This document shows, piece by piece, positions 1 to 64,000 of a stretch of DNA of 64,000 nt. This DNA comes from Burkholderia sp. HI2500 (GTDB lineage: Bacteria; Pseudomonadota; Gammaproteobacteria; Burkholderiales; Burkholderiaceae): assembly GCF_002223055.1 (NCBI RefSeq), contig NZ_NKFL01000006.1:2046001-2110000 (forward strand), in the 5' to 3' direction. Positions within the stretch are counted from its first letter, which is position 1, and each line of letters opens with the position of its first letter. The notes beneath the pieces are model-generated. The model did not search any database, was not told the origin of the DNA, and saw only the letters and a list, made by a program, of their open reading frames with translations. Both the position numbers and the translations under genes were made by a program.

Positions 1-491
1 CGCCGGTCGACCGGCATCGGCAGGTACAGATCCTCGACCGGCGCCGCGACGAGTTCGTCGAGCAGCGTCGCCATCAGCCGCCCCTGCGGCCCGTCGACGT
101 CATACAGGTTCGGGAAGCTCGCCGCCCTCAGCAGCAGCTCGCGCAGCAGCGGCGACACCGACAGCGTGCAGCAGCGCGCAGGGAGGTCGAGCGCGGCGTC
201 GGGTTCGACCAGCACCGCGTAGAACGTCGCGCCGGCCGAGCCGCGCGCCGAATGCGGGACATCGCCCGGAATCCACACCGTGCACTGCGGCGGCGCGCTC
301 CATACGCCGCCGTCGATCTCGCAGTAGATCACGCCGCTCAGCGTGTAGAGCAGTTGTGCCTGCGGATGACTGTGCCGCTCGTGCAGCCATTCGGGCTCGA
401 CGACCGAGCCGCCGAACACGACGAGCGGACGCGGCACGTGGAAGACTGCGTCATCCGCTGCGGGATCGGTGGTCGGTGGAAGCTGGCGCAT
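1..491 (-). CDS. AraC-family transcriptional regulator, N-terminal part (runs off the window)
   Basis: The frame opens at the ATG at 491 and stays open to base 1, so only about 163 N-terminal residues are present. They form a cupin-type sensor domain: ERHSHPQAQLLYTLSG near residue 40 and VWIPGDVPHSARG near residue 75 are typical of AraC-family regulators with an N-terminal AraC_binding/cupin_2 domain. The C-terminal helix-turn-helix should lie beyond the window edge. It is divergent from the LysE-type exporter at 664, a common regulator/exporter pairing, so control of that exporter is a reasonable inference. The inducing ligand is unknown. Confidence 0.72.
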   Translation of the reverse strand, partial: MRQLPPTTDPAADDAVFHVPRPLVVFGGSVVEPEWLHERHSHPQAQLLYTLSGVIYCEIDGGVWSAPPQCTVWIPGDVPHSARGSAGATFYAVLVEPDAALDLPARCCTLSVSPLLRELLLRAASFPNLYDVDGPQGRLMATLLDELVAAPVEDLYLPMPVDR

Positions 492-663
492 GAAACGGTA
501 GATGAGGAAGGAAGCCGGACGCGCTGCCCGCGCGCCTTTTCGTGCTTATACCAGAAAGGGGTTGATCCGGCCGTGCCGGTGCACGGGCGGCGTCTGCGGT
601 CGCGCGCCGAAACGAATACAATGCCCCGATCCCCCGCCGCTGTGCCCACCTGCCGGAGCCGCC

Positions 664-1290
664 ATGTTCGACCTGACCACGCTGACCACCTTCACGGCCG
701 TCGTCCTGGGCCTGTTCCTGATTCCCGGCCCCGCCGTGCTGCTCGTGCTGAGCCGCACCGTGCAGGGTGGCCGCAAGACCGGCATCCTGACCGGCCTCGG
801 CGTCGCCAGCGGCGACTTCGTGCACACGCTGTTCGCAGCCGTAGGCCTGTCGGCGCTGCTGATGACGTCGGCGCTCGCGTTCAACGTCGTGAAGGTGGTC
901 GGCGCCGCGTACCTGATCTATCTCGGCGTGCGCGCGCTGATCGAGAAGCCGTCCGATCCGTCGCTGCCGAGCGTGTCGCCGGTCACGCCGCTCAAGGCGT
1001 ACCTGCAGGCGATTCCCGCCGAAGTGCTGAATCCGAAGACCGCGCTGTTCTTCCTCGCGTTCATGCCGCAGTTCGTGCATCCGGAACGCGGCTCGACGTT
1101 CGTGCAGTTCGCGGTGCTCGGGCTGATTTTCGTCGTGCTCAGCTCGCTCTACACGACGCTGATCGCGTGCTCGATCCGCCCGCTCGGCCGCATCGTGAAG
1201 CGGCTCACGTGGCTCACGCGCTGGCAGGGGAAGATCATCGGCTCGATCTTCATCGCGCTCGGGCTGCGCGTGGCGGTGCAGCAGCGCTGA
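664..1290 (+). CDS. LysE/RhtB-family amino-acid (or metabolite) exporter
   Basis: A 208-residue hydrophobic protein of normal length for the LysE/RhtB family, with about six membrane segments. The family signature is clear: an early IPGPAVLLVLSRTVQGG segment (residues 20-37) followed by GVASGDFVHTLFAAVGLSALL, and later AEVLNPKTALFFLAFMPQF. The ATG at 664 is preceded by GGAG; a longer upstream reading has no comparable start signal. Family members export amino acids such as threonine, homoserine, lysine or leucine across the inner membrane. The substrate cannot be read from sequence. The methyltransferase at 1304 starts 13 bases downstream and may be co-transcribed. Confidence 0.88.
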   Translation: MFDLTTLTTFTAVVLGLFLIPGPAVLLVLSRTVQGGRKTGILTGLGVASGDFVHTLFAAVGLSALLMTSALAFNVVKVVGAAYLIYLGVRALIEKPSDPSLPSVSPVTPLKAYLQAIPAEVLNPKTALFFLAFMPQFVHPERGSTFVQFAVLGLIFVVLSSLYTTLIACSIRPLGRIVKRLTWLTRWQGKIIGSIFIALGLRVAVQQR

Positions 1291-1303
1291 TACGCGCAGC
1301 CGC

Positions 1304-2068
1304 ATGACGTCTGCCGCCGCGCCCGCCGGCGAAGTCCTCTACACCGACTCGCGCCTCGTCGCGCTCTACGACCTGTTCAATGCGGGCGACCAGGACTTCG
1401 CGTTCTACACCTCCGTGATCGGTGCCGCGCGGCAACGCATCCTCGATCTCGGCTGCGGCACCGGCACGTTCGCGCGCCGGCTGGCGGCAGCCGGGCACGA
1501 CGTCGTCGCGATCGATCCCGCGCCGGCGATGATCGAATACGCGCGACGCCAGCCAGGCGCCGACACCGTCCACTGGCTCGCATGCGGGCTCGACAGCCTG
1601 CCGCCTGGCGCACCACCGTTCGATGCGGTCGTGATGACCGGGCATGCGTTCCAGTGCCTGCTGACCGACACCGAAATCGACGCGACGCTGCGCGGCGTGC
1701 GGCGCGTGCTCGCGGACGGCGGCCGCTTCCTGTTCGACACCCGCAATCCGCGCATCCAGCCGTGGCGTGCATGGACACCTGAGCATTCCGCACGCAGCGT
1801 CGAGTCCCGCGAAGCGGGCATCGTCGATCTTCATCATGCGGTGCGCTCGGTGGACGGTGTGATCGTGACGTTCGACACGCACTACCACTTCCGTCGTGAC
1901 GCTACGTTGCTGACGAACACGAGCCGGCTGCGTTTCATCGCGCAACCCGACCTGCAGGCACGCGTGATCGCAGCCGGATTCTCGTCGGCCGACTGGTACG
2001 GCGACTGGCAGCACGCGCCGTTCGATGATGCAACCAGCGCGGAGATCATCGCGATCTGCCGCGCCTGA
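1304..2068 (+). CDS. class I SAM-dependent methyltransferase
   Basis: A 254-residue protein with a Rossmann methyltransferase core. Motif I is ILDLGCGTGTFARRLAAAG (residues 46-64), followed by VVAIDPAPAMIEYAR as the acidic loop that binds the ribose of SAM, and FDAVVMTGHAFQCL as the motif IV region. It belongs to the Methyltransf_25/11 group; the substrate is unknown. The start lies 13 bases after the exporter stop and has no strong ribosome binding site, which suggests coupling to the upstream gene. It converges on the DUF2848 gene with only 20 bases between the stop codons. Confidence 0.82.
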   Translation: MTSAAAPAGEVLYTDSRLVALYDLFNAGDQDFAFYTSVIGAARQRILDLGCGTGTFARRLAAAGHDVVAIDPAPAMIEYARRQPGADTVHWLACGLDSLPPGAPPFDAVVMTGHAFQCLLTDTEIDATLRGVRRVLADGGRFLFDTRNPRIQPWRAWTPEHSARSVESREAGIVDLHHAVRSVDGVIVTFDTHYHFRRDATLLTNTSRLRFIAQPDLQARVIAAGFSSADWYGDWQHAPFDDATSAEIIAICRA

Positions 2069-2088
2069 GTGCGTGCGCTGCTACCGCG

Positions 2089-2778
2089 TCAACCCGCCAC
2101 GGGCAGCGTGTCCACCACATACACATGCCGCAATGTGCGCCCCAGCACCGGATCTTCCAGCTCGACCTCGAACCGCTCGGCCGGCCGGATGCCGCCGATC
2201 GCCGCAAGCGTGCCGCACAGCATCGCGGTGCCGTCGACGAAGCGGCCGTCGTGGCGTGCGAACTGCGCGAGCAGGTCGTCGGGCGCGCGCATCGCGGTCA
2301 CCTTGCCCTCCTGATACAGCACGCGCTCGCCGTCGATCGTCGCGTACGCGCGCAGCACGAGCTGATCCCAGTGCCCGGCCACGTCGTCGAACTTCCACAG
2401 CGTGTTCGCGCACGGCTTGCCGCACATCTGCTTCGACACCGTGATCCCGTAGGTCTCGACTTCACGGTCGGTATGGTCGGACGCGATGCCCACGAAGGTC
2501 TCGCCGCCGTCGCGCAGCAGCACGAATTCCGCTTCGCCGCTGCTCTGCCCGCCCGATACCTGGATCGCGGGCGACGGATCGAGGCGATCGGCCGCGACGC
2601 GGTAGAACACGGGCGTCGTCGCCGGGCGCTTGACGCCGAGTTCCTCCAGTTCGCGGATGTGCTGCTCCATGGCGACCGTGTCGCGGCCGGTCCAGCCCGC
2701 GATCACGAGCGTGTCGATCGCGATCGCGCGCTCGGTGCGGCCGTCGCGACCGTCGATCGCGAACGTGATGGTTTTCAT
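2089..2778 (-). CDS. DUF2848 family protein (fumarylacetoacetate-hydrolase-like fold)
   Basis: A 229-residue protein matching DUF2848: an N-terminal MKTITFAIDGRDG strand, a central REVETYGITVSKQMCGKP segment and a C-terminal RPAERFEVELEDPVLGRTL region resembling the FAH-like fold. The family is often found beside aromatic or amino-acid catabolic genes and has no settled reaction. Here it is the last gene of a four-gene minus-strand operon (flavin reductase, HpaB-like oxygenase, cupin, DUF2848) with short spacers. A hydrolytic step after ring oxidation is an inference from the FAH resemblance and the context only. Confidence 0.75.
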   Translation of the reverse strand: MKTITFAIDGRDGRTERAIAIDTLVIAGWTGRDTVAMEQHIRELEELGVKRPATTPVFYRVAADRLDPSPAIQVSGGQSSGEAEFVLLRDGGETFVGIASDHTDREVETYGITVSKQMCGKPCANTLWKFDDVAGHWDQLVLRAYATIDGERVLYQEGKVTAMRAPDDLLAQFARHDGRFVDGTAMLCGTLAAIGGIRPAERFEVELEDPVLGRTLRHVYVVDTLPVAG

Positions 2779-2850
2779 CGAATGCTCCTCGTGGCGGGCA
2801 GCGCACGCGCTGCGCGCTGCCGCCCGCCGTGTGTCGTGGATCGGCCGGGC

Positions 2851-3237
2851 TTACGCCGGGTCGTAGTAGTGGATCTCCAGCAGCACGCAGCCGCCGTTCG
2901 ACTTGAACGGGCCGTGCCATGCGCCGGGCGGACGCACCGCGTACGTGTAGCCCTTGAACGGCGTACCGCCGTTGCCGTGCTCGTCGTTGCCGACGGTCAG
3001 GTCGCCCTCGACGAGAAACACCTCTTCCCAGTAGTCGTGCACGAACGGCTTCTTCGTATGCAGCCCGGCCGGCAGGCGCAACAGGCGCGTGCGGCTGCCG
3101 CGCTTGCGCTCGGTGTCGAGCGCGCCGGACAGGATCAGCTCCTGCGCGCCGGACGCGGGGTCATAGCCTTCCGGCAGCCGCCAGTCGCGCTGCATGTCCA
3201 GCGTATGGAATTCGTCGTGAAGCTTGTTGATGGCCAT
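2851..3237 (-). CDS. small cupin-domain protein
   Basis: A 128-residue single-domain cupin. GDLTVGNDEHGNGGTPF and YAVRPPGAWHGPFKSNGGC correspond to the two cupin motifs, the second retaining the His of the metal-binding set. The start at 3237 is chosen because AGGAGAG lies just upstream; an upstream in-frame ATG at 3276 lacks such a site. It sits in the monooxygenase operon, 48 bases after the oxygenase and 72 bases before the DUF2848 gene. It could be a dioxygenase or isomerase in the same pathway or a non-catalytic accessory protein; the sequence does not decide. Confidence 0.75.
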   Translation of the reverse strand: MAINKLHDEFHTLDMQRDWRLPEGYDPASGAQELILSGALDTERKRGSRTRLLRLPAGLHTKKPFVHDYWEEVFLVEGDLTVGNDEHGNGGTPFKGYTYAVRPPGAWHGPFKSNGGCVLLEIHYYDPA

Positions 3238-3285
3238 CTGTCTCTCCTGTGGCGATAGCGGATGAATCGGATGCAAGGCGACGCG

Positions 3286-4764
3286 TCAGGCGGCGCGCGG
3301 CGTCGACAGTTCCTGGTTCAGCGAATAGCTGCCGAGCATCGAATCGACGAGATGCGACGCGCGCTGCCAGTCGTACGTGCGATACGCGTGCCCCTTCGTG
3401 ACGAACGACGCGCCCGCATAGAACAGCTCGTACTGGTTGTGGCGCGAGGCGAATTCGGAGCCGACCGCATCCCACGCGAGCTTGAAGAACTTCACGCGCT
3501 CCTCCGACGAACACACGGGCGATTTCTGTGTTTTCTCGATGATGCGCAGCAGGTCGGGATTCTCGAAATCGCGCACGCTGGACGGCAGCATGATCATTCC
3601 GCCGCCGGCGAGCTCGCGCAGCGTGTTGAGCACCTTCGAATAGAGCTGCTGCGTGACGACCTGCGAGCCGTACAGCATGTTGCGGTCGGGCACGTAGAAA
3701 CCGTTGACGACGTTGCCCTTCGCTTCCATCCCGTAGACCCACGCCTCGACCATCGACGCTTCGGCCGCGAGCTGGCCCAGCGTTTCGCGCACCTGCGGGA
3801 ACGTATTCGTGCCGTTGACCTCGGAAATCTTCAACCCGAGCCCGACGAGGAAGCGCAGCTTCGTCATCAGCCGCACCTGGCACTGGTAGTTCTGGTACAC
3901 GTGCGCGGGCGTCGCGTGGAACTGCTTCGCGCACATCGCCGTATTGCCGGCGACGAAGATCCGTTCCCACGGCACCTTCACGTCGTCGAAATACAGCACC
4001 GCGTCGTTCTCGTCGAAGCGGCTCGACAGCGGGTTGTCGAACACCGACGTCGCGTTCTCCTCGTACGACTTGCGCGACAGGATCTTCATGCCCTTCGCGT
4101 TCATCGGCACCGCGAACGACAGCGCGTACATCTCGTCGCCTTCGCGCAGCGGCTGGATGCAGCTGCAGAACACCTCGTTCGCCATGATCCCGCTCGTCGC
4201 GAGCATCTTCGCGCCGCGCACCGTGATGCCTTCGGCATCCTGATCGACGATGCCGACCGCGAGGTACTTGTCCTCCTGCTCGTGTGCGGACTTCGACTGG
4301 TTCGCCTGCGGATTCACGATCACGTAGGTCAGGAACAGGTCGTTGTCGCGCGCATGGCGGTAGTAGTCGCGCAGCGCGCCCGCTCGCGCCGGATCGTATT
4401 GCTCGAACACGTCGGCGCCCATGAACATGCCGGAAAGACAGGATGCGACGTGATCCGGCGAACGCCCCATGAAGCCATAGTGCAGCTCCGACCACGCTTC
4501 CAGCGCGGCACGGCGCTCGACGAGTTCGTCATAGGACGTCGGCAGTTGCCAGATCCGGCTGACGCGGTTGCCCGAGTCGGGCGAGACGAACGTCATCTTC
4601 TCGACGTTCTCGTCGCGCGCCTGGTAGTCGTACAGGCTCGCGTAGCTGCGGATCGAATTGCGGAATGCCGCGTGCGCGGTCACGTCGCCGACCGGCTGGC
4701 CGTTCAGGTAGACCTGCCGCCCGTCACGCAGCGACGCGATGTGCTGAGTCCCGTTCTTGATCAT
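3286..4764 (-). CDS. 4-hydroxyphenylacetate 3-monooxygenase-family oxygenase (HpaB-like)
   Basis: A 492-residue protein of the HpaB/HadA/TftD family of FADH2-dependent aromatic monooxygenases. Visible family segments are an N-terminal region around the DGRQVYLNGQPVGDVTAH strand, the central TVRGAKMLATSGIMANEVF, and DDVKVPWERIFVAGN followed by a helical C-terminal domain. The start at 4764 has GGAGG at the right distance; an upstream ATG at 4800 lacks one. It lies 36 bases after a flavin reductase gene, which would supply FADH2. The aromatic substrate is unknown; the gene symbol hpaB is withheld because several substrates are known in this family and no meta-cleavage genes are nearby. Confidence 0.85.
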   Translation of the reverse strand: MIKNGTQHIASLRDGRQVYLNGQPVGDVTAHAAFRNSIRSYASLYDYQARDENVEKMTFVSPDSGNRVSRIWQLPTSYDELVERRAALEAWSELHYGFMGRSPDHVASCLSGMFMGADVFEQYDPARAGALRDYYRHARDNDLFLTYVIVNPQANQSKSAHEQEDKYLAVGIVDQDAEGITVRGAKMLATSGIMANEVFCSCIQPLREGDEMYALSFAVPMNAKGMKILSRKSYEENATSVFDNPLSSRFDENDAVLYFDDVKVPWERIFVAGNTAMCAKQFHATPAHVYQNYQCQVRLMTKLRFLVGLGLKISEVNGTNTFPQVRETLGQLAAEASMVEAWVYGMEAKGNVVNGFYVPDRNMLYGSQVVTQQLYSKVLNTLRELAGGGMIMLPSSVRDFENPDLLRIIEKTQKSPVCSSEERVKFFKLAWDAVGSEFASRHNQYELFYAGASFVTKGHAYRTYDWQRASHLVDSMLGSYSLNQELSTPRAA

Positions 4765-4800
4765 GGTGTCCTCCAGGGTGGAATGAAACGTGGATTGCAT

Positions 4801-5328
4801 TCAGGCAGACGGCGCGTGCATGCCGTCGAGCGTGCGGTAGCGGCCGCCGAAGAAGATCAGCGGGCGCCCTTCCGAACGCGCGCAGTGCCGCGTCACGCGG
4901 CCGACGAAGATCACGTGATCGCCGCCGTCGTACTGCGCATAGGGTTCGCATTCGAATGTCGCGAGCGCGTCGGGCAGCAGCACCGCGCCATCGTCGTCGG
5001 CTGCGTCCGCACGCCAGCCCCACTTGTCGCCGTTCGCCTTCGCGAAGCAGTTCGACAGGTGCTGCTGCGTCTCGTCGAGCACGTTGACCGCATAGCCTTC
5101 CGCGCCGGCCAGGTCGCCGAGGCTCAGGCTGCGACGGTCGACCGAGAACAGGATCAGCGGCGGATCCAGCGACACCGAATTGAACGACGCGACCGTGATG
5201 CCGATCGGCATCCCCTCCTTGCGCGGTGCGGTAATCACCGCGACGCCCGTCGCGAACATCGACAGCGCCGTGCGAAAGCGCCGCTGCTCGTCGGCGCCCG
5301 CGCCGGTTCCGGCATGGTTCTCGCTCAT
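4801..5328 (-). CDS. flavin reductase (HpaC/DIM6-NTAB family)
   Basis: A 175-residue flavin reductase domain protein. FRTALSMFATGVAVITA, GITVASFNSVSLDPPLILFSVDRRS and the AVNVL/LSNCFA segments are standard for the family, which reduces FMN or FAD with NAD(P)H for a partner oxygenase. The start at 5328 follows AAGGAGG; an upstream ATG at 5382 is less likely. It is the first gene of the monooxygenase operon, and its upstream region (5391-5415) holds a direct repeat also found before the MarR gene at 7417. Confidence 0.85.
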   Translation of the reverse strand: MSENHAGTGAGADEQRRFRTALSMFATGVAVITAPRKEGMPIGITVASFNSVSLDPPLILFSVDRRSLSLGDLAGAEGYAVNVLDETQQHLSNCFAKANGDKWGWRADAADDDGAVLLPDALATFECEPYAQYDGGDHVIFVGRVTRHCARSEGRPLIFFGGRYRTLDGMHAPSA

Positions 5329-5390
5329 CTCGTCCTCCTTGGGTTGCATCGCCGGATTCCGCAGTGGAATCCGGCCCAACAAATCACCGT

Positions 5391-5428
5391 TATTTAGCTT
5401 TGTTATTTAGCTTTTATTAAATGTAAAC
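5391..5428 (-). promoter_or_regulatory. direct-repeat operator and promoter of the monooxygenase operon
   Basis: TATTTAGCTTT occurs twice, at 5391-5401 and 5404-5414, 13 bases apart. On the minus strand a TTTACA-like -35 element lies at 5423-5428, so the repeats would overlap the -10 region of a promoter reading into the flavin reductase gene. The core ATTTAGCTTTG recurs at 7446-7456 in the promoter of the MarR gene. Shared sites at two MarR-linked promoters indicate, by inference, a common operator. Confidence 0.5.
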
Positions 5429-5604
5429 ACAAAGGCGGGTTCAAGTTGTCGTAAACCCTGAACTTGAAAGCTTTGTTTGAAAGACAACCCTACTGGCGGG
5501 ATGGATGTTGCGCGACGTCCGGGAATGTCCACGTACACTGCGGCTACCCTGTTCCCCGGTGCTTTCGGGCACCGCGGGAGACACCGTCTTCCGGAGCCGC
5601 ATCG

Positions 5605-6816
5605 ATGCAATCCCGTCCGATCTACATGGACTACAGCGCGACGACGCCCGTCGATCCGCGCGTGGTCGACAAAATGGTGCCGTTCCTGCACGAGCAGTTC
5701 GGCAACCCGGCGTCACGCAGCCACAGCTACGGCTGGGCGGCCGAGCAGGCCGTCGAGGAAGCGCGCGCGCACGTCGCCGCACTGCTCGGCGCCGACCCGC
5801 GCGAAATCGTGTGGACGTCCGGCGCGACCGAGGGCAACAACCTCGCGATCAAGGGTGCCGCGCACTTCTACCAGGGCAAGGGCAAGCACCTCGTCACGGT
5901 GAAGACCGAGCACAAGGCCGTACTCGATACGTGTCGCGAACTCGAACGCCAGGGCTTCGACGTCACGTATCTCGACGTGCGGGAAGACGGCCTGCTCGAT
6001 CTCGATGCCGTGCAGCAGGCGCTGCGCGCCGACACGATCCTGGTGTCGGTGATGCTCGCGAACAATGAAACGGGCGTGATCCAGCCGGTGGCGGAGATCG
6101 GTGCGCTGTGCCGTGCGCGCGGCATCGTGTTCCATTGCGACGCGGTGCAGGCGGCCGGCAAGATTCCGGTCGACGTGAATGCATTGAACGTCGACCTGCT
6201 GACGGTGACCGCACACAAGGTCTACGGCCCGAAGGGAATCGGCGCGCTGTACGTGCGCCGCAAGCCGCGCGTGCGGATCGAAGCGCAGATGCACGGCGGC
6301 GGCCATGAGCGCGGGATGCGTTCGGGCACGCTGCCGACGCACCAGATCGTCGGGATGGGCGAGGCGTTCCGGCTCGCGAAGGAAGAGATGGCGGAAGAAA
6401 GCCGTCGTGTCGGCGCCTTGCGCGACCGGTTGCTGGCCGGCCTGTCGACACTCGACGAGGTTTACGTGAACGGCGATCTCACCCGCCGGATTCCGCACAA
6501 CCTGAACGTCAGCTTCAATTTCGTCGAAGGCGAGTCGCTGATCATGGGAATCAAGGGCGTCGCGGTGTCGTCAGGCTCCGCGTGCACGTCGGCATCGCTG
6601 GAGCCGTCGTACGTGCTGCGCGCGCTGGGCCGCAGCGACGAGCTCGCGCACAGCTCGATCCGCTTCACGCTCGGCCGCTTCACGACCGAAGCCGAAGTCG
6701 ACAGCGTGATCGCGCAGGTGCGCGACACGGTCGGCAAGCTGCGTGCGCTGAGCCCGCTGTGGGACATGCATCTCGAAGGGGTCGACCTGAATACGATCGA
6801 GTGGGCCGCGCACTGA
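5605..6816 (+). CDS. iscS: cysteine desulfurase, IscS type, encoded away from other isc genes
   Basis: A 403-residue class V PLP enzyme that takes sulfur from cysteine for Fe-S cluster assembly and thiolation. Seen: [13 protein letters not shown] at the N-terminus, the [15 protein letters not shown] loop, AVQAAGKIP, the PLP lysine in [12 protein letters not shown], and the catalytic cysteine in [22 protein letters not shown]. The C-terminus ends in EWAAH, as in housekeeping IscS. The start at 5605 gives the normal length. Unusually, no iscU, iscA, hscA or fdx follows; the next gene is a convergent MarR regulator. It may serve a dedicated role, or be a paralogue of a complete isc operon elsewhere. 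Confidence 0.9.
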
Positions 6817-6842
6817 GCGCAGTCGATGCGTCAGGCCGGCCG

Positions 6843-6869
6843 GCGAGCGCGGGCGGGCCCGCGGCTCGC
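6843..6869. terminator. GC-rich hairpin between convergent iscS and marR
   Basis: GCGAGC at 6843-6848 pairs with GCTCGC at 6864-6869, and GCGGG with CCCGC inside it, around a four-base loop. It sits between two convergent genes and could act in both directions. There is no long T-run, so intrinsic termination is not certain. Confidence 0.4.
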
Positions 6870-6874
6870 GCGCG

Positions 6875-7417
6875 TCAGCCTTTCTCCTGGCGCGCGATCA
6901 GGTGGGCGAGATCGAGCGTCGCGCGGTCGCCATTGGTGACGAGGCGGTCGATCACCGAGCAGAGCGCCTTGAATTCGGTCTTCGTCACGCCCTCGAACAG
7001 CACGTTGTTGATGCGCTGCTGCGTATCGGCGAACGCCTTCAGCAGCTTCGAGCCGGCCGGCGTGACCGTGAGCCGCATCTTGCGCTTGTCGTCGGGGTCG
7101 GAGCGTTTGTCGATCAGGCCGAGCTTCTTCAGCTTGCCGGTCTCGATCGTGACGAATGCGCCGCTCAGGTGCAGGTGATCGGCGAGGCGATTGACGGTCA
7201 CGACATCGTCGTGCGACAGATGCGAAACCGAGACGAGCAGCGAATACTGGATGCCGGTGAGGCCGATCAGCGAGCCGAAGCCGTCGCGCACCGACAGCAG
7301 GCGGGCCGCGAACGGCAGCAGCCCGTTGATCAGATGGCGAAATTCCGTGTCCGTGCCGTCGATCAGGCAGGCCGGGTTGGTAATGGTCAGAACGGACTCC
7401 TCTTGCTGCTTGGCCAT
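6875..7417 (-). CDS. MarR-family transcriptional regulator
   Basis: A 180-residue winged-helix regulator. The DNA-binding region is visible as VNRLADHLHLSGAFVTIETG followed by KLKKLGLIDKRSDPDDKRKM and LTVTPAGSKLL, the recognition helix and wing of MarR proteins. The start at 7417 has an upstream GGAG; a second ATG at 7439-7441 lies within the promoter region and has no ribosome binding site. Its promoter carries AATTTAGCTTTG, also present twice before the flavin reductase gene, so it probably represses itself and the monooxygenase operon. The ligand may be the aromatic substrate (inference). Confidence 0.87.
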   Translation of the reverse strand: MAKQQEESVLTITNPACLIDGTDTEFRHLINGLLPFAARLLSVRDGFGSLIGLTGIQYSLLVSVSHLSHDDVVTVNRLADHLHLSGAFVTIETGKLKKLGLIDKRSDPDDKRKMRLTVTPAGSKLLKAFADTQQRINNVLFEGVTKTEFKALCSVIDRLVTNGDRATLDLAHLIARQEKG

Positions 7418-7444
7418 GACTTCGACGCTCCGTACGGTCATGCG

Positions 7445-7469
7445 AATTTAGCTTTGAAACGAAATTATA
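7445..7469 (-). promoter_or_regulatory. promoter and candidate autoregulatory operator of the marR gene
   Basis: On the minus strand TATAAT occupies 7464-7469. The motif AATTTAGCTTTG (read on the plus strand, 7445-7456) covers the expected transcription start. The -35 region is poorly conserved. Position and sequence fit repression by the encoded MarR protein. Confidence 0.5.
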
Positions 7470-7545
7470 CGTTAAAGGCACATCCGTCCCTGGCCTGGCC
7501 CGGCCGGCGAATGTGTCCCGATTTCCCGATACAGGAGGCGCGTCC

Positions 7546-8133
7546 ATGCCCTTTCCGCTTCATCCCGCAACGGTTCGCGCGCTGCTCGAGTGCTATCTGC
7601 GCGCGAAAGACCTGAACCGCCCCGCGCTGATCGCCGACTGCTTCGCGGCCGATGCCGAGCTGAGCTTTTCGCTCGCGAACGACGACATCGATTTTCCGCC
7701 GCGCGTGACGGGCGCGGCTGCGATTGCGCGCACGCTGGTCGAGGAATTCGGCGAGCGGTTCGAACGGTGCCGGACCTATTACGTTTGCACGGCGCCCGAA
7801 GTCGACTCAGAGAGTGCCAGCGAGATGTCGTGGCTCGTCGTGATGCGTCAGCAGGACAACGGCGCGTTGCGGATCGGGCATGGCACGTACCGCTGGCAGT
7901 TCGCGGGCAACGGCGAAAGCGACCACGCCGCGCGGATTGCCGCGCTGCATATTCACATCGAACGGATGGATACGATCGATGATCCGCAGTCGGTGAAGCT
8001 CGATGCACTGCATGCGGCGTTCGGCTATCCGTGGCTACCGGCGCACGCATTCGCGCGCGGGCTCGCGGATGTGGCGGCTGCGCAGCCGGAGTGGGCATTC
8101 CTCGCGCCGTTTCACGAGGCAGCGGCGGCGTAA
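7546..8133 (+). CDS. NTF2-like/SnoaL-fold protein
   Basis: A 195-residue protein whose N-terminal half looks like an NTF2-like alpha+beta barrel: ECYLRAKDLNRPALIADCFA, DAELSFSLAN and the later HGTYRWQFAGNG and IHIERMDTID strands. Such proteins may be hydratases, isomerases or non-catalytic ligand binders, and no catalytic set can be assigned here. The start at 7546 follows AGGAGG. The gene is divergent from marR, with about 130 bases between start codons, and converges on rtcR. Function unknown. Confidence 0.65.
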   Translation: MPFPLHPATVRALLECYLRAKDLNRPALIADCFAADAELSFSLANDDIDFPPRVTGAAAIARTLVEEFGERFERCRTYYVCTAPEVDSESASEMSWLVVMRQQDNGALRIGHGTYRWQFAGNGESDHAARIAALHIHIERMDTIDDPQSVKLDALHAAFGYPWLPAHAFARGLADVAAAQPEWAFLAPFHEAAAA

Positions 8134-8200
8134 CCCTTCCCGCTCAATGGCCGCGTGCCGCGCGCTCCAGCTGCACGCGGCACCCGCGCCGCCGTACGCG

Positions 8201-9817
8201 TCACGCTCCGTCAAGCGCCTGCCGCACCCCGTCCCAATCCAGCCCGAATCGCGCCAGATACTTGCGCAGCCGGTCCGCATCGTTCGGCTGCTTCTTGCTC
8301 TGCCGCGACACCGCGAACAGCGTGCGTCCCGCCTCCGACAAGCTTGCCGACATGCGGCACACGTCCAGCACGCGTTCGAGCTGCGCACGGTCGAACAGGT
8401 CGAGTTCTTCCGCACGCGCACCGAACACCGCATCGACGCATGCATCGGACGCACCCGCGCCGCCCGGCGACGACCACGTGCGCGTCAGCCGTTCGACTTC
8501 CTGCTCGGCGAGCGCTTCGGTAATCCGCCCCGCATCGGCCAGCGTCGCCATCCGCGTGACCGACGCGGACAGCTCACGGAAGTTGCCGGCCCACGCCGCG
8601 CGCGGCGACGCAGCGAACGCGAGATAACGCCGCTTCGCCTCGACGTTGAACCGCACCTGCTCGCCCTGCTCGCGGCCGAAACGGTCGAGTTCGAATTCGA
8701 GGTTCGGCTCGATGTCCTCGCGCCGCTCGGCCAGCCCCGGCAGTTCGTACGTCCACAGGTTGATCCGCGCGTAGAGATCCTCGCGGAACGTGCCGGCCGC
8801 CACCATCTGCCGCAGGTCGCGGTGCGTGCCCGCGATCAGCTCGAAATCGCTGGTCGCCTCGACGTCCGCGCCGACCGGCAGGAAGCGCTTCTCCTCGATC
8901 GCCTTCAGCAGCATCGCCTGTTCGTCGAGCCCGAGTTCGCCGATCTCGTCGAGAAACAGCAGCCCGCCGTCCGCCGCGCGCAGCAGCCCGGCCCGCGCCG
9001 ACTGCGCGCCCGTGAACGCGCCCTTCACGTGACCGAACAGCGTCGACATCGCCGCGTCGCCGCGCAGCGTCGCGCAGTTGATCTCGATGAACGGCCCCGC
9101 GAGCCGATGGCGGCCGCGCTTCAGCTCGTACACGCGCTTCGCGAGAAACGACTTGCCGGCGCCCGTCGGCCCGACCAGCAGCATCGGCGCGCGCGAACGC
9201 ACGGCCACGCGCTCCAGTTGCTCGATCAGCGCGTTGAAGCGCGCGTTGCGCGTCGCGATGCCGGCCTTCAGGAACGACACCGTTTCGTCGCGTTCGCGCG
9301 TGAAGCGCTGCGCGATGCGGTTGTAGCGCGACAGGTCGAGATCGATCACCGACATCGTGCCGGGCCCGCTCGGTCCTTCGTCGGTCTTCTGCGGCGGCGC
9401 CGTCTGCGCGAGACGCGCAGGCAGGTAGCGCGCCTCCGCCAGCAGGAACCAGCAGATCTGCGCGACGTGCGTGCCCGTCGTGATGTGGATCAGGTAGTCC
9501 TCGCGGTCGAGATCGAACGGGTACGCGCGCGCGAAATCGTGCAGCGTGGCGTAGACCTCCTCGAAATCCCACGGATCGCGAATCTCCATCGGGATCAGCC
9601 GCACGTCGGTGTGCGGCGACACACGCTCGAGATCCTGCTTCACGCGGTTCGCGAGCCGCGCGTAGTTTGGCGAGTGCAACAGTTCGAGCCGGTCGATCGG
9701 CGTGTCGCGCTGCTCGCACAGCGAAATCGTCGGCCGCCAGTTGCGCCAGCGGCGCTGCGAGCCGCCGCCCTGGTCGAGCACGGTACCGAGAAAACCGATC
9801 GCAACAGTCTTTCGCAT
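8201..9817 (-). CDS. rtcR: RtcR, sigma-54-dependent activator of the RNA repair operon
   Basis: A 538-residue activator. Residues 1-180 form the RtcR regulatory (CARF-type) domain: VAIGFLGTVLDQG at the start and LIHITTGTHVAQICWFLLAE near residue 110. The AAA+ domain follows with Walker A GPTGAGKS, the sigma-54 contact loop GAFTGA and Walker B LLFLDEIGEL; a C-terminal Fis-like helix set ends the protein. In Salmonella, RtcR is known to switch on rtcBA after binding RNA ends from damaged tRNA. The start at 9817 gives the conserved N-terminus. It is divergent from the sigma-54 promoter at 9967, which fits control of the tRNA-like RNAs, slipin, RtcB and nucleotidyltransferase. Confidence 0.95.
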   Translation of the reverse strand: MRKTVAIGFLGTVLDQGGGSQRRWRNWRPTISLCEQRDTPIDRLELLHSPNYARLANRVKQDLERVSPHTDVRLIPMEIRDPWDFEEVYATLHDFARAYPFDLDREDYLIHITTGTHVAQICWFLLAEARYLPARLAQTAPPQKTDEGPSGPGTMSVIDLDLSRYNRIAQRFTRERDETVSFLKAGIATRNARFNALIEQLERVAVRSRAPMLLVGPTGAGKSFLAKRVYELKRGRHRLAGPFIEINCATLRGDAAMSTLFGHVKGAFTGAQSARAGLLRAADGGLLFLDEIGELGLDEQAMLLKAIEEKRFLPVGADVEATSDFELIAGTHRDLRQMVAAGTFREDLYARINLWTYELPGLAERREDIEPNLEFELDRFGREQGEQVRFNVEAKRRYLAFAASPRAAWAGNFRELSASVTRMATLADAGRITEALAEQEVERLTRTWSSPGGAGASDACVDAVFGARAEELDLFDRAQLERVLDVCRMSASLSEAGRTLFAVSRQSKKQPNDADRLRKYLARFGLDWDGVRQALDGA

Positions 9818-9839
9818 GTTTATCTCATAGGATAAGAAG

Positions 9840-9869
9840 CGATCCGATTGTATCGAATATTCCGGATCG
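9840..9869. promoter_or_regulatory. inverted repeat, candidate RtcR upstream activating site
   Basis: CGATCCG at 9840-9846 and CGGATCG at 9863-9869 form an inverted repeat with a 16-base spacer, about 100 bases upstream of the sigma-54 promoter, the usual distance for an enhancer bound by such an activator. Between them and the promoter, the AT-rich stretch 9906-9950 contains TCAA-N4-TTG (9927-9937), close to an IHF consensus. Binding is inferred. Confidence 0.45.
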
Positions 9870-9966
9870 AGCCACCATCGGAGATTCAAGCCTCACCTGC
9901 CGCTTGAAATAATTTTCCCTTTTACTTCAATGGCTTGAGATTTTTCTCGAGCATCGAGTCACCCGC

Positions 9967-9982
9967 TGGCACGCTCCTCGCT
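9967..9982 (+). promoter_or_regulatory. sigma-54 promoter of the RNA repair operon
   Basis: TGGCACG-N4-TCGCT matches the -24/-12 consensus (TGGCACG-N4-TTGCW) with one mismatch, and GG (9968-9969) and GC (9980-9981) are separated by exactly ten bases. The predicted start of transcription is about 9993, at the first base pair of the first tRNA-like element. The divergent rtcR gene encodes the matching activator. Confidence 0.85.
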
Positions 9983-9991
9983 AAATAGAAA

Positions 9992-10045
9992 GCGCCGGAT
10001 GTCCCGCTGGCCCACGAGTCAGGGTTCACAAAGCCCTGCTGGTGC
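9992..10045 (+). ncRNA. tRNA-like element 1 (acceptor stem plus T-arm-like hairpin)
   Basis: GCGCCGG at 9992-9998 pairs over seven positions (two G-U) with CTGGTGC at 10039-10045. Directly inside the 3' strand lies a T-arm-like hairpin, CAGGG (10020-10024) with CCCTG (10034-10038), whose loop begins TTCA. The arrangement copies the acceptor/T-arm half of a tRNA, without a clear D or anticodon arm. It begins at the predicted transcription start of the sigma-54 promoter. The bases after the stem are G-CCG, close to a discriminator-CCA end. Confidence 0.5.
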
Positions 10046-10106
10046 GCCGCCGCCGAACCTCGTTCGTCGCGGCAGCGCATGTCGCCATGGGCAGACGAAG
10101 GCAAAC

Positions 10107-10151
10107 GGGCGCGTACTGGAACTTCGCCCGGGTTCGAGTCCCAGGGCGCCC
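10107..10151 (+). ncRNA. tRNA-like element 2 (minihelix)
   Basis: GGGCGC at 10107-10112 pairs with GCGCCC at 10146-10151 as an acceptor-like stem. Next to it, GGG-TTCGAGT-CCC (10130-10142) is a T-arm with the standard seven-base TTCGANT loop; four of five T-stem pairs form. About 14 bases replace the rest of a tRNA. An alternative hairpin (GGGCG 10107-10111 with CGCCC 10125-10129) competes with the acceptor stem. The stem is followed by T-CCG. Confidence 0.5.
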
Positions 10152-10154
10152 TCC

Positions 10155-10223
10155 GTTCGGAAGCTCATAGGTAGAGCAGCCGGCGCAAGCCGGTGTGTAG
10201 CGGGTTCGAATCCCGCTCGAACA
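10155..10223 (+). ncRNA. tRNA-like element 3 with full cloverleaf but no anticodon
   Basis: GTTCGG (10155-10160) pairs with TCGAAC (10217-10222). The D-arm is GCTC (10163-10166), loop ATAGGTA, GAGC (10174-10177), keeping the GG of a D-loop. The T-arm is GCGGG-TTCGAAT-CCCGC (10200-10216), perfect. The anticodon arm is replaced by CCGGC-GCAA-GCCGG (10180-10193), a GNRA tetraloop, so it cannot decode. This is a tRNA mimic, comparable with the tRNA-like domain known in bacterial Y RNAs encoded beside rtcBA in Salmonella. Three bases separate it from element 2. It is not a decayed tRNA in the ordinary sense, because the stems are intact and the loop is replaced cleanly. Confidence 0.7.
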
Positions 10224-10285
10224 CTGTCCGCAAGGACAGTCTCTTGATAGAAGCAGTACCCGCCGGTGCGGGCCGCAAGGCCCGC
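10224..10285 (+). ncRNA. two GCAA-tetraloop hairpins downstream of the tRNA-like array
   Basis: CTGTCC-GCAA-GGACAG (10224-10239) is a six-pair hairpin that follows element 3 directly. GCGGGCC-GCAA-GGCCCGC (10268-10285) is a seven-pair hairpin with the same loop. With the anticodon-arm replacement in element 3 this makes three GCAA loops within about 100 bases. No T-run follows, so they do not look like intrinsic terminators. They may be processing or protein-binding sites in the leader before slipin. Confidence 0.55.
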
Positions 10286-10482
10286 CGCGCGTCGGACCGG
10301 TTGCGGATCCGCGCGATCGGCCGGACGGCCGCACGGCCCGCGCGAACGTGCACGACGACGCGATGCAGGATGCGTCGCCGTGCACGTCGACGCCGGGCCA
10401 GCGCGCCGCCCGCCCGGTTGCGTCGCCCCGCGATCCGCACGATGCGTGTCACCCGGCGGTCATTGAAGAAAAGGACAAGAAT

Positions 10483-11622
10483 ATGTGGATGCGACATGTT
10501 GTGAAAAAGAACGAACGCGCGCTGCTGATGAACGAGGGCGATTTCGTGAAGGTGCTGGAACCGGGCGTGTTCAAGGCCTTCGATCCGTTCAAGCGCCTGT
10601 CGGTGCAGACCGCGCGCCTCGACGCGCCGCTCGCCGATGCGGCACTGGCCGATTACCTGCGTCACGACGCGCCGGACGTGCTCGCGCAGCACTTCGTCGC
10701 GATGGACCTCGCCGACGATGAAGCGGGCCTGCGCTACGAAGACGACGTGCTCGTCGAGATCCTGGCGCCGGGCACGCGCCGGCTGTACTGGCGCGGCCTG
10801 ACCGCGCACCGCCTCGAACGCGTCGATCTCGCGCAGGACAGCCTGCTGCCGGCCGCGCTCGTGAAGCGCATCGCGCAACCGGCGCTGCGTGCACGCGGCG
10901 TGGCGGGCCTGACGGGCGTGCTGCTGGCGCAGGTGCCGGCGTACCACGTCGGCGTGCTGAAGATCGACGGCAAGATCGAGCGGTTGCTGGACGCGGGCGT
11001 AGCGGCGTTCTGGCGCTTCAACCGCGACGTCGCGGTCGAGCTCGTCGACCTGCGTTTGCAGGCGATCGAAGTCGGCGGACAGGAAATCCTGACGCGCGAC
11101 AAGGTCGCGCTGCGGCTGAACCTGTCGGCGACGTGGTGCTATGCGGACGTGCTGCACGCGTTCGGCCAGCTGCAGAAGCCGGTCGAGCACCTGTATCGCG
11201 AGCTGCAGTTCGCACTGCGATCGGCCGTCGGCACGCGCTCGCTCGACGAACTGCTGGAAGACAAGCAGTCGATCGACGACGTCGTGATCACGCAGGTGCG
11301 TGCCCGTCTCGAGCATTCCGGCGTGGACGTGCGCAGCGTCGGCGTGAAGGATATCGTGCTGCCGGGCGACATGAAGACGATCCTCGCGCAGGTGGTCGAA
11401 GCGGAGAAATCCGCGCAGGCGAACGTGATTCGCCGCCGCGAGGAAACGGCGGCCACGCGTTCGCTGTTGAACACCGCGAAGGTGATGGAAGAAAACCCGA
11501 CCGCGCTGCGGCTCAAGGAGCTGGAAACGCTCGAGCGCGTCGCGGAACGGATCGACCGCATCTCGGTGTTCGGCGGTCTCGACCAGGTGCTGAACGGACT
11601 CGTCAGCATCAAGGGCGCGTAA
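10483..11622 (+). CDS. slipin/SPFH (Band 7) family protein of the RNA repair operon
   Basis: A 379-residue SPFH-domain protein. It opens MWMRHVVKKNERALLMNEGDF, has the Band-7 core EILTRDKVALRLNLSATWCYADV near residue 205, a helical RELQFALRSAVGTRSLDELLED, GVKDIVLPGDMKTILAQVVEAE, and a coiled-coil tail from about residue 310. There is no hydrophobic N-terminal anchor, unlike classic slipins. The ATG at 10483 follows AAGGA. Slipin-type genes beside rtcB are known from comparative genomics of RNA repair loci; their role is not settled and could be scaffolding or membrane association. It is the first protein gene on the sigma-54 transcript. Confidence 0.85.
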   Translation: MWMRHVVKKNERALLMNEGDFVKVLEPGVFKAFDPFKRLSVQTARLDAPLADAALADYLRHDAPDVLAQHFVAMDLADDEAGLRYEDDVLVEILAPGTRRLYWRGLTAHRLERVDLAQDSLLPAALVKRIAQPALRARGVAGLTGVLLAQVPAYHVGVLKIDGKIERLLDAGVAAFWRFNRDVAVELVDLRLQAIEVGGQEILTRDKVALRLNLSATWCYADVLHAFGQLQKPVEHLYRELQFALRSAVGTRSLDELLEDKQSIDDVVITQVRARLEHSGVDVRSVGVKDIVLPGDMKTILAQVVEAEKSAQANVIRRREETAATRSLLNTAKVMEENPTALRLKELETLERVAERIDRISVFGGLDQVLNGLVSIKGA

Positions 11623-11684
11623 TGAATGGACAGGCACGGCGCACACGCGCCGTGCCTCATGAACAAAGCAGCAAGGTGATGAAC

Positions 11685-12908
11685 ATGAGTGAAATGGATT
11701 ATCAGGTCATGGAACTGGCGAACGGCAAGCCGGTGAAGATGTGGACGCAAGGCGTGGCCGTTGAAGACGAGGCGCGCGCCCAACTGCGCAACACCGCGCA
11801 GATGCCGTTCATCTTCAGCCACGTCGCGGTGATGCCCGACGTCCACCTCGGCAAGGGCTCGACGATCGGCAGCGTGATCCCGACGAAGGGCGCGATCATT
11901 CCGGCCGCGGTCGGCGTCGACATCGGCTGCGGGATGATGGCCGCGCGCACGACGCTGACGGCGTCCGACCTGCCGGATTCGCTGGCGGGGCTGCGCAGCG
12001 CGATCGAACGCGCGGTGCCGCACGGCCGCGCGCCGGGCCGCCGCGATCCGGGCGCGTGGGGCGACCGCACGCCGGCCGCCGTGACCGAATCGTGGAAGGC
12101 GCTGCAACCGGGCTTCCAGCGGATCGTCGACAAGTATCCGAAGCTGGAAAAGACGAACCACTACGCGCATCTCGGCACGCTCGGCACCGGCAACCACTTC
12201 ATCGAAGTGTGCGTCGACGAAGCGGACCACGTGTGGTTCATGCTGCACAGCGGCTCGCGCGGCGTCGGCAATGCGATCGGCAGCCTGTTCATCGAACTCG
12301 CACAGGCCGACATGCGGCAGCACATCGCGAACCTGCCGGATCGCAACCTCGCGTATTTCACCGAGGGCAGCCGGCACTTCGACGACTACGTCGAAGCGGT
12401 CGGCTGGGCGCAGGACTACGCGCGCCGCAACCGGCAGGCGATGATGGACGCAGTAATCGGTGCAGCACGCGGCGTGATCGCCAAGCCGTTCGCGGTCGAC
12501 GAACACGCGGTGAACTGCCACCACAACTACGTGCAGCGCGAACGCCACTTCGGCGAAGACGTGCTCGTGACGCGCAAGGGTGCGGTGTCGGCGCAGAAGG
12601 GGCAGCTCGGGATCATTCCGGGCTCGATGGGGGCGAAGAGCTTCATCGTGCGCGGGCTCGGCAACCCGGACAGCTTCTGTTCGTGCAGCCACGGCGCGGG
12701 CCGGACGATGAGCCGCACCGAAGCGAAGCGCCGCTTCACCGTCGACGACCAGGTGAAGGCAACCCAGGGCGTCGAATGCCGGAAGGACTCGGGCGTCGTC
12801 GACGAAATCCCGATGGCCTACAAGGACATCGACGCGGTGATGGCGGCCCAGCGCAGCCTCGTCGAAGTGGTGCATACGCTGCGCCAGGTGGTGTGCGTGA
12901 AAGGATAG
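11685..12908 (+). CDS. rtcB: RtcB, GTP/Mn-dependent RNA 3'-phosphate (2',3'-cyclic phosphate)-5'-OH ligase
   Basis: A 407-residue RtcB of the usual length. Seen in order: MPDVHLGKGSTIGSVIPT, the metal-binding GVDIGCGMMA with its cysteine, GTGNHFIEV, FMLHSGSRGVGN, HNYVQRERHFG, GSMGAKSFIVRGLG and SHGAGRTMSR, which contains the guanylylated histidine. The enzyme joins RNA halves with 2',3'-cyclic phosphate and 5'-OH ends, such as cleaved tRNAs. The start at 11685 has AAGG at suitable spacing; 11679 is an in-frame alternative. It lies about 60 bases after slipin. No rtcA cyclase is in the operon; the next gene is a nucleotidyltransferase. Confidence 0.97.
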   Translation: MSEMDYQVMELANGKPVKMWTQGVAVEDEARAQLRNTAQMPFIFSHVAVMPDVHLGKGSTIGSVIPTKGAIIPAAVGVDIGCGMMAARTTLTASDLPDSLAGLRSAIERAVPHGRAPGRRDPGAWGDRTPAAVTESWKALQPGFQRIVDKYPKLEKTNHYAHLGTLGTGNHFIEVCVDEADHVWFMLHSGSRGVGNAIGSLFIELAQADMRQHIANLPDRNLAYFTEGSRHFDDYVEAVGWAQDYARRNRQAMMDAVIGAARGVIAKPFAVDEHAVNCHHNYVQRERHFGEDVLVTRKGAVSAQKGQLGIIPGSMGAKSFIVRGLGNPDSFCSCSHGAGRTMSRTEAKRRFTVDDQVKATQGVECRKDSGVVDEIPMAYKDIDAVMAAQRSLVEVVHTLRQVVCVKG

Positions 12909-12963
12909 CGCGGTGCGCGGCCGATGGCCGGCGGCCGCGCACCACGAAAGGGAAACGACAACA

Positions 12964-13776
12964 ATGAAAACGGAAAAAATGACGACCGTGCGCAGCGCGC
13001 ATCCGGTCGATCCGACCGTGCGGGCGCGTGTGATGGCGGAGCTCGCGGAAGTCGAGCGCCGCCACGACGTGAGCGTGCTGTTCGCGTGCGAATCGGGCAG
13101 CCGCGGCTGGGGGTTCGCATCGCCGGACAGCGACTACGACGTGCGCTTCGTGTACGCGCACCGGCGCGACTGGTACCTGAGCGTCGAGCCGCAACGCGAC
13201 GTGATCGAACGGCCGCTCGACGACGAGCTCGACGTCAGCGGCTGGGAGTTGCGCAAGGCACTGCAACTGCTGCGCCGCTCGAACCCGACGCTGCTCGAAT
13301 GGCTCGACTCGCCCGTCGTGTATCGCGAAGACGCGCGCTGGGCGCCGCGGCTCAGGTCGCTCGCGTCGGCGTTCTTCTCGCCGGTGCGCGGGCGTCACCA
13401 CTACCTCGCGATGGCGAAGAAGAACTTTCGCGGCTATCTGCAAGGCGACACGGTGCGTTACAAGAAGTACCTGTACGTGCTGCGGCCGCTGCTCGCGGTG
13501 CGCTGGATCGACATGGGGCTCGGGATGCCGCCGATGCGCTTCGTGGATCTCGTCGACGGCACCGTGCACGAGCCGGCGGTGCGCGCGGAACTCGACGCCT
13601 TGCTCGCGCTGAAGATGAGCGCGAACGAAAGCGAGTACGGGCCGCGCCGGCCGGCGATCCACGCGCTCGTCGAGACGATGCTCGCCGATGCCGAACACGA
13701 TCGCGAATACAAGCGGCCGTGGGGCGACGTGGCGATGCTCGATGCGTTCCTGCGCGACGTGGTCGACGGTCGATGA
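12964..13776 (+). CDS. polymerase-beta-fold nucleotidyltransferase (COG3541/YcgL-like) of the RNA repair operon
   Basis: A 270-residue protein with the minimal nucleotidyltransferase signature: ACESGSRGWGFASPDSDYDV (from about residue 38) contains the GS motif and the metal-binding DxD. The region after it (LRKALQLLRRSNPTLLEWL, LAMAKKNFRGYLQGD, YKKYLYVLRPLLAVRWI) is the helical part typical of COG3541. Homologues are known next to rtcB in predicted RNA repair operons and may add nucleotides to RNA ends. The start at 12964 follows a purine-rich GGGAAA site. It is the last gene before the terminator at 13783. A tRNA-end or tRNA-mimic substrate is inference. Confidence 0.85.
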   Translation: MKTEKMTTVRSAHPVDPTVRARVMAELAEVERRHDVSVLFACESGSRGWGFASPDSDYDVRFVYAHRRDWYLSVEPQRDVIERPLDDELDVSGWELRKALQLLRRSNPTLLEWLDSPVVYREDARWAPRLRSLASAFFSPVRGRHHYLAMAKKNFRGYLQGDTVRYKKYLYVLRPLLAVRWIDMGLGMPPMRFVDLVDGTVHEPAVRAELDALLALKMSANESEYGPRRPAIHALVETMLADAEHDREYKRPWGDVAMLDAFLRDVVDGR

Positions 13777-13782
13777 AAAGTG

Positions 13783-13816
13783 AACGGCGCGATGCCTTCG
13801 GGTGTCGCGCCGTTTT
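13783..13816 (+). terminator. intrinsic terminator of the RNA repair operon
   Basis: AACGGCGCGA (13783-13792) pairs perfectly with TCGCGCCGTT (13805-13814) around a 12-base loop, followed by TTTT. It begins seven bases after the nucleotidyltransferase stop codon. Confidence 0.8.
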
Positions 13817-14035
13817 CCGCATCCGCACTCGTCCGATCAATGCAGGCCCGCAATGAACGTGCCCGCACGTTACGCGTCGCCGTCGCGATTGCAGCCCATT
13901 GCGGCGGTATACTCGATGCCGTTCGCCAAAGCGCGCCGCCGCATGCGCCGCAGCCTTCGACCTGCCCCGCTTGCTGACGATGCGCTTGCAGCCCGACGTC
14001 TTCCGCCCGCCCATCCACAGTCGATACGAACCGTC

Positions 14036-15196
14036 ATGTCGCACCGCCTTTCGCTCGCCATCGCCGCCCTCCTCGCCGTTTCCCCGATCGTTGCCCAGGC
14101 TCGCCCGCTCGCGCGGCCGCCGGTCGAGCGCGATTTCAAGAACTGGTCAGTCGTCTGCGACAACGGCAACCGCTGCATTGCCGAAAGCCACGCCGACGAT
14201 ATCGACGACGCCCGCGCCCGCCTCATCCTGCGCGTGACGCGCGATGCCGGCCCCGATGCTCAAGCATCGCTCGACCTCTACGCGACAGTGCCGCTGGACC
14301 TGCGCACCGCACGCGTCGACGGCCGGCCGTTCGATGCGGCTCCCGCACAATGGCAGGCGTCCGGCGACAAGAATGACGACGCGCCCTCGTACTGGACGCG
14401 TGCCCGGATGCGGACCAGCGATCCGGCAACGGTTGCCGCCTGGCTCGCCGCGACGCGCAACGGGCAACTGCTGAGCTTCGGCGATCCCGCGTCGGCCCGT
14501 GCCGCCCGCACGCCGCTGTCGGGATTGAGCGCCGCGCTGCTGCTGATCGACGACACGCAGGGCCGCGTCGGCACGGTCACGGCGCTGCTGCGCCCCGGCA
14601 CCCGGCCCGCGTCGTCGGTGCCGGCCGCACCGGTACTCCCGCCCGCCGTCGTGCCGGCGCCGCTGCCGGCCGCCGCCGTGTCGGCCGCCGAACAGGGCCC
14701 GCTCGTCGACGCGGTGCTCGCGAAATTCGGCAGCGACGTGAAGCAATGTGCGGCCGACGTCGAAGACGAAATGTCCGCCAGCGATCGCAGGAAGGCGTCG
14801 TCCGCCTTCGCGATCTCCGCCGACGAGGCGCTCGTCTCGATTCCGTGCCAGACCAGCAGCCTGTATAACCACACCGGCCTGTGGTATCGCGTGCGACGGA
14901 CGGCACCGTTCATGCCGACGGCGATGAATTTCGGCGAGAACGCGAATGCGGGACTCGATTCGGCATCCTTCGCGAACGAACTGACCGACGCCGGCTACGC
15001 GACGATCGGCGCGATGCTGTCGAGCAAGGTCAGGCTGCGCAGTGCCGGCGATTGCGGCTCGACCGCAACGTGGATCTTCGACGGCCGGCACTTCGTGCTC
15101 AGCGATATCGCCACGCACGGCACGTGCAACGGCCTGTTCGACGATCAGTGGCCACGCCTGTATCGACGGGCCGATGCGGCAGCCAGCCCGCGCTGA
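14036..15196 (+). CDS. DUF1176 periplasmic protein
   Basis: A 386-residue secreted protein. Residues 1-22 form a signal peptide (LSLAIAALLAVSPIVAQA). The mature part matches DUF1176: FKNWSVVCDNGNRCIAES near the start and, at the C-terminus, GDCGSTATWIFDGRHFVLSD. A Pro/Ala-rich linker lies near residue 205. Conserved cysteines suggest disulfides in the periplasm. The ATG at 14036 is preferred because it begins the signal peptide; the upstream extension is not protein-like. Function unknown. It converges on the O-methyltransferase. Confidence 0.8.
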   Translation: MSHRLSLAIAALLAVSPIVAQARPLARPPVERDFKNWSVVCDNGNRCIAESHADDIDDARARLILRVTRDAGPDAQASLDLYATVPLDLRTARVDGRPFDAAPAQWQASGDKNDDAPSYWTRARMRTSDPATVAAWLAATRNGQLLSFGDPASARAARTPLSGLSAALLLIDDTQGRVGTVTALLRPGTRPASSVPAAPVLPPAVVPAPLPAAAVSAAEQGPLVDAVLAKFGSDVKQCAADVEDEMSASDRRKASSAFAISADEALVSIPCQTSSLYNHTGLWYRVRRTAPFMPTAMNFGENANAGLDSASFANELTDAGYATIGAMLSSKVRLRSAGDCGSTATWIFDGRHFVLSDIATHGTCNGLFDDQWPRLYRRADAAASPR

Positions 15197-15205
15197 CGCA
15201 CCACG

Positions 15206-15874
15206 TCACGCGCCGACGATCGAGATCGAGAACCCGTCCCAGCCCTTCTGCCCGACCGTCTGCACGGCCGTGGTCGTGACGTTCGGGGCCGCCGCGAGAC
15301 GCGCGAACCCGTCGCGCACGCCGACCACGTCGGGTTCGTGATTGTCCGGATCGGCCACGCGCCCGCCGCGCACGACGTTGTCGACGACGATCACCGTGCC
15401 GGGCCGCGACAGCTTCAGCGCCGCGTCGAGATAGACCGGGTTGTTGTCCTTGTCGGCATCGATGAAGATGAAATCGAACGGCGCTTCGCCCGCGCCGATG
15501 AGCCGCGCGAGGCTGTCCTTCGCGCTGCCGACCACCACCGTCACGACTTCCGCGAACCCGGCACGCGCGATGTTCTGCGTCGCGACCTTCGCATGCTCCG
15601 GATTCAGTTCGAGCGTCACGAGCGCGCCGCCCGGCGGCAACGCGCGCGCGAGCCAGATCGTGCTGTAGCCGCCGAGCGTGCCGACCTCGAGAATCCGCCG
15701 TGCGCCGCGGATCGTCGCGAGCAGTTGCAGCAGCTTGCCCTGGTTCGGCGCGACGTTGATCGCGGGCAGCCCCGCGGCGTCGCTCGCCGCGAGCGCGGCG
15801 TCGAGCACGTCGTCGGACGGCACGAGCGTCGCGGAGAAATACGCATCCACCTGGTTCCAATGATCCTGATTCAT
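15206..15874 (-). CDS. O-methyltransferase, COMT/CCoAOMT-like (family 3)
   Basis: A 222-residue SAM-dependent O-methyltransferase. ILEVGTLGGYSTIWLARALP is motif I, ALVTLELNPEHAKVA binds the SAM ribose, and FDFIFIDADKDNNPVYLDAAL is the metal-associated motif of the cation-dependent family; VIVVDNVVRGGRV follows. These enzymes methylate catechol-type hydroxyls, and the substrate here is unknown. The start at 15874 gives normal length. It is divergent from metY. Confidence 0.87.
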   Translation of the reverse strand: MNQDHWNQVDAYFSATLVPSDDVLDAALAASDAAGLPAINVAPNQGKLLQLLATIRGARRILEVGTLGGYSTIWLARALPPGGALVTLELNPEHAKVATQNIARAGFAEVVTVVVGSAKDSLARLIGAGEAPFDFIFIDADKDNNPVYLDAALKLSRPGTVIVVDNVVRGGRVADPDNHEPDVVGVRDGFARLAAAPNVTTTAVQTVGQKGWDGFSISIVGA

Positions 15875-16006
15875 CGAGCGCCCCTTGTTTGCGGAACAGG
15901 CATTTTATGCGCCGCCCTGCCATAAGCAACAAACCATTCGTTCTAAGGACAGTTGCGCACGTGCTCCTATAATCGCTCGACCACCACAACAACAGACGGA
16001 GCACCC

Positions 16007-17302
16007 ATGACCGATCAGGCCGCATCGAACTGGCGCCTCGAAACCATCGCCGTACACGGCGGTTATCGTCCCGACCCGACCACGCGCGCGGTCGCCGTGC
16101 CGATCTACCAGACCGTTGCGTACGCATTCGACGACACGCAGCACGGCGCCGACCTGTTCGACCTGAAGGTGCAGGGCAACATCTACACGCGGATCATGAA
16201 CCCGACGACGGACGTGCTCGAGCAGCGGATCGCCGCGCTCGAGGGCGGCATCGGCGCGCTGGCGCTGGCCTCGGGGCAATCGGCCGTCACGTATGCGATC
16301 CAGACGATCGCCGAAGCCGGCGACAACATCGTGTCCGCGAGTTCGCTGTACGGCGGCACCTACAACCTGTTCGCGCATACGCTGCCGCAATACGGGATCA
16401 CCACGCGCTTCGCCGATCCGCGCGACCCCGCGTCGTTCGAGCCGCTGATCGACGCGCGCACGAAGGCGATCTTCGCGGAATCGGTCGGCAACCCGCTCGG
16501 CAACGTCACCGACATCGCCGCGCTCGCGGAAGTCGCGCATCGCCACGGCATCCCGCTGATCGTCGACAACACGGTGCCGTCGCCGTATCTGCTGCGCCCG
16601 TTCGAGCACGGCGCGGATATCGTCGTGCATTCGCTGACGAAGTATCTCGGCGGGCACGGCACGAGCCTCGGCGGCGCGATCGTCGATTCGGGCAAGTTCC
16701 CGTGGGCCGAGCATGCGGACCGCTTCAAGCGGCTGAACCAGCCCGACGTCAGCTATCACGGCGTCGTCTATACGGAAGCGTTCGGGCCGGCCGCCTATAT
16801 CGGCCGCGCGCGCGTGGTGCCGCTGCGCAACATGGGCGCGGCCATTTCGCCGTTCAATGCGTTCCAGATCCTGCAGGGCATCGAAACGCTGGCGCTGCGC
16901 GTCGAGCGGATCAGCGACAACGCACTGAAGATCGCGCAGCATCTCTCGCGCCACGAAAACGTCGAATGGGTGAACTATGCGGGCTTGCCCGATCACCCGG
17001 ACCATCCGCTCGTCGCGCGCTACCTGTCGGGCCGCGCGCCGGGCATCCTGACGTTCGGCGTGAAGGGCGGCCGCGACGGCGGCGCGAAGTTCCAGGACGC
17101 GCTGAAGCTGTTCACGCGGCTCGTCAACATCGGCGACACGAAGTCGCTCGCGACGCACCCGGCATCGACGACGCACCGGCAACTGTCGCCCGCCGAACTC
17201 GCGAAGGCCGGCGTGAAGGAAGAAACGGTGCGGCTGTCGATCGGCATCGAGCATATCGACGACCTGCTCGCCGATCTCGACCAGGCGCTCGCGCAGCTTT
17301 GA
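16007..17302 (+). CDS. metY: O-acetylhomoserine sulfhydrylase / aminocarboxypropyltransferase
   Basis: A 431-residue Cys/Met-metabolism PLP enzyme that makes homocysteine (or methionine) from O-acetylhomoserine and sulfide or methanethiol. Seen: ETIAVHGGYRPDPTTRAVAV at the N-terminus, YTRIMNPTTDVLEQRIAALEGG, ALASGQSAVTYAI, the PLP lysine in HSLTKYLGGHGTSLGG, and LATHPASTTHRQLSP near the end. The length and the inserted QPDVSYHGVVYTEAFG segment indicate MetY rather than MetB or MetC. A TATAAT element lies at 15968-15973 and GGAG precedes the start. Confidence 0.92.
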   Translation: MTDQAASNWRLETIAVHGGYRPDPTTRAVAVPIYQTVAYAFDDTQHGADLFDLKVQGNIYTRIMNPTTDVLEQRIAALEGGIGALALASGQSAVTYAIQTIAEAGDNIVSASSLYGGTYNLFAHTLPQYGITTRFADPRDPASFEPLIDARTKAIFAESVGNPLGNVTDIAALAEVAHRHGIPLIVDNTVPSPYLLRPFEHGADIVVHSLTKYLGGHGTSLGGAIVDSGKFPWAEHADRFKRLNQPDVSYHGVVYTEAFGPAAYIGRARVVPLRNMGAAISPFNAFQILQGIETLALRVERISDNALKIAQHLSRHENVEWVNYAGLPDHPDHPLVARYLSGRAPGILTFGVKGGRDGGAKFQDALKLFTRLVNIGDTKSLATHPASTTHRQLSPAELAKAGVKEETVRLSIGIEHIDDLLADLDQALAQL

Positions 17303-17309
17303 CGGAAAC

Positions 17310-17335
17310 GGGCGCGCCGGCTTGCCGGTGCGCCC
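17310..17335 (+). terminator. hairpin after metY
   Basis: GGGCGC-G-CCGGC (17310-17321) pairs with GCCGG-T-GCGCCC (17324-17335) around two bases, a nearly perfect stem starting eight bases after the metY stop. It lacks a T-run, so it may be a terminator or an RNA-stabilising hairpin. Confidence 0.5.
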
Positions 17336-17348
17336 TGCCTCGAATGTG

Positions 17349-17379
17349 TTGACCTTGAAGCGGCTTCAAGGTGTTCAAT
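17349..17379 (+). promoter_or_regulatory. MerR-type promoter/operator before the ZIP-like gene
   Basis: TTGACC (17349-17354) and TTCAAT (17374-17379) are separated by 19 bases, the stretched spacing of MerR-family promoters. The perfect dyad ACCTTGAAG-N3-CTTCAAGGT (17352-17372) fills the spacer. A metal-sensing MerR protein such as a ZntR, CadR or PbrR type is expected; none is encoded in this window. Confidence 0.72.
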
Positions 17380-17488
17380 CCCCGGTTGGTGCCGGGACGA
17401 TGCCCGGCGTGTACGAACCACCCGTACCCTGCAGCCGGATGGCCAGACGCTGAGCCCGCTGCGGTACGCCAACCGTCCGAGAGGCCTC

Positions 17489-18214
17489 ATGACACCGACC
17501 GCGAAGCTTGCGCTGCTCACGTTACCGCCCCTGCTGGCGGCCTGCTTCGGCGCGCTCGCGGCCGCGTGGCGCGCACCCGGCCCGAAAACGTCGAGCGTCA
17601 TCCAGCATTTCACCGGCGGCATCGTGTTCGCGGCCGCCGCGCTCGAACTGCTGCCGCAGGACCGCGCGCATGCGCTGTTTCCGGTCGTCGTCGGCTTCGT
17701 GCTCGGCATCGCGCTGATGCTCGCGATCCGCGCGCTGTCCGGTGCGATCGAGACGCGCTTCGAGGAAGCACGGCTGCCCGTGAGCCTGATCATCGTCACC
17801 GCGATCGACCTCGTCATCGACGGCCTCGTGCTCGGCATCGCGTTCTCGGCCAGCGACGAAAGCGGCATCATCCTGACCGTCGCATTGACGCTCGAGGTAC
17901 TGTTCCTCGCGCTGTCGGTCAGCGCGGCGCTCGCGGCCGCCGGCATCGGCCGCCTGCTGTCGATCGTCGTTCCGGTCGGGCTCGCGGCGCTGCTGAGCAT
18001 CGCGGCCGTGGCCGGCAACGCGGCATTCGCAGGACTCCCATCCAATATCTACGCAGCGCTGCTCGGGCTGGGCACCGTCGCGCTGCTGTACCTCGTCACC
18101 GAGGAACTGCTGGTCGAAGCGCACGAGGTCCCTGAAACGCCGTTCGCGACCGCCGCGTTCTTCATCGGCTTCATCGTATTCTTCCTGATCGAAGGATCGG
18201 TGAAGGCCGGATAA
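17489..18214 (+). CDS. ZIP-family-like metal transporter
   Basis: A 241-residue inner-membrane protein with about seven or eight helices. TGGIVFAAAALELLP, DLVIDGLVLGIAFSASDESG and VTEELLVEAHE correspond to the ZIP segments that carry metal-binding His, Asp and Glu; here Asp and Glu replace some of the classic histidines. The ATG at 17489 follows GAGAGG. A MerR-type promoter lies about 110 bases upstream and the czc block starts 3.5 kb away, supporting a metal role. The direction of transport and the metal are not determinable from sequence. Confidence 0.7.
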   Translation: MTPTAKLALLTLPPLLAACFGALAAAWRAPGPKTSSVIQHFTGGIVFAAAALELLPQDRAHALFPVVVGFVLGIALMLAIRALSGAIETRFEEARLPVSLIIVTAIDLVIDGLVLGIAFSASDESGIILTVALTLEVLFLALSVSAALAAAGIGRLLSIVVPVGLAALLSIAAVAGNAAFAGLPSNIYAALLGLGTVALLYLVTEELLVEAHEVPETPFATAAFFIGFIVFFLIEGSVKAG

Positions 18215-18235
18215 GCAGGCGCGGCCGCGCGCCGG

Positions 18236-18739
18236 CTACCACGTCGTCGCGCCCGTCGGATACGTATCGACGATGCGCGCACCGTTGACGGGCGTCACGC
18301 CTTCGTTGCGCAACGCGGCCCACAGATCGATCGCGTGTTCGCGCGACTTGCGGCTGCCGTCGTCGGTCAGCACGTTCAGCGCGATCACTTCGTCGCGTGT
18401 CGTCAGTTGCAGTTGCTCCTTCAGCTTGCGTGACTGATGCGATGCAGTGCGGACGTCGCCGAGCACGATCCGCTGCTCGGCGACAGTCGATTCGCCGCCT
18501 GCATCGCCCGGCACGAACGTCAGCCGGCCGTTGTCGACCTCGCATTGCCCGCGTGTGAACGTCGCGCTCCACTCACCGGCCGGCACGGCCGCGAACTCGC
18601 AGCGCATCCGCTCGTTCGCGCGCCGGCCGACGTCGTGCGCCGACGCGTGCGACAACGCCCGCTCCGGCCAACCGGCCGCCATCGCGGCCGTCGACATCAG
18701 GCACGCCGCGAGCACGATTCCTTTCGCCAAATGACGCAT
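18236..18739 (-). CDS. secreted protein of unknown function
   Basis: A 167-residue protein with a signal peptide (GIVLAACLMSTAAMA, cleavage after about residue 21). The mature part has two cysteines (MRCEFAAVPAG, RGQCEVDNG) that could form a disulfide, and no recognised domain. GAGGAGAG precedes the start. It lies 66 bases downstream of a DUF4148 gene on the same strand and may be read from the same box-controlled promoter at 19149-19174, placing it in the metal-linked set by inference. Confidence 0.6.
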   Translation of the reverse strand: MRHLAKGIVLAACLMSTAAMAAGWPERALSHASAHDVGRRANERMRCEFAAVPAGEWSATFTRGQCEVDNGRLTFVPGDAGGESTVAEQRIVLGDVRTASHQSRKLKEQLQLTTRDEVIALNVLTDDGSRKSREHAIDLWAALRNEGVTPVNGARIVDTYPTGATTW

Positions 18740-18805
18740 GGCACTCTCCTCTTCGTGTGGGGGTGCGGCTGACGGGCACCGCGCCGGTCGGCCGCGAATG
18801 AACGG

Positions 18806-19081
18806 TCAACGCACCGCAAAACGGTTGTCGTGCGCATCGACCAGCGGCGCCATCTCCCCGCGATGCACCGTCGCGCGATGGATCTCCTGGTTGCGCGCGA
18901 CGGCGGCCGGGCTCGCCGGGTAGTCGTGATTCGGGCTCGGGATCACGCCGTCGTGGCGCGCACGCACCAGTTCCTGGCGGACTTCCTGCCGGGTCTTCTG
19001 CTGCGCGGCCACTGCCTGTGAAAAGGCCGCCACCGACAGTGCGGCAGCGGCGACGACGATCATCGGTCGCGGAATGTTCAT
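18806..19081 (-). CDS. DUF4148 small periplasmic protein
   Basis: A 91-residue protein with a signal peptide (MIVVAAAALSVAAFSQAVAA). The mature part carries the DUF4148 pattern: KTRQEVRQELVRARHDGVIP and the HDYPASPAAVARNQEIH segment. It resembles the gene at 21305. The start at 19081 follows AAGGAG. DUF4148 proteins are numerous in Burkholderia and of unknown function. A triple-repeat box at 19149-19174 faces this gene, and a matching box faces the divergent porin. Confidence 0.8.
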   Translation of the reverse strand: MNIPRPMIVVAAAALSVAAFSQAVAAQQKTRQEVRQELVRARHDGVIPSPNHDYPASPAAVARNQEIHRATVHRGEMAPLVDAHDNRFAVR

Positions 19082-19148
19082 GTTGTTCGCTCCTTGCTGG
19101 AAATCCGTGACGGGAGCGTTCACTTTGAGCCGGCAGCGGTGCGGAATC

Positions 19149-19174
19149 GTGATTGCAGCATGACGGTTTCGTCA
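19149..19174 (-). promoter_or_regulatory. response-regulator box (TGAC-N7-TCAT-N7-TCAC) before DUF4148 gene 1
   Basis: Read on the minus strand, TGACGAAACCGTCAT is followed by seven bases and TCAC, giving three half-sites at 11-base intervals. A weak -10 (CAAAGT, 19122-19127) starts 32 bases after the TCAT. The spacing equals that at the other copies. Confidence 0.6.
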
Positions 19175-19246
19175 CCACCGCGATATTCCCTGTATCGCAC
19201 TACGAATGAAAATGCGTGACGCGTTTCCGCACACATGACGCGGCGA

Positions 19247-19272
19247 TGACATTTTTCTCATTTGTCCCTCAC
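19247..19272 (+). promoter_or_regulatory. response-regulator box before the porin gene
   Basis: TGACATTTTTCTCAT (19247-19261), seven bases, then TCAC (19269-19272). CAGAAT at 19294-19299 lies 32 bases after the TCAT and fits a -10 element. It is divergent from the box at 19149-19174. Confidence 0.6.
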
Positions 19273-19397
19273 CTTCACGATCCGAACGCTTTCCAGAATC
19301 GGCAGCGCCATCGCGACATTCCGCGCCCGCCTGCACTACGCGCGGCGCGGAATCGACCGATGCACGAAACGATCATCTTGAATCTCAGGGGAACACC

Positions 19398-20558
19398 ATG
19401 AAAACTCCAGTTCGGCTCGCCATGATGTCGGGTGCGCTGCTCGCGACCACGCACGCGGCACACGCATCGGAAGTCACGTTATACGGCCTGTTCGATACGT
19501 CGCTGACGTACGTATGGAACGCCAGCGCGGACGGCAAGAATCTCGCCGGCCTCGGCAACGGCAACCTGCTCGGCAACCGCTTCGGCGTGAAAGGTGCGGA
19601 AGACCTGGGTGGCGGGCTGAAGGCGATCTTCACGCTGGAAAATGGCTTCAATCCGAACACCGGCGCGCTCGGGCAAGGCAACCGGATGTTCGGCCGGCAG
19701 GCGTTCGTCGGCCTCGACAGCCTGCGCTGGGGCACGCTGACGCTCGGCCGCCAGTACGACGCGCTCGCGGACGTCGCATGGCCGGTCACCGGCGACTTCT
19801 ACTTCGGCAGCGTCTACGCGACACCCGGCGACGTCGACAACTACGACACGTCGTCGCGCACCGACAACGCGGTGAAATACACGTCGCCCGTGATCAACGG
19901 GCTCCAGTTCGTCGGCATGTATGCGCTCGGCGGCGTGGCCGGCAAAAGCGGCGCCGGGCAAACCTGGTCGGCCGGCCTGTCGTACAGCAACGGCCCTGTC
20001 GACGCGGCGGGCGGCTATTACTACGCGGCCAATCGCTCGTCGCTCGCCAACGGCATCCGCACCGGCTGGAACGGCACGTCCGACGGCACGTTCGACGGGT
20101 CGCTGGTCAACGGCGGCTATATCTCCGCGAAATCGATCGGCATCGCGCGCGGCGCGTTGCGCTACAACTTCGCGCCGTTCGCGGTCGGCATCGACTACAG
20201 CAATGCGCTGTACAAGGCCGATGCGATGTCCGCGTTTCGCAGCACGCAGAAGTACGACACCGCGCGCGGCTTCTTCAACTATCAGGCGACACCCAGCCTG
20301 CTCGTCGGCGTCGGCTACAGCTACACGCGTGCCCGTGGCGACACGAGCGCGACCTACCATCAGGTGTCCGCCGGCGCCGACTACGTGCTGTCGAAGCGCA
20401 CCGACCTCTACGCGGTCGGGGCATGGCAACGCGCGAACGGCGAACAGCGCACGCTCGACGGCGGCACGCAAACGGCGCAGGCGTCGATCGGGTCGTATGG
20501 CTATGGCGGAACGCGCACGCAAGGCATCGTCAACCTCGGCTTGCGCCACCGGTTCTGA
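19398..20558 (+). CDS. Gram-negative trimeric porin (Burkholderia OpcP/Omp38 type)
   Basis: A 386-residue outer-membrane porin. The signal peptide ends at THAAHASE, and the mature protein starts VTLYGLFDTSLTYVW, the usual first strand. FGVKGAEDLGGGLKAIFTLE and FVGLDSLRWGTLTLGRQYD are conserved porin_4 segments, and the protein ends in GLRHRF with the terminal Phe needed for assembly. AGGGGA precedes the ATG. The gene lies within the metal-linked block and has the same upstream box as czcC, so it may be controlled by the CzcRS-like pair, possibly to alter metal permeability (inference). Confidence 0.92.
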   Translation: MKTPVRLAMMSGALLATTHAAHASEVTLYGLFDTSLTYVWNASADGKNLAGLGNGNLLGNRFGVKGAEDLGGGLKAIFTLENGFNPNTGALGQGNRMFGRQAFVGLDSLRWGTLTLGRQYDALADVAWPVTGDFYFGSVYATPGDVDNYDTSSRTDNAVKYTSPVINGLQFVGMYALGGVAGKSGAGQTWSAGLSYSNGPVDAAGGYYYAANRSSLANGIRTGWNGTSDGTFDGSLVNGGYISAKSIGIARGALRYNFAPFAVGIDYSNALYKADAMSAFRSTQKYDTARGFFNYQATPSLLVGVGYSYTRARGDTSATYHQVSAGADYVLSKRTDLYAVGAWQRANGEQRTLDGGTQTAQASIGSYGYGGTRTQGIVNLGLRHRF

Positions 20559-20583
20559 TCGCGGCCGCCATACGCGCGCCGCG

Positions 20584-20609
20584 TGACGAAAATTTCATGT
20601 TCCGATCAG
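20584..20609 (+). promoter_or_regulatory. response-regulator box before a probable small RNA
   Basis: TGACGAAAATTTCAT (20584-20598), seven bases, then TCAG (20606-20609). TACGAT at 20631-20636 lies 32 bases after the TCAT, as at the other boxes. No protein gene follows in this direction before the terminator at 20741. Confidence 0.6.
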
Positions 20610-20642
20610 GTTCGCGAAGCGCCGCCTCGCTACGATCGGAAA

Positions 20643-20741
20643 CGTGACGGGCAGCGCCCGTTCCAGACCACGCAAGCGAGTCGCTGCCGCACGGCACGTC
20701 ACGCGTTAGGCCCGGACACGTCGAGTGCCGGGCCTTTTTTT
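20643..20741 (+). ncRNA. candidate small regulatory RNA of about 100 nt
   Basis: The stretch runs from a predicted start seven bases after the TACGAT element to a strong Rho-independent terminator. It contains a hairpin ACGGGC-AGC-GCCCGT near 20647-20661 and no credible open reading frame. The promoter carries the same box as czcC and the DUF4148 genes, so expression with the metal-efflux regulon is predicted. Only the promoter layout and terminator support it. Confidence 0.45.
20709..20741 (+). terminator. Rho-independent terminator
   Basis: GGCCCGG (20709-20715) pairs with CCGGGCC (20728-20734), followed by seven T residues. It could end the candidate small RNA and also read-through from the porin gene 150 bases upstream. 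Confidence 0.85.
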
Positions 20742-20757
20742 GATCGCGCGCCGACGA

Positions 20758-21006
20758 TCAAGGCGTTGAATTGCGTTGCGGAAACAGGCAGTTATGCGTC
20801 TTTACATACAGGTTCGGATTGCCGCAGCGATGCCCGGCGTAATCGATCTGCTCGCCGGGCATGAGATCGGCGGGCACCGGCTTTTTCGCGGCGGCCGGTG
20901 TGGCCTGCGAAGTTGGCATGGTGCCGGAACGTGTCGATGTGCAGCCCGCGAACAACGGGACGATCAGGACTGCGATCAAGGCTAGGCGAATGGCGGGACT
21001 AGGCAC
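20758..21006 (-). CDS. small lipoprotein
   Basis: An 82-residue protein starting at a GTG. A short hydrophobic stretch ends in the lipobox LFAGC at about residue 22, so it is probably lipidated. The mature part contains DYAGHRCGNPNLYVKTHNC, a short Cys/His-bearing segment that might bind a metal, which is only suggestive. A box reading toward this gene lies at 21137-21162, divergent from that of DUF4148 gene 2. No family recognised. Confidence 0.6.
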   Translation of the reverse strand: MPSPAIRLALIAVLIVPLFAGCTSTRSGTMPTSQATPAAAKKPVPADLMPGEQIDYAGHRCGNPNLYVKTHNCLFPQRNSTP

Positions 21007-21136
21007 TTTTCAAGTCCGGTGTGAAAGTCAAAACAAGGCCGCCCGCGTTCCATACAGCTGTCGCGAACGGCGTGAATGCCGCCAGCCACATGGGCCATCG
21101 GCAGACTTCATGTTCCGCTTCCCGCTCATCGCGCCC

Positions 21137-21162
21137 ATGACGCGAACATGACGAATGCGTCA
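21137..21162 (-). promoter_or_regulatory. response-regulator box before the small lipoprotein gene
   Basis: On the minus strand TGACGCATTCGTCAT (21162-21148), seven bases, then TCAT (21140-21137). A weak -10, GAACAT (21115-21110), is 32 bases after the first TCAT. The first 15 bases are nearly palindromic. Confidence 0.55.
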
Positions 21163-21204
21163 TGCCGGTCGCGTCCGAACTGCGCGTCTCCACCTCACGC
21201 AATC

Positions 21205-21230
21205 TGACGCATTTTTCATCTCGCGATCAC
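21205..21230 (+). promoter_or_regulatory. response-regulator box before DUF4148 gene 2
   Basis: TGACGCATTTTTCAT (21205-21219), seven bases, then TCAC (21227-21230). CATACT at 21252-21257 lies 32 bases after the TCAT and is a good -10. Confidence 0.65.
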
Positions 21231-21304
21231 GATCACGCACGGCTGCTTTCGCATACTGGGTCCATGGTTCGCCACCCGGCGGCCCTGATCAAGGAGAGCA
21301 CTCG

Positions 21305-21592
21305 ATGAAAACCGCAAAATTCGCCGCACTGTTCGTCACCGCCACGCTGTCGCTCGGCATGGCCACGCAGGCCGCATTCGCGCAGACGCAAACGCAGGGC
21401 AAGACCCGCACGCAGGTCGTCAATGAACTGAAGCAGGCGCAGCACGACGGCGTCGTGCCGGTGAGCAAGACGCAGTACCCGCCGACCGGCGAGCTCGTCG
21501 CACGCAACAAGGAGCTGCACGGGATTTCGGTGCATGGCGGCGAGAAGAAGCCGCAGCCCGACAACCACGACAACCTGACCGCGCAGAAATGA
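21305..21592 (+). CDS. DUF4148 small periplasmic protein
   Basis: A 95-residue protein with a signal peptide (LFVTATLSLGMATQAAFA). The mature region KTRTQVVNELKQAQHDGVVP and the TGELVARNKELHGISVHGG segment match DUF4148 and the gene at 18806. GGAGAG precedes the ATG at 21305. It has the clearest example of the shared box plus -10. Function unknown, probably part of the envelope response to metals. Confidence 0.82.
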   Translation: MKTAKFAALFVTATLSLGMATQAAFAQTQTQGKTRTQVVNELKQAQHDGVVPVSKTQYPPTGELVARNKELHGISVHGGEKKPQPDNHDNLTAQK

Positions 21593-21671
21593 CGCTCGGT
21601 CATCCGACCGCAGGCAGCGCGCCGCGCGCGGCCGCCTCATGGCGAACGCGCGGGCATGCCCGCCGGCGGTG

Positions 21672-23102
21672 TCAGGTAGGGAGGGCCGCCGGCCGTTTCA
21701 GCTCGGCCGGCCGGCGCGGAAAACGCAGCCAGAAGGTCGTGCGCCGGCCCGGGTCGCTGTCAACGCCGCATTCGCCGCCGTGGTTGTCCATGATCGAACG
21801 GACGATCGCGAGCCCCAGCCCCGTACCCTGCGCCGAGTTGTGCCGAGACGGATCGACACGATAGAAGCGCTCGAAGATCTTTCCGACGTGCTGGGCCTCG
21901 ATGCCGGGCCCCGTATCCGACACGGCGATCGTCGTCGCACCGCCCTGCTCCACGCAATCAATCGTCACGATGCTGCCGCGCGGCGCGTAGGCCAGCGCAT
22001 TCGACAGCAGATTGCTCAGCGCACGCTGGTACAGCGTCAGATCCGCATCGACCCACGCATGGCCGTCGATCTTCACCGTCACGCCGGCATCCTCCGCCAG
22101 CGGCTCGTAGTAGCCGGCGACGCGCCCCGCCTCTTCCGACGCATCCAGGCGCCGCACGCTGATCGACGTGCCGGCCTGTTCCGAACGCGCCAGGAACAGC
22201 ATGTCCTCGATCATCCGCGACAACCGCTGGTATTCGTCGATGCTCGACTCGATCACGTTCCGGTATTCATCCGCGCTGCGCGGCTGCGACAGCACGACCT
22301 GTGCGGCCGCCTGCAGGTTCGTGAGCGGCGTGCGCATGTCGTGCGCGAGATTCGACGAGAACTGGCTCAGCCGTGTGAACGATTCGTTCAATCGCTCGAG
22401 CATGCCGTTGAACGCGTGCTCGAGCTCCTTCAGCTCGCCGGCCGTATCGAGCGCCGGCAGCGGATGGGCGAGCCGGCTCGTCGACATCTGTTCGGCACGC
22501 GCCGCGAAGCGCCGCAGCGGGCTCAGCCCGAGCGCCGCGATGCCGTATGCGATCGCGGCCGCGAGCACCACGCCGAACACCTCGATCACGACGATCGTAT
22601 AAGCGTGCGTGCGCAGCAGCAGCACGTCGGCGCTGCGGTCGTACTGCACCACGACGCGCACCACGGGCGCACTTGCGCCTGCACCGGCAAGCGGCACATT
22701 CGTCACCAGATACTGCTGCCGTGCGCCGGGCGGCGCGACGCCGACCGGCACGCGCCCTGCATCCAGCGACATCAGCGGCGCAACGAGGCGGAAGCCGGGC
22801 GTGCCGACCAGGCGCGCGCCCGTGGCGTCGAAGATCGCGAGATCCATGTTCGGATGACCATGCAACTGGTCGATCCAGATGTCGGTGTTGCGCGCGACGT
22901 CTGCCGTCGAGCGTGCTTCGGCCAGATGCGCGCCCAACGCGGCGGAGATGCCGGCCATCTGCTCGGCCGCCGTCGTGTCGACGCGATTGCTCAGCGCCTC
23001 GTACAACGCGACGCCGCTCGACGCGAGGATCACCGACGTCGACAGGATGATCAGCGCGGTCAGGCGTCCGCGCAGCGTGCGCGGCAACAGGCGCGCGATC
23101 AT
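21672..23102 (-). CDS. heavy-metal sensor histidine kinase (CzcS/IrlS/CusS type)
   Basis: A 476-residue membrane kinase. A transmembrane helix ([20 protein letters not shown]) is followed by a periplasmic domain, a second helix ([20 protein letters not shown]), a HAMP-like region and the kinase core: [20 protein letters not shown] holds the phosphorylated His, [10 protein letters not shown] the N box, and VSDTGPGIE and GTGLGLAIV the G boxes. The start at 23102 overlaps the response regulator stop by four bases (ATGA). It is the last gene of the czc operon and presumably senses periplasmic Zn, Co or Cd. Confidence 0.92.
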
Positions 23103-23781
23103 GCCGCGCTGCCGCCGCGCGCCTCGAGCACGTAGCCCATCCCGCGCACCGTATGGATCAGCTTCGGGTCGTATGCGTCGTCGATCTTCGAGCGCAGGCG
23201 CCGGATCGCCGAATCGACGACGTTCGTGTCGCTGTTGAAATTCATGTCCCACACCTGCGACGCGATCGTCGCGCGCGGCAGGATCTCGCCCTCGCGGCGC
23301 ATCAGCAGCCACAGCAGCGCGAACTCCTTCGCGGTCAGCAGGATCGTGTCGCCCTGCCGGGTGGCCTTGCGGCGCGTGAGGTCGAGTTCGAGGTCGGCCA
23401 CGCGCAACGTGTTCGAATCGCGCGGCTGGCCGCGCCGCAGGATCGACTTGATGCGCGCGGTCAGCTCGACGAAGTCGAACGGCTTCGCGAGATAGTCGTC
23501 GGCGCCGAGTTCGAGCCCTTTCACGCGATCGCCGACATCGTCGCGCGCGGTGAGGAACAGCACGGGCGTCGACTTGCTGCGCCGCAGGTTCTGCAGCAGC
23601 GTCCAGCCGTCCTGCCCGGGCAGCATCACGTCGAGCACGAGCAGGTCGTACTCCTCGGTCTCGGCCTGATGCTGGCCCGTGATGCCGTCCTCGACCCAGT
23701 CGACGACATAGCCGGCTTCCGTCAGCCCCTTGCGCAGGTACGCGCCCGTCTTCGGTTCATCTTCGACAATCAGAATTCGCA

Positions 23782-23782
<1 letters not shown>
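23099..23782 (-). CDS. heavy-metal response regulator, OmpR/PhoB family (CzcR/IrlR/CusR type)
   Basis: A 227-residue regulator. The receiver has [34 protein letters not shown] with the phospho-Asp, LFLTARD and [10 protein letters not shown] with the conserved Lys. The DNA-binding winged helix includes [28 protein letters not shown] and [14 protein letters not shown]. The ATG at 23782 overlaps the czcA stop as TGATG; an in-frame GTG lies one codon upstream. It is the natural candidate to bind the six 11-base-phased boxes in this block, including the one before czcC, which would make the operon self-activating. Confidence 0.92.
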
Positions 23783-27021
<3,239 letters not shown>

Positions 27022-27119
27022 TCACCCTCGACGGACGGGCCGCCCGGCCGGTCACCCGGCGGGCCGGAAAGCGGGCCGCATATCGGGCCGCGAGGCGCGC
27101 AACGGCGCACACGTAGCGC

Positions 27120-28595
27120 TCATTCATGTTCCGCACTCCCCTTGCCGAGTTCGGCCTTCAGCACGAAGCTGTTCGACGCCGCGTATTCCTGGCCCGGCTT
27201 GAGCCCCTTCAGCACTTCGGTCGCCCGTTCGTCGCGCCGGCCCGTTTCGACGGCCTGCGCGACGAAACCCTTCGACGAGCGCACGAAGACGGACGGTGCG
27301 CCGTCGACGTCCTGCAGCGCGTCGCTCGCGACCGCGAGCGGCACGCCCTGCTTGCCCGCGTCGACCGACACGTTCACGAACATCCCGGGCCGCCACACGC
27401 CGTCCGGGTTCGGCAGCACGACGCGCGCCGGCGCGGTGCGCGTCTGTTCGCCAAGCAGCGACCCCACGTACGCGATCGGGCCGCTCGAGCGCGATTCGAA
27501 CGCGGTCGCGATGACCGTCGCATCGCGGCCGACCCGCACGTCGTTCAGCCGCTGCGCCGGCACGGCCATCTCGGCCCATACCGTCGAGAGATCAGAGATC
27601 ACGAACATGCTGGCGTCGGCGGCAATCGCTTCACCCGGCGTCGCGTGCTTCTCGACGATCGTGCCCGCGAACGGCGCGCGCAGTTCGTAGCGGTTCAGCG
27701 CGCCCGCGCCGACCGGCGCATTCAGCGCGGCGAGCTTCTGTCGCGCGTTCTGCACGGCGATCTCGGCTTCACGCAACTGCACCTGCGCCTGCTGGTAGTC
27801 CTGCTCGGCCGAGATGCGCTCCTTCCACAGCGTGCGCTCGCGCTCGTAGGTCGCGCGGGCGCCCGACAGCCGGCGCTCGGCCGTCAGCAGCTCGCTGCGC
27901 CGGTCGGCGAGATCGGTGCTCGCGATCACGGCCAGCACCTGCCCCTTCGCGACGTTCTGCCCGAGCGACACCGACACCTGCTCGACGATCCCGGCCACGC
28001 GCGGCACCACGTGCGCGGTGCGATCCTCGTTGAACTTGATCTCGCCCGGCAACTGGAACGGCGTCGCGATCTGCGCGGGGCCGGCCTTCGCCAGCGCGAT
28101 CTTCGAGGTCGCGAGCTGCGCGTCGGTCAACGCGATCGCGCCGTCGGCGCGGGCGAACGGGAACGATGCCGATTCATTGCCCGCCTTCACGTCGATCGTC
28201 GCGTCGAACACGTGCGGCTTGCCGATCGACTGCGCGGATACGAACTTCTGGCCGGCCGCGTCGAAACGCAACGGCTCGTGCGTGCGGTCGTAGCGAACCA
28301 GCGTGCCGGACACGGTGACGCCCTTGTCCGCCGGCTTGCCGTCGACGAACGGATAGACGATGAGGCGCGCGTCGCCGGGTTTCTCCGTCATCACGATTTC
28401 GACGGACAGCTTGCCGCGCTTGAGCACGACACCGCCGCGCTCGCCGGTGGCTTCGGTGGATGAAGCGGCAACGGCCGCCGCCGATGCGGACGCGCCGTTG
28501 CCGCCGCCGTTGCGCGTGACGCCGAGTGCGCCGATGACGATCCCGGCGCTGCCCAGCACGACCGCCGCGATGATCAGGATTCTGTTGCGTGACAT
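27120..28595 (-). CDS. czcB: CzcB-type periplasmic adaptor (membrane fusion) protein
   Basis: A 491-residue adaptor. An N-terminal anchor (RILIIAAVVLGSAGIVIGAL) leads to an extra CzcB-type N-terminal domain (EIVMTEKPGDARLIVYPFVD), then the lipoyl/barrel-sandwich halves (AHVVPRVAGIVEQVSVSLGQ and APFAGTIVEKHATPGEAI) around a helical hairpin with RRLSGARATYERERTL, and the beta-barrel and membrane-proximal domains. It links CzcA to CzcC. It starts 34 bases after czcC. The Gly/Asn/Ala-rich stretch at residues 30-50 is a flexible tether. Confidence 0.92.
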   Translation of the reverse strand: MSRNRILIIAAVVLGSAGIVIGALGVTRNGGGNGASASAAAVAASSTEATGERGGVVLKRGKLSVEIVMTEKPGDARLIVYPFVDGKPADKGVTVSGTLVRYDRTHEPLRFDAAGQKFVSAQSIGKPHVFDATIDVKAGNESASFPFARADGAIALTDAQLATSKIALAKAGPAQIATPFQLPGEIKFNEDRTAHVVPRVAGIVEQVSVSLGQNVAKGQVLAVIASTDLADRRSELLTAERRLSGARATYERERTLWKERISAEQDYQQAQVQLREAEIAVQNARQKLAALNAPVGAGALNRYELRAPFAGTIVEKHATPGEAIAADASMFVISDLSTVWAEMAVPAQRLNDVRVGRDATVIATAFESRSSGPIAYVGSLLGEQTRTAPARVVLPNPDGVWRPGMFVNVSVDAGKQGVPLAVASDALQDVDGAPSVFVRSSKGFVAQAVETGRRDERATEVLKGLKPGQEYAASNSFVLKAELGKGSAEHE

Positions 28596-28629
28596 GGTGA
28601 TCCTTCAGGTAAAAGAGGCGTCCGTTGCG

Positions 28630-29958
28630 CTATTGCGCGACCGGTGCCGGTGCGAACGGCGCAAGTGGCGTTCCGACCAGCCGGCCGATGTCGGCGCGAG
28701 CCGTATGGGCATCGGCGAGCGCACGCACGTATTGCGACTGGCCCTGGAACAGCGTGCGCTGCGCGTCGAGCACGTCGAGGAAGCTGAACTTCCCGAGCTC
28801 GTAGCCGCGCGACATCGCGTCGAGCGCAAGGCGCGCGGCCGGCAGGATGTCGGCCTTCAACCGCTGCGCTTCCTGCGCGGCGGCTTCGAAATTCGCGTAT
28901 GCCTGCGTGAGGTCCAGCCGCAGGCGCGTGCGTTCGCGATCGAGATCGGCATTCGCGCGCGCGGCCTTGTGCGTCGCCTCGAGCAGCGCGCCCTTGTTCG
29001 TGTTGAACAGCGGAATCGGGATCGACACACCGACCACCGCCTGGTTGTCCGGCACGCCGCCCGTGGTCACGCGCTTCACGCCCGCGCTGATCGTCACGTC
29101 CGGAATGCGCCGCGCACGTTCGAGCGACACGGCCGCGTTCGAGCGCAGCATCTCGGCGCGCGCGATCCGTGCAAGCGGGGAATCATCGAGCTGCGCGGTC
29201 AGCGCGGACAACGGCTCGACCGGCGGCACGGCTTCGAGGTCGCCCTGCACGGCAAGCCGGCCGTCGCGCGCCTCGCCCATCACCGCGTTCAGCTTCTCGC
29301 GCGCGACCTCGACACGGCCGCGCGCCGTCACCACTTCGATCTGCACGCCGGCCGCCGCCACGTGCGCCTTGGTCGCCTCGACCGGCGACACCTTGCCGGC
29401 CTGCGCCCGGCGGCTCGCGAGATCCGCGGAGCGCGCGGCGATCGCGGCCGATTCCTCCGTCACCTGAAGCTGGCGCTGCGCGGCGAGCAGGCCGTAGAAC
29501 GCGGCGATCACGTCGGCGCGCACGACGGCGCCCTGCTCGTCGAGCGATGCATTGGCCGCTTCCCTGCCGTACGACGCGACATCGAGCCGCGCGCTGCGCT
29601 TGCCGCCGAGTTCGATCGTCTGGTTGATCAGCGCGGTCGACGTGCGTTCGGCGCGGCGGAACCCTTCCTGCAGGAACGACACTTCGGGATTGGGACGCGC
29701 GCCGGCCTGCATCAGTGCACCGGCCGACGCATCGACGTCCGCGCGCGCGCCGCGCAGCGCCGGATTGTTCCGGGCCGCGACCGATAGCGCATCGGCAAGC
29801 GTCAATGAGTTGGACGGGAGAGCGTCGGGGGGCGGTGCGCTGATCGGCGCGACGCTGCCGGAAGCAGACAGGGCCGGCCCCGGCGACAGCGACGGCTGCG
29901 CATGAGCCGTCGCGGCCATCGCGAAGACGATGACCACGGCGAGGTTGAGCTTGAGCAT
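28630..29958 (-). CDS. czcC: CzcC-type outer-membrane efflux protein (TolC family)
   Basis: A 442-residue protein with a signal peptide (LAVVIVFAMAATAHA) and two OEP repeats: LTLADALSVAARNNPALRGA, and in the second half ARANADLDRERTRLRLDL with the GKFSFLDVLDAQRTLFQGQS hairpin. These are hallmarks of TolC-family channels. It is the first gene of the czcCBA-regulator-kinase operon, and the 11-base-phased box at 30016-30041 lies 58 bases upstream of its start. Confidence 0.92.
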   Translation of the reverse strand: MLKLNLAVVIVFAMAATAHAQPSLSPGPALSASGSVAPISAPPPDALPSNSLTLADALSVAARNNPALRGARADVDASAGALMQAGARPNPEVSFLQEGFRRAERTSTALINQTIELGGKRSARLDVASYGREAANASLDEQGAVVRADVIAAFYGLLAAQRQLQVTEESAAIAARSADLASRRAQAGKVSPVEATKAHVAAAGVQIEVVTARGRVEVAREKLNAVMGEARDGRLAVQGDLEAVPPVEPLSALTAQLDDSPLARIARAEMLRSNAAVSLERARRIPDVTISAGVKRVTTGGVPDNQAVVGVSIPIPLFNTNKGALLEATHKAARANADLDRERTRLRLDLTQAYANFEAAAQEAQRLKADILPAARLALDAMSRGYELGKFSFLDVLDAQRTLFQGQSQYVRALADAHTARADIGRLVGTPLAPFAPAPVAQ

Positions 29959-30015
29959 GTTCGGTTCTGCGGTAACGGTTCGCGACCGATGCTACGGTTC
30001 GGCCGCAGTGCGAAC

Positions 30016-30041
30016 ATGAGGCGAAGATGATATTTCCGTCA
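30016..30041 (-). promoter_or_regulatory. response-regulator box before czcC
   Basis: On the minus strand TGACGGAAATATCAT (30041-30027), seven bases, then TCAT (30019-30016). TAGCAT (29994-29989) lies 32 bases after the first TCAT and serves as -10. This is the likely autoregulated promoter of the efflux operon. Confidence 0.7.
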
Positions 30042-30200
30042 TGTTGGGGCGGCCGCGTGCGCGCGTGCGGCGCCCTGCGAGAGCCATGCCCCGCTTCGGC
30101 GATCAGGAGAATTCGATGAACGTACGGCGCGACGGCCGCACGGAAGATGGCAGTAGCACGGGGAATCGGCACACGTGCGCAGCGATTCTCCGCCGGCGAA

Positions 30201-31391
30201 TCAGGCAGCCCCTCGCTTCGCGCGCCGCCGCTGCACGAGCCAGTCAAGCAATTGCCGCCCGTCGCGCTCGCCGAACCAGCGAGCATGACCGATCAGGTAG
30301 CCGTCGTACGCGATATCGACGATGGCCGGTGCATCGATGATGCAACCGAAATAAGCGACTTCCGACAGCGCGAACTCCGTATGCACGATCGGCAGCAGCG
30401 CGACCAGCGCCGCATAGGCTTCGTCGCCCAGCGGTTCGAGCGATTCGTACCCGTCGAGCAGCGCATCGATCTGCGCATACTCGACGCGCCGCGCATCGGC
30501 CGGCGCCATCCAGTCGACCGTATTGCGCTCGATCGCGAGCGCGAGATCCATCACCGCGCAGGTGCGATCCGACAGCCCGAAATCCAGCACGGTCCGTACT
30601 TGCGCACCGGGCCCCGCTTCGGTCCACAACAGGTTCGACGCATGCCAGTCGCCGTGCGTCCACAGCGGCGGCAGCGCAGGCAACAGCGGCACGAGGCGCG
30701 CATGATACGGGCCGATCGCATCGGCCACGTCGCCGCGCCAGTCACGCGCACCGAGCGCGCGCACGAGCAGCGGCTGCGCGTCGACCCAGCGTTCGAGCGC
30801 GCCCGCCAGATCGGCGGACGACAGCACGCGAAAGCTCGACAGCAGGGTACGCACGGGCCGCGCCGGCGCATCGTAGCCGGCCGACGCGCGATGCAGCTCG
30901 GCCAGCGCGCGGCCGGCCGCGTACGCGTGCGAAGCATGCGTGAACGGCTGCCACGACATCACGCCGCGATATGGGTCGACGCCCGGCGCCCGGACGTGCA
31001 CCTCGTAGGTCCAGTCGCCGGATGCGAATGCGGTCGCGCCGTCGCGATCGGCAAGAATGTCGACCACCGGCATCCCGCGCTCGCGCAGATGCGCGATGAA
31101 ACGATGCTCTTCCTCGAGCCCTGCGACATCGCGCAGGCTCACATGATGACGCTTGACGAACAGCCCACGCCCGTCCGTCATCTGCACCAGGACGGCCGCC
31201 GCGAACTGCCGCGGGCTGTGCCATGTGAGCCGCGCGGGCTCGCCGGCGCCGTCGATCCGGGCGAGCACCGCCGCCACCTCGTCGTGCGTCATCAGCGGCC
31301 AGTCGCGCTCGGCCTGCTCGCCGTCGACGCCGAATTGCGGCGGGGCGACGTCACGCGACAGGGATCCGTCCGGCTCGAGGGGGAATGACAT
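30201..31391 (-). CDS. aminoglycoside phosphotransferase/choline-kinase-fold small-molecule kinase
   Basis: A 396-residue kinase-like protein. VQMTDGRGLFVKRHH carries the ATP-binding Lys, LWTHGDWHASNLLW is the catalytic Brenner motif (HGDxxxxN), and VLDFGLSDRTCAVMDLALAI is the metal-binding DFG-like segment. The APH family includes kinases for vitamins (thiamine, hydroxyethylthiazole), choline and sugars. It lies 41 bases downstream of a PnuC-type transporter, after a TonB receptor. The context favours phosphorylation of an imported vitamin or nucleoside over antibiotic resistance; the substrate is unknown. Confidence 0.8.
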   Translation of the reverse strand: MSFPLEPDGSLSRDVAPPQFGVDGEQAERDWPLMTHDEVAAVLARIDGAGEPARLTWHSPRQFAAAVLVQMTDGRGLFVKRHHVSLRDVAGLEEEHRFIAHLRERGMPVVDILADRDGATAFASGDWTYEVHVRAPGVDPYRGVMSWQPFTHASHAYAAGRALAELHRASAGYDAPARPVRTLLSSFRVLSSADLAGALERWVDAQPLLVRALGARDWRGDVADAIGPYHARLVPLLPALPPLWTHGDWHASNLLWTEAGPGAQVRTVLDFGLSDRTCAVMDLALAIERNTVDWMAPADARRVEYAQIDALLDGYESLEPLGDEAYAALVALLPIVHTEFALSEVAYFGCIIDAPAIVDIAYDGYLIGHARWFGERDGRQLLDWLVQRRRAKRGAA

Positions 31392-31432
31392 GAACGACGT
31401 TGCTCCGTGGTTGATTCAGATCGGCACGTGGA

Positions 31433-32065
31433 TCAGCGCGCGCCGCCGCTGGTTGCCAGCGCACCGCCGGCCGCCGCGCGCAGCGCCGCGGCCGTGCGGC
31501 TCCAGTCGCGCCAGCCGACGACGGCCAGCCCGATGAACAGCGCATAGAGTCCGGCCGTCAGATACAGTTCCTTGAACACGAACATCCCGACATACACGAC
31601 GTTCACGAGGATCCACAGCCCCCACGACGCGATGTAGCGCCGCGCAGTCCAGTATTGCGCGACGAGGCTGAACGCGGTCAGCGATGCATCGACGAACGGC
31701 AGCGCCGCATCGGTCCAGCGCGCCATCATCCCGCCGAGCAGCGCGCTGCCGACGACGGCCGCGATCAGGTCGGGCAGCATCTGCAGCGGCCGCACGCCCG
31801 TGACGGGTGCGACATCGCCCGCCGGCGCCGCGCTGCCGTCGGCCTCGCTCGCACGCTGCGCGAGCCAGCGTTGCCAGCCGTACACCTGCAGCACCGCGAA
31901 CGCGCCCTGCAGCAGCATGTCCGAATACAGCTTCGCGTCGAAGAAGATCCAGCCGTACAGCGCGACCGACACGAGCCCGACCGGCCAGCACAGCATGCGC
32001 CGCTTCGCGGTCAGCCAGATCGCGAGCGCGCTGACGATCACGCCGGCGATTTCGAGTGGGGACAT
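31433..32065 (-). CDS. PnuC-family vitamin transporter
   Basis: A 210-residue inner-membrane protein with about seven helices. LAIWLTAKRRMLCWPVGLVS near the N-terminus, the central FSLVAQYWTARRYIASWGLW and the later VYVGMFVFKELYLTAGLYAL are characteristic; WxxR-type aromatic residues line the substrate site in structures of this family. PnuC members carry nicotinamide riboside, thiamine (PnuT) or riboflavin (PnuX) by facilitated diffusion and rely on an intracellular kinase to trap the substrate. A kinase gene follows and a TonB receptor precedes it. The vitamin cannot be chosen from sequence. Confidence 0.83.
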   Translation of the reverse strand: MSPLEIAGVIVSALAIWLTAKRRMLCWPVGLVSVALYGWIFFDAKLYSDMLLQGAFAVLQVYGWQRWLAQRASEADGSAAPAGDVAPVTGVRPLQMLPDLIAAVVGSALLGGMMARWTDAALPFVDASLTAFSLVAQYWTARRYIASWGLWILVNVVYVGMFVFKELYLTAGLYALFIGLAVVGWRDWSRTAAALRAAAGGALATSGGAR

Positions 32066-32124
32066 CGTCTGTGCTCTCCAGGTTGGCTGCCGGGGCCGCG
32101 CATCACGCGGCCGGTTCCGGACGA

Positions 32125-34353
32125 TCAGAAATCATAGGTCAACGACACGCGCGCGGTGCGCGGCGCACCCGGAAACAGGTACGCATCGCCTTGCTGCTCG
32201 CCCGCGTCGCGCCAGTAGAACTTGTTGAACAGATTGTCCACCGACACGCGCAGCACCGTGCGATGGCCGCCGATCTTCGTCGTATAGCGTGCGCCGAGAT
32301 TGAACACGAACCACGACGGCACGCGCGCGGTGCCCTCCTCGTTCGCGTTGCGGGCCGCGCTGTACTCGACGCCGCCCAGCACGTTCAGCCCCGCGACGCC
32401 CGGCACCGCGTAATCCGCATACACTGTCGCGCGCAGCGCCGGCACGTTGATGATCTGGTGCCCTTCATACGCCGGCGACCCGGAATCGTACGCACGCGCA
32501 CGAATCGCCGCGACGCTGGCCGTCAGCCCCAGGCGCTCGGTCACGCGCCCGGCCGCGCCGAGCTCCATCCCCTGGTGCCGCTGCGTGCCGCGCTGCACGA
32601 ACGTGTAACGCGTGCCCGATGCGTCCGGGTCGGCAAACTGGAACGGCTTGCTGATCGAGAACACGGCGGCCGTGAGGCTCAGCCGGTCGAGCCAGTCGTA
32701 TTTTGCACCGACCTCGAACTGGTGCGATTCCACCGGCGGCAGGAACGCATACGCGTTGGTCGCGCGCACCGGTGCCTGGTCGCCGAGCGACAGCGCCTTG
32801 CTGTACGACGCGTACAGCGACAGCACGTTCACCGGCTTGTAGACGAGCGCCACCTGCGGCAGGAACACCGAGCGGTCGGTATGCGTCGCGTCGCCGTCGA
32901 GGCTGCTCCAGCTGCGCTGGCGCAGCAGCACTTCCTTGCCGCCCGCGAGCACCTGCCAGTGTTCGCCGATGCTGATGCGGTCGAGCCCGAACACGCCGTA
33001 TTGCCACGCATCGAGGCGCGGATACGACGGGCCGGGCGAATTCGGCGACGGAGAAAACGTGGTGTCGGGCCCGTAGACGTTCTCGCTGCCCACGTAGTCG
33101 TACACGGCGTCGGCCATGCTCACGACGCGGCGCTGCACGCTCACGCCGAGCGTCAGCTCGTGCCGCAGCGGGCCCGTCGCGAACTTGCCGGTCGTGACCG
33201 CACGCAGGTCGTCGTTGCGACGATATTCGCCGGGGCTGCGGAAGTCGTAGACGTCATAGTCGCCGTTCGCGCCGAAGAAGAACGGCGACGTCGCGCCGGC
33301 CGTGCAGCTCGCCGCGTACGAGCAGCCGTACGCGAACGCGCTGTTGTCGTCGATCATCGTGCGGCTGCGGCCGGCGGCGATGTAGGCCTTCCAGTCGTCG
33401 TTGAACTGGTAGTCGAAGCGCGCGTTCAGGTTCAGCGCGTCGGTCGTCAGCGGTTTCGCCCACGGTTGCGTGCCGAGCGCCTTCGACGTCGTCTTGACCG
33501 ACGGCACGACGGTGCCGCCAAGCAGCTGATAGCCGGGGGCGGAACGCTGGATCCACTGCTGGAATTCGGCGTTGAGCTGCAGGCTCGCACGCGGGCTGAT
33601 GTCCCAGTCGGCGGCGATCGAGCCGAACGTGCGCCGTCCGTTCGTGCCGTCGATGTACGAGTGCATGTTCTCCTTCGCGGCATTGATCCGGAAGCCGAAC
33701 TGATTGTCGGGGCCGAAGCGGCGGCCGAGATCGACGGCCGCCGACGTCGAGCCGCGGCTGTCGACGCCGCCAGTCACGCTCGCGACGTTCGCCGAGCGCT
33801 TCGTCACGAAGTTGATCACGCCGCCCGGCGCGACGACGCCGCTGTCGATGCCCGCGAGCCCCTTCAGGATCTCGACGCGCTCCTTGTTCTCGAGCGGCAC
33901 GTTCTGCTCGCCGGACACCGTCAGCCCGTCGATCCGGATCGCGCTCGCGAGATCGACCGGGAAGCCGCGGATCGCAAACCCTTCGAAATAGCCGACCGGC
34001 GCATAGTCGTTGACGACCGATGCGTCGTTGCGCACGACGTCGCTCAACCGCTTCGCCTGCTGGTCGTCGAGCTGCGCGCGCGTGACGACGCTCACCGACG
34101 CCGGCGTGTCGCGCAGCGGCGTGTCGTCGAGCCCCGCGACCGATGCGTTGCGTACGCGCAGCGCGTTGCCGCGCTCGCCGCTCACCGTGATCGTCGGCAG
34201 CGTCGCGCTGCCGGCCGCCTCCGTGTCCGGCGCCGGCGTGTCGCCCTGCGCCGCGGCGGCCTGGGCCGCGAAAAGCGTGATGCCGAGACCGACGCCAAGC
34301 CCGACTTTCGCGCGCCGCCGTGCGCGCGACGCTGTTGTTCTATTCACCGTCAT
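32125..34353 (-). CDS. TonB-dependent outer-membrane receptor
   Basis: A 742-residue receptor. The signal peptide ends near LFAAQAAAAQ, and a TonB-box-like TLPTITVSG follows. The plug has LRDTPASVSVVTRAQLDDQQ and ERVEILKGLAGIDSGVVAPG, then a 22-strand barrel ending in ARVSLTYDF with terminal Phe. By sequence it falls in the siderophore-receptor group, but the operon (PnuC transporter and kinase downstream) suggests a vitamin or nucleoside ligand. The start at 34353 is set by the signal peptide. No obvious Fur box or known riboswitch precedes it. Confidence 0.88.
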   Translation of the reverse strand: MTVNRTTASRARRRAKVGLGVGLGITLFAAQAAAAQGDTPAPDTEAAGSATLPTITVSGERGNALRVRNASVAGLDDTPLRDTPASVSVVTRAQLDDQQAKRLSDVVRNDASVVNDYAPVGYFEGFAIRGFPVDLASAIRIDGLTVSGEQNVPLENKERVEILKGLAGIDSGVVAPGGVINFVTKRSANVASVTGGVDSRGSTSAAVDLGRRFGPDNQFGFRINAAKENMHSYIDGTNGRRTFGSIAADWDISPRASLQLNAEFQQWIQRSAPGYQLLGGTVVPSVKTTSKALGTQPWAKPLTTDALNLNARFDYQFNDDWKAYIAAGRSRTMIDDNSAFAYGCSYAASCTAGATSPFFFGANGDYDVYDFRSPGEYRRNDDLRAVTTGKFATGPLRHELTLGVSVQRRVVSMADAVYDYVGSENVYGPDTTFSPSPNSPGPSYPRLDAWQYGVFGLDRISIGEHWQVLAGGKEVLLRQRSWSSLDGDATHTDRSVFLPQVALVYKPVNVLSLYASYSKALSLGDQAPVRATNAYAFLPPVESHQFEVGAKYDWLDRLSLTAAVFSISKPFQFADPDASGTRYTFVQRGTQRHQGMELGAAGRVTERLGLTASVAAIRARAYDSGSPAYEGHQIINVPALRATVYADYAVPGVAGLNVLGGVEYSAARNANEEGTARVPSWFVFNLGARYTTKIGGHRTVLRVSVDNLFNKFYWRDAGEQQGDAYLFPGAPRTARVSLTYDF

Positions 34354-34922
34354 TGTTCTGGATGGAAAACTCGCCACTCGACCCTGTCGAAACCGTTTAC
34401 GAAGCTGCGAAGCGTGCCCGTGCGCGACATTCATCAGACGAATCGGACGATGCGGCACGCAAGCGGGCCGCTCGGTCAGGAAGACGCAGGATGGGACGTC
34501 GGATTCAGGTGATGCGCCGGGAACCGACGCGGCCGTCGACGGGTTCGTCGGGGGCGTGTCGGGCGGCCGGCGGCATCGCGCGGTCTTGTCATGCGGGGGG
34601 ACGCTTCGAACGCCTCGGTGCGGGCGCGACGCACTTGCGCGCACCGTTCGCTGGAACGGCGGCGTGCCCGTCGCGCGCGACATCGCGGCGCGGCGCGCAT
34701 TTTACCCCGGGCGGGGCTGACCGACCTGGAATCGGGCGAAACGGGAAACGGGGAAGGCGGGAATGAGGACAGCGCGATTCGCGCGGCACGACGACGGTGC
34801 CGATGGGCGCGTGACTTGCGTCGTGCGCGCCCGCGTCAACGGCCGGCGCCGTTGCGCGCCGGACATACGGCCGGAAACCGAAGCGGGCACGTTCGCCCGC
34901 TCGCGATTCGTCGGCCGTCTGC
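34354..34922. other. intergenic region upstream of the TonB receptor; no gene seen
   Basis: About 570 bases that hold the leader and promoter of the receptor operon. No protein-like frame, RNA gene, Fur box, or cobalamin or TPP riboswitch could be recognised on either strand. Confidence 0.5.
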
Positions 34923-35126
34923 TCAGAACCCCTGCATCGTCACGGTCGGATCGACGACCAGGTGCACGACGCCGTAGATGACCGCGCCGACGAGCACTGC
35001 GAGGATGATCGCCACGAACGGCAGCATCGTGAAGTTGGCGTTCGCGAGATCGGTCGCGTGCGCCTTGCTGTTGCGTACGCCGAAGAAACTCCACAGAACC
35101 AGTTTGATCATGCCGAGCAGTTTCAT
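34923..35126 (-). CDS. DUF2970 small membrane protein
   Basis: A 67-residue protein matching DUF2970: LVLWSFFGVRNSKAHATDLA followed by one transmembrane helix (LPFVAIILAVLVGAVIYGVV). The family is common in beta-proteobacteria and of unknown function. It stands alone, with 123 bases to the flavoprotein gene upstream. Confidence 0.8.
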   Translation of the reverse strand: MKLLGMIKLVLWSFFGVRNSKAHATDLANANFTMLPFVAIILAVLVGAVIYGVVHLVVDPTVTMQGF

Positions 35127-35249
35127 GATTGCGCTCCTTTCATCTATCGGTTGACGCTATCGTCGATCCAACCGGCATTCGAAAAAAGAAGCAGTTGCGC
35201 GCGCTTTTCGCGCAGCAGGCCATCTGCGGCCGCATGTCGCATGGGTGCG

Positions 35250-37385
35250 TCAGCGGTCGAGCACGAGCGGTTCCGTCCCCTTCGCGGGCCGCGCGACGCA
35301 CAGCAGCGCGCAACCGGGTTCGACCGTGGCATCGGGCGCCTGCTCGTAGTCGACCGCGCCGGACAGCACGCGCGTCGCGCACGTGCCGCATGAGCCGGAG
35401 CGGCATTCGGACGGCACGTCCACGCGCTGCCCTTCCGCGAATTCGAGCAAGGTGCCGTCGGCGGGCGTCCACGCGGCTTCGCGGCCGGTGCGTCGGAAGA
35501 CGACCGGCACGCTCGCCGCCGCCGGCGCGGCAGTCGTACGGGTCGCGCTGCGTGCCACGCTCGACGGCCCGAATGCCTCGAAACGGATGCGTTCGTCCGG
35601 CACGTTCAGTGCGCGCAATCCGTCGTACAAGTCGCGCATGAATGCCGACGGCCCGCAGAGGTAGAAATCGTAATCGTCGAACGAAAGCATCCGCTTCAGC
35701 TGTGCGATGTCGATGCGGCCGGCATGTGCCGCCGCGCCTTCGTGAGGATGACTGTCGAACCAGTGGAGCGACAAGCGCGCGTCGGTGGCGGCAACGCGTG
35801 CCAGTTCCTCGGCGAACGGTCGATCAGCCGCTTCACGCGCACCGTGTACGAACACCACGCGGCGCGACGGTTGAGCGTCGGCCAGCGCGCGGCGCAGCAT
35901 CGCGATCATCGGCGTGATGCCGATGCCGGCCGACACGAGCACGGCCGGGCGCGGGCTCGCGAGATCGAACGAGAAGCGGCCGCGCGGCATCTGCGCGTCG
36001 AGCGTCATGCCCGCGTGCGCGTGATCGTGCAGCCACGCCGAGACGCGCCCTTCGCGCTTCACGGTGATCCGGTAATGCGCGCCGCCCGGTGCATCGGAAA
36101 GCGTGTAGCTGCGAATCGCCGGCGAATCGTTGCCCGGCAGCGCGATGCGCAGCGTCAGGTGCTGCCCGGCTTCGTAGGCGGGCAACGGGCCGCCGTCCAC
36201 CGGTTCGAAATGGAACGAGCGGATCGCGCGCGCTTCGTCGACGACCTTCGCGATGCGCAGCGGCCGCCATGCGGGTGCGGGTGCGGGTGCGGGTGCGGGT
36301 GCGGGTGCCGATGCCGATGCCGATGCCGCTGTTAATGTTGATTCAGGAGCGGAAGCGGACGGCACCGCCGCCCTAGTGGCTGCGCCCACGCCCGAAACCA
36401 TCCCCGCCGCCATCGCCGAGAACTGCGGCGCACGCTCGACCGCCGACCACCGGAACGGCAGCACCGCGCGCATGCGCCGCACTTCCCGCACATGGAACCG
36501 CACGACCCGCTGCGCACCGTCGAACGACGCGACGAGCGGCCCGTCCCACACGATCTCGGCGCGCGCGGCCACATACAGCAGGTCGCCGCTATCGAAATCG
36601 ACGAACAGCAGCCCCGCACGCGGATCGTGCTGCAGGTTCCCGAGCGTATTGAAGAAGCGGTTGCCGCTGAAATCCGGCGTCGTCAGCGTGCGCGCATCGT
36701 CGACGCGCACGAAACCCGGCATCCCGCCGCGATGCGACACGTCCGCGCCGCGCGCGGCGCCCGCGTCCGCCGACGTGTTCGCGCTCGCGATGAAGAACGT
36801 GTCGGCCTGCGCGAGCAGCGCGCGATCGGCGTCGCTCAACGCGTCCGACACGTCGGGCCGCGCGGAGGCATCGACTTCCCGTGCGACGAACGTCGGCTTG
36901 CGCCCCTGGATGTACTTCGCGCAGTTGCCGAAGCTCTGCTCGACCGCGATCGTCAGCGCATCGCCGTCGACCGCGCGCACGACGCCGTTGACGCGATTGC
37001 GCCGTCGCGTATCGAATTCGATCCCGAGCCCGCCGAGCGGCGCGCCCGGCTGCCACGCGCCGGTCAGCGGATCGCCCGGCAGCGCGCGCGCCGCGATGCG
37101 CAGCGTGCGCGCATCGGGCGACGTCACGAACCCCGGCGCGCCGGCCCGCAGCGTCGCCCACGGCTGGCCGTGCGCATCAACGCCACCGAGCACGAAGAAC
37201 GGCAGTTGCGCGAAAAACGTCCGGTGCTGGTCCGGCATGAAGCGCCGGATCCCGCGCCGGCCGGCCGAACCCGCGGCCTCCGTCACGCCCGCGCGCTGCT
37301 GCACGGCGAGCTCGCCCGCATGAAACGGCGCGGTGTCGAGTTCCCAGCCCGGTACGACGGCGGTCGGAACAGTCGGGGCATTCAT
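35250..37385 (-). CDS. fused PNPOx-like FMN domain, ferredoxin-NAD(P)H reductase and [2Fe-2S] protein
   Basis: A 711-residue three-part redox protein. Residues 40-330 resemble the pyridoxamine-5'-phosphate-oxidase-like FMN-binding fold (FMPDQHRTFFAQLPFFVLGG, PGFVRVDDARTLTTPDFSGN). A low-complexity Ala/Ser/Pro linker spans about 335-375. The reductase part has RSYTLSDAPGG for FAD and VLVSAGIGITPMIAMLR plus YLCGPSAFM for NAD(P)H. The C-terminus carries the plant-type cluster ligands ECRSGSCGTCATRV and a distal Cys. It follows a GST gene by 36 bases in one operon, divergent from a LysR regulator. It probably transfers electrons in oxidative or xenobiotic stress; the acceptor is unknown. Confidence 0.85.
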   Translation of the reverse strand: MNAPTVPTAVVPGWELDTAPFHAGELAVQQRAGVTEAAGSAGRRGIRRFMPDQHRTFFAQLPFFVLGGVDAHGQPWATLRAGAPGFVTSPDARTLRIAARALPGDPLTGAWQPGAPLGGLGIEFDTRRRNRVNGVVRAVDGDALTIAVEQSFGNCAKYIQGRKPTFVAREVDASARPDVSDALSDADRALLAQADTFFIASANTSADAGAARGADVSHRGGMPGFVRVDDARTLTTPDFSGNRFFNTLGNLQHDPRAGLLFVDFDSGDLLYVAARAEIVWDGPLVASFDGAQRVVRFHVREVRRMRAVLPFRWSAVERAPQFSAMAAGMVSGVGAATRAAVPSASAPESTLTAASASASAPAPAPAPAPAPAWRPLRIAKVVDEARAIRSFHFEPVDGGPLPAYEAGQHLTLRIALPGNDSPAIRSYTLSDAPGGAHYRITVKREGRVSAWLHDHAHAGMTLDAQMPRGRFSFDLASPRPAVLVSAGIGITPMIAMLRRALADAQPSRRVVFVHGAREAADRPFAEELARVAATDARLSLHWFDSHPHEGAAAHAGRIDIAQLKRMLSFDDYDFYLCGPSAFMRDLYDGLRALNVPDERIRFEAFGPSSVARSATRTTAAPAAASVPVVFRRTGREAAWTPADGTLLEFAEGQRVDVPSECRSGSCGTCATRVLSGAVDYEQAPDATVEPGCALLCVARPAKGTEPLVLDR
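36271..36330 (+). repeat. hexanucleotide repeats coding for the flavoprotein linker
   Basis: GCGGGT is repeated six times (36271-36306), then GCCGAT three times (36307-36324) plus a variant. On the coding (minus) strand they give Ala-Ser and Ala-Pro dipeptides in the interdomain linker. Six-base units keep the frame, so slippage would alter linker length only. Confidence 0.85.
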
Positions 37386-37421
37386 CGCGTTCTCCCTGAA
37401 CAGGCTCGGCTTCGGTGGGTG

Positions 37422-38066
37422 TTACGCGGCGAGCAGGCCCACGCGCGTCGTCGGCATCGCGACGAAGCCCGGCAGCGCCTCGATGCGCGCCAGCCACGCA
37501 CGCACGTGCGGATACGGTTCGAGCGACACGCCGCCCTCCGGCGCGTGCGCAATGTACGAATACGCGGCGACATCGGCGATCGTCGGCTGCGCGCCGGCGG
37601 CAAACGGCTTGCCGGCCAGCTCGCCGTCGATCACGCCGAGCACTTTGGCGGCCGTGCGCTTGGCGGCCTCCTGGTCGAGCTGCGCGCCGAACACGGTCAC
37701 GAGCCGCGCGGCGGCCGGCCCCGACGCGATCGGCCCCGCCGCATACGACAGCCAGCGCTGCACGACCGCCGCGCCGGCCGGATCGTCGGGCAGCCAGTGC
37801 GCGTCGCCGTAGCGCTTCGCGAGGTAGACGAGGATCGCGTTCGAGTCGGCGATCACCGTGCCGCCGTCGTCGATCACGGGCACCTGCCCGAGCGGATTGA
37901 GCGCGAGAAACGCCGGTTCGCGCTGCGCGCCGGCGGCCAGATCGACGTCGACGGTCTCGGACGGCAGGCCGAGCAACGACAGGAACAACCGGACGCGATG
38001 AGCGTGCCCGGACAGCAGGAACGAATACACACGGATCGGGGAAGCAGGCTTGTTGGCGGCAGACAT
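37422..38066 (-). CDS. glutathione S-transferase
   Basis: A 214-residue GST. The thioredoxin-like domain shows GHAHRVRLFLSLLGLP, NPLGQVPVIDDGGTVIADSN (cis-Pro and the glutathione-binding Ser) and AILVYLAKRYG; the all-helical domain follows with the folding motif QPTIADVAAYSYIAH. It is the first gene of an operon with the fused flavoprotein and is divergent from the LysR regulator. Role presumably detoxification; substrate unknown. Confidence 0.9.
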   Translation of the reverse strand: MSAANKPASPIRVYSFLLSGHAHRVRLFLSLLGLPSETVDVDLAAGAQREPAFLALNPLGQVPVIDDGGTVIADSNAILVYLAKRYGDAHWLPDDPAGAAVVQRWLSYAAGPIASGPAAARLVTVFGAQLDQEAAKRTAAKVLGVIDGELAGKPFAAGAQPTIADVAAYSYIAHAPEGGVSLEPYPHVRAWLARIEALPGFVAMPTTRVGLLAA

Positions 38067-38192
38067 GGAAACGCTCCGGACTCTCGCGCCGCCGGGGATC
38101 GGCGACGCACAACCGCAGCGTAGCGCTCGCCGTTCGTCACCAGAAGACGGATAATCGCGGAAACATCATCCTGTTCCATAGGACAATCGACG

Positions 38193-39134
38193 ATGGCCGA
38201 TCTACGCGACGTGAACCTGAACCGGCTGGCGATCTTCGTCGCGGTGGTCGACGCCGGCTCGCTGACAGCCGCCGCCGAGCGGCTCGGCCTGGCGAAGACG
38301 GTCGTCAGCACGCACATGCAGCGCCTCGAATCCGAGGTCGGCGCGAACCTGCTCGTGCGCACCACCCGGCGGCTGAGCGTGACCGACGCGGGGCGGGCGT
38401 TCTACGACGCGTGCCGCGACATCGTGCGCGCCGCCGAAAGCGCGCTCGATGCGGTGTCGTCCGACGCGGGGCCGCTGCGCGGCACGCTGCGCGTGAGCGT
38501 GCCGATCGACTACGGCGCGCTGGTCGTCGCGCCTGCCGTCGTCGCGTTGCGCGACCGGCATCCGGGGCTCGACGTCGAACTCGTCGCGAACGACCGCGTG
38601 GTCGATCTCGTCGCGGACAACCTCGACGTCGCGATCCGCATCGGCCGCCTCGCCGATTCGAACTATCGCGCGGTGCAGCTCGGCACGTACGAGAAATGGC
38701 TGGTCGCGAGCCCCGCGTTCGTCGCGCGCCATGGGCGGCCGCAAGAGCCGGATGCGCTCGCCGCGCTGCCGTTCGTGATGCTGTCGTCGCTGCCGCACGC
38801 GCATACGGTCAAACTGGAAGACGCGAACGGCAACACCGCTTCCGTGCGCTGCGTCGCACCGGTCGTGTCGAACACCGCCACCGCGTGCCGCGCGATCGTG
38901 CTCGCGGGCGGCGGCTTCGGGCTGCTGACGGATTTCTCGACCGCCGACGACGTCGCGGCGGGCCGGCTCGTGCGGCTGCTGCCTGCGTGGCGCTCGGCGC
39001 CGGCCGGGATTCACGCGGTGTATCCGTCGACGCGGCTGCCTTCGCCGAAAGTGCGGGCGTTTGTCGACGCGATGAAGGCGAGGATCGGGGAGACGGTGGG
39101 GGGCGTAGCCGCGAAGCGACCCCGCACGCGTTAG
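38193..39134 (+). CDS. LysR-family transcriptional regulator
   Basis: A 313-residue LysR regulator. The N-terminal helix-turn-helix is NRLAIFVAVVDAGSLTAAAE and LGLAKTVVSTHMQRLESEVG; the effector domain begins at GTLRVSVPIDYGALVVAP. Length is typical. It shares the 126-base region 38067-38192 with the divergent GST-flavoprotein operon, the usual arrangement for a LysR regulator and its target, so it probably controls that operon and itself. Confidence 0.92.
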   Translation: MADLRDVNLNRLAIFVAVVDAGSLTAAAERLGLAKTVVSTHMQRLESEVGANLLVRTTRRLSVTDAGRAFYDACRDIVRAAESALDAVSSDAGPLRGTLRVSVPIDYGALVVAPAVVALRDRHPGLDVELVANDRVVDLVADNLDVAIRIGRLADSNYRAVQLGTYEKWLVASPAFVARHGRPQEPDALAALPFVMLSSLPHAHTVKLEDANGNTASVRCVAPVVSNTATACRAIVLAGGGFGLLTDFSTADDVAAGRLVRLLPAWRSAPAGIHAVYPSTRLPSPKVRAFVDAMKARIGETVGGVAAKRPRTR

Positions 39135-39170
39135 CGTGTCAGTCGAACCGGAAGACGTTACGTTCGGGAC

Positions 39171-39311
39171 TCATTCGTCGCAGCACTCGATATCCGCAAA
39201 CACGGACTCGACAGGACGAAAATGGCCCTGTTCGATTTCGCGCTCACCTAGAGACAACAGCGTCAGCAACACCAGCGTTGCTTGAGACGCTCCCGACGAT
39301 TCGATATCCAC
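39171..39311 (-). pseudogene. short remnant resembling the C-terminus of a Phd/YefM-type antitoxin
   Basis: A 46-codon frame starting at a GTG (39311) with GAGAGG upstream. Its second half, LLSLGEREIEQGHFRPVESV followed by FADIE, resembles the tail of Phd/YefM-family antitoxins. The N-terminal DNA-binding domain is missing and no toxin gene is adjacent. It is probably a decayed relic; a small expressed protein cannot be excluded. Confidence 0.35.
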
Positions 39312-39405
39312 GACATACCTCTCATTGTTTGCAACCGGCCAAGATCTGGTTGGCCGCCCATATCAACGCGTGATTGATGGCGAACCGTCAAATCACGCAT
39401 TACCG

Positions 39406-40071
39406 CTACCCCACCTCCCGCAGCGTCCCCAACAGCACCTTCCTGCAACTCGCGACCATCTGCGCCTCCGGATCGCGATAGTCGGTGAGCAGCCACGCCG
39501 CGCCGACGTTCGTCATCGCGCCGACGAGCGCGAGCCCGATCAGCCGCTGCTCGGTGCGCTCCGCCGGTGTTGCCGCTTCGCGCGGCGCGCCGATCGCCAT
39601 GATGAGCTTGCCGAAGTCGATCAGCATGCGCTGGTAGGTCATGTCGGTGTCCGCGCTCACGCCCATCACCTCGAGCAGCAGCACGCGCGCCGCGCACGGG
39701 TCGCGCAGGAACGCGAAGAATGCGGCGAGCCCCGCGTCGACGCTCTCGTGCAGATCGCCGCCGCGCTCGGCCACCGCCCGCCCGACCGCCTCGTGCAGCT
39801 GCTGCGCATGATGCAGGTAGGTGCAGCGCAGCAAATCGTCGGTGCTGTCGAACGCCGCATAAAAATAACGATCGTTCAGCTTCGCTTCCTGGCAGATCGA
39901 CCGCACGGTCGCCTTGCGGAACCCGACCGTGCCGAACACGCGCGTCGCCGCGCGGATCAGCGCGTCGCGCCGCTCCGCGGCCCGCACCTCGGGCGCCACG
40001 CCGCCATACGACCGGCCCCTTTTTTCCGTTTTTTCCGTTTCGAGTGCTTTCTCCATTCCGCTATTTGACAT
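39406..40071 (-). CDS. TetR-family transcriptional regulator
   Basis: A 221-residue TetR regulator. The helix-turn-helix domain is RRDALIRAATRVFGTVGFRK followed by TVRSICQEAKLNDRYFYAAF; the ligand-binding domain follows. The ATG at 40071 is used; an in-frame ATG at 40056 is an alternative. It is divergent from the SDR-monooxygenase-hydrolase operon, and an inverted repeat (40092-40111) lies between them. It probably represses that operon until the substrate appears. Confidence 0.88.
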   Translation of the reverse strand: MSNSGMEKALETEKTEKRGRSYGGVAPEVRAAERRDALIRAATRVFGTVGFRKATVRSICQEAKLNDRYFYAAFDSTDDLLRCTYLHHAQQLHEAVGRAVAERGGDLHESVDAGLAAFFAFLRDPCAARVLLLEVMGVSADTDMTYQRMLIDFGKLIMAIGAPREAATPAERTEQRLIGLALVGAMTNVGAAWLLTDYRDPEAQMVASCRKVLLGTLREVG

Positions 40072-40091
40072 CAGGACACCCGAAAACTAAA

Positions 40092-40111
40092 GTGGTGACG
40101 AACAACACCAC
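40092..40111. promoter_or_regulatory. inverted-repeat operator candidate for the TetR regulator
   Basis: GTGGTG (40092-40097) and CACCAC (40106-40111) form a perfect dyad with an eight-base spacer, between the divergent tetR and SDR genes. Confidence 0.5.
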
Positions 40112-40158
40112 AATAGATGCGCCGCCGGCGCAGTGCAAGCGGAACGGAGGAGCAACGG

Positions 40159-41059
40159 ATGAACGGGTTTTCCGGCAAGGTCGCCGCGATCACGGGCGCC
40201 GGTTCGGGCATGGGCCGCAGCCTCGCGGTCGAGCTCGCGCGGCGCGGGCGAGGTCGCACTCGCCGACGTCAACGACGTCGGGCTCGCCGGCACGGCGGCC
40301 GCCTGCGCACAGCACGGCGTGCGCGTGAGCACGCGGCGGCTCGACGTCGCCGATCGCGACGCGGTGTTCGCGTGGGCCGATTTCGTGCGCGCCGAGCACG
40401 GCAAGGTCAACCTGGTCTTCAACAACGCGGGCGTGTCGCTGGCCGCCAGCGCCGAGACCGCGCGCATCGCCGATCTCGAATGGATCGTCGGCATCAACTT
40501 CTGGGGCGTCGTGCACGGCACGCAGGCGTTCCTGCCGCATCTGCGCGCGTCGGGCGACGGACACGTCGTCAACACGTCGAGCCTGTTCGGCCTCGTCGCG
40601 ATGCCCACCCAAAGCGCGTACAACGCGACCAAGTTCGCGGTGCGCGGCTTCACCGAGGCGCTGCGGATGGAGCTCGAACTCGACGGCGCACCGGTGAGCG
40701 CGACCTGCGTGCATCCGGGCGGCGTCGCGACGAACATCGTCGACGCAAGCCGCGTCGATACCAGCATCCATGCGCTCACGGGCCAGGACGAAGCGACCCA
40801 TCGCCGCCAGGCCAACCGCCTGATCAACGCGACGACGGCCGACGACGCCGCGCGGCAGATCCTCGCGGGGGTCGAGCGCAATGCGCGCCGCGTGCTCGTC
40901 GGCGCCGACGCGCGCCGGCTCGACCGGATCGCGCGCGTGCTCGGCGCCGGCTACCAGTGGCTGATGCTGCGCCACGTGCGCCGCGCCCGCGCCCGCAACC
41001 TCGAACGCGCGCACGCCCCGGCCGCGCGCCCGACCACGCCGACCAAGGACCCTGCATGA
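40159..41059 (+). pseudogene. short-chain dehydrogenase/reductase, frameshifted
   Basis: The ATG at 40159 (after GGAGG) starts a standard SDR N-terminus, MNGFSGKVAAITGAGSGMGR with the TGxxxGxG nucleotide motif. At 40246-40248, in a GC-rich run, the frame changes: EVALADVND and everything after it (NNAGVS, catalytic YNATKFAVRGF with Ser nearby, TCVHPGGVATNI) are read in the next frame. The total of 901 bases is not a multiple of three; losing two bases or gaining one would explain it. The rest is intact, so either a recent inactivation or a sequencing error is possible. It overlaps the next gene by ATGA. Confidence 0.8.
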
Positions 41060-42630
41060 CCTCGACGACGACCGACCGGCGCGACGCGCCGCCCGCCCCC
41101 GACGCCCGCGGCGACAGTAGCGACCTCGACGTGCTGATCGTCGGCGCCGGCCTGTCCGGCATCGGCGCGGCCTATCACCTGAAGCAGCGCTGCCCGTATG
41201 CGAGCGTCGCGATCGTCGAGGCGCGCGACGCGATCGGCGGCACCTGGGACCTGTTCCGCTATCCAGGCGTCCGTTCGGATTCCGACATGTTCACGCTCGG
41301 CTACAGCTTCCGGCCGTGGCACAGCGACAAGGCGATCTCGGACGGCCAGACGATCCTCGACTACATCCGCGACACCGCGCACGCATACGGCATCGACAAG
41401 ACGATCCGCTACGGCCAGAAGGTGATTGCAGCCGACTGGGACTCGAACCGCGCGCGCTGGACGGTGCGCATCGAGCGCACGCGGGACGGTGCGACCGACA
41501 CGCTCGTCTACACCTGCCGCTTCCTGTTCATGTGCAGCGGCTATTACGACTACGACGCCGGCTACCTGCCCGACTGGGCCGGGATGGACACGTTCGAAGG
41601 CACGCTCGTGCATCCGCAGCACTGGCCGAAGGACCTGTCGTACGCGAACCGGCGCGTGGTCGTGATCGGCAGCGGCGCGACGGCCGTCACGCTCGTGCCG
41701 TCGATGGCGGCCGATGCGCAGCACGTGACGATGCTGCAGCGCTCGCCGACCTACATCGTGTCGCTGCCCGCGCGCGACAAGATCGCGAACGCGCTGCGCC
41801 GCGTGCTGCCGTCGCGGCTCGCGCACCGGCTCGTGCGCGTGAAGAACGTGCTGCTGACGATGTACCTGTACAACGTGTCGCGCCGCAAGCCCGACCGGAC
41901 GAAGCAGTTCATCATCCGCGCGGCCAGCAAGCAGGTCGGCCCCGGCTTCGACGTCGCGAAGCACCTGACGCCGCGCTACATGCCGTGGGACCAGCGCGTG
42001 TGCCTGGTGCCGAACGGCGACCTGTTCAAGGCGATCCGCGCGGGCCGCGCGTCGATCGTCACCGACGAGATCGAGCGCTTCACGCCGACCGGCCTCAAGC
42101 TGAAGAGCGGCCAGCAGCTCGACGCGGACGTGATCGTCACCGCGACCGGACTGAAGGTGAAGATGCTCGGCGGCGCGCGCGTCACCGTCGACGGCCGCGC
42201 GGTCAACCTGCCGGACACCGTGTCGTACAAGGGGATGATGTACAGCGACGTGCCGAACCTCGCGTCGTCGTTCGGCTACACGAATGCGTCGTGGACGCTG
42301 AAGGCCGAGCTGATCGCGCGCTACGTGTGCCGGCTGCTCAACCACATGCGCGCGAACGGCTACGACACGTGCGTGCCGCGGCTCGGCGCCGGCGATCCCG
42401 GCAACGTGCCGGCCGTCAACCTGAGCTCGGGCTACATCCAGCGCGCGGCCGGCATCCTGCCGAAGCAGGGACACAGCAAGCCGTGGAAATTCCACCAGAA
42501 CTACGTGCTCGATCTCGCATCGCTGAAGTTCAGCGGACTCGCCGATTCGGCGATGCAGTTCGAACGCCGCGCAAAAGCCGGCCCGGCCGCCACGGCGCCG
42601 GTGGCCGAACCCGCACTCGAAACCCGCTGA
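41056..42630 (+). CDS. flavin-containing monooxygenase, type I Baeyer-Villiger-like
   Basis: A 524-residue FAD/NADPH monooxygenase. VLIVGAGLSGIGAAYHLKQR is the FAD dinucleotide motif, GTWDLFRYPGVRSDSDMFTL a conserved BVMO-like segment, FEGTLVHPQHWP fits the Baeyer-Villiger fingerprint FxGxxxHxxxWP, and VVVIGSGATAVTLVPSMA is the NADPH motif. Such enzymes insert oxygen next to a ketone. It overlaps the SDR stop by ATGA and is followed seven bases later by a hydrolase, which fits alcohol to ketone to ester to acid plus alcohol. The substrate is unknown; a terpenoid, cyclic or long-chain ketone is likely. Confidence 0.9.
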   Translation: MTSTTTDRRDAPPAPDARGDSSDLDVLIVGAGLSGIGAAYHLKQRCPYASVAIVEARDAIGGTWDLFRYPGVRSDSDMFTLGYSFRPWHSDKAISDGQTILDYIRDTAHAYGIDKTIRYGQKVIAADWDSNRARWTVRIERTRDGATDTLVYTCRFLFMCSGYYDYDAGYLPDWAGMDTFEGTLVHPQHWPKDLSYANRRVVVIGSGATAVTLVPSMAADAQHVTMLQRSPTYIVSLPARDKIANALRRVLPSRLAHRLVRVKNVLLTMYLYNVSRRKPDRTKQFIIRAASKQVGPGFDVAKHLTPRYMPWDQRVCLVPNGDLFKAIRAGRASIVTDEIERFTPTGLKLKSGQQLDADVIVTATGLKVKMLGGARVTVDGRAVNLPDTVSYKGMMYSDVPNLASSFGYTNASWTLKAELIARYVCRLLNHMRANGYDTCVPRLGAGDPGNVPAVNLSSGYIQRAAGILPKQGHSKPWKFHQNYVLDLASLKFSGLADSAMQFERRAKAGPAATAPVAEPALETR

Positions 42631-42637
42631 GGCCGAC

Positions 42638-43621
42638 ATGACCCCTACGCTCCATCTGATCCAGAACGTGCTGCTCGGCGTCGTCGCGGTGCTTGCCGCG
42701 CTCGCGCTGTTTACCGGTTACGTGGCCCGCCGGGTGACGCGCGCGTTTCCGCCCGAAGGCCGCTTCGTCGACATCGGCGGCGACCGCATCCATTACGTCG
42801 AATACGGCAACGGCCCGCCGATCGTGTTCGTCCACGGGCTCGCGGGGCAGCTGCGCAATTTCGCGTACCTGCCGCTCGCGCGGCTCGCGCAGCAGCATCG
42901 CGTGATCCTGATCGACCGGCCGGGCGCCGGCCGCTCGCTCCGCGGTGCGGGTTCGCAGGCGAACGTGTTCGCGCAGGCCCGCACGGTCGCCGCGTTCATC
43001 GACGCGCTGCAGCTCGACAAGCCGGTGCTGGTCGGCCACTCGCTCGGCGGCGCGATCGCGCTCGCGGTCGGGCTCAATCATGCGGACCGCGTGAGCCGCC
43101 TCGCGCTGATCGCGCCGCTGTCGCACGAGCAGAGCGAGCCGCCGGCGCCGTTCAAGCCGCTGATGCTGCCGTCGCCGCTGGTGCGCCGCTTCGTGTCGTG
43201 GACCTTCGCGATTCCGCTGACGATCCTGACCGGCCGCAAGGCCGTGCGCCAGGTGTTCGCGCCGGAAGACGTGCCGCGTGACTTCCCGGTCAAGGGTGGC
43301 GGGCTGCTCGGGATGCGCCCGCACGTGTTTTACGCGACGGCGACCGACCTGCTGTCGGCGCCGGTCGACCTGCCCGCGATGGAACGCCGCTACCCGGATC
43401 TCGCGCTGCCGGTCGACGTGCTGTACGGCCGTGCCGATCCGATCCTGAACTGGCGCGAGCACGGCGAAGCGCTCGCGAAGAAATCGGCGCGCGTGCGGTT
43501 GAAGGTCGTCGAGGGCGGGCACATGCTGCCGGTCACGATTCCGGAAGCCACCGCCGACTGGCTGCTCGAAGTCGCCGCCGCGCCGGCCGAGGTGGCCGCA
43601 CCGTCGGCACGCATCGCGTAA
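42638..43621 (+). CDS. alpha/beta hydrolase
   Basis: A 327-residue hydrolase with an N-terminal hydrophobic helix (VLLGVVAVLAALALFTGYVA) that may anchor it. The fold shows PPIVFVHGLAGQLRNF (oxyanion HG), LVGHSLGGAIAL with the nucleophile Ser, LYGRADPILNW with the acid Asp, and GGHMLPVTIP with the catalytic His. It starts seven bases after the monooxygenase and would cleave the ester or lactone formed by it (inference from context). Confidence 0.87.
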   Translation: MTPTLHLIQNVLLGVVAVLAALALFTGYVARRVTRAFPPEGRFVDIGGDRIHYVEYGNGPPIVFVHGLAGQLRNFAYLPLARLAQQHRVILIDRPGAGRSLRGAGSQANVFAQARTVAAFIDALQLDKPVLVGHSLGGAIALAVGLNHADRVSRLALIAPLSHEQSEPPAPFKPLMLPSPLVRRFVSWTFAIPLTILTGRKAVRQVFAPEDVPRDFPVKGGGLLGMRPHVFYATATDLLSAPVDLPAMERRYPDLALPVDVLYGRADPILNWREHGEALAKKSARVRLKVVEGGHMLPVTIPEATADWLLEVAAAPAEVAAPSARIA

Positions 43622-43678
43622 GCCGGGACCGCGTAACAGCGCCTGATTCCGTGCCGTGCCGCCGGCACCGGCACGGCA

Positions 43679-44077
43679 TCAGGTTTCGTCATCGGGCACC
43701 GACAGCCCGAGATCCGATATCACTTCCCGCGCGCTGCGGAATGCCTCGACCGCGGCCGGCGCGCCCGCGTACAGCGCGCTGTGCAGCAACACCTCGCGAA
43801 TCTCGACGAGGCTCGCGCCGTTGTTGAGCGCGCCGCGAATGTGACCCTTCAGTTCCGTGCCGCGGCCAAGCGCCGCCAGCATCGCGCATGTGCACAGGCT
43901 GCGCGTCTTCAGGTCGATCCCGCCCCGCTGCCACGTGCTGCCCCACGCGTGCTCGTTCAGCCAGTTCTGCAGCGGCCGCGAAAAACCGTCGAGGTCGCGC
44001 ATCGCACGCTCGACGAACGCCTCGCCCATCACGTCGATGCGTCGCGCCTTGCCGGATTCCCTGTCCTGTTCGCTCAT
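43679..44077 (-). CDS. carboxymuconolactone decarboxylase/AhpD-family protein
   Basis: A 132-residue protein matching the CMD family: RDLDGFSRPLQNWLNEHAWG, KTRSLCTCAMLAALGRGTEL and HIRGALNNGASLVEIREVLL. A CxxC pair as in AhpD peroxidases is absent (a single CTC motif is present), so a 4-carboxymuconolactone decarboxylase-like role is favoured, though function is not certain. It converges on the monooxygenase operon. Confidence 0.8.
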   Translation of the reverse strand: MSEQDRESGKARRIDVMGEAFVERAMRDLDGFSRPLQNWLNEHAWGSTWQRGGIDLKTRSLCTCAMLAALGRGTELKGHIRGALNNGASLVEIREVLLHSALYAGAPAAVEAFRSAREVISDLGLSVPDDET

Positions 44078-44436
44078 GTCCGTGTCCTGTGTGGAGTCGT
44101 GGTCGTTGCGGCGTCGCCGACAGCCGGGGATGTCGCGCCATGTTCATCGGGCCGGCGCGTTTCGTCAAAGATGCGGCCCTCGGTTCGAGGCCGCCCGCGT
44201 CACGCGATGTCGAACGCTACGTAACATCGCGCCGCGCGTTACGGCGGCATGCGGGAACATCGCAACCGCCGCGCCGGCGCACCCTGCGTGCCCGTCGCGC
44301 GAAACCGCCGGAACGCCGTTTAAATCGCACGTATATTCCCGAATCCTGCAATAAAGCGCGACACCGTTTCGGGAATACTGCCGTGGCGCGGAATTTGCAG
44401 AGGAGGCTTGGACACACTTCCAATGTCGAGGCCAAC
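44078..44436 (+). promoter_or_regulatory. upstream region of the repeat lipoprotein with a long inverted repeat
   Basis: This 359-base stretch has no gene. TATTCCCGAA (44334-44343) and TTCGGGAATA (44368-44377) form a perfect ten-base inverted repeat with a 24-base spacer, 59 bases before the start codon. It may be an operator or a leader hairpin. AGGAGG occurs at 44401-44406, too far from the ATG at 44437 to be its ribosome binding site. Confidence 0.45.
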
Positions 44437-46767
44437 ATGCACAAACTCTTCAAGAAGACGACGGTAACGATGGCCGTCTCGTCGCTGCTCGCACTCTACG
44501 GTTGCGGCTCGGTCGATGGACCGACGACCCCGCCGACGATCAAGCCGAGCACGTCAGGGACGGGCGGCAGCTCGGGGACTTCGGGGACGTCGGGTGGTGG
44601 GACGTCGGGTACTTCGGGTGGCGGGACTTCGGGTAGTTCAGGTACGTCGGGGACTTCCGGTACGTCGGGCACCTCTGGTACCTCGGGCACCTCTGGTACC
44701 TCGGGCACTTCTGGTACGTCGGGTACTTCCGGTACGTCAGGCACCTCCGGCACGTCGGGCACTTCTGGTACGTCGGGTACTTCCGGTACGTCAGGCACCT
44801 CCGGCACGTCGGGCACTTCTGGTACGTCGGGTACTTCCGGTACGTCAGGCACCTCCGGCACGTCGGGCACTTCTGGTACGTCGGGCACTTCCGGCACGTC
44901 GGGCACTTCCGGTACGTCGGGCACTTCCGGCACCTCGGGCACCTCCGGTACTTCGGGCACTTCCGGTACTTCGGGCACTTCCGGTACGTCGGGTACTTCC
45001 GGTACTTCGGGCACTTCCGGCACGTCGGGCACTTCCGGTACGTCGGGCACCTCCGGCACGTCGGGCACTTCCGGTACGTCGGGTACCTCCGGCACGTCCG
45101 GCACCTCTGGTACGTCGGGCACCTCCGGCACGTCTGGCACTTCCGGTACTTCGGGCACTTCCGGTACTTCGGGCACTTCCGGTACTTCGGGCACCTCCGG
45201 CACCTCCGGTACGTCCGGCACCTCCGGCACGTCTGGCACTTCCGGTACTTCGGGCACTTCCGGTACTTCGGGCACCTCCGGTACGTCCGGCACCTCCGGT
45301 ACGTCCGGCACCTCCGGCACGTCGGGCACCTCCGGTACTTCGGGCACCTCCGGCACGTCGGGCACGTCGGGCACGTCGGGCACCTCCGGTACGTCGGGCA
45401 CCTCCGGCACCGGCGTCACCCCCCTCGGCAATGTCCTCCAGAAATCCGGCAACCTCGTGACGGCACTCGGCACGACGGTCGCAACCGGCGGCGCGCAGAT
45501 CGGCGGCGTGCAGATCCCCGGCACGAACCCGACGACGGCCACCAGCGTCGGCAACGCGGTCACGAGCCTCGGCAACGGCGTGCAGGCGCTCGGCAACGGC
45601 GTCGCGGCCGGCCTCGGCTCGATCGGCGTGTCGGCCAACCCGCTCGGACCGACGCTGACGTCGACCACCGGCCTGCTGACCGGCACCGGCGGCGCGGTCA
45701 ACAACCTCGGCAACGCGGTGAAGAGCCTCGGCTCCGGCCCGCTGTCGCCGCTGTCGCCGGTCACGACGCTCGTCGGCGATCTCGTCAACACCGTCGGCGG
45801 CGCCGTCAACTCGACCGCATCGGGCCTCAACACGGCGCTGAACAGCTCGCCGGTCCAGCAGCTCGAGACGCAGGTCGGCAAGGTGATCAACCCGATCACG
45901 AACACGCTGACCGGCGGGGTCACGACGCCGGGCGCCACGCAGACGCTCGGCGGCGTCACGCTGCTTGGCACGCCGCTCAACGGCCTGCTGAGCGCGCTCG
46001 GCAACGGCCTCGCCGGCGCCGGCACGAAGGTGGGCGGCGCAACCGACAACCCGGTGGGCGGCGCGCTCGGCGGTGTCGTGGCGCAGCTCGGCAACACGGT
46101 GACGTCCACCGGCGGCCTCGTCCACGACAACAACGCGGGCAGCTCCAGCAGCGGCACCGGCGGCAGCAACCCGCTCGCCCCGATCACGGGCCTGCTCGGC
46201 ACGCTGACGGGCGGTCTGGGCGGCGGCAGCTCGAGCGGTTCGGGCGGCACCAGCGGCACCAGCGGCGGCGGCCCGCTCGGACCGGTCACGGGCCTGCTCG
46301 GCTCGCTGACGGGTGCGCTCGGCGGCCTCGGTTCGGGCGGCACGAGCGGTACCGGCGGAACGAGTGGCACGGGCGGCACCAGCGGCACCGGTGGCGCGGG
46401 GATCGGCGGCCTGCTCGCGCCGGTCACCAACCTCGTCAACTCGCTGACGCCGCTCGGCGCCAGCCTCACCGGCACGGTCACGACGCCGGGCGGCAACGTG
46501 ACGGGCACGCTCGGCGGCCTGCTGTCGAGCGGCCCGGTCGGCACGGTGACGGGTGCGCTGACGACGCCGGCAGGCGCCGCGGGCGCCACCGGCACAGCCA
46601 GCCCCGGCGGTGCGGCCGGCTCGGTCACGACGCCGGCGGGTGGCGGCTCCGTGGTGGGCGGCCTGACCGGCGGCTCGACTGGGGGTGCCGCGGGCGGCGC
46701 CGGCAACCTGCTGTCGCCGGTGACGAACCTCCTGGGCGGTCTGCTGGGCGGCGGCAACAAGAAGTAA
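44437..46767 (+). CDS. surface lipoprotein with a long Gly-Thr-Ser (collagen-like) triplet region
   Basis: A 776-residue protein. The signal ends in the lipobox LLALYGC. After a short Pro/Thr-rich stretch, residues from about 45 to 325 are almost pure Gly-Thr-Ser triplets, the Gly-X-Y periodicity of bacterial collagen-like proteins but without proline. The C-terminal 450 residues are Gly-rich with repeated [16 protein letters not shown] and VTTPGG-type segments. Collagen-like triplet-repeat proteins are known in Burkholderia; their roles include adhesion. The length of the repeat probably varies between strains. No operon partner is obvious. Confidence 0.75.
44566..45411 (+). repeat. degenerate nine-base tandem repeat coding Gly-Thr-Ser
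   Basis: About 94 units of GGNACNTCN, with third-position changes (ACG, ACC, ACT; TCG, TCC, TCT) that form higher-order blocks; three 60-base stretches from 44710 on are nearly identical. The reverse strand has no stop codons in this stretch, which creates spurious long frames there. Confidence 0.9.
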
Positions 46768-46797
46768 CGCTTTACCTATCAGAACCACAGGCCAATG

Positions 46798-46826
46798 GCC
46801 GGGCGCGCATCCATACAAAGCCCGGC
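46798..46826 (+). terminator. hairpin after the repeat lipoprotein gene
   Basis: GCCGGGC (46798-46804) pairs with GCCCGGC (46820-46826) around 15 bases, 30 bases after the stop codon. There is no T-run; possible terminator or RNA end-protection hairpin. Confidence 0.35.
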
Positions 46827-46887
46827 CGACGGCCGGCGTCACCCGCCAAGCGGGGGCGCCGGCCCTCATCCGTACGAGGATCCGATC

Positions 46888-48171
46888 ATGAATTCCACGC
46901 TTGACGGCATCGCCGCGGTCCAGGACCGCCCACCCCGTTCCGCCACGCCGCTGCGCGCCGGCCTGCTCGGCATCGCCGCCGGCCTCTTCGCGCTGTGGAT
47001 CACGCGCGACCAGCCGGCCCTCGACGCAGCCACGCGCGCGGTCATCGCCAGCCTCGCGATCATCGGCACGATCGCGCTGCACGAAATCTTCATCTCGCGC
47101 GTCTACCTGCGCCCGAGCGCGGGCCTGTCGCGGCAGGCCGTCCGGCCGCTCGGCATCGCGCGCGTCGCCACGCGGCTCGGCGCGCTGACGTCGATCTATG
47201 CAGGCATCGGCGTGATCTACTGGCTGCTGCCCGAATACCACGGCCGGTTCTACCTGCCGTTCTGGTCGCTGCTGCGCTCGCTCGCGCCGTACGTGATCGT
47301 CGCCGCGCCGTTCTACTTCGCGTGGATGGACCGCCACCAGCGCGAGACCGACGACGCGTACCTGCTGTGGGGCCGCTTCCTGTTCCGCCGCGAGCAGCCC
47401 GCGAGCTGGAAGCCGGTGCGCGAGATGCTGGCCGGCTGGGGCGTGAAGGCGTTCTTCCTGCCGCTGATGACCGTCTACCTGTCGAAGGACGCCGATCACC
47501 TGACCGCGTCGCTCGCGAACGCGATGCACGCGCCGATGACGATCGCGACCTTCGTGTTCATGTACGACCTGTCGTTCACGATGGACCTGATGTTCGGCAC
47601 CGTCGGCTATCTGTGCACGTTCCGCATCCTCGACAGCCACGTGCGCACCGTCGAGCCGACGACGCTCGGCTGGGTGGCCGCGCTGATGTGCTACCAGCCG
47701 TTCTGGTCGCTGTTCTCGAACAACTACATCCGCTACGAAGGCTCGATGTTCTGGGACAACTGGCTGATGTCGGCCCCGACGCTGCGCGTGATCTGGGGCG
47801 CGGTGATCATCCTGCTGCTGTTGACCTACGCGCTGTGCACGATCTCGTTCGGGCTGCGGTTCTCGAACCTGACGAACCGCGGGATCATCACGTCGGGCCC
47901 GTACCGTTTCACGAAGCATCCGGCGTACATCACGAAGAACCTGTCGTACTGGATGGTGTCGGTGCCGTTCGTCGAGCCGCTCGGCTGGCAGGTCGGGCTC
48001 ATGCACTGCGCGGGGCTCGTCGCGGTCAACCTGATCTACTACACGCGGGCAAAGACGGAAGAGCGCCACCTGATGCGTGACCCCGACTATCGTGCGTATG
48101 CCGAATGGATCGAGCAGCACGGGCTGTTCGCGCGGATCAGGCAGGCATTCGGGCAGCGCGCGCCGGCTTGA
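46888..48171 (+). CDS. multi-pass membrane protein with ICMT-like methyltransferase domain
   Basis: A 427-residue inner-membrane protein with about nine or ten helices. The C-terminus contains the isoprenylcysteine methyltransferase/phospholipid methyltransferase signature: TSGPYRFTKHPAYITKNLSY, then YYTRAKTEERHLMRDPDYRA, which binds SAM. The N-terminal two thirds are additional helices. GAGGA precedes the start. It could methylate a lipid or an isoprenoid-type substrate; nothing nearby identifies it. It converges on the CmlA-like exporter. Confidence 0.75.
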   Translation: MNSTLDGIAAVQDRPPRSATPLRAGLLGIAAGLFALWITRDQPALDAATRAVIASLAIIGTIALHEIFISRVYLRPSAGLSRQAVRPLGIARVATRLGALTSIYAGIGVIYWLLPEYHGRFYLPFWSLLRSLAPYVIVAAPFYFAWMDRHQRETDDAYLLWGRFLFRREQPASWKPVREMLAGWGVKAFFLPLMTVYLSKDADHLTASLANAMHAPMTIATFVFMYDLSFTMDLMFGTVGYLCTFRILDSHVRTVEPTTLGWVAALMCYQPFWSLFSNNYIRYEGSMFWDNWLMSAPTLRVIWGAVIILLLLTYALCTISFGLRFSNLTNRGIITSGPYRFTKHPAYITKNLSYWMVSVPFVEPLGWQVGLMHCAGLVAVNLIYYTRAKTEERHLMRDPDYRAYAEWIEQHGLFARIRQAFGQRAPA

Positions 48172-48182
48172 CGCTGGGGCAA

Positions 48183-48205
48183 TGGCGGGGCTCGCTGCCC
48201 CGCCA
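48183..48205. terminator. hairpin between convergent genes
   Basis: TGGCGGGGC (48183-48191) pairs with GCCCCGCCA (48197-48205) around five bases, just after the ICMT-like gene and before the end of the convergent exporter gene. It lacks a T-run but may act in both directions. Confidence 0.45.
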
Positions 48206-48314
48206 CTTCATCGAAGCGCCGCGCGGCCCCACACCACAGCGCGTCGCCGCGCGCATGCTCAGTCGAACGAGACGCTGCTGTCGCACCCGTCACGCGCGCG
48301 ACCGGTTGCACGCG

Positions 48315-49490
48315 TCAGCCCCTTGATCGCGACGAAGCTCGCAGGCCCATGACGAAGCAGCAGGCCGCGAGCGGCCACGCGGTAGCGCCGTCGAAGATTA
48401 GCGTCGCGAGCGTGCCCACGCCGCTGACGATCACGCCCTGCACCGCGTAGTAGAGCGCAACCGCCTTGCCGGCGGCAGCGCCGAAATCGCGCAGCGCGCC
48501 GTTCGCGGACACCGACGACATCAGCACGATACCGACCGCGATCAGCCACATCGGCATCACGAACGTCGCGAACGACGGCTTCGTCTGGACCGTACAGACG
48601 GCCAGCACGATCGCACCCGTCATCATCGTGAGCGCCCCTCGCGCAACGCAGCCGGCCTCGCCCCACCTCGACACGAACGTCCCTGCGAAGCGCGACACGA
48701 CGACCATCACGATCGCGACGGTCGCAAAGGCCACGCTGAACGCCACGCGGGAGTAGCCCGCCCCGCCGACCAGCACGCGCGGCGCGGTGGAGAAGAACAC
48801 GAAGAACGCCCCCATCGCGGCGGCAAACGCGAGTGTGTGAACCTGAAAGGGCCGGCTGCCGAGAATCGATGCGACGGACGGCCCCTGCCGGTTCGCCGGC
48901 CGCGGCCGCGTTTCGTGCCAGCGTGGCCACGCATGGCCGCACGCGAGCAGACCCAGCAGGCCGAGCGTCGCGAAGATCGCGCGCCATCCGCAGGCGGCTG
49001 CGATGGCCGCGCCGAGCAGCGGGCCCAACGCGGGCACGAACGCCAGCATCGCGCCGAACTGGCTGTAGATCGTGCGGCCTTCCGGGCGATCGGCGTAGAC
49101 ATCGCGCACGGTCGCGAACGTGGCGACGAGCGCGGCCGACGCGCCCAGCGCCTGCAGCACGCGCAGTGCGACGAACAGGGCGCCGCCGCCAGCGATCGCA
49201 AGCGCCAGCGAAGCCGCTGCAAAACACAGCGCGCCGCCGAGCACCACCGGCCGCCTGCCGACGCGGTCCGACAACGGGCCGAAGAGCATCTGGCCCAGGC
49301 CGAGGACGACCATGTAGACGCTCAGCGTCAACTGGACGATGGCCGGCGACGTGCCCAGCGCGGACGGCATCTCCGGGATCACCGGCAGGTAAACGTCCAT
49401 CGCCAGCGAAGCGAGGAGATCGAAAGGCGCCATCAGCAGCAGCGCCGACGGCAACGAATAAGCCCAGACGGGCGTGGATTGTTCAGGCAT
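48315..49490 (-). CDS. CmlA/FloR-like MFS efflux pump (Bcr/CflA family), probable phenicol exporter
   Basis: A 391-residue MFS transporter with 12 helices. The N-terminal segment PFDLLASLAMDVYLPVIPEM, FGPLSDRVGRRPVVLGGAL and DVYADRPEGRTIY closely follow CmlA-type chloramphenicol exporters, and the MGAFFVFFSTAPRVL segment of helix 7 also matches. The start at 49490 gives the normal CmlA length. Upstream on the same strand lie a nine-residue leader peptide and alternative hairpins, the arrangement that controls cmlA by ribosome stalling. Intrinsic low-level phenicol export is the best guess, other substrates being possible. Confidence 0.85.
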   Translation of the reverse strand: MPEQSTPVWAYSLPSALLLMAPFDLLASLAMDVYLPVIPEMPSALGTSPAIVQLTLSVYMVVLGLGQMLFGPLSDRVGRRPVVLGGALCFAAASLALAIAGGGALFVALRVLQALGASAALVATFATVRDVYADRPEGRTIYSQFGAMLAFVPALGPLLGAAIAAACGWRAIFATLGLLGLLACGHAWPRWHETRPRPANRQGPSVASILGSRPFQVHTLAFAAAMGAFFVFFSTAPRVLVGGAGYSRVAFSVAFATVAIVMVVVSRFAGTFVSRWGEAGCVARGALTMMTGAIVLAVCTVQTKPSFATFVMPMWLIAVGIVLMSSVSANGALRDFGAAAGKAVALYYAVQGVIVSGVGTLATLIFDGATAWPLAACCFVMGLRASSRSRG

Positions 49491-49521
49491 GACAAGGCAT
49501 CCGCTCAGAAAAGGGAATCTG

Positions 49522-49594
49522 GCGGCGATCTGCCTGGTCAGCGAGGGACAACGGGAGATCGCCGCAACGACCGGTTGACGAAGGTCGTTGCGGC
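49522..49594 (-). promoter_or_regulatory. attenuator with mutually exclusive hairpins before the CmlA-like gene
   Basis: In transcript order, GCCGCAACGACC (49594-49583) pairs perfectly with GGTCGTTGCGGC (49572-49561) around ten bases. The end of that second arm, GCGGCGATCT (49565-49556), can instead pair perfectly with AGATCGCCGC (49531-49522). The two structures exclude each other. The first stem begins directly after the stop codon of the leader peptide, so a stalled ribosome would cover it and favour the second. The second arm's CCGC could otherwise pair with GCGG in the GAGCGG sequence before the exporter start. Confidence 0.6.
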
Positions 49595-49624
49595 TTAGCG
49601 ATCCGTGGACGGGCCGGCTCCCAT
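49595..49624 (-). CDS. nine-residue leader peptide MGAGPSTDR
   Basis: ATG at 49624 to TAA at 49597-49595, with AAGGA eight bases upstream. Its stop codon abuts the first stem of the attenuator. Known cmlA genes have a nine-residue leader of similar type (MSTSKNADK) on which drug-bound ribosomes stall. The peptide itself differs, as expected if only a few positions near the stall site matter. Confidence 0.55.
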   Translation of the reverse strand: MGAGPSTDR

Positions 49625-49789
49625 GGAGGAATCCTTGCGGTGTGCGTTGACTGCGCAGTGTAGTCGGTTCGACAGACGGGCACCAGACTTGCACGCACGG
49701 CCAGGTAGTTGCGATCCGGCTGGCCAGCTCGTGTAGGGTGCCAACCGGCCGCGTGCGATACGGCGCCGCGCATTCCGGTGGAACGGGAC

Positions 49790-49876
49790 GTGATCCACGA
49801 AGTCCCGATCCGGTTCGCACGCGGCATTGCGGGCCTCGCCGCGATCGCCGCCGCGAATCGGCACATCCCCGGCGGA
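49790..49876 (+). pseudogene. decayed copy of a 28-codon microgene
   Basis: Starting at a GTG, 28 codons align without gaps to the intact microgene at 63834: both read VIH.V.I.FA..IAGLAAIAA followed by HIP. Here the stop codon has become GGA, hydrophobic residues are replaced by Pro and Arg, and the ribosome binding site is lost. Similarity continues outside the frame on both sides (from about 49751 to 49900), with roughly 110 bases missing upstream. It is one end of a direct repeat around the CDI locus. Confidence 0.6.
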
Positions 49877-49903
49877 TTCGCGACCCCGGCTCGCGTCGCC
49901 GGG

Positions 49904-50494
49904 TTAATGCTTCAGACGCACAACGTACAGCCCGGTGAAGTTTGCAGCCGCCGACAAACTGAAGGTCGGCGGGGTCGAAATGATCGGTCCCGGAATGGTT
50001 GGCTTGTAGGTGACGGTCCCGCCCGAGACGTCGGCCATTTCGATGACCGCCGGGCTCGGATTGGGAATGATGTTGGAGGTGAAGTTCAGGGTCAGCGTGC
50101 GGTCGAACATATTGTCGAACCCGCCGTAGGACTTGATCTCGTAGACAAGGTCCGCATTCACGCCTGCAGGCACCGGATCCGGTTTGCCCAGGCAAATCAA
50201 TCCGTCGCGAACCACACCACCCGGCGGGGTCTTGAAGGTCAGCGTCGCGACGCCGTCGTCGGTGACCAGCGTCATCGTCGCATTCGCAACGGCACTCTTG
50301 GTGAGCTGGATCGACTTGTAGCCGTCCGGACACTTGAGCGTGACAGGCTGAGGATCCGGTGTGGTCGGCGAAGGGGTTCCCGTCGCGCTGTCGCTACTCG
50401 TCGCATTGCTCCCGCCGCCGTCACCGCCACCACCGCATGCCGACAACAAGACGATAGAACCCGCCAGGATCGCGAGAAAAATATTATTTTTCAT
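49904..50494 (-). CDS. lipoprotein of unknown function downstream of cdiB
   Basis: A 196-residue lipoprotein: the signal ends in VLLSACGGGG with the lipobox Cys at about residue 20, then a Gly/Ser/Thr-rich tether and a domain with two cysteines (LKCPDGYKS, DGLICLGKP) that may pair. No family was recognised. It lies 153 bases after cdiB on the same strand, so it may be co-transcribed with the CDI genes. The small lipoprotein BcpO of Burkholderia CDI loci lies between bcpI and bcpB, so this is not an obvious BcpO. Confidence 0.6.
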   Translation of the reverse strand: MKNNIFLAILAGSIVLLSACGGGGDGGGSNATSSDSATGTPSPTTPDPQPVTLKCPDGYKSIQLTKSAVANATMTLVTDDGVATLTFKTPPGGVVRDGLICLGKPDPVPAGVNADLVYEIKSYGGFDNMFDRTLTLNFTSNIIPNPSPAVIEMADVSGGTVTYKPTIPGPIISTPPTFSLSAAANFTGLYVVRLKH

Positions 50495-50647
50495 CTTTCA
50501 CTCTCTCTATTGATCAATATAACTAATAAAACAGATCACCCTCGTGACCGATTGCTGCCTACTGCTCGGTGCCATTCCAGGCAGCGCCGGGAAAAGCTAC
50601 CGTACGATGTGTCCGGATCGATACGGATCCAGACGCACCTCATCAAC

Positions 50648-52384
50648 TCAAAACTGCGCGGTGACCTGGAATCCGACCGTGACACGCGCCGTCGGGAAGC
50701 CCGACGGCTTGTAGACAGGCGTCCCCGCAAAGAGGTCGTACGCGTAGGCGCCAAAGCGCGTGCCGACGCTGCCCTTCACACCGACGACTGCACCGGCCAG
50801 TTGCGTACCGACGAGCAGGATCGGCTGCGGCCCCCATACGCGTCCATAGTCCAGCCCCGCGTACAGCGCCTGCCCCGTCTGGTCAATCGGCATTTGCAGT
50901 TCGTTGCGCCAGTAGAGCCCGCGCGCCGCCGCCAGCATCGTTTCGCCGTCGAAACCGCGCACGGTGTAGCGGCTGCCGATCGTCACGTCGTCAAGGTAGT
51001 TCAGCGTGTTGCCGGTGTACTGGCCGTGGAACGTTCCGACATAGCGAAACGGTTGCTTGCCGACTGCAAACGGCACCGACAGGTTTGCGTCGAGCACGGC
51101 CATCTTGAAGCGATAGGTCGGGCCGCCACCTGCAGCGAATGTGTCGTCCTGCGCGCCGAACCCGCCGACGCCCTGGCGATACGCGAGCGAGCCGTCGAAC
51201 TGTGCGCCAGCGAAATAATGGCGATCGGTCAGGCCGAGTTCAATGATCGTGTTGTTGCGGCGCTGCTGCGAAATCTCGGTGTCTTCGATGAAGCTCTGCC
51301 CGAATCGGCGCGATAGCCGGAAATATCCGCCGAATACGTCGTTCTGGCCGCGTGCCAGTACACGGGCCAGCTTGAAATCGACCGTCTTCGAATTGCCGCT
51401 CGCGACGAACGTCTGGTTCACACCCGCAATCTGCTGGTAGTAGGTATTCGTGTAGGCGGACAGCGTAGCCGTCCAGTAGCCCCACGGAATCGAATAGAAG
51501 CCGTTCCAGCCGTGCGAGCCGAGACGCTTGTCGCCGAATTCCAGATCCTGGCTCACGCCGATGTTGAAGATGTCGCTCAGGCCCAGCGGATTGTCGATGC
51601 CAAGCGACAGGTTGCCCTGTAGCCGGCCGGTTGCGCGCGTGCCCGAGTTGTCGATCGACGCGATCACGGTCCAAGGCTTGCCACGCTTCACGTCGAGCAC
51701 GACGTCGCTCTCGCCCGGCACGTCGGCTGGGACGATCTGCATCGACACGTCCTGGCTCGATACGCGCTTCATCTGCTCGAGACCCTGCTCGAGGTCGCGC
51801 AGGTTCAGCAGTTCGCCATCGCGGGTGGGGAAGGCGGTTTTCCAGGTGCCGTGCAGTTTCTCGTCGGCGAAACGCACGTGGCGGATCACGCCGGGGATCA
51901 GGGAAAATTTCAGGGTGCCGGTCGACAGATCCTGTTCGGGCAACAGTACGCGTGTTGTGACATACCCGCGTGCCAGGATGGCTTGCGACAGGCCCTTGAC
52001 GAGCACGTCGAGCCCCTGTTTGCCGACGCACTGGCCGGAGTAGTGGTCGAGCCATTCACGCGCGAAGGCAAAGCGATCCATCGGCAAGGCCGACGCGCCT
52101 TGCGCTTTCACGGACGTGGGCAGCGCGTCGGGCACGTCGAGCGAGAAGCGATCGATGCGAAAGCACGGCGACTCCGACGGCAGTGCCGGATACCCGGCGC
52201 TCCCCGTCACGCCCGAACGCACCCCGGGCGCAGAGATTGCTCGCTCGCGCTCACGCGCCTCTTCCTGCTGTCGGATTTGCTGGTCGTTTCCCTGAGCAGC
52301 CAGGCGCGGAGCTTCCTGCGCCGACACACTTGCCGCTATCAGCAGCAGTGCCGCTGCATAGTTCCCCCGGCGAATAGTTCTCAT
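50648..52384 (-). CDS. cdiB: CdiB/BcpB, two-partner-secretion outer-membrane transporter
   Basis: A 578-residue Omp85/TpsB transporter. A signal peptide (ALLLIAASVSA) is followed by a charged segment, POTRA domains (SPCFRIDRFSLDVPD; GYVTTRVLLPEQDL, FSLIPGVIRHV) and the FhaC/ShlB barrel with GRPTVIAS-like KPWTVIASIDNSGTRATGR; the conserved loop IGSRYTVRGFDGE carries the VRGY/F motif, and the protein ends in GFQVTAQF. It exports CdiA. Its place downstream of cdiA and the immunity genes is the Burkholderia order (A-I-B) rather than the E. coli order. Confidence 0.93.
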   Translation of the reverse strand: MRTIRRGNYAAALLLIAASVSAQEAPRLAAQGNDQQIRQQEEARERERAISAPGVRSGVTGSAGYPALPSESPCFRIDRFSLDVPDALPTSVKAQGASALPMDRFAFAREWLDHYSGQCVGKQGLDVLVKGLSQAILARGYVTTRVLLPEQDLSTGTLKFSLIPGVIRHVRFADEKLHGTWKTAFPTRDGELLNLRDLEQGLEQMKRVSSQDVSMQIVPADVPGESDVVLDVKRGKPWTVIASIDNSGTRATGRLQGNLSLGIDNPLGLSDIFNIGVSQDLEFGDKRLGSHGWNGFYSIPWGYWTATLSAYTNTYYQQIAGVNQTFVASGNSKTVDFKLARVLARGQNDVFGGYFRLSRRFGQSFIEDTEISQQRRNNTIIELGLTDRHYFAGAQFDGSLAYRQGVGGFGAQDDTFAAGGGPTYRFKMAVLDANLSVPFAVGKQPFRYVGTFHGQYTGNTLNYLDDVTIGSRYTVRGFDGETMLAAARGLYWRNELQMPIDQTGQALYAGLDYGRVWGPQPILLVGTQLAGAVVGVKGSVGTRFGAYAYDLFAGTPVYKPSGFPTARVTVGFQVTAQF

Positions 52385-52533
52385 GTATTTTTAGACACGT
52401 GATTGTGAATATTGACTACGTCGTGTGCTTATCGGAATTTCAGCAAGCAACTGCCAGTTGAACTGGTCTACATATAGCACCAGAGCCGGGGCGTCCGTTA
52501 GGCGCCCCAACGCTCGGCCTTATATAAAATGCA

Positions 52534-52800
52534 TCATTTAAACAAAGGTCCAAATCTTTCCGGATTGTCGCCCAACATCCCTGCGGTTCGAAGCGGCTTC
52601 TGTAGATATCTGAAAAATATCGGCAATTGAATCAAGAGGACTGGAATTCCAATCCAAAACACCGAAACATCATCACTTAACTTCAGTACCAACCTACAAA
52701 TCCCAACCACTACGACTGTATTGCAGCCAGCCACAAACGCGGATGCAAGCAATATAACAAACCAGATTTGAAATGTTGTATACTCTCGACGCCAATTCAC
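52534..52800 (-). CDS. small membrane protein, candidate CDI immunity protein (third of an array)
   Basis: An 88-residue protein starting at GTG 52800, preceded by a strong GGAGG. Two hydrophobic helices (FQIWFVILLASAFVAGC and SVFWIGIPVLLIQLPIFF) flank a short acidic loop. The layout and scattered identities match the protein at 52844: an F-V-x-x-A-S start, a VxxxxR segment, an acidic loop, then a second helix and R-x-L. It lies in AT-rich DNA between cdiA and cdiB. It may protect against a related toxin; no toxin gene is attached. Confidence 0.5.
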   Translation of the reverse strand: MNWRREYTTFQIWFVILLASAFVAGCNTVVVVGICRLVLKLSDDVSVFWIGIPVLLIQLPIFFRYLQKPLRTAGMLGDNPERFGPLFK

Positions 52801-52843
52801 TGATGTCCTCCGGTGTTTGCCGCACTTCTTTGTTCGGTGATTC

Positions 52844-53071
52844 TTACGTGCGAGAATTCCGCGTCAGAATTCCTGGTAGCACTCTGCAGCACCAGATAAA
52901 GTAAATTATAAACAATGGTCCGCCAAGAAAAATCAATGTCTTGTTCTCATCGAATCCAAATAAATGGCGAACCAACTCTGATACGAGAAACGCCCAGAAA
53001 ACGCCCGTCCCAAAGGATATTGAGGCGACGGCCACAAAAAGACGGGCTTTAGCATAAAAATCTCTAGTCAT
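52844..53071 (-). CDS. small membrane protein, candidate CDI immunity protein (second of an array)
   Basis: A 75-residue protein with two hydrophobic helices (LFVAVASISFGTGVFWAFLV and TLIFLGGPLFIIYFIWC) around the loop FGFDENK. It shares its architecture with the neighbours at 52534 and 53383. It lies 30 bases downstream of an orphan toxin-like fragment, so it could be that fragment's partner. Base composition is clearly more AT-rich than the chromosome around it. Confidence 0.5.
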   Translation of the reverse strand: MTRDFYAKARLFVAVASISFGTGVFWAFLVSELVRHLFGFDENKTLIFLGGPLFIIYFIWCCRVLPGILTRNSRT

Positions 53072-53101
53072 TGGTGGCCAGCCTTGGTTTCCTTTGACAC
53101 G

Positions 53102-53386
53102 TTATTGTAGACAGCCCCCTCTCGATCCCACACCGAACAACATCAAAGGCTGATTTACCCCCGGCAACGGCATCTTGGTTAGCGGGAGCAACCTGACATT
53201 GTTGTACTCAGAAACCGACACGCCAAACATAGACTGCGGTCGACCAAGACCATCAGCAAGTCCAACATTAAGCGTGCGAGGCGCGAAAAGACCTCCAACA
53301 CTTACACCAAAATTTACGACGTCATATGCAGCCCCACCCCAATTGCGGAGAATTAAATTGGGCACCCCACTGTCACCAAGAATCAT
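53102..53386 (-). CDS. orphan toxin-like C-terminal fragment
   Basis: A 94-residue frame beginning at ATG 53386, overlapping the stop of the preceding gene as ATGA. It reads like the end of a larger protein: NLILRNWGGAAYDVVNFGVS, then VGGLFAPRTL and a C-terminal MPLPGVNQPLMLFGVGSRGG. It lacks the two-helix layout of its neighbours. Displaced CdiA C-terminal tips with their own immunity genes are known downstream of cdiA loci; this is a plausible relic of that kind. No domain was recognised. Confidence 0.4.
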   Translation of the reverse strand: MILGDSGVPNLILRNWGGAAYDVVNFGVSVGGLFAPRTLNVGLADGLGRPQSMFGVSVSEYNNVRLLPLTKMPLPGVNQPLMLFGVGSRGGCLQ

Positions 53387-53598
53387 TTTTTTCGCACAAA
53401 AGCCACTGTCGCAAAAAAACAAAAAATAATACCCAGAAGAGTTCCGTTCACCAAAACGAATTTGGTGTCGTTATTATCCCACAAAAAACCACCGCCATAA
53501 AAATAGGCCACAAATATCATCACAAATGCCTTTATGGAGGCAAAACACATGAATGACAGAAAGAAAGAAGCCAAATACAAAACAATCAATCTAAGCAT
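53383..53598 (-). CDS. small membrane protein, probable cognate CDI immunity protein (CdiI/BcpI)
   Basis: A 71-residue protein that starts three bases after the cdiA stop codon, the expected place for the immunity gene. Two helices (LYLASFFLSFMCFASIKAFV and LVNGTLLGIIFCFFATVAFV) flank FLWDNNDTK, a layout like the two downstream proteins. Immunity proteins to pore-forming CDI toxins, as in E. coli EC93, are inner-membrane proteins, which fits the hydrophobic toxin tip here. Position is strong evidence, function is inferred. Confidence 0.62.
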   Translation of the reverse strand: MLRLIVLYLASFFLSFMCFASIKAFVMIFVAYFYGGGFLWDNNDTKFVLVNGTLLGIIFCFFATVAFVRKK

Positions 53599-53601
53599 TT
53601 T

Positions 53602-56600
53602 TCACTTCCCAGACCGAGATTTGGCATCGTTTATGGCTTTCGTTCCAGCTTCAGCACCGGCGGCAGCACCAATACCAGCTCCAATTGCAGGAACATTATT
53701 CGGGTTAAACAGATTCTGCCCAGATGATCCCGCCCAAACTCCTGTCCCGGACCACCCGAAGCTACCCACTCCAGACTTCGCTAACACAGAAATCAAATTT
53801 TGCATGGCGAGTCCTGTACCATACCCGATAGCTGCCGCGCCCGCGTTCACCGCTGCGCCGGTTGCGATACTGTCGTGTTTGCCAGAGATCGCATTGTTAG
53901 TGACGGTATCAAGAGCACCTGTCACCGCATTTATTACGACATTCCCAAAGAACTTGGTGTAAGTGCCGGCTCCGCCAGCCAGCGCAGCATATCCAACATC
54001 AACAGGATTGACTGTGCCATTCTGAATGTACTGCGATGTCGCATTTACACTACCAGTCAGGACACCAATACCAATAGGCGACGCCCACGAGCTGGATCCC
54101 AAAGCTCCGGTCGAACCAAAAATTGGCGCGCCGGGGATAGCGGCTAATCCGGCAGCAATCTCTGACGCCAGTCCAGCAGTTACCAGGCCGCCGGCAATGA
54201 CGAGTCCGGCCTTTGGATTAGCCACTGCGCCCGGCAACGCCCTTTGCTCCGGTGTCAGTGAGCCATCCTTGTTCCCAGACAAGAACGGACTGTTGTACTC
54301 CGCCGACGTCGCATGGAACAGCCCGCCACCGTTCTGACTGATATACGCTACCGCAGTTGCGTCCCCTCCCGGCCCCTTGCTTGCCGCCGAATCCACCAAG
54401 CGATAACCGTTCGCCAGCAGCATATTCTGCGCCTGCTCTGCAGTCAGCGATTTGCCGGTCTTTTCTTCGTAGAACTTCGCGAAGTCCGTCGCCTTGTCCT
54501 TTGCCCACTGTCTTTCGTCCGGATGCAGCTGCCGGTTGAAGCGATCAACGTTGTACCCCGAGAACGCTCCCGATTCCCCACCCACAGCCGCACCGGCCCC
54601 CGTCGCAAGCGCATTCGCCACGATATTGCCCAGCGCCTGATTCATGTTGGCGTTCCCGGTCGGATCGCTGCCCGCTATCGCACTGCTCAACTCGTTCAGC
54701 TTGCCTGACGCAATCGACGCAATCGCCGCACCAGCGGCGCCCCCTACCGCGTTGCCACCCGCCAACCCCGTCACCAACGCCGCGCCGGCACCTTGCATCA
54801 GTGCGCGGTTCGCTCCGCCTTCCTTCCAGGCGTCAACACCTGCCTGGTCGCCATTCTTCTGGGCTTGCCGTTTCATCTCGTCAGCATAGTCCCCAATCCG
54901 GCGCGACACGGCTTCGCCAGCCGCGCTGGCCGCAGCCATCATGTCCGACTGGTTGGCCAGCAGGTTCTGCATGTCGGGAAGCTTGGCAACCGTGCCGTTC
55001 GTATTCGTCGTATCGCGGTTCAGGCTCGCCACATCCTGCTTCTGGTTTGCCGAGTCCGTAATCGTCACCGTCCCCGCACTCACGCCGCTCTTCGTCGTCG
55101 CGCTATCACTGCCGCTGTCGTTCTGGCCAAGCATGGGCGCAGCGCCACCCGTATTCTTGCCCGACGTGCTGCCGTGCGTGTTGTAGTTCATCCCGCCATC
55201 GCCGGTCGTCGCGCCCGCGCTGAAGCCGCTCGAACTCGCATCGTAATGCGACTGGTTCTGGATGTCCGAGAAGGAGAGAGAACCCGTTGTCAGCGAATTC
55301 TTCGACGCATCTGCGCTGCTCGCGATCAGCCCGCCTTTCAGGTCGGTATTGCCGGTGACGTTGATATTGAAGCCGCCTTCACCCGCTTGGATCCCGGCTT
55401 GCTCATTGACGCCCGCATAACTGCCCGACGCGTTGCCCTTGCTCTGGCTGAAGCTCGCACTGGCGCCGCCCTGACTGACGCTGAAGCCGCCACCCGAACT
55501 CGACTGATGTGCCGCGCTCGTCAGCGTGTCCTGCACGCTGACGATGTTCAGATTCCCGCCCACGTCGGCGTTCACCTGATTGCCCTTCACGTTCGAGCCG
55601 ATGATGTTCGTATCGCCGCCCGAAATGATCGTCACACCGTTTGCCGCGTTCACGTGACTGTTGTTCTGCGTGGCCAGATCGCTGTTGCCGTCGCCGTTGG
55701 CCTTCGACATCGCCGCCGAAATCCCAAAGCCTCCCGTGCCAAACGATACGCCCACGCTCGCGCTCTTCGACTCGTTCGTGCTGCGCGTCGAGTCGGTGTC
55801 CGTCGTATTGACGATATTGACCTGATTTTTTGCCGCCAGGATCACGTCGTTCGCGTTCACGTTCGAGCCGGCGATCGTCACATTGCCGCTACCCGGCTGC
55901 CCGCTCCCCGTTGCCGCAAATGCCACCGTTCCGCCCGCATTCACGTTCGATCCGCGATTCGTCACGCTGTCTTCGGAGAATGCGCTCTTGCTGTGACTGC
56001 TGCCGACGCTGACTTCGACCTTGAACTGAGGCGTTTCGCCTGCCCCCAGCGCCCGGACCACATCGCCTGCGGCCAGGTTCGCATCCCACGCCGCGCTGGC
56101 CGCCGCCATTCCGTGGAGCGCTGCCGCGCGGCCATCCTGGCTATTGCCCGACGCGCGCGATTGACCAACGGCATTCGACACCGCGTCGATCACCGGTGCC
56201 TTCAGTGCCAACGTCAGGCCGCTTTTCGACACTTCCTGCGTTTCGCCGCGGTGGTTCTTGTCCTGCGCCGCGTCGATCGTCACGTTTGCACCAGTCCCGC
56301 TGAGATTCTTCGCGGCGATGAGGTCGCTGCCCGTCACGTGCAGATCGTTGCCAGCCGTGATGCTGAGGTTACCCTTCAGCGAACCGACCGTGCTGGCGTT
56401 GTTCGACACCTCGGTCGTCTGACTGGTCGTCTTCAACGAACTGCTGCCGATCGACACGGACAGACCACCGCCCGACATCAGCCCCGACTCCTTCTTGTCG
56501 TAGTAGCTCGACGACTGCAAGGTATCCTGCGACGTCGTCACCGTCACATTACGCGCGGCCGTGAGTGCAACGTCGTTCGTTCCGACGATGGTACTGCCCT

Positions 56601-59600
56601 GAACATTGACGTCCTTCCCACTGACGATGTTCACACCGTCCGCCGATACCAGGCTGCCGCGATTGAGCGTCATCGTCTGGTCGATCCCGCTCGCAACCTT
56701 CACGCCGCTTACGACATTGCTGTGGCTGTGCGTTTCGTGCGAGTTGAGTTCATGTGTCTCGGTTGCCGCGCCGACATTCACATCGCCAGCCGCCAGCAGG
56801 TTTGCGTTGCCCTTGTCGACGCTGAGCGTGCTACCGGAGAGCGTTATATCCTTGCCCGACACGATATTGACCGTGTCGCCGCCCCTGAGCGCCGTCCCGG
56901 TCAGTGCCTGATCCGACATGTGCAGCGTCTCCGCATAACTGCCGTGACTGTCGCTGCCCGAACTGTTGCTGTTCACGGTCGACGTCGCACTCGCCGCGCC
57001 GAGCGTCACGTTGCCCTTGGCGGCCAGCGTGCCGCCCTGACCAAGGTCGATCTGTGCACCCTTCGCCGTCAGGTCGCCCCCAACAACGACATTCGATTGC
57101 CCACCGACTGTCACCGAGCTGCCGGTGACCTTGTTGATGTCGGTATTCGACACGCCATTGGCCCGCTGCACGATCTTGTGCTCGCCCGTCTGCACCGCGC
57201 CGAGATCCCAGTTACCACCGACATTCATGCCGAGATTGCCGCCGACCGACAGGTTGCCCGCGTTCTGCTGGAAGTTGCCGCCCGTCGTGATCGACGCATC
57301 GCCCGCCACGTCGAGCTTAGCGGTCGGCCCGAGCGTGGTCACCACGCTCGTCGCGCCGTCGCGACTCACCCGTGTGTTCGTCTTCGTCCCCGTATCGAGA
57401 ATGAGGTCTTTCCCAGCATCGAGCTGCAAGCTGCCGGCCTTCACGTTCGCCGACGTCAGGTCGATGTTGTTCTCGGTCTTCAGCGACATCAGCCCACCGC
57501 TTTGCAGCGCACCGAATGCGTTGTCGATCTGCTTGCCCTGGATCGCCAGCGTGTTGTCCGCCTTGATCGTTCCGCTGTTCGTGAACGACTGCGCATTCTG
57601 GAAATCGATGTTCGTCGCACTGATCAACGGGCCGTCGATATTCTGCTGGCTGGCCTTCGCGAGATAGACGACCGGCACGAGCACCGACTGACCGTCGACC
57701 ACACGCGTTTCCATCATGACCACGTTACTGGTCAGCTTCGACACCTGATCGGCCGACAGGCTCGCGCCGATTGGCAAATCGAGCGACTTCGACAGATCCG
57801 CACCGGCCGCCATCAACGATTGATACATGGTCTGCAGGTCTGCGTACGGCCCGAGCACGGCCTTGCCGGTCAGCGCGGTGACTTCGTTGCGCACGAGCTG
57901 CTGCTCGTAGAAACCGTCGCCGAGCCGCTTCGGGATATGCGTGAGGTCGACGCCGAGCTGACCGAAGAAGTAGTCGCTGGAAATGAAATTCTTCTGGTTC
58001 GTGAACGCCGGATTCGTTTCGATCACGTAGCTCGCATTCGGCGCGGTCGTCGGCTTGAACAAGCCGCCTTGCGGAATGGTGAGGTTGTTCAGGACGTTCA
58101 GCGCCGTCGCACTGGCGATGATCGGATCGACCGGCGTCGACGAGCCGCCGTGCACGGCTGACGCCCCCGATTTCGCGCCGCTCGCGTTGCCGCTCAGGTT
58201 GGTGGGCGTGAGACCCGGCACCGACTGCCCCGGCAGCAAGCCGAGCGACGGAATCGATGCGTTGCCCGCCGTATTGTTGACGCTGACACCCGTGCCCGAA
58301 ATCGTGCCGTTCGAACTCAACGTCGAGTCATATTTCGGCAGCTTGTAATCCTTGATCGATGCCGGTGCCGCCTGCGTGTAACCGCCCGGGCGACCGGTCA
58401 CGAAAGGTGCGTTGCCGAACGGCAACTGCCAGTCGTGTTCCGAGTTGTCGTAGTTGTTGTAGTGATACTGGCCCGAGTAGGAAACCGACACGCCCGGCAG
58501 TTTCTGGCCGGACGCCGCCCAGCCGTCGGCGTCGTAGTAGGCCGGCATCTTGATGTCGCCGACCGCCGCGAGGTTGCTCCAGTAGTTTTGCAGCGTGCCG
58601 ACCGACGACGCATCGATCTTGCCGCCCGACACGATCTGCGCGGCCGGGCTGATGTCCGTCACGGTCGTCGCCGTCGCGCTGTCCGCGTAGTAGGTCGTGA
58701 ACTGATACGTGCTGTTCCACTGACCGCCATGAGGCGGCTCGGTGTAGACGCCGCCGATGCTGTCCGGATCCTTCACGCCGATCTGGCCCGTGCGACCGCT
58801 GATCGGAATGCCGAACTGCGCGAGCGATGCCGGATCGATCTGGCTGGTGGACGTCTTCATCGCGCGACGCGTGCTCGTCACCTTGTCCGCGTGCAGTTCC
58901 ATGTCGCCGCCCGACTGGATCAAGGCCGACACGTTGTTGACGAGCGCGGCGTTCGTGTAGTTGCCGCTTGCGTCCTTCCTACCCGCCAGCACGACCTTGC
59001 CCATGCCGAAGATGGCCGTCGTCGCCATCGAATCAGTTGCGGTCGTGTCGTCGCGGTTTTCGATGTCGTGCGCGAGGATTTCGAGCGTGCCGTTAGTGTC
59101 TGATCCGCCAATCAGCGCGGTCGGGCCGAGGTTCGAGATCGTATTCTTCGCGTTGAGCGACACGCTCGCGCCCACGAGCGCGCCGGTATTGGTCAGGTTG
59201 GTCGACTGCGTGCGCAGCAGGCCGCCGGCAGTCAGGGCACCCACGTTGACGATGTTGCCCGCGTCGACGCTCAGGTTGTTGACCGACTGCAGGTTCGCGT
59301 TGTTCGTGAACGTGCCGGGCAACGTGAAGGCGAGATCGTGACCGACGTTGAACTGAGTGTCGGCCGCCGCCGTGTAGTCGCCTTGCAGGTTCACGTTGGC
59401 GTCGTGCGTCGCGCTGTATGTGCCGCCACCCTGCAGCGTGGCTGCAGCGACCGATAAGTCGTGAGTCGAGCTAATCTGACCGCCCGTATTCGTGATCGCG
59501 CCGGTCGTCGTGACGTTCACGTCGCCGGTCGAATTCGTAACGTTGCCAATGGTGCCGCCGCTGTTGTCCAGGGTGTTGCCCTGGACATGAAGCGATGCGC

Positions 59601-62600
59601 CGCTGAGCTGACCGCCTTGCGTGTTGCTGATCGACGCCGCGCCGATCGTCACGTCGCCGTTGCCGGTGATCGCCCCCATGCCGGATACGCCGCCAGCGTG
59701 GCCGTTCGTGATCCGGGTGCCGCCCTGCACGGTCATCTTGCCCGCACCGAGGTCGACAATGGCGCCATCCGCGTTGTCGATCGAGGCCGATTGAATATCC
59801 AGCGTACTGGTGTCGCCGGCCGTCGATTGCCCCGCCTGGACATGCCCGCCGCGGTTCGACAGCGCACCACCGTTCTTCAACGACAGCGACGCGTCTGATC
59901 GCAGCAGACCCTGTGCGTTGTTCACGTCGCCCGCAATGGTCGCGTCGATGCCGCGCTGCGCCGCGAGGATACCGCCGGCGTTGTTCCAGGTAGCCGCGTT
60001 GACGATGGCTTGTCCCTTCGTCACGATCGTGCCCGACGCGTTGTTCAGCGCGCTGGCGCCATTGCCCGGTGCGATCGTCAGCGTACCCGTACCGGCGTGC
60101 GTAATGGTGCCGCCTGCGTTGTTCAGTTCGGCCGGCGTAAGCGTCAGGTCCATGCTGTTGGTCTGGATCACACCGGCGGCCGAGTTGTCGAGCGTGCCGC
60201 TTACATTGATGCCCATTGCCGACGAACCGTATTGCGTGATCGTGCCGCCGTGGTTGACGAGATTTACGGCCGTCAACGCAAGCTGATTCGCCTCGAGCTT
60301 GCCGCCACTGTTGTCGAGCGTCGAATCGGCGGTGACCGACAGGTTCGGCGCGACGATTGAGCCGCCCTGGTTCGTCATCGAGCCGGTGTGGATCGTCGCG
60401 TTCGTGCCCGCACCGATCTGACCGCCGGTATTCGCCAGCGTACCGCTGGCGACACTCAGATCCGTGTTCGACAACAGCTTGCCGTTCGCGTTGTTCAGCG
60501 TGCCGGCGACGGTCGCCGTCAATCCGGTCTGCGCGTTGATCGAGCCCGACGTGTTGTTCAGCGTGCCGGTTTGCGCGACGACGCTCCCGTTACTGGCGAT
60601 CGCGCCGCCGACGTTCGACACCGAACCCGTACCACCGCCAAACGTCAGCGTGCCGTTGCCGGCATGGGTGATCGTGCCGCCGTCGTTGACGAGTGCGGCA
60701 GGGGCGAGCGTCAGGTCGGTACTGTTGGTTTGCAGCGTGCCGCCATTCGAGTTGTCGAGCGTGCCCGACACGTTCACGCTCATCGCCCCGGCCCCGGTCT
60801 GCGTGATCGTGCCGCCGTGATTCACGAGATCCGTCGCATTCAACGAGACCTGACCGGCCTGCACGGTGCCGGCGCTGTTGTCGAGCGTCGTGGCGCTGAC
60901 TGTGGCCGTCTGGCCGACGATTGAGCCGCCGTTGTTCATCAGATACGAGCCGGCGTCGACCGCAACGTTCTGCGCGGCTTGCAGGGTGCCACCACCGTTG
61001 TCGACCGACTGGCCTGCAACATGCAGATTTGTGTTGGAAGTGATCGCGCCGCGGTTGACAACGTTTGCGCCGCGGACCGAAACATCGCCGTTGCCGCCGA
61101 TCACACCACCGTGCGCACCGTTTGCCGTCGTACCCGCCACGTTCGTGAGCTGACCGGTTGCGTTCAGCACCAGACCATCGGCGTTGAGGGAGGTTATCCG
61201 GCCGGCCGTGTTGTCGATCGTCACCCCGCCGACCTCGGCATGCCCGGCACTCTGGATCGTGCCTTGATTGTTCGCGACGGTGCCGCCCCGCAGCGCCATC
61301 GTGCTCTGCGAAACGAACACGCCGGACTGGTTCGCAAGCTGATCGACAGCCGTTACCGACAGCGGCCCCTGTGACGACACGTTGCCGTTCCGGTTCGACA
61401 CGTTGCCGCCCGTCAGGGTCGTAGCGCCGCCGCTCGTCAACTGCCCGTGATCGTTGATGACCGTGCCCGCGGCATTTGCCGTGACCGAACCTTGAGCGCT
61501 CGTCGTCGCGTTCTCGAGGTTTACGTCGCCATTCGTCGCGGTCAGTGCAAGGTTGCCGTTCGCGGCCGTCGTGCTGCCGGCGAGATTCACATCGTGGCCC
61601 GTCACCGAAAGGTCGCCACCCGCAACGTTCTTGCCATTGGCATTCAACTGGCCTGACGTCGCGAGTTGCAGGTCGCCCGCCTGCGTGACGGCACCGTCGC
61701 TATTCACGCCCGCGCCGAGTGTACCGGTCGAATTCAGCGTACCGGCGTTCACGCCCACGTTGTGCCGGGCGGCGAGCGTACCGGTGTTCACTACATCGGC
61801 ACCGGTATTCAGCGATACCGACTGCTGGCCATAGGTCGTGCCGCTGTTCTCGATCCCGCCCGCAGCCGATATCGCGACGTTGCCGAGCGAGTTCATCTTG
61901 CCGGCCTGCACCAGCCGGCCGGCCGTCGTCAGCGTCAGGCCCATCGCGTCGGCTGCAATCGTGCCGGCGTTCCGAACCCCGACACCGCCCTCCGTGCCGA
62001 CCAGGAAAATCCGGTTGCTGTACATGCCGCCCAATTGACCGACATCGATTGCGACGGCCGGCGCGGCGCCTTCACCCTGAATTCGGGTCGCCTGAAGCGT
62101 GTCGTGATTGACCTGGTTCGCGCCGGCCACCACATTCAGGTTGTTCGCGTAAATGGCCGCATTGGTTTGAACGGCCCGGGCAATCAGATCCACCTGATCG
62201 ACCTTCTTCGCATTCAGGCCGGCGCCTTGCACCGTAATGAGGCCACGCGTCGTATTGAAACCGGCCAGCGATCCGTCCGCATTCAGATTGGGGGTTCCCG
62301 TCGTGAGAATTGCGCGCGACGTGTTGATGAAGCCGCCGCCATCGACCACCAGACCAGACGGGTTCGAAATAATCATCTCGGCCCGCTGGCCGGCGATCTC
62401 GACATACCCTCTCAACTGCGAAGGGTTGTTGCTGTTGACCTGATTGATGATGATTCTGGCTGCATCATGTGCACCAAAATTTGGGTTGCCGTTGATATAG
62501 CCGGCCTGCTGCGTGTTCGTCATCACCGGCGAGTTGTTTGCGATCACGCCGGGTTTCTGCACATCGAACTGGGAATAGGTGTTCAGGGAAACGCCGGCCC

Positions 62601-62895
62601 CACTAGGCTTGTTGATATTGACCTGTGGCAAGCCGTTCGCAGTCTGCACAACCGACGGTGCATTCGCCCCTGCGCCCACCACCTGTGCCTGCACCCAGCG
62701 TGGTGCCACGCCCGCCGCCAGCAGCGCCGCAAACGCCGCATGGCGCAGTGCGAACCTCACCGCTACGCGCAGCGGCTGCGCAACGCGGACGGCTTCTCCA
62801 CGGCTTGTCTTCCCCGACGAGTTGGCTGTCTCTTCGACCGCGATCAACATGCCACGTACGCGGCTGAATACCAGACGATATTGGTTCTTGTTCAT
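53602..62895 (-). CDS. cdiA: CdiA/BcpA, contact-dependent inhibition exoprotein (filamentous haemagglutinin family)
   Basis: A 3097-residue exoprotein. The start at 62895 gives an extended signal peptide (MNKNQYRLVFSRVRGMLIAV, ending near APRWVQAQ at residue 71). The TPS secretion domain follows (NINKPSGAGVSLNTYSQFDV; NPNFGAHDAARIIINQVNSN; MIISNPSGLVVDGGGFINTS). Next is a long haemagglutinin repeat region with GGTITQ- and NTGGQI-type motifs, a receptor-binding/stalk centre, and a second repeat region. The last 318 residues begin GYNVDRFNRQLHPDERQWAK, a pretoxin segment common in Burkholderia; the final 200 are Gly/Ala-rich and hydrophobic and are encoded by visibly less GC-rich DNA, which suggests an exchanged, pore-forming tip. 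It is exported by CdiB. Confidence 0.93.
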   Translation of the reverse strand: MNKNQYRLVFSRVRGMLIAVEETANSSGKTSRGEAVRVAQPLRVAVRFALRHAAFAALLAAGVAPRWVQAQVVGAGANAPSVVQTANGLPQVNINKPSGAGVSLNTYSQFDVQKPGVIANNSPVMTNTQQAGYINGNPNFGAHDAARIIINQVNSNNPSQLRGYVEIAGQRAEMIISNPSGLVVDGGGFINTSRAILTTGTPNLNADGSLAGFNTTRGLITVQGAGLNAKKVDQVDLIARAVQTNAAIYANNLNVVAGANQVNHDTLQATRIQGEGAAPAVAIDVGQLGGMYSNRIFLVGTEGGVGVRNAGTIAADAMGLTLTTAGRLVQAGKMNSLGNVAISAAGGIENSGTTYGQQSVSLNTGADVVNTGTLAARHNVGVNAGTLNSTGTLGAGVNSDGAVTQAGDLQLATSGQLNANGKNVAGGDLSVTGHDVNLAGSTTAANGNLALTATNGDVNLENATTSAQGSVTANAAGTVINDHGQLTSGGATTLTGGNVSNRNGNVSSQGPLSVTAVDQLANQSGVFVSQSTMALRGGTVANNQGTIQSAGHAEVGGVTIDNTAGRITSLNADGLVLNATGQLTNVAGTTANGAHGGVIGGNGDVSVRGANVVNRGAITSNTNLHVAGQSVDNGGGTLQAAQNVAVDAGSYLMNNGGSIVGQTATVSATTLDNSAGTVQAGQVSLNATDLVNHGGTITQTGAGAMSVNVSGTLDNSNGGTLQTNSTDLTLAPAALVNDGGTITHAGNGTLTFGGGTGSVSNVGGAIASNGSVVAQTGTLNNTSGSINAQTGLTATVAGTLNNANGKLLSNTDLSVASGTLANTGGQIGAGTNATIHTGSMTNQGGSIVAPNLSVTADSTLDNSGGKLEANQLALTAVNLVNHGGTITQYGSSAMGINVSGTLDNSAAGVIQTNSMDLTLTPAELNNAGGTITHAGTGTLTIAPGNGASALNNASGTIVTKGQAIVNAATWNNAGGILAAQRGIDATIAGDVNNAQGLLRSDASLSLKNGGALSNRGGHVQAGQSTAGDTSTLDIQSASIDNADGAIVDLGAGKMTVQGGTRITNGHAGGVSGMGAITGNGDVTIGAASISNTQGGQLSGASLHVQGNTLDNSGGTIGNVTNSTGDVNVTTTGAITNTGGQISSTHDLSVAAATLQGGGTYSATHDANVNLQGDYTAAADTQFNVGHDLAFTLPGTFTNNANLQSVNNLSVDAGNIVNVGALTAGGLLRTQSTNLTNTGALVGASVSLNAKNTISNLGPTALIGGSDTNGTLEILAHDIENRDDTTATDSMATTAIFGMGKVVLAGRKDASGNYTNAALVNNVSALIQSGGDMELHADKVTSTRRAMKTSTSQIDPASLAQFGIPISGRTGQIGVKDPDSIGGVYTEPPHGGQWNSTYQFTTYYADSATATTVTDISPAAQIVSGGKIDASSVGTLQNYWSNLAAVGDIKMPAYYDADGWAASGQKLPGVSVSYSGQYHYNNYDNSEHDWQLPFGNAPFVTGRPGGYTQAAPASIKDYKLPKYDSTLSSNGTISGTGVSVNNTAGNASIPSLGLLPGQSVPGLTPTNLSGNASGAKSGASAVHGGSSTPVDPIIASATALNVLNNLTIPQGGLFKPTTAPNASYVIETNPAFTNQKNFISSDYFFGQLGVDLTHIPKRLGDGFYEQQLVRNEVTALTGKAVLGPYADLQTMYQSLMAAGADLSKSLDLPIGASLSADQVSKLTSNVVMMETRVVDGQSVLVPVVYLAKASQQNIDGPLISATNIDFQNAQSFTNSGTIKADNTLAIQGKQIDNAFGALQSGGLMSLKTENNIDLTSANVKAGSLQLDAGKDLILDTGTKTNTRVSRDGATSVVTTLGPTAKLDVAGDASITTGGNFQQNAGNLSVGGNLGMNVGGNWDLGAVQTGEHKIVQRANGVSNTDINKVTGSSVTVGGQSNVVVGGDLTAKGAQIDLGQGGTLAAKGNVTLGAASATSTVNSNSSGSDSHGSYAETLHMSDQALTGTALRGGDTVNIVSGKDITLSGSTLSVDKGNANLLAAGDVNVGAATETHELNSHETHSHSNVVSGVKVASGIDQTMTLNRGSLVSADGVNIVSGKDVNVQGSTIVGTNDVALTAARNVTVTTSQDTLQSSSYYDKKESGLMSGGGLSVSIGSSSLKTTSQTTEVSNNASTVGSLKGNLSITAGNDLHVTGSDLIAAKNLSGTGANVTIDAAQDKNHRGETQEVSKSGLTLALKAPVIDAVSNAVGQSRASGNSQDGRAAALHGMAAASAAWDANLAAGDVVRALGAGETPQFKVEVSVGSSHSKSAFSEDSVTNRGSNVNAGGTVAFAATGSGQPGSGNVTIAGSNVNANDVILAAKNQVNIVNTTDTDSTRSTNESKSASVGVSFGTGGFGISAAMSKANGDGNSDLATQNNSHVNAANGVTIISGGDTNIIGSNVKGNQVNADVGGNLNIVSVQDTLTSAAHQSSSGGGFSVSQGGASASFSQSKGNASGSYAGVNEQAGIQAGEGGFNINVTGNTDLKGGLIASSADASKNSLTTGSLSFSDIQNQSHYDASSSGFSAGATTGDGGMNYNTHGSTSGKNTGGAAPMLGQNDSGSDSATTKSGVSAGTVTITDSANQKQDVASLNRDTTNTNGTVAKLPDMQNLLANQSDMMAAASAAGEAVSRRIGDYADEMKRQAQKNGDQAGVDAWKEGGANRALMQGAGAALVTGLAGGNAVGGAAGAAIASIASGKLNELSSAIAGSDPTGNANMNQALGNIVANALATGAGAAVGGESGAFSGYNVDRFNRQLHPDERQWAKDKATDFAKFYEEKTGKSLTAEQAQNMLLANGYRLVDSAASKGPGGDATAVAYISQNGGGLFHATSAEYNSPFLSGNKDGSLTPEQRALPGAVANPKAGLVIAGGLVTAGLASEIAAGLAAIPGAPIFGSTGALGSSSWASPIGIGVLTGSVNATSQYIQNGTVNPVDVGYAALAGGAGTYTKFFGNVVINAVTGALDTVTNNAISGKHDSIATGAAVNAGAAAIGYGTGLAMQNLISVLAKSGVGSFGWSGTGVWAGSSGQNLFNPNNVPAIGAGIGAAAGAEAGTKAINDAKSRSGK

Positions 62896-63078
62896 GGTAC
62901 GGCGGGTGCGATTTTGCGCACCAGGCGAATGAGTTTGGAACGCCGCGACAACTGACGAAAAGGTTGGCAACGTCGAAATCGACGTTCCCGGATTTCCCCG
63001 CCTTTTCTTCACTCAGGTTGCAGCGAATTTGGTTGGTCTCTCGCGCCGAAATATATCGAAAGATTTGTCGGAAGAGTG

Positions 63079-63270
63079 TCAGGAATTGATAAAGCCGTGT
63101 CGCTCTGGAATAGCCACAATCGACTTTCCGGACAGGTACGCCTCGATTTTTCCCTCATTCAGGTCGAGTGCCACTCCAAATGGCCTGAAACTTCCGTCAC
63201 CTTTTAACAATCGGAATATATTTTTAAAAATACTGCCGATATTTGAGATAAATGGATATTCGTAGCTGTC
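63079..63270 (-). pseudogene. gene fragment upstream of cdiA
   Basis: A 63-codon open frame without a start codon, ending at 63079. It reads like real protein in its second half (FRPFGVALDLNEGKIEAYLS, SIVAIPERHGF) and lies in AT-rich DNA, so it may be the remains of a small gene, perhaps another immunity gene. The promoter of cdiA must lie within or just after it. Unrecognised. Confidence 0.3.
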
Positions 63271-63833
63271 TCATGATCGGCATCACATCAATCGCTCGAC
63301 GACGAATCCGATCAAATAAGCAGAATTCGGGCATATCAGCGCTCTGCCATCGTCAATCGAACCGGGGGGTTTCTTACTTCATCCGTGAGGGATGCCGTCT
63401 CCAATCTTTCAGTCGAGAATTGACGTTCAGATTCCTGATTGACAATCTGGTCAAACCTCTGGTTTGCGACCGACACGTTTCGCGGCCGAATCGATGTAGC
63501 GACCGCCGTGTCGTGCGCTTGCAACAAAAGCACGCGCGTGATGCCGCAATGCACGTCCTGTTCGCGCCGGCGCATTCGCGTCGCCCTTGCGACCAATCGT
63601 CGCGAAACATCTCGATTCCACACGATTCGTCGCTTTTCTCCCCCAGTCCGATTGCCCACCCGGATCACGTCGCGTATGGTGCTGCCCGTCCGCGTGCGAT
63701 ACAGCGCCCGACCCGCGCGCTGTCGCCCGGACCTTCGACCGTCGTCCCGCACGACGGCCGCGTGGGCCGTGCCCGCCGCTCACCGTCTCCGCGATGCCGC
63801 CCTCCGGCGCCGCGCATTCTTGAGGAGAGAGAC
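63271..63833. other. intergenic region before the microgene; no gene seen
   Basis: About 560 bases with no convincing frame, RNA gene or repeat apart from the part from about 63690 on that is similar to 49751-49789. It contains the upstream region of the microgene. Confidence 0.4.
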
Positions 63834-63920
63834 GTGATCCACAAAGTCCTGATCCTGTTCGCACTCTGCATCGCGGGCCTCGCCGCGATCGCTGCCGGTT
63901 TCCAGCACATCCCCAGCTGA
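63834..63920 (+). CDS. 28-residue small membrane protein
   Basis: GTG at 63834 preceded by GAGGAGAG; the frame encodes IHKVLILFALCIAGLAAIAA as one hydrophobic helix, then GFQHIPS and a TGA. The length is far below usual annotation limits. A strong hairpin follows four bases later. Support comes from the ribosome binding site, the helix, the terminator and the in-frame conservation of the diverged copy at 49790. Function unknown. Confidence 0.6.
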   Translation: MIHKVLILFALCIAGLAAIAAGFQHIPS

Positions 63921-63923
63921 TTC

Positions 63924-63959
63924 GCGGCCCCGGCTCGCTTCGCCGAGCCCGGGGGCCGC
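63924..63959 (+). terminator. strong hairpin after the microgene
   Basis: GCGGCCCCGGCTCG (63924-63937) pairs with CGAGCC-C-GGGG-G-CCGC (63944-63959) with two single-base bulges. A pyrimidine-rich tract (ATTCCTTTCCCCTTT) follows. A decayed version (CCCCGGCTCGCGTCGCCGGG) follows the pseudogene copy near 49884-49903. Confidence 0.6.
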
Positions 63960-64000
63960 AGCCATTCCTTTCCCCTTTGCGATGAACCACTTTCTCGGAC

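Follow-up and report, generated by a model that had tools for sequence, protein, structure and literature searches.

What is the conserved stretch that lies between a sigma-54 promoter and a slipin gene in an RNA repair operon of Burkholderia, and to which of its neighbours does it belong? The locus was studied in a window of 64,000 nucleotides (the whole stretch of DNA that was analysed), in which rtcR on the minus strand is followed by an intergenic region and then by slipin, rtcB and rlaP on the plus strand. An earlier note, made from the sequence without database searches, had read the intergenic region as three tRNA-like units. The features as now understood are listed below in the order of the DNA, with what each is based on.

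8201–9817, minus strand: rtcR, sigma-54 activator with RtcR (CARF-type) domain (PF06956, 276 bits; PF00158, 170 bits)
9967–9982, plus strand: sigma-54 (−24/−12) promoter-like site TGGCACGCTCCTCGCT (sequence; mostly kept in the genus alignment)
9993–10013, plus strand: 5' segment of the RNA with a possible short hairpin GCCGG/CTGGC (hairpin by eye)
10014–10043, plus strand: leader arm P1, 10014–10018 and 10020–10024 paired with 10034–10043, loop 10025–10033 (covariation)
10044–10085, plus strand: leader arm P2, from 10044 and closing at 10078, and the conserved ATGYCGC at 10079–10085 (covariation, motif columns)
10107–10151, plus strand: element 2, minihelix with acceptor 10107–10112/10146–10151 and T-arm 10128–10144, then T-CCG (sequence)
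10155–10222, plus strand: element 3, acceptor 10155–10160/10217–10222, D-arm 10163–10177, anticodon-like arm 10179–10194 with GCAA loop, T-arm 10200–10216 (Rfam, pair counts)
10223–10240, plus strand: 3' hairpin ACTGTCC-GCAA-GGACAGT (sequence; shuffle control in relatives)
10483–11622, plus strand: slipin (SPFH/Band 7; PF01145, 94 bits)
11685–12908, plus strand: rtcB, RNA ligase (PF01139, 437 bits)
12964–13776, plus strand: rlaP, RNA-repair nucleotidyltransferase of the pol-beta family (PF10127, 321 bits)

An RtcR/sigma-54-controlled RNA repair operon is recognised by an RtcR activator, a divergent sigma-54-like promoter and rtcB, and all three are present (the rtcR product scores 846 bits with NCBIfam NF038308, cut-off 650). 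The promoter-like site reads TGGCACG-N4-TCGCT, with one mismatch to the consensus, and predicts a start at about 9993, one base before a run of 20 bases (9994–10013) that is invariant in 39 aligned sequences of the genus. Site and start had been proposed in the earlier note and are upheld by the sequence and by a spacing kept in relatives: a loose pattern finds a sigma-54 site 90–140 nt before the ATGYCGC motif in 50 of 61 RtcR-bearing named slipin loci (40 of the 50 at 105–116 nt, 7 at 127 nt) and none by this rule in the other 11. Profile matches and sequence also bear out the note in that an RtcR/sigma-54 operon encoding RtcB and the nucleotidyltransferase RlaP begins with a structured RNA that has tRNA-like parts. 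This RNA, which is conserved and about 250 nt long, lies downstream of the sigma-54 site, between rtcR and slipin. The count of three tRNA-like units, however, holds in part only: element 3 is clear, element 2 is minimal and element 1 is of another kind.

Our main reading, to which we assign a probability of about 0.5, is that a non-coding RNA of some 250 nt is made from the RtcR/sigma-54 promoter and is the partner of the slipin in slipin/RtcB tRNA repair. The reasons for this are the covariation of the stems, the linkage to slipin and RtcB, a link to tRNA genes, the distribution of TROVE proteins, the inconsistent isotypes and an unconserved reading frame. A coding region was considered and rejected: the ATG-led frame 9999–10247 stops after 26 to 169 codons in 39 homologues (5 without a stop in the stretch), and only 14 of the 39 fall in the same length class. 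The minimum-energy fold of the single sequence has a z of −2.9 and is equalled in 2 of 200 shuffles; the cloverleaf of element 3 is absent from it, and the case for structure therefore rests on comparative evidence.

Element 1 turned out to be no tRNA mimic but a two-arm domain of another kind (P1 and P2, together the leader), which has no Rfam tRNA match; P1, formerly taken for its T-arm, is T-arm-shaped but shows no T-loop by eye. Among 55 aligned sequences, 90.4% of the cells of the 21 leader pairs are paired, against 72.1% when shuffled and at most 43.3% when slid, and 18 of the 21 pairs have changes on both sides. The P1 helix contributes 6 of 9 such pairs, with 92.6% of its cells paired, and helices 2 and 3 (the P2 part) contribute 12 of 12. 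It should be noted that the rows (91 loci, 85 distinct, 55 aligned) were selected for the motifs CYGGTG and ATGYCGC, whose conservation is therefore built in. The consensus, GCTCACAGG-Y-CRGGGTT..CCCYG-CYGGTGCRC-[arm]-GYGCATGCCGC, precedes the tRNA-like parts in 91 of 119 slipin loci by simple pattern. The covariance model built on the leader (R1) matches 9990–10091 with 74.6 bits, the window being one of its training rows. Rfam gave no match at gathering over the leader in the window and none over the leader in four other loci; the only one over it in the window, to the ybhL leader (15.8 bits, gathering 50), is at chance level. RNAalifold proposed a pairing of YGGT with GCCG as a rival to the extension of P1; it was set aside and the extension kept because the column 32/76 pair changes from G-C to A-U in 7 rows, and the two pairings may form a switch. 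Pairing of the leader with a ACCCGCCGG motif downstream of the 3' hairpin, considered by eye, was dropped, as the Burkholderia sequences do not support it. Between the 3' hairpin and slipin there is also a conserved stretch at 10254–10270, GCAGTACCCGCCGGTG (at similar places in relatives, GGTCGAAAGACCACCCGCCG), which resembles the 3' strand of P1.

Element 2 is tRNA-like in its acceptor stem (6 bp) and its T-arm (one C.A mismatch in this strain), but it has a link of 15 nt instead of D-arm and anticodon arm, and its best Rfam match is mascRNA-menRNA with 19.0 bits (gathering 42.5). A second T-arm is found 58–90 nt upstream in 94 of the 114 slipin loci that have a T-arm. By rule, an acceptor of 6–7 bp was found in 51 of 89 distinct loci, followed by NCC in 32 and by NCCA in 19; the window's own element 2 fails this rule, as its acceptor and T-arm have a single unpaired base between them. 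The earlier note had seen CCG or CTG one base after each stem; T-CCG does follow element 2, but after element 3 the CTG belongs to the 5' strand of the 3' hairpin. Minimal RNase P substrates resemble a minihelix with an NCCA end. This resemblance favours, as an alternative, that the whole RNA acts in cis as a 5' untranslated regulator of slipin, with RNase P processing at the tRNA-like parts and control of stability or translation, and has no function in trans; we return to it with the linkage data.

Element 3 passes the Rfam tRNA model RF00005 in a sensitive scan (37.8 bits, gathering 29); it was missed by the fast scan of the whole window, and ARAGORN finds no tRNA there. Its tRNA-like build, as first described, is confirmed by RF00005 and by covariation, and the GCAA tetraloop in place of an anticodon loop is real. 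Across 83 sequences, 92.7% of the cloverleaf cells are paired against 74.7% when shuffled, and the anticodon stem is 97% paired with compensatory changes at all 5 pairs. Compensatory stem changes in related loci, which the earlier note had named as a check, are found in the leader and in element 3. Because the rows had been selected for their D-arm and T-arm motifs (87 distinct; 83 were aligned, without L137 and three near-duplicates), the D and T stems cannot count as independent evidence, as the acceptor stem, the anticodon stem and the 3' hairpin can.

Is element 3, then, an ordinary working tRNA gene, or a decaying tRNA pseudogene? Matches to RF00005 and ARAGORN calls in many loci would fit this, as would canonical 5+7 anticodon arms in 32 of 85 relatives, 22 of them with T33. 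However, a seven-base loop with a consistent anticodon is not found: the loop is GCAA here, and its length in 85 loci ranges from 3 to 17, being 7 (35 loci), 4 (20), 5 (14), 3 (8), 9 (4), 6 (3) and 17 (1), so that the anticodon varies freely or is lost. Nor is there an acceptor of 7 bp with an encoded CCA end; 6 bp are followed by A-CTG, and the two outer pairs of the stem are present in no more than 36 and 44 of the 83 aligned sequences. ARAGORN calls a tRNA in 74 of 119 regions upstream of slipin, with many isotypes or '???'. Judged from sequence, this pattern of loops and isotypes is unlike that of one decoding tRNA, and the compensatory changes argue against decay. A working tRNA or a pseudogene is thus very improbable, and the evidence suggests instead that the RNA is a partner of a tRNA-repair system.

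Directly after element 3 stands the 3' hairpin, which the first reading had overlooked. Its loop has seven bases in 39 of 87 loci, four in 18 (including Burkholderia) and another length in 18; no equivalent hairpin was found in 12. The seven-base loops begin with CT in 34 cases and have T at position 33 in 36 and a purine at position 37 in 36, and their triplets vary (GAT 6, GTA 5, GTC 5, CAC 3, GTT 3, and others). Seven-base loops that combine T33 with a purine at 37 number 33 among 84 distinct loci, whereas 20 rounds of shuffling gave 0.4 on average and never more than 2; the loops with T33 sit on 20 different stems. For many relatives, the 3' hairpin therefore looks like a detached mimic of an anticodon stem-loop. 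For Burkholderia it should be noted that both loops, that of element 3 and that of the 3' hairpin, are tetraloops, mostly GNRA.

These loops bear on another explanation, namely that the RNA is a bait or sensor: anticodon nucleases would cut the exposed anticodon-like arms and spare the tRNAs, and the resulting 2',3'-cyclic-phosphate ends would be resealed by RtcB and would keep RtcR active. The frequency of T33/purine-37 loops, far above that in shuffled sequences, and their many stems are in line with it. So are the GUN triplets in 14 of the 39 seven-base loops (GTA 5, GTC 5, GTT 3, GTG 1), GUN being the set cut by colicin E5. If the anticodon-type hairpins were nuclease targets, a link between tRNA-cutting toxins and RtcR induction would be directly testable. 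On the other side stand the two tetraloops of Burkholderia, the 51 of 84 distinct loci without a seven-base T33/purine-37 loop and the presence of the RNA where RtcR is not nearby. Fragments of YrlA, moreover, went undetected in Salmonella (PMC7790460), which also counts against it. On balance we consider a bait or sensor improbable.

A primary coupling of the RNA to RtcR was not supported: the RNA follows the slipin gene. Within the genus, RtcR, slipin and RNA are all in the same 40 of 65 genomes (full-length homologues of 9960–10480 in 39, own genome included, and a more diverged one in G044, locus L041). Outside the genus, 14 of 39 RtcR loci have a slipin gene, all 14 with T-arm hairpins upstream of it and 12 with the leader (8 of them training rows of R1), whereas the leader was found in none of the 25 RtcR loci without slipin. 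In two loci (L112 and L113) rtcB comes first, and the tRNA-like parts stand not at the RtcR promoter but after rtcB and before slipin. Furthermore, the leader model gave 21 matches in 20 of 300 genomes of the order; all 14 with E ≤ 6.2e-8 adjoin slipin (7 training rows, 7 new), against none of the 7 weaker ones, and 6 of the 7 new strong matches have slipin but no RtcR within about 1.5 kb on either side. It is the L112/L113 layout, these six matches and the 25 slipin-less RtcR loci that assign the RNA to slipin and not to RtcR.

The linkage also holds more widely. Of 80 named slipin loci, all but L196 (79) have an R1 match upstream of the gene; 46 of the 80 are training rows, and of the other 34, 33 match. 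A T-arm lies at most 700 nt upstream of slipin in 113 of 117 loci that have enough sequence on that side (114 after correction of the slipin start in L126), against a background of 71 matches in 856,629 bases, or 0.058 per 700 nt. Sixty-one named slipin loci had flanks long enough to search: 59 have RtcB downstream, 54 have RtcR, and RlaP was found in 28. The window itself likewise combines a tRNA-like RNA with an SPFH gene and rtcB. Further carriers of the locus include Pseudomonas nitroreducens TX1 (L139) and Variovorax beijingensis (L193). Neither leader nor tRNA-like parts are indispensable, because three Pseudomonas slipin loci (L130, L136 and L151) keep the leader without a recognisable T-arm, and L112 and L113 have the tRNA-like parts without a leader match. 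The three Pseudomonas loci have lost the tRNA-like T-loop and, by eye, keep a 3' hairpin. These counts are to be read with the make-up of the sample in mind: Burkholderia and Pseudomonas are over-represented, several genomes are represented by two entries (e.g., window/L198, L101/L197, L078/L157, L096/L158, L112/L204), and the second RtcR locus of G357 (L095), with only 1.1 kb, is too short to place slipin. T-arm motifs are also seen in RtcR loci without slipin, for example in L082, L092, L098, L107, L108 and L114; in L108 YrlA explains at least one of them, and in L098 a lone T-arm near position 936 is followed by an ACCA end and is perhaps a tRNA remnant.

As the RNA stands directly before slipin, the linkage would look no different if it acted in cis within the slipin mRNA, and the RNA is found just upstream of slipin even where the gene order differs. 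Against cis regulation speak the roughly 240 nt that separate the 3' hairpin from the start of slipin in the window, and tRNA mimicry and anticodon-type loops that exceed the needs of processing. We regard it as rather improbable and prefer a partner of slipin that works in trans.

The comparison with the Y RNAs of Salmonella, drawn in the earlier note, is good as an analogy. YrlA with Rsr/Ro60 (RYPER) is described as lying, in some bacteria, within RtcR-RtcB operons (PMC7790460, PMC8394870, in the parts on these operons). Both systems, as far as those parts go, have a tRNA-mimic RNA, a ring protein and the setting of an RtcR-RtcB operon, but the partner is a TROVE protein there and an SPFH protein here, and the layout of the RNA differs. 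Is the RNA nevertheless a member of the YrlA family, with a Ro60 that escaped recognition? Weak matches to YrlA (RF02553) in the window (25.7 bits) and in L079 (31.7 bits) could be so interpreted; they are far under the gathering score of 69, and no TROVE/Ro60 match (PF05731) was found in the own genome or in any of 15 slipin genomes. With this score and without TROVE, the identification as a bacterial Y RNA was discarded as hardly credible. By contrast, 8 of 24 other RtcR genomes have TROVE, 5 of the 8 above cut-off (of 44 RtcR genomes, 5 were left out of the comparison, one belonging to the genus of the window and four whose matches were weak). Similarly, YrlA is above gathering in 5 of 24 scanned RtcR loci without slipin (L083, L086, L088, L089, L108) and in none of 14 with slipin, nor in the window. 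Y RNA with Rsr/Ro60 thus looks, from the TROVE counts, like an alternative module; in other RtcR operons Ro60 and Y RNA seem to replace slipin and its RNA. An unusual array is seen in L083 (genome G121), where nine YrlA-like matches of 31.6 to 77.7 bits, one above gathering, stand in a row between rtcR and rtcB at 1905–3677 on the minus strand; G121 has no TROVE match.

Where RtcR is missing, tRNA genes are often found upstream. Of 10 named loci that lack RtcR and extend far enough upstream, 8 have tRNA genes there on the same strand, one to six of them at 0.6–5.5 kb, against 1 of 61 RtcR-bearing loci. For example, the order in L159 is tRNA Asp, Phe, Arg, Pro, His, Glu, an HNH-type frame (by eye), leader and tRNA-like parts, slipin and rtcB. 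The tRNA genes and the HNH-type frame of L159 are at 3829–5480, and tRNA clusters are also seen in L160, L164, L174, L187 and L188. Anabaena has a stress-induced trn operon of tRNAs, the repressor of which, TrcR, also controls rtcB and a slipin gene, as stated in the part of the report on this regulon (PMC10272220). The TrcR regulon and RtcR-less loci such as L159 are alike in joining tRNA genes, slipin and rtcB, in L159 together with the RNA; they differ in that the Anabaena genes are apart by their locus numbers, and that part of the report identifies no RtcR (PMC10272220).

How might an RNA of this kind serve slipin? The slipin protein has N-terminal beta domains, an SPFH domain and a long helix (AF2 model, pLDDT 82, pTM 0.60), and no transmembrane helix is evident by eye. 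Foldseek aligned 421–438 columns of the model to chains of the major vault protein (MVP; best E 4e-12), the aligned parts being beta domains, SPFH domain and helix; the vault, with its vault RNA, is a ribonucleoprotein. A model of the N-terminal part found no Foldseek match at E ≤ 0.001, which excludes no fold. No slipin match was found in phage records, and the named near relatives of the window's slipin are from Burkholderia. We infer that transcription would start at the RtcR/sigma-54 promoter and run on through slipin, rtcB and rlaP, and that the RNA would be the 5' part of this transcript and be processed from it. Its four modules would be the two-arm leader, the minihelix of acceptor and T-arm, the tRNA-like body, which offers no usable anticodon, and the 3' hairpin, which is modelled on an anticodon arm. 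Slipin, by comparison with other SPFH proteins, may assemble as a ring or cage on which the leader domain, the tRNA-like parts or both would dock, and the tRNA-like surfaces could recruit enzymes that handle tRNA (RtcB and, in loci that have it, RlaP) to broken tRNAs.

A bolder version, which we hold only tentatively and think rather less than likely, is that of a dismantled tRNA, with minihelix, elbow-bearing body and anticodon arm as separate modules. The leader, a new domain, would load the RNA into a vault-like slipin cage, where as template or bait it would gather cut tRNAs and RtcB, making a machine like that of Ro60 and Y RNA from other parts, with reserve tRNA genes in some lineages.

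Burroughs and Aravind, in Nucleic Acids Res in 2016, reportedly described a 'novel tRNA-like molecule' as the cognate RNA of SPFH/Band-7 scaffolds, beside TROVE proteins with Y RNAs, and are also said to have named a new nucleotidyltransferase. Theirs would be the same association of SPFH protein and tRNA-like RNA as here, and the association is thus probably already known. Among the papers listed by a literature search that did not cover the 2016 paper, no description of this RNA came up, nor of its leader, its tetraloop form, its separate hairpin of the anticodon type or its link with tRNA genes. With this RNA, a little-studied gene neighbourhood becomes a testable ribonucleoprotein of a four-module RNA, a soluble-looking slipin and the RtcB ligase. 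If slipin and RNA are indeed partners, they would be a second, unrelated solution to the role that Ro60 and Y RNA may have beside RtcB, would help to explain why RtcB stands beside slipin in many bacteria and would account for the predicted 'tRNA genes' with inconsistent anticodons at slipin loci.

Finally, relics of the locus are seen in four loci of the genus (L040, L042, L043 and L046), in genomes without RtcR and without a slipin of the operon type. L043 retains the promoter and part of element 1, and L040 only the stretch after the array; rtcB sequence, by eye, still follows the relics in L042, L043 and L046.
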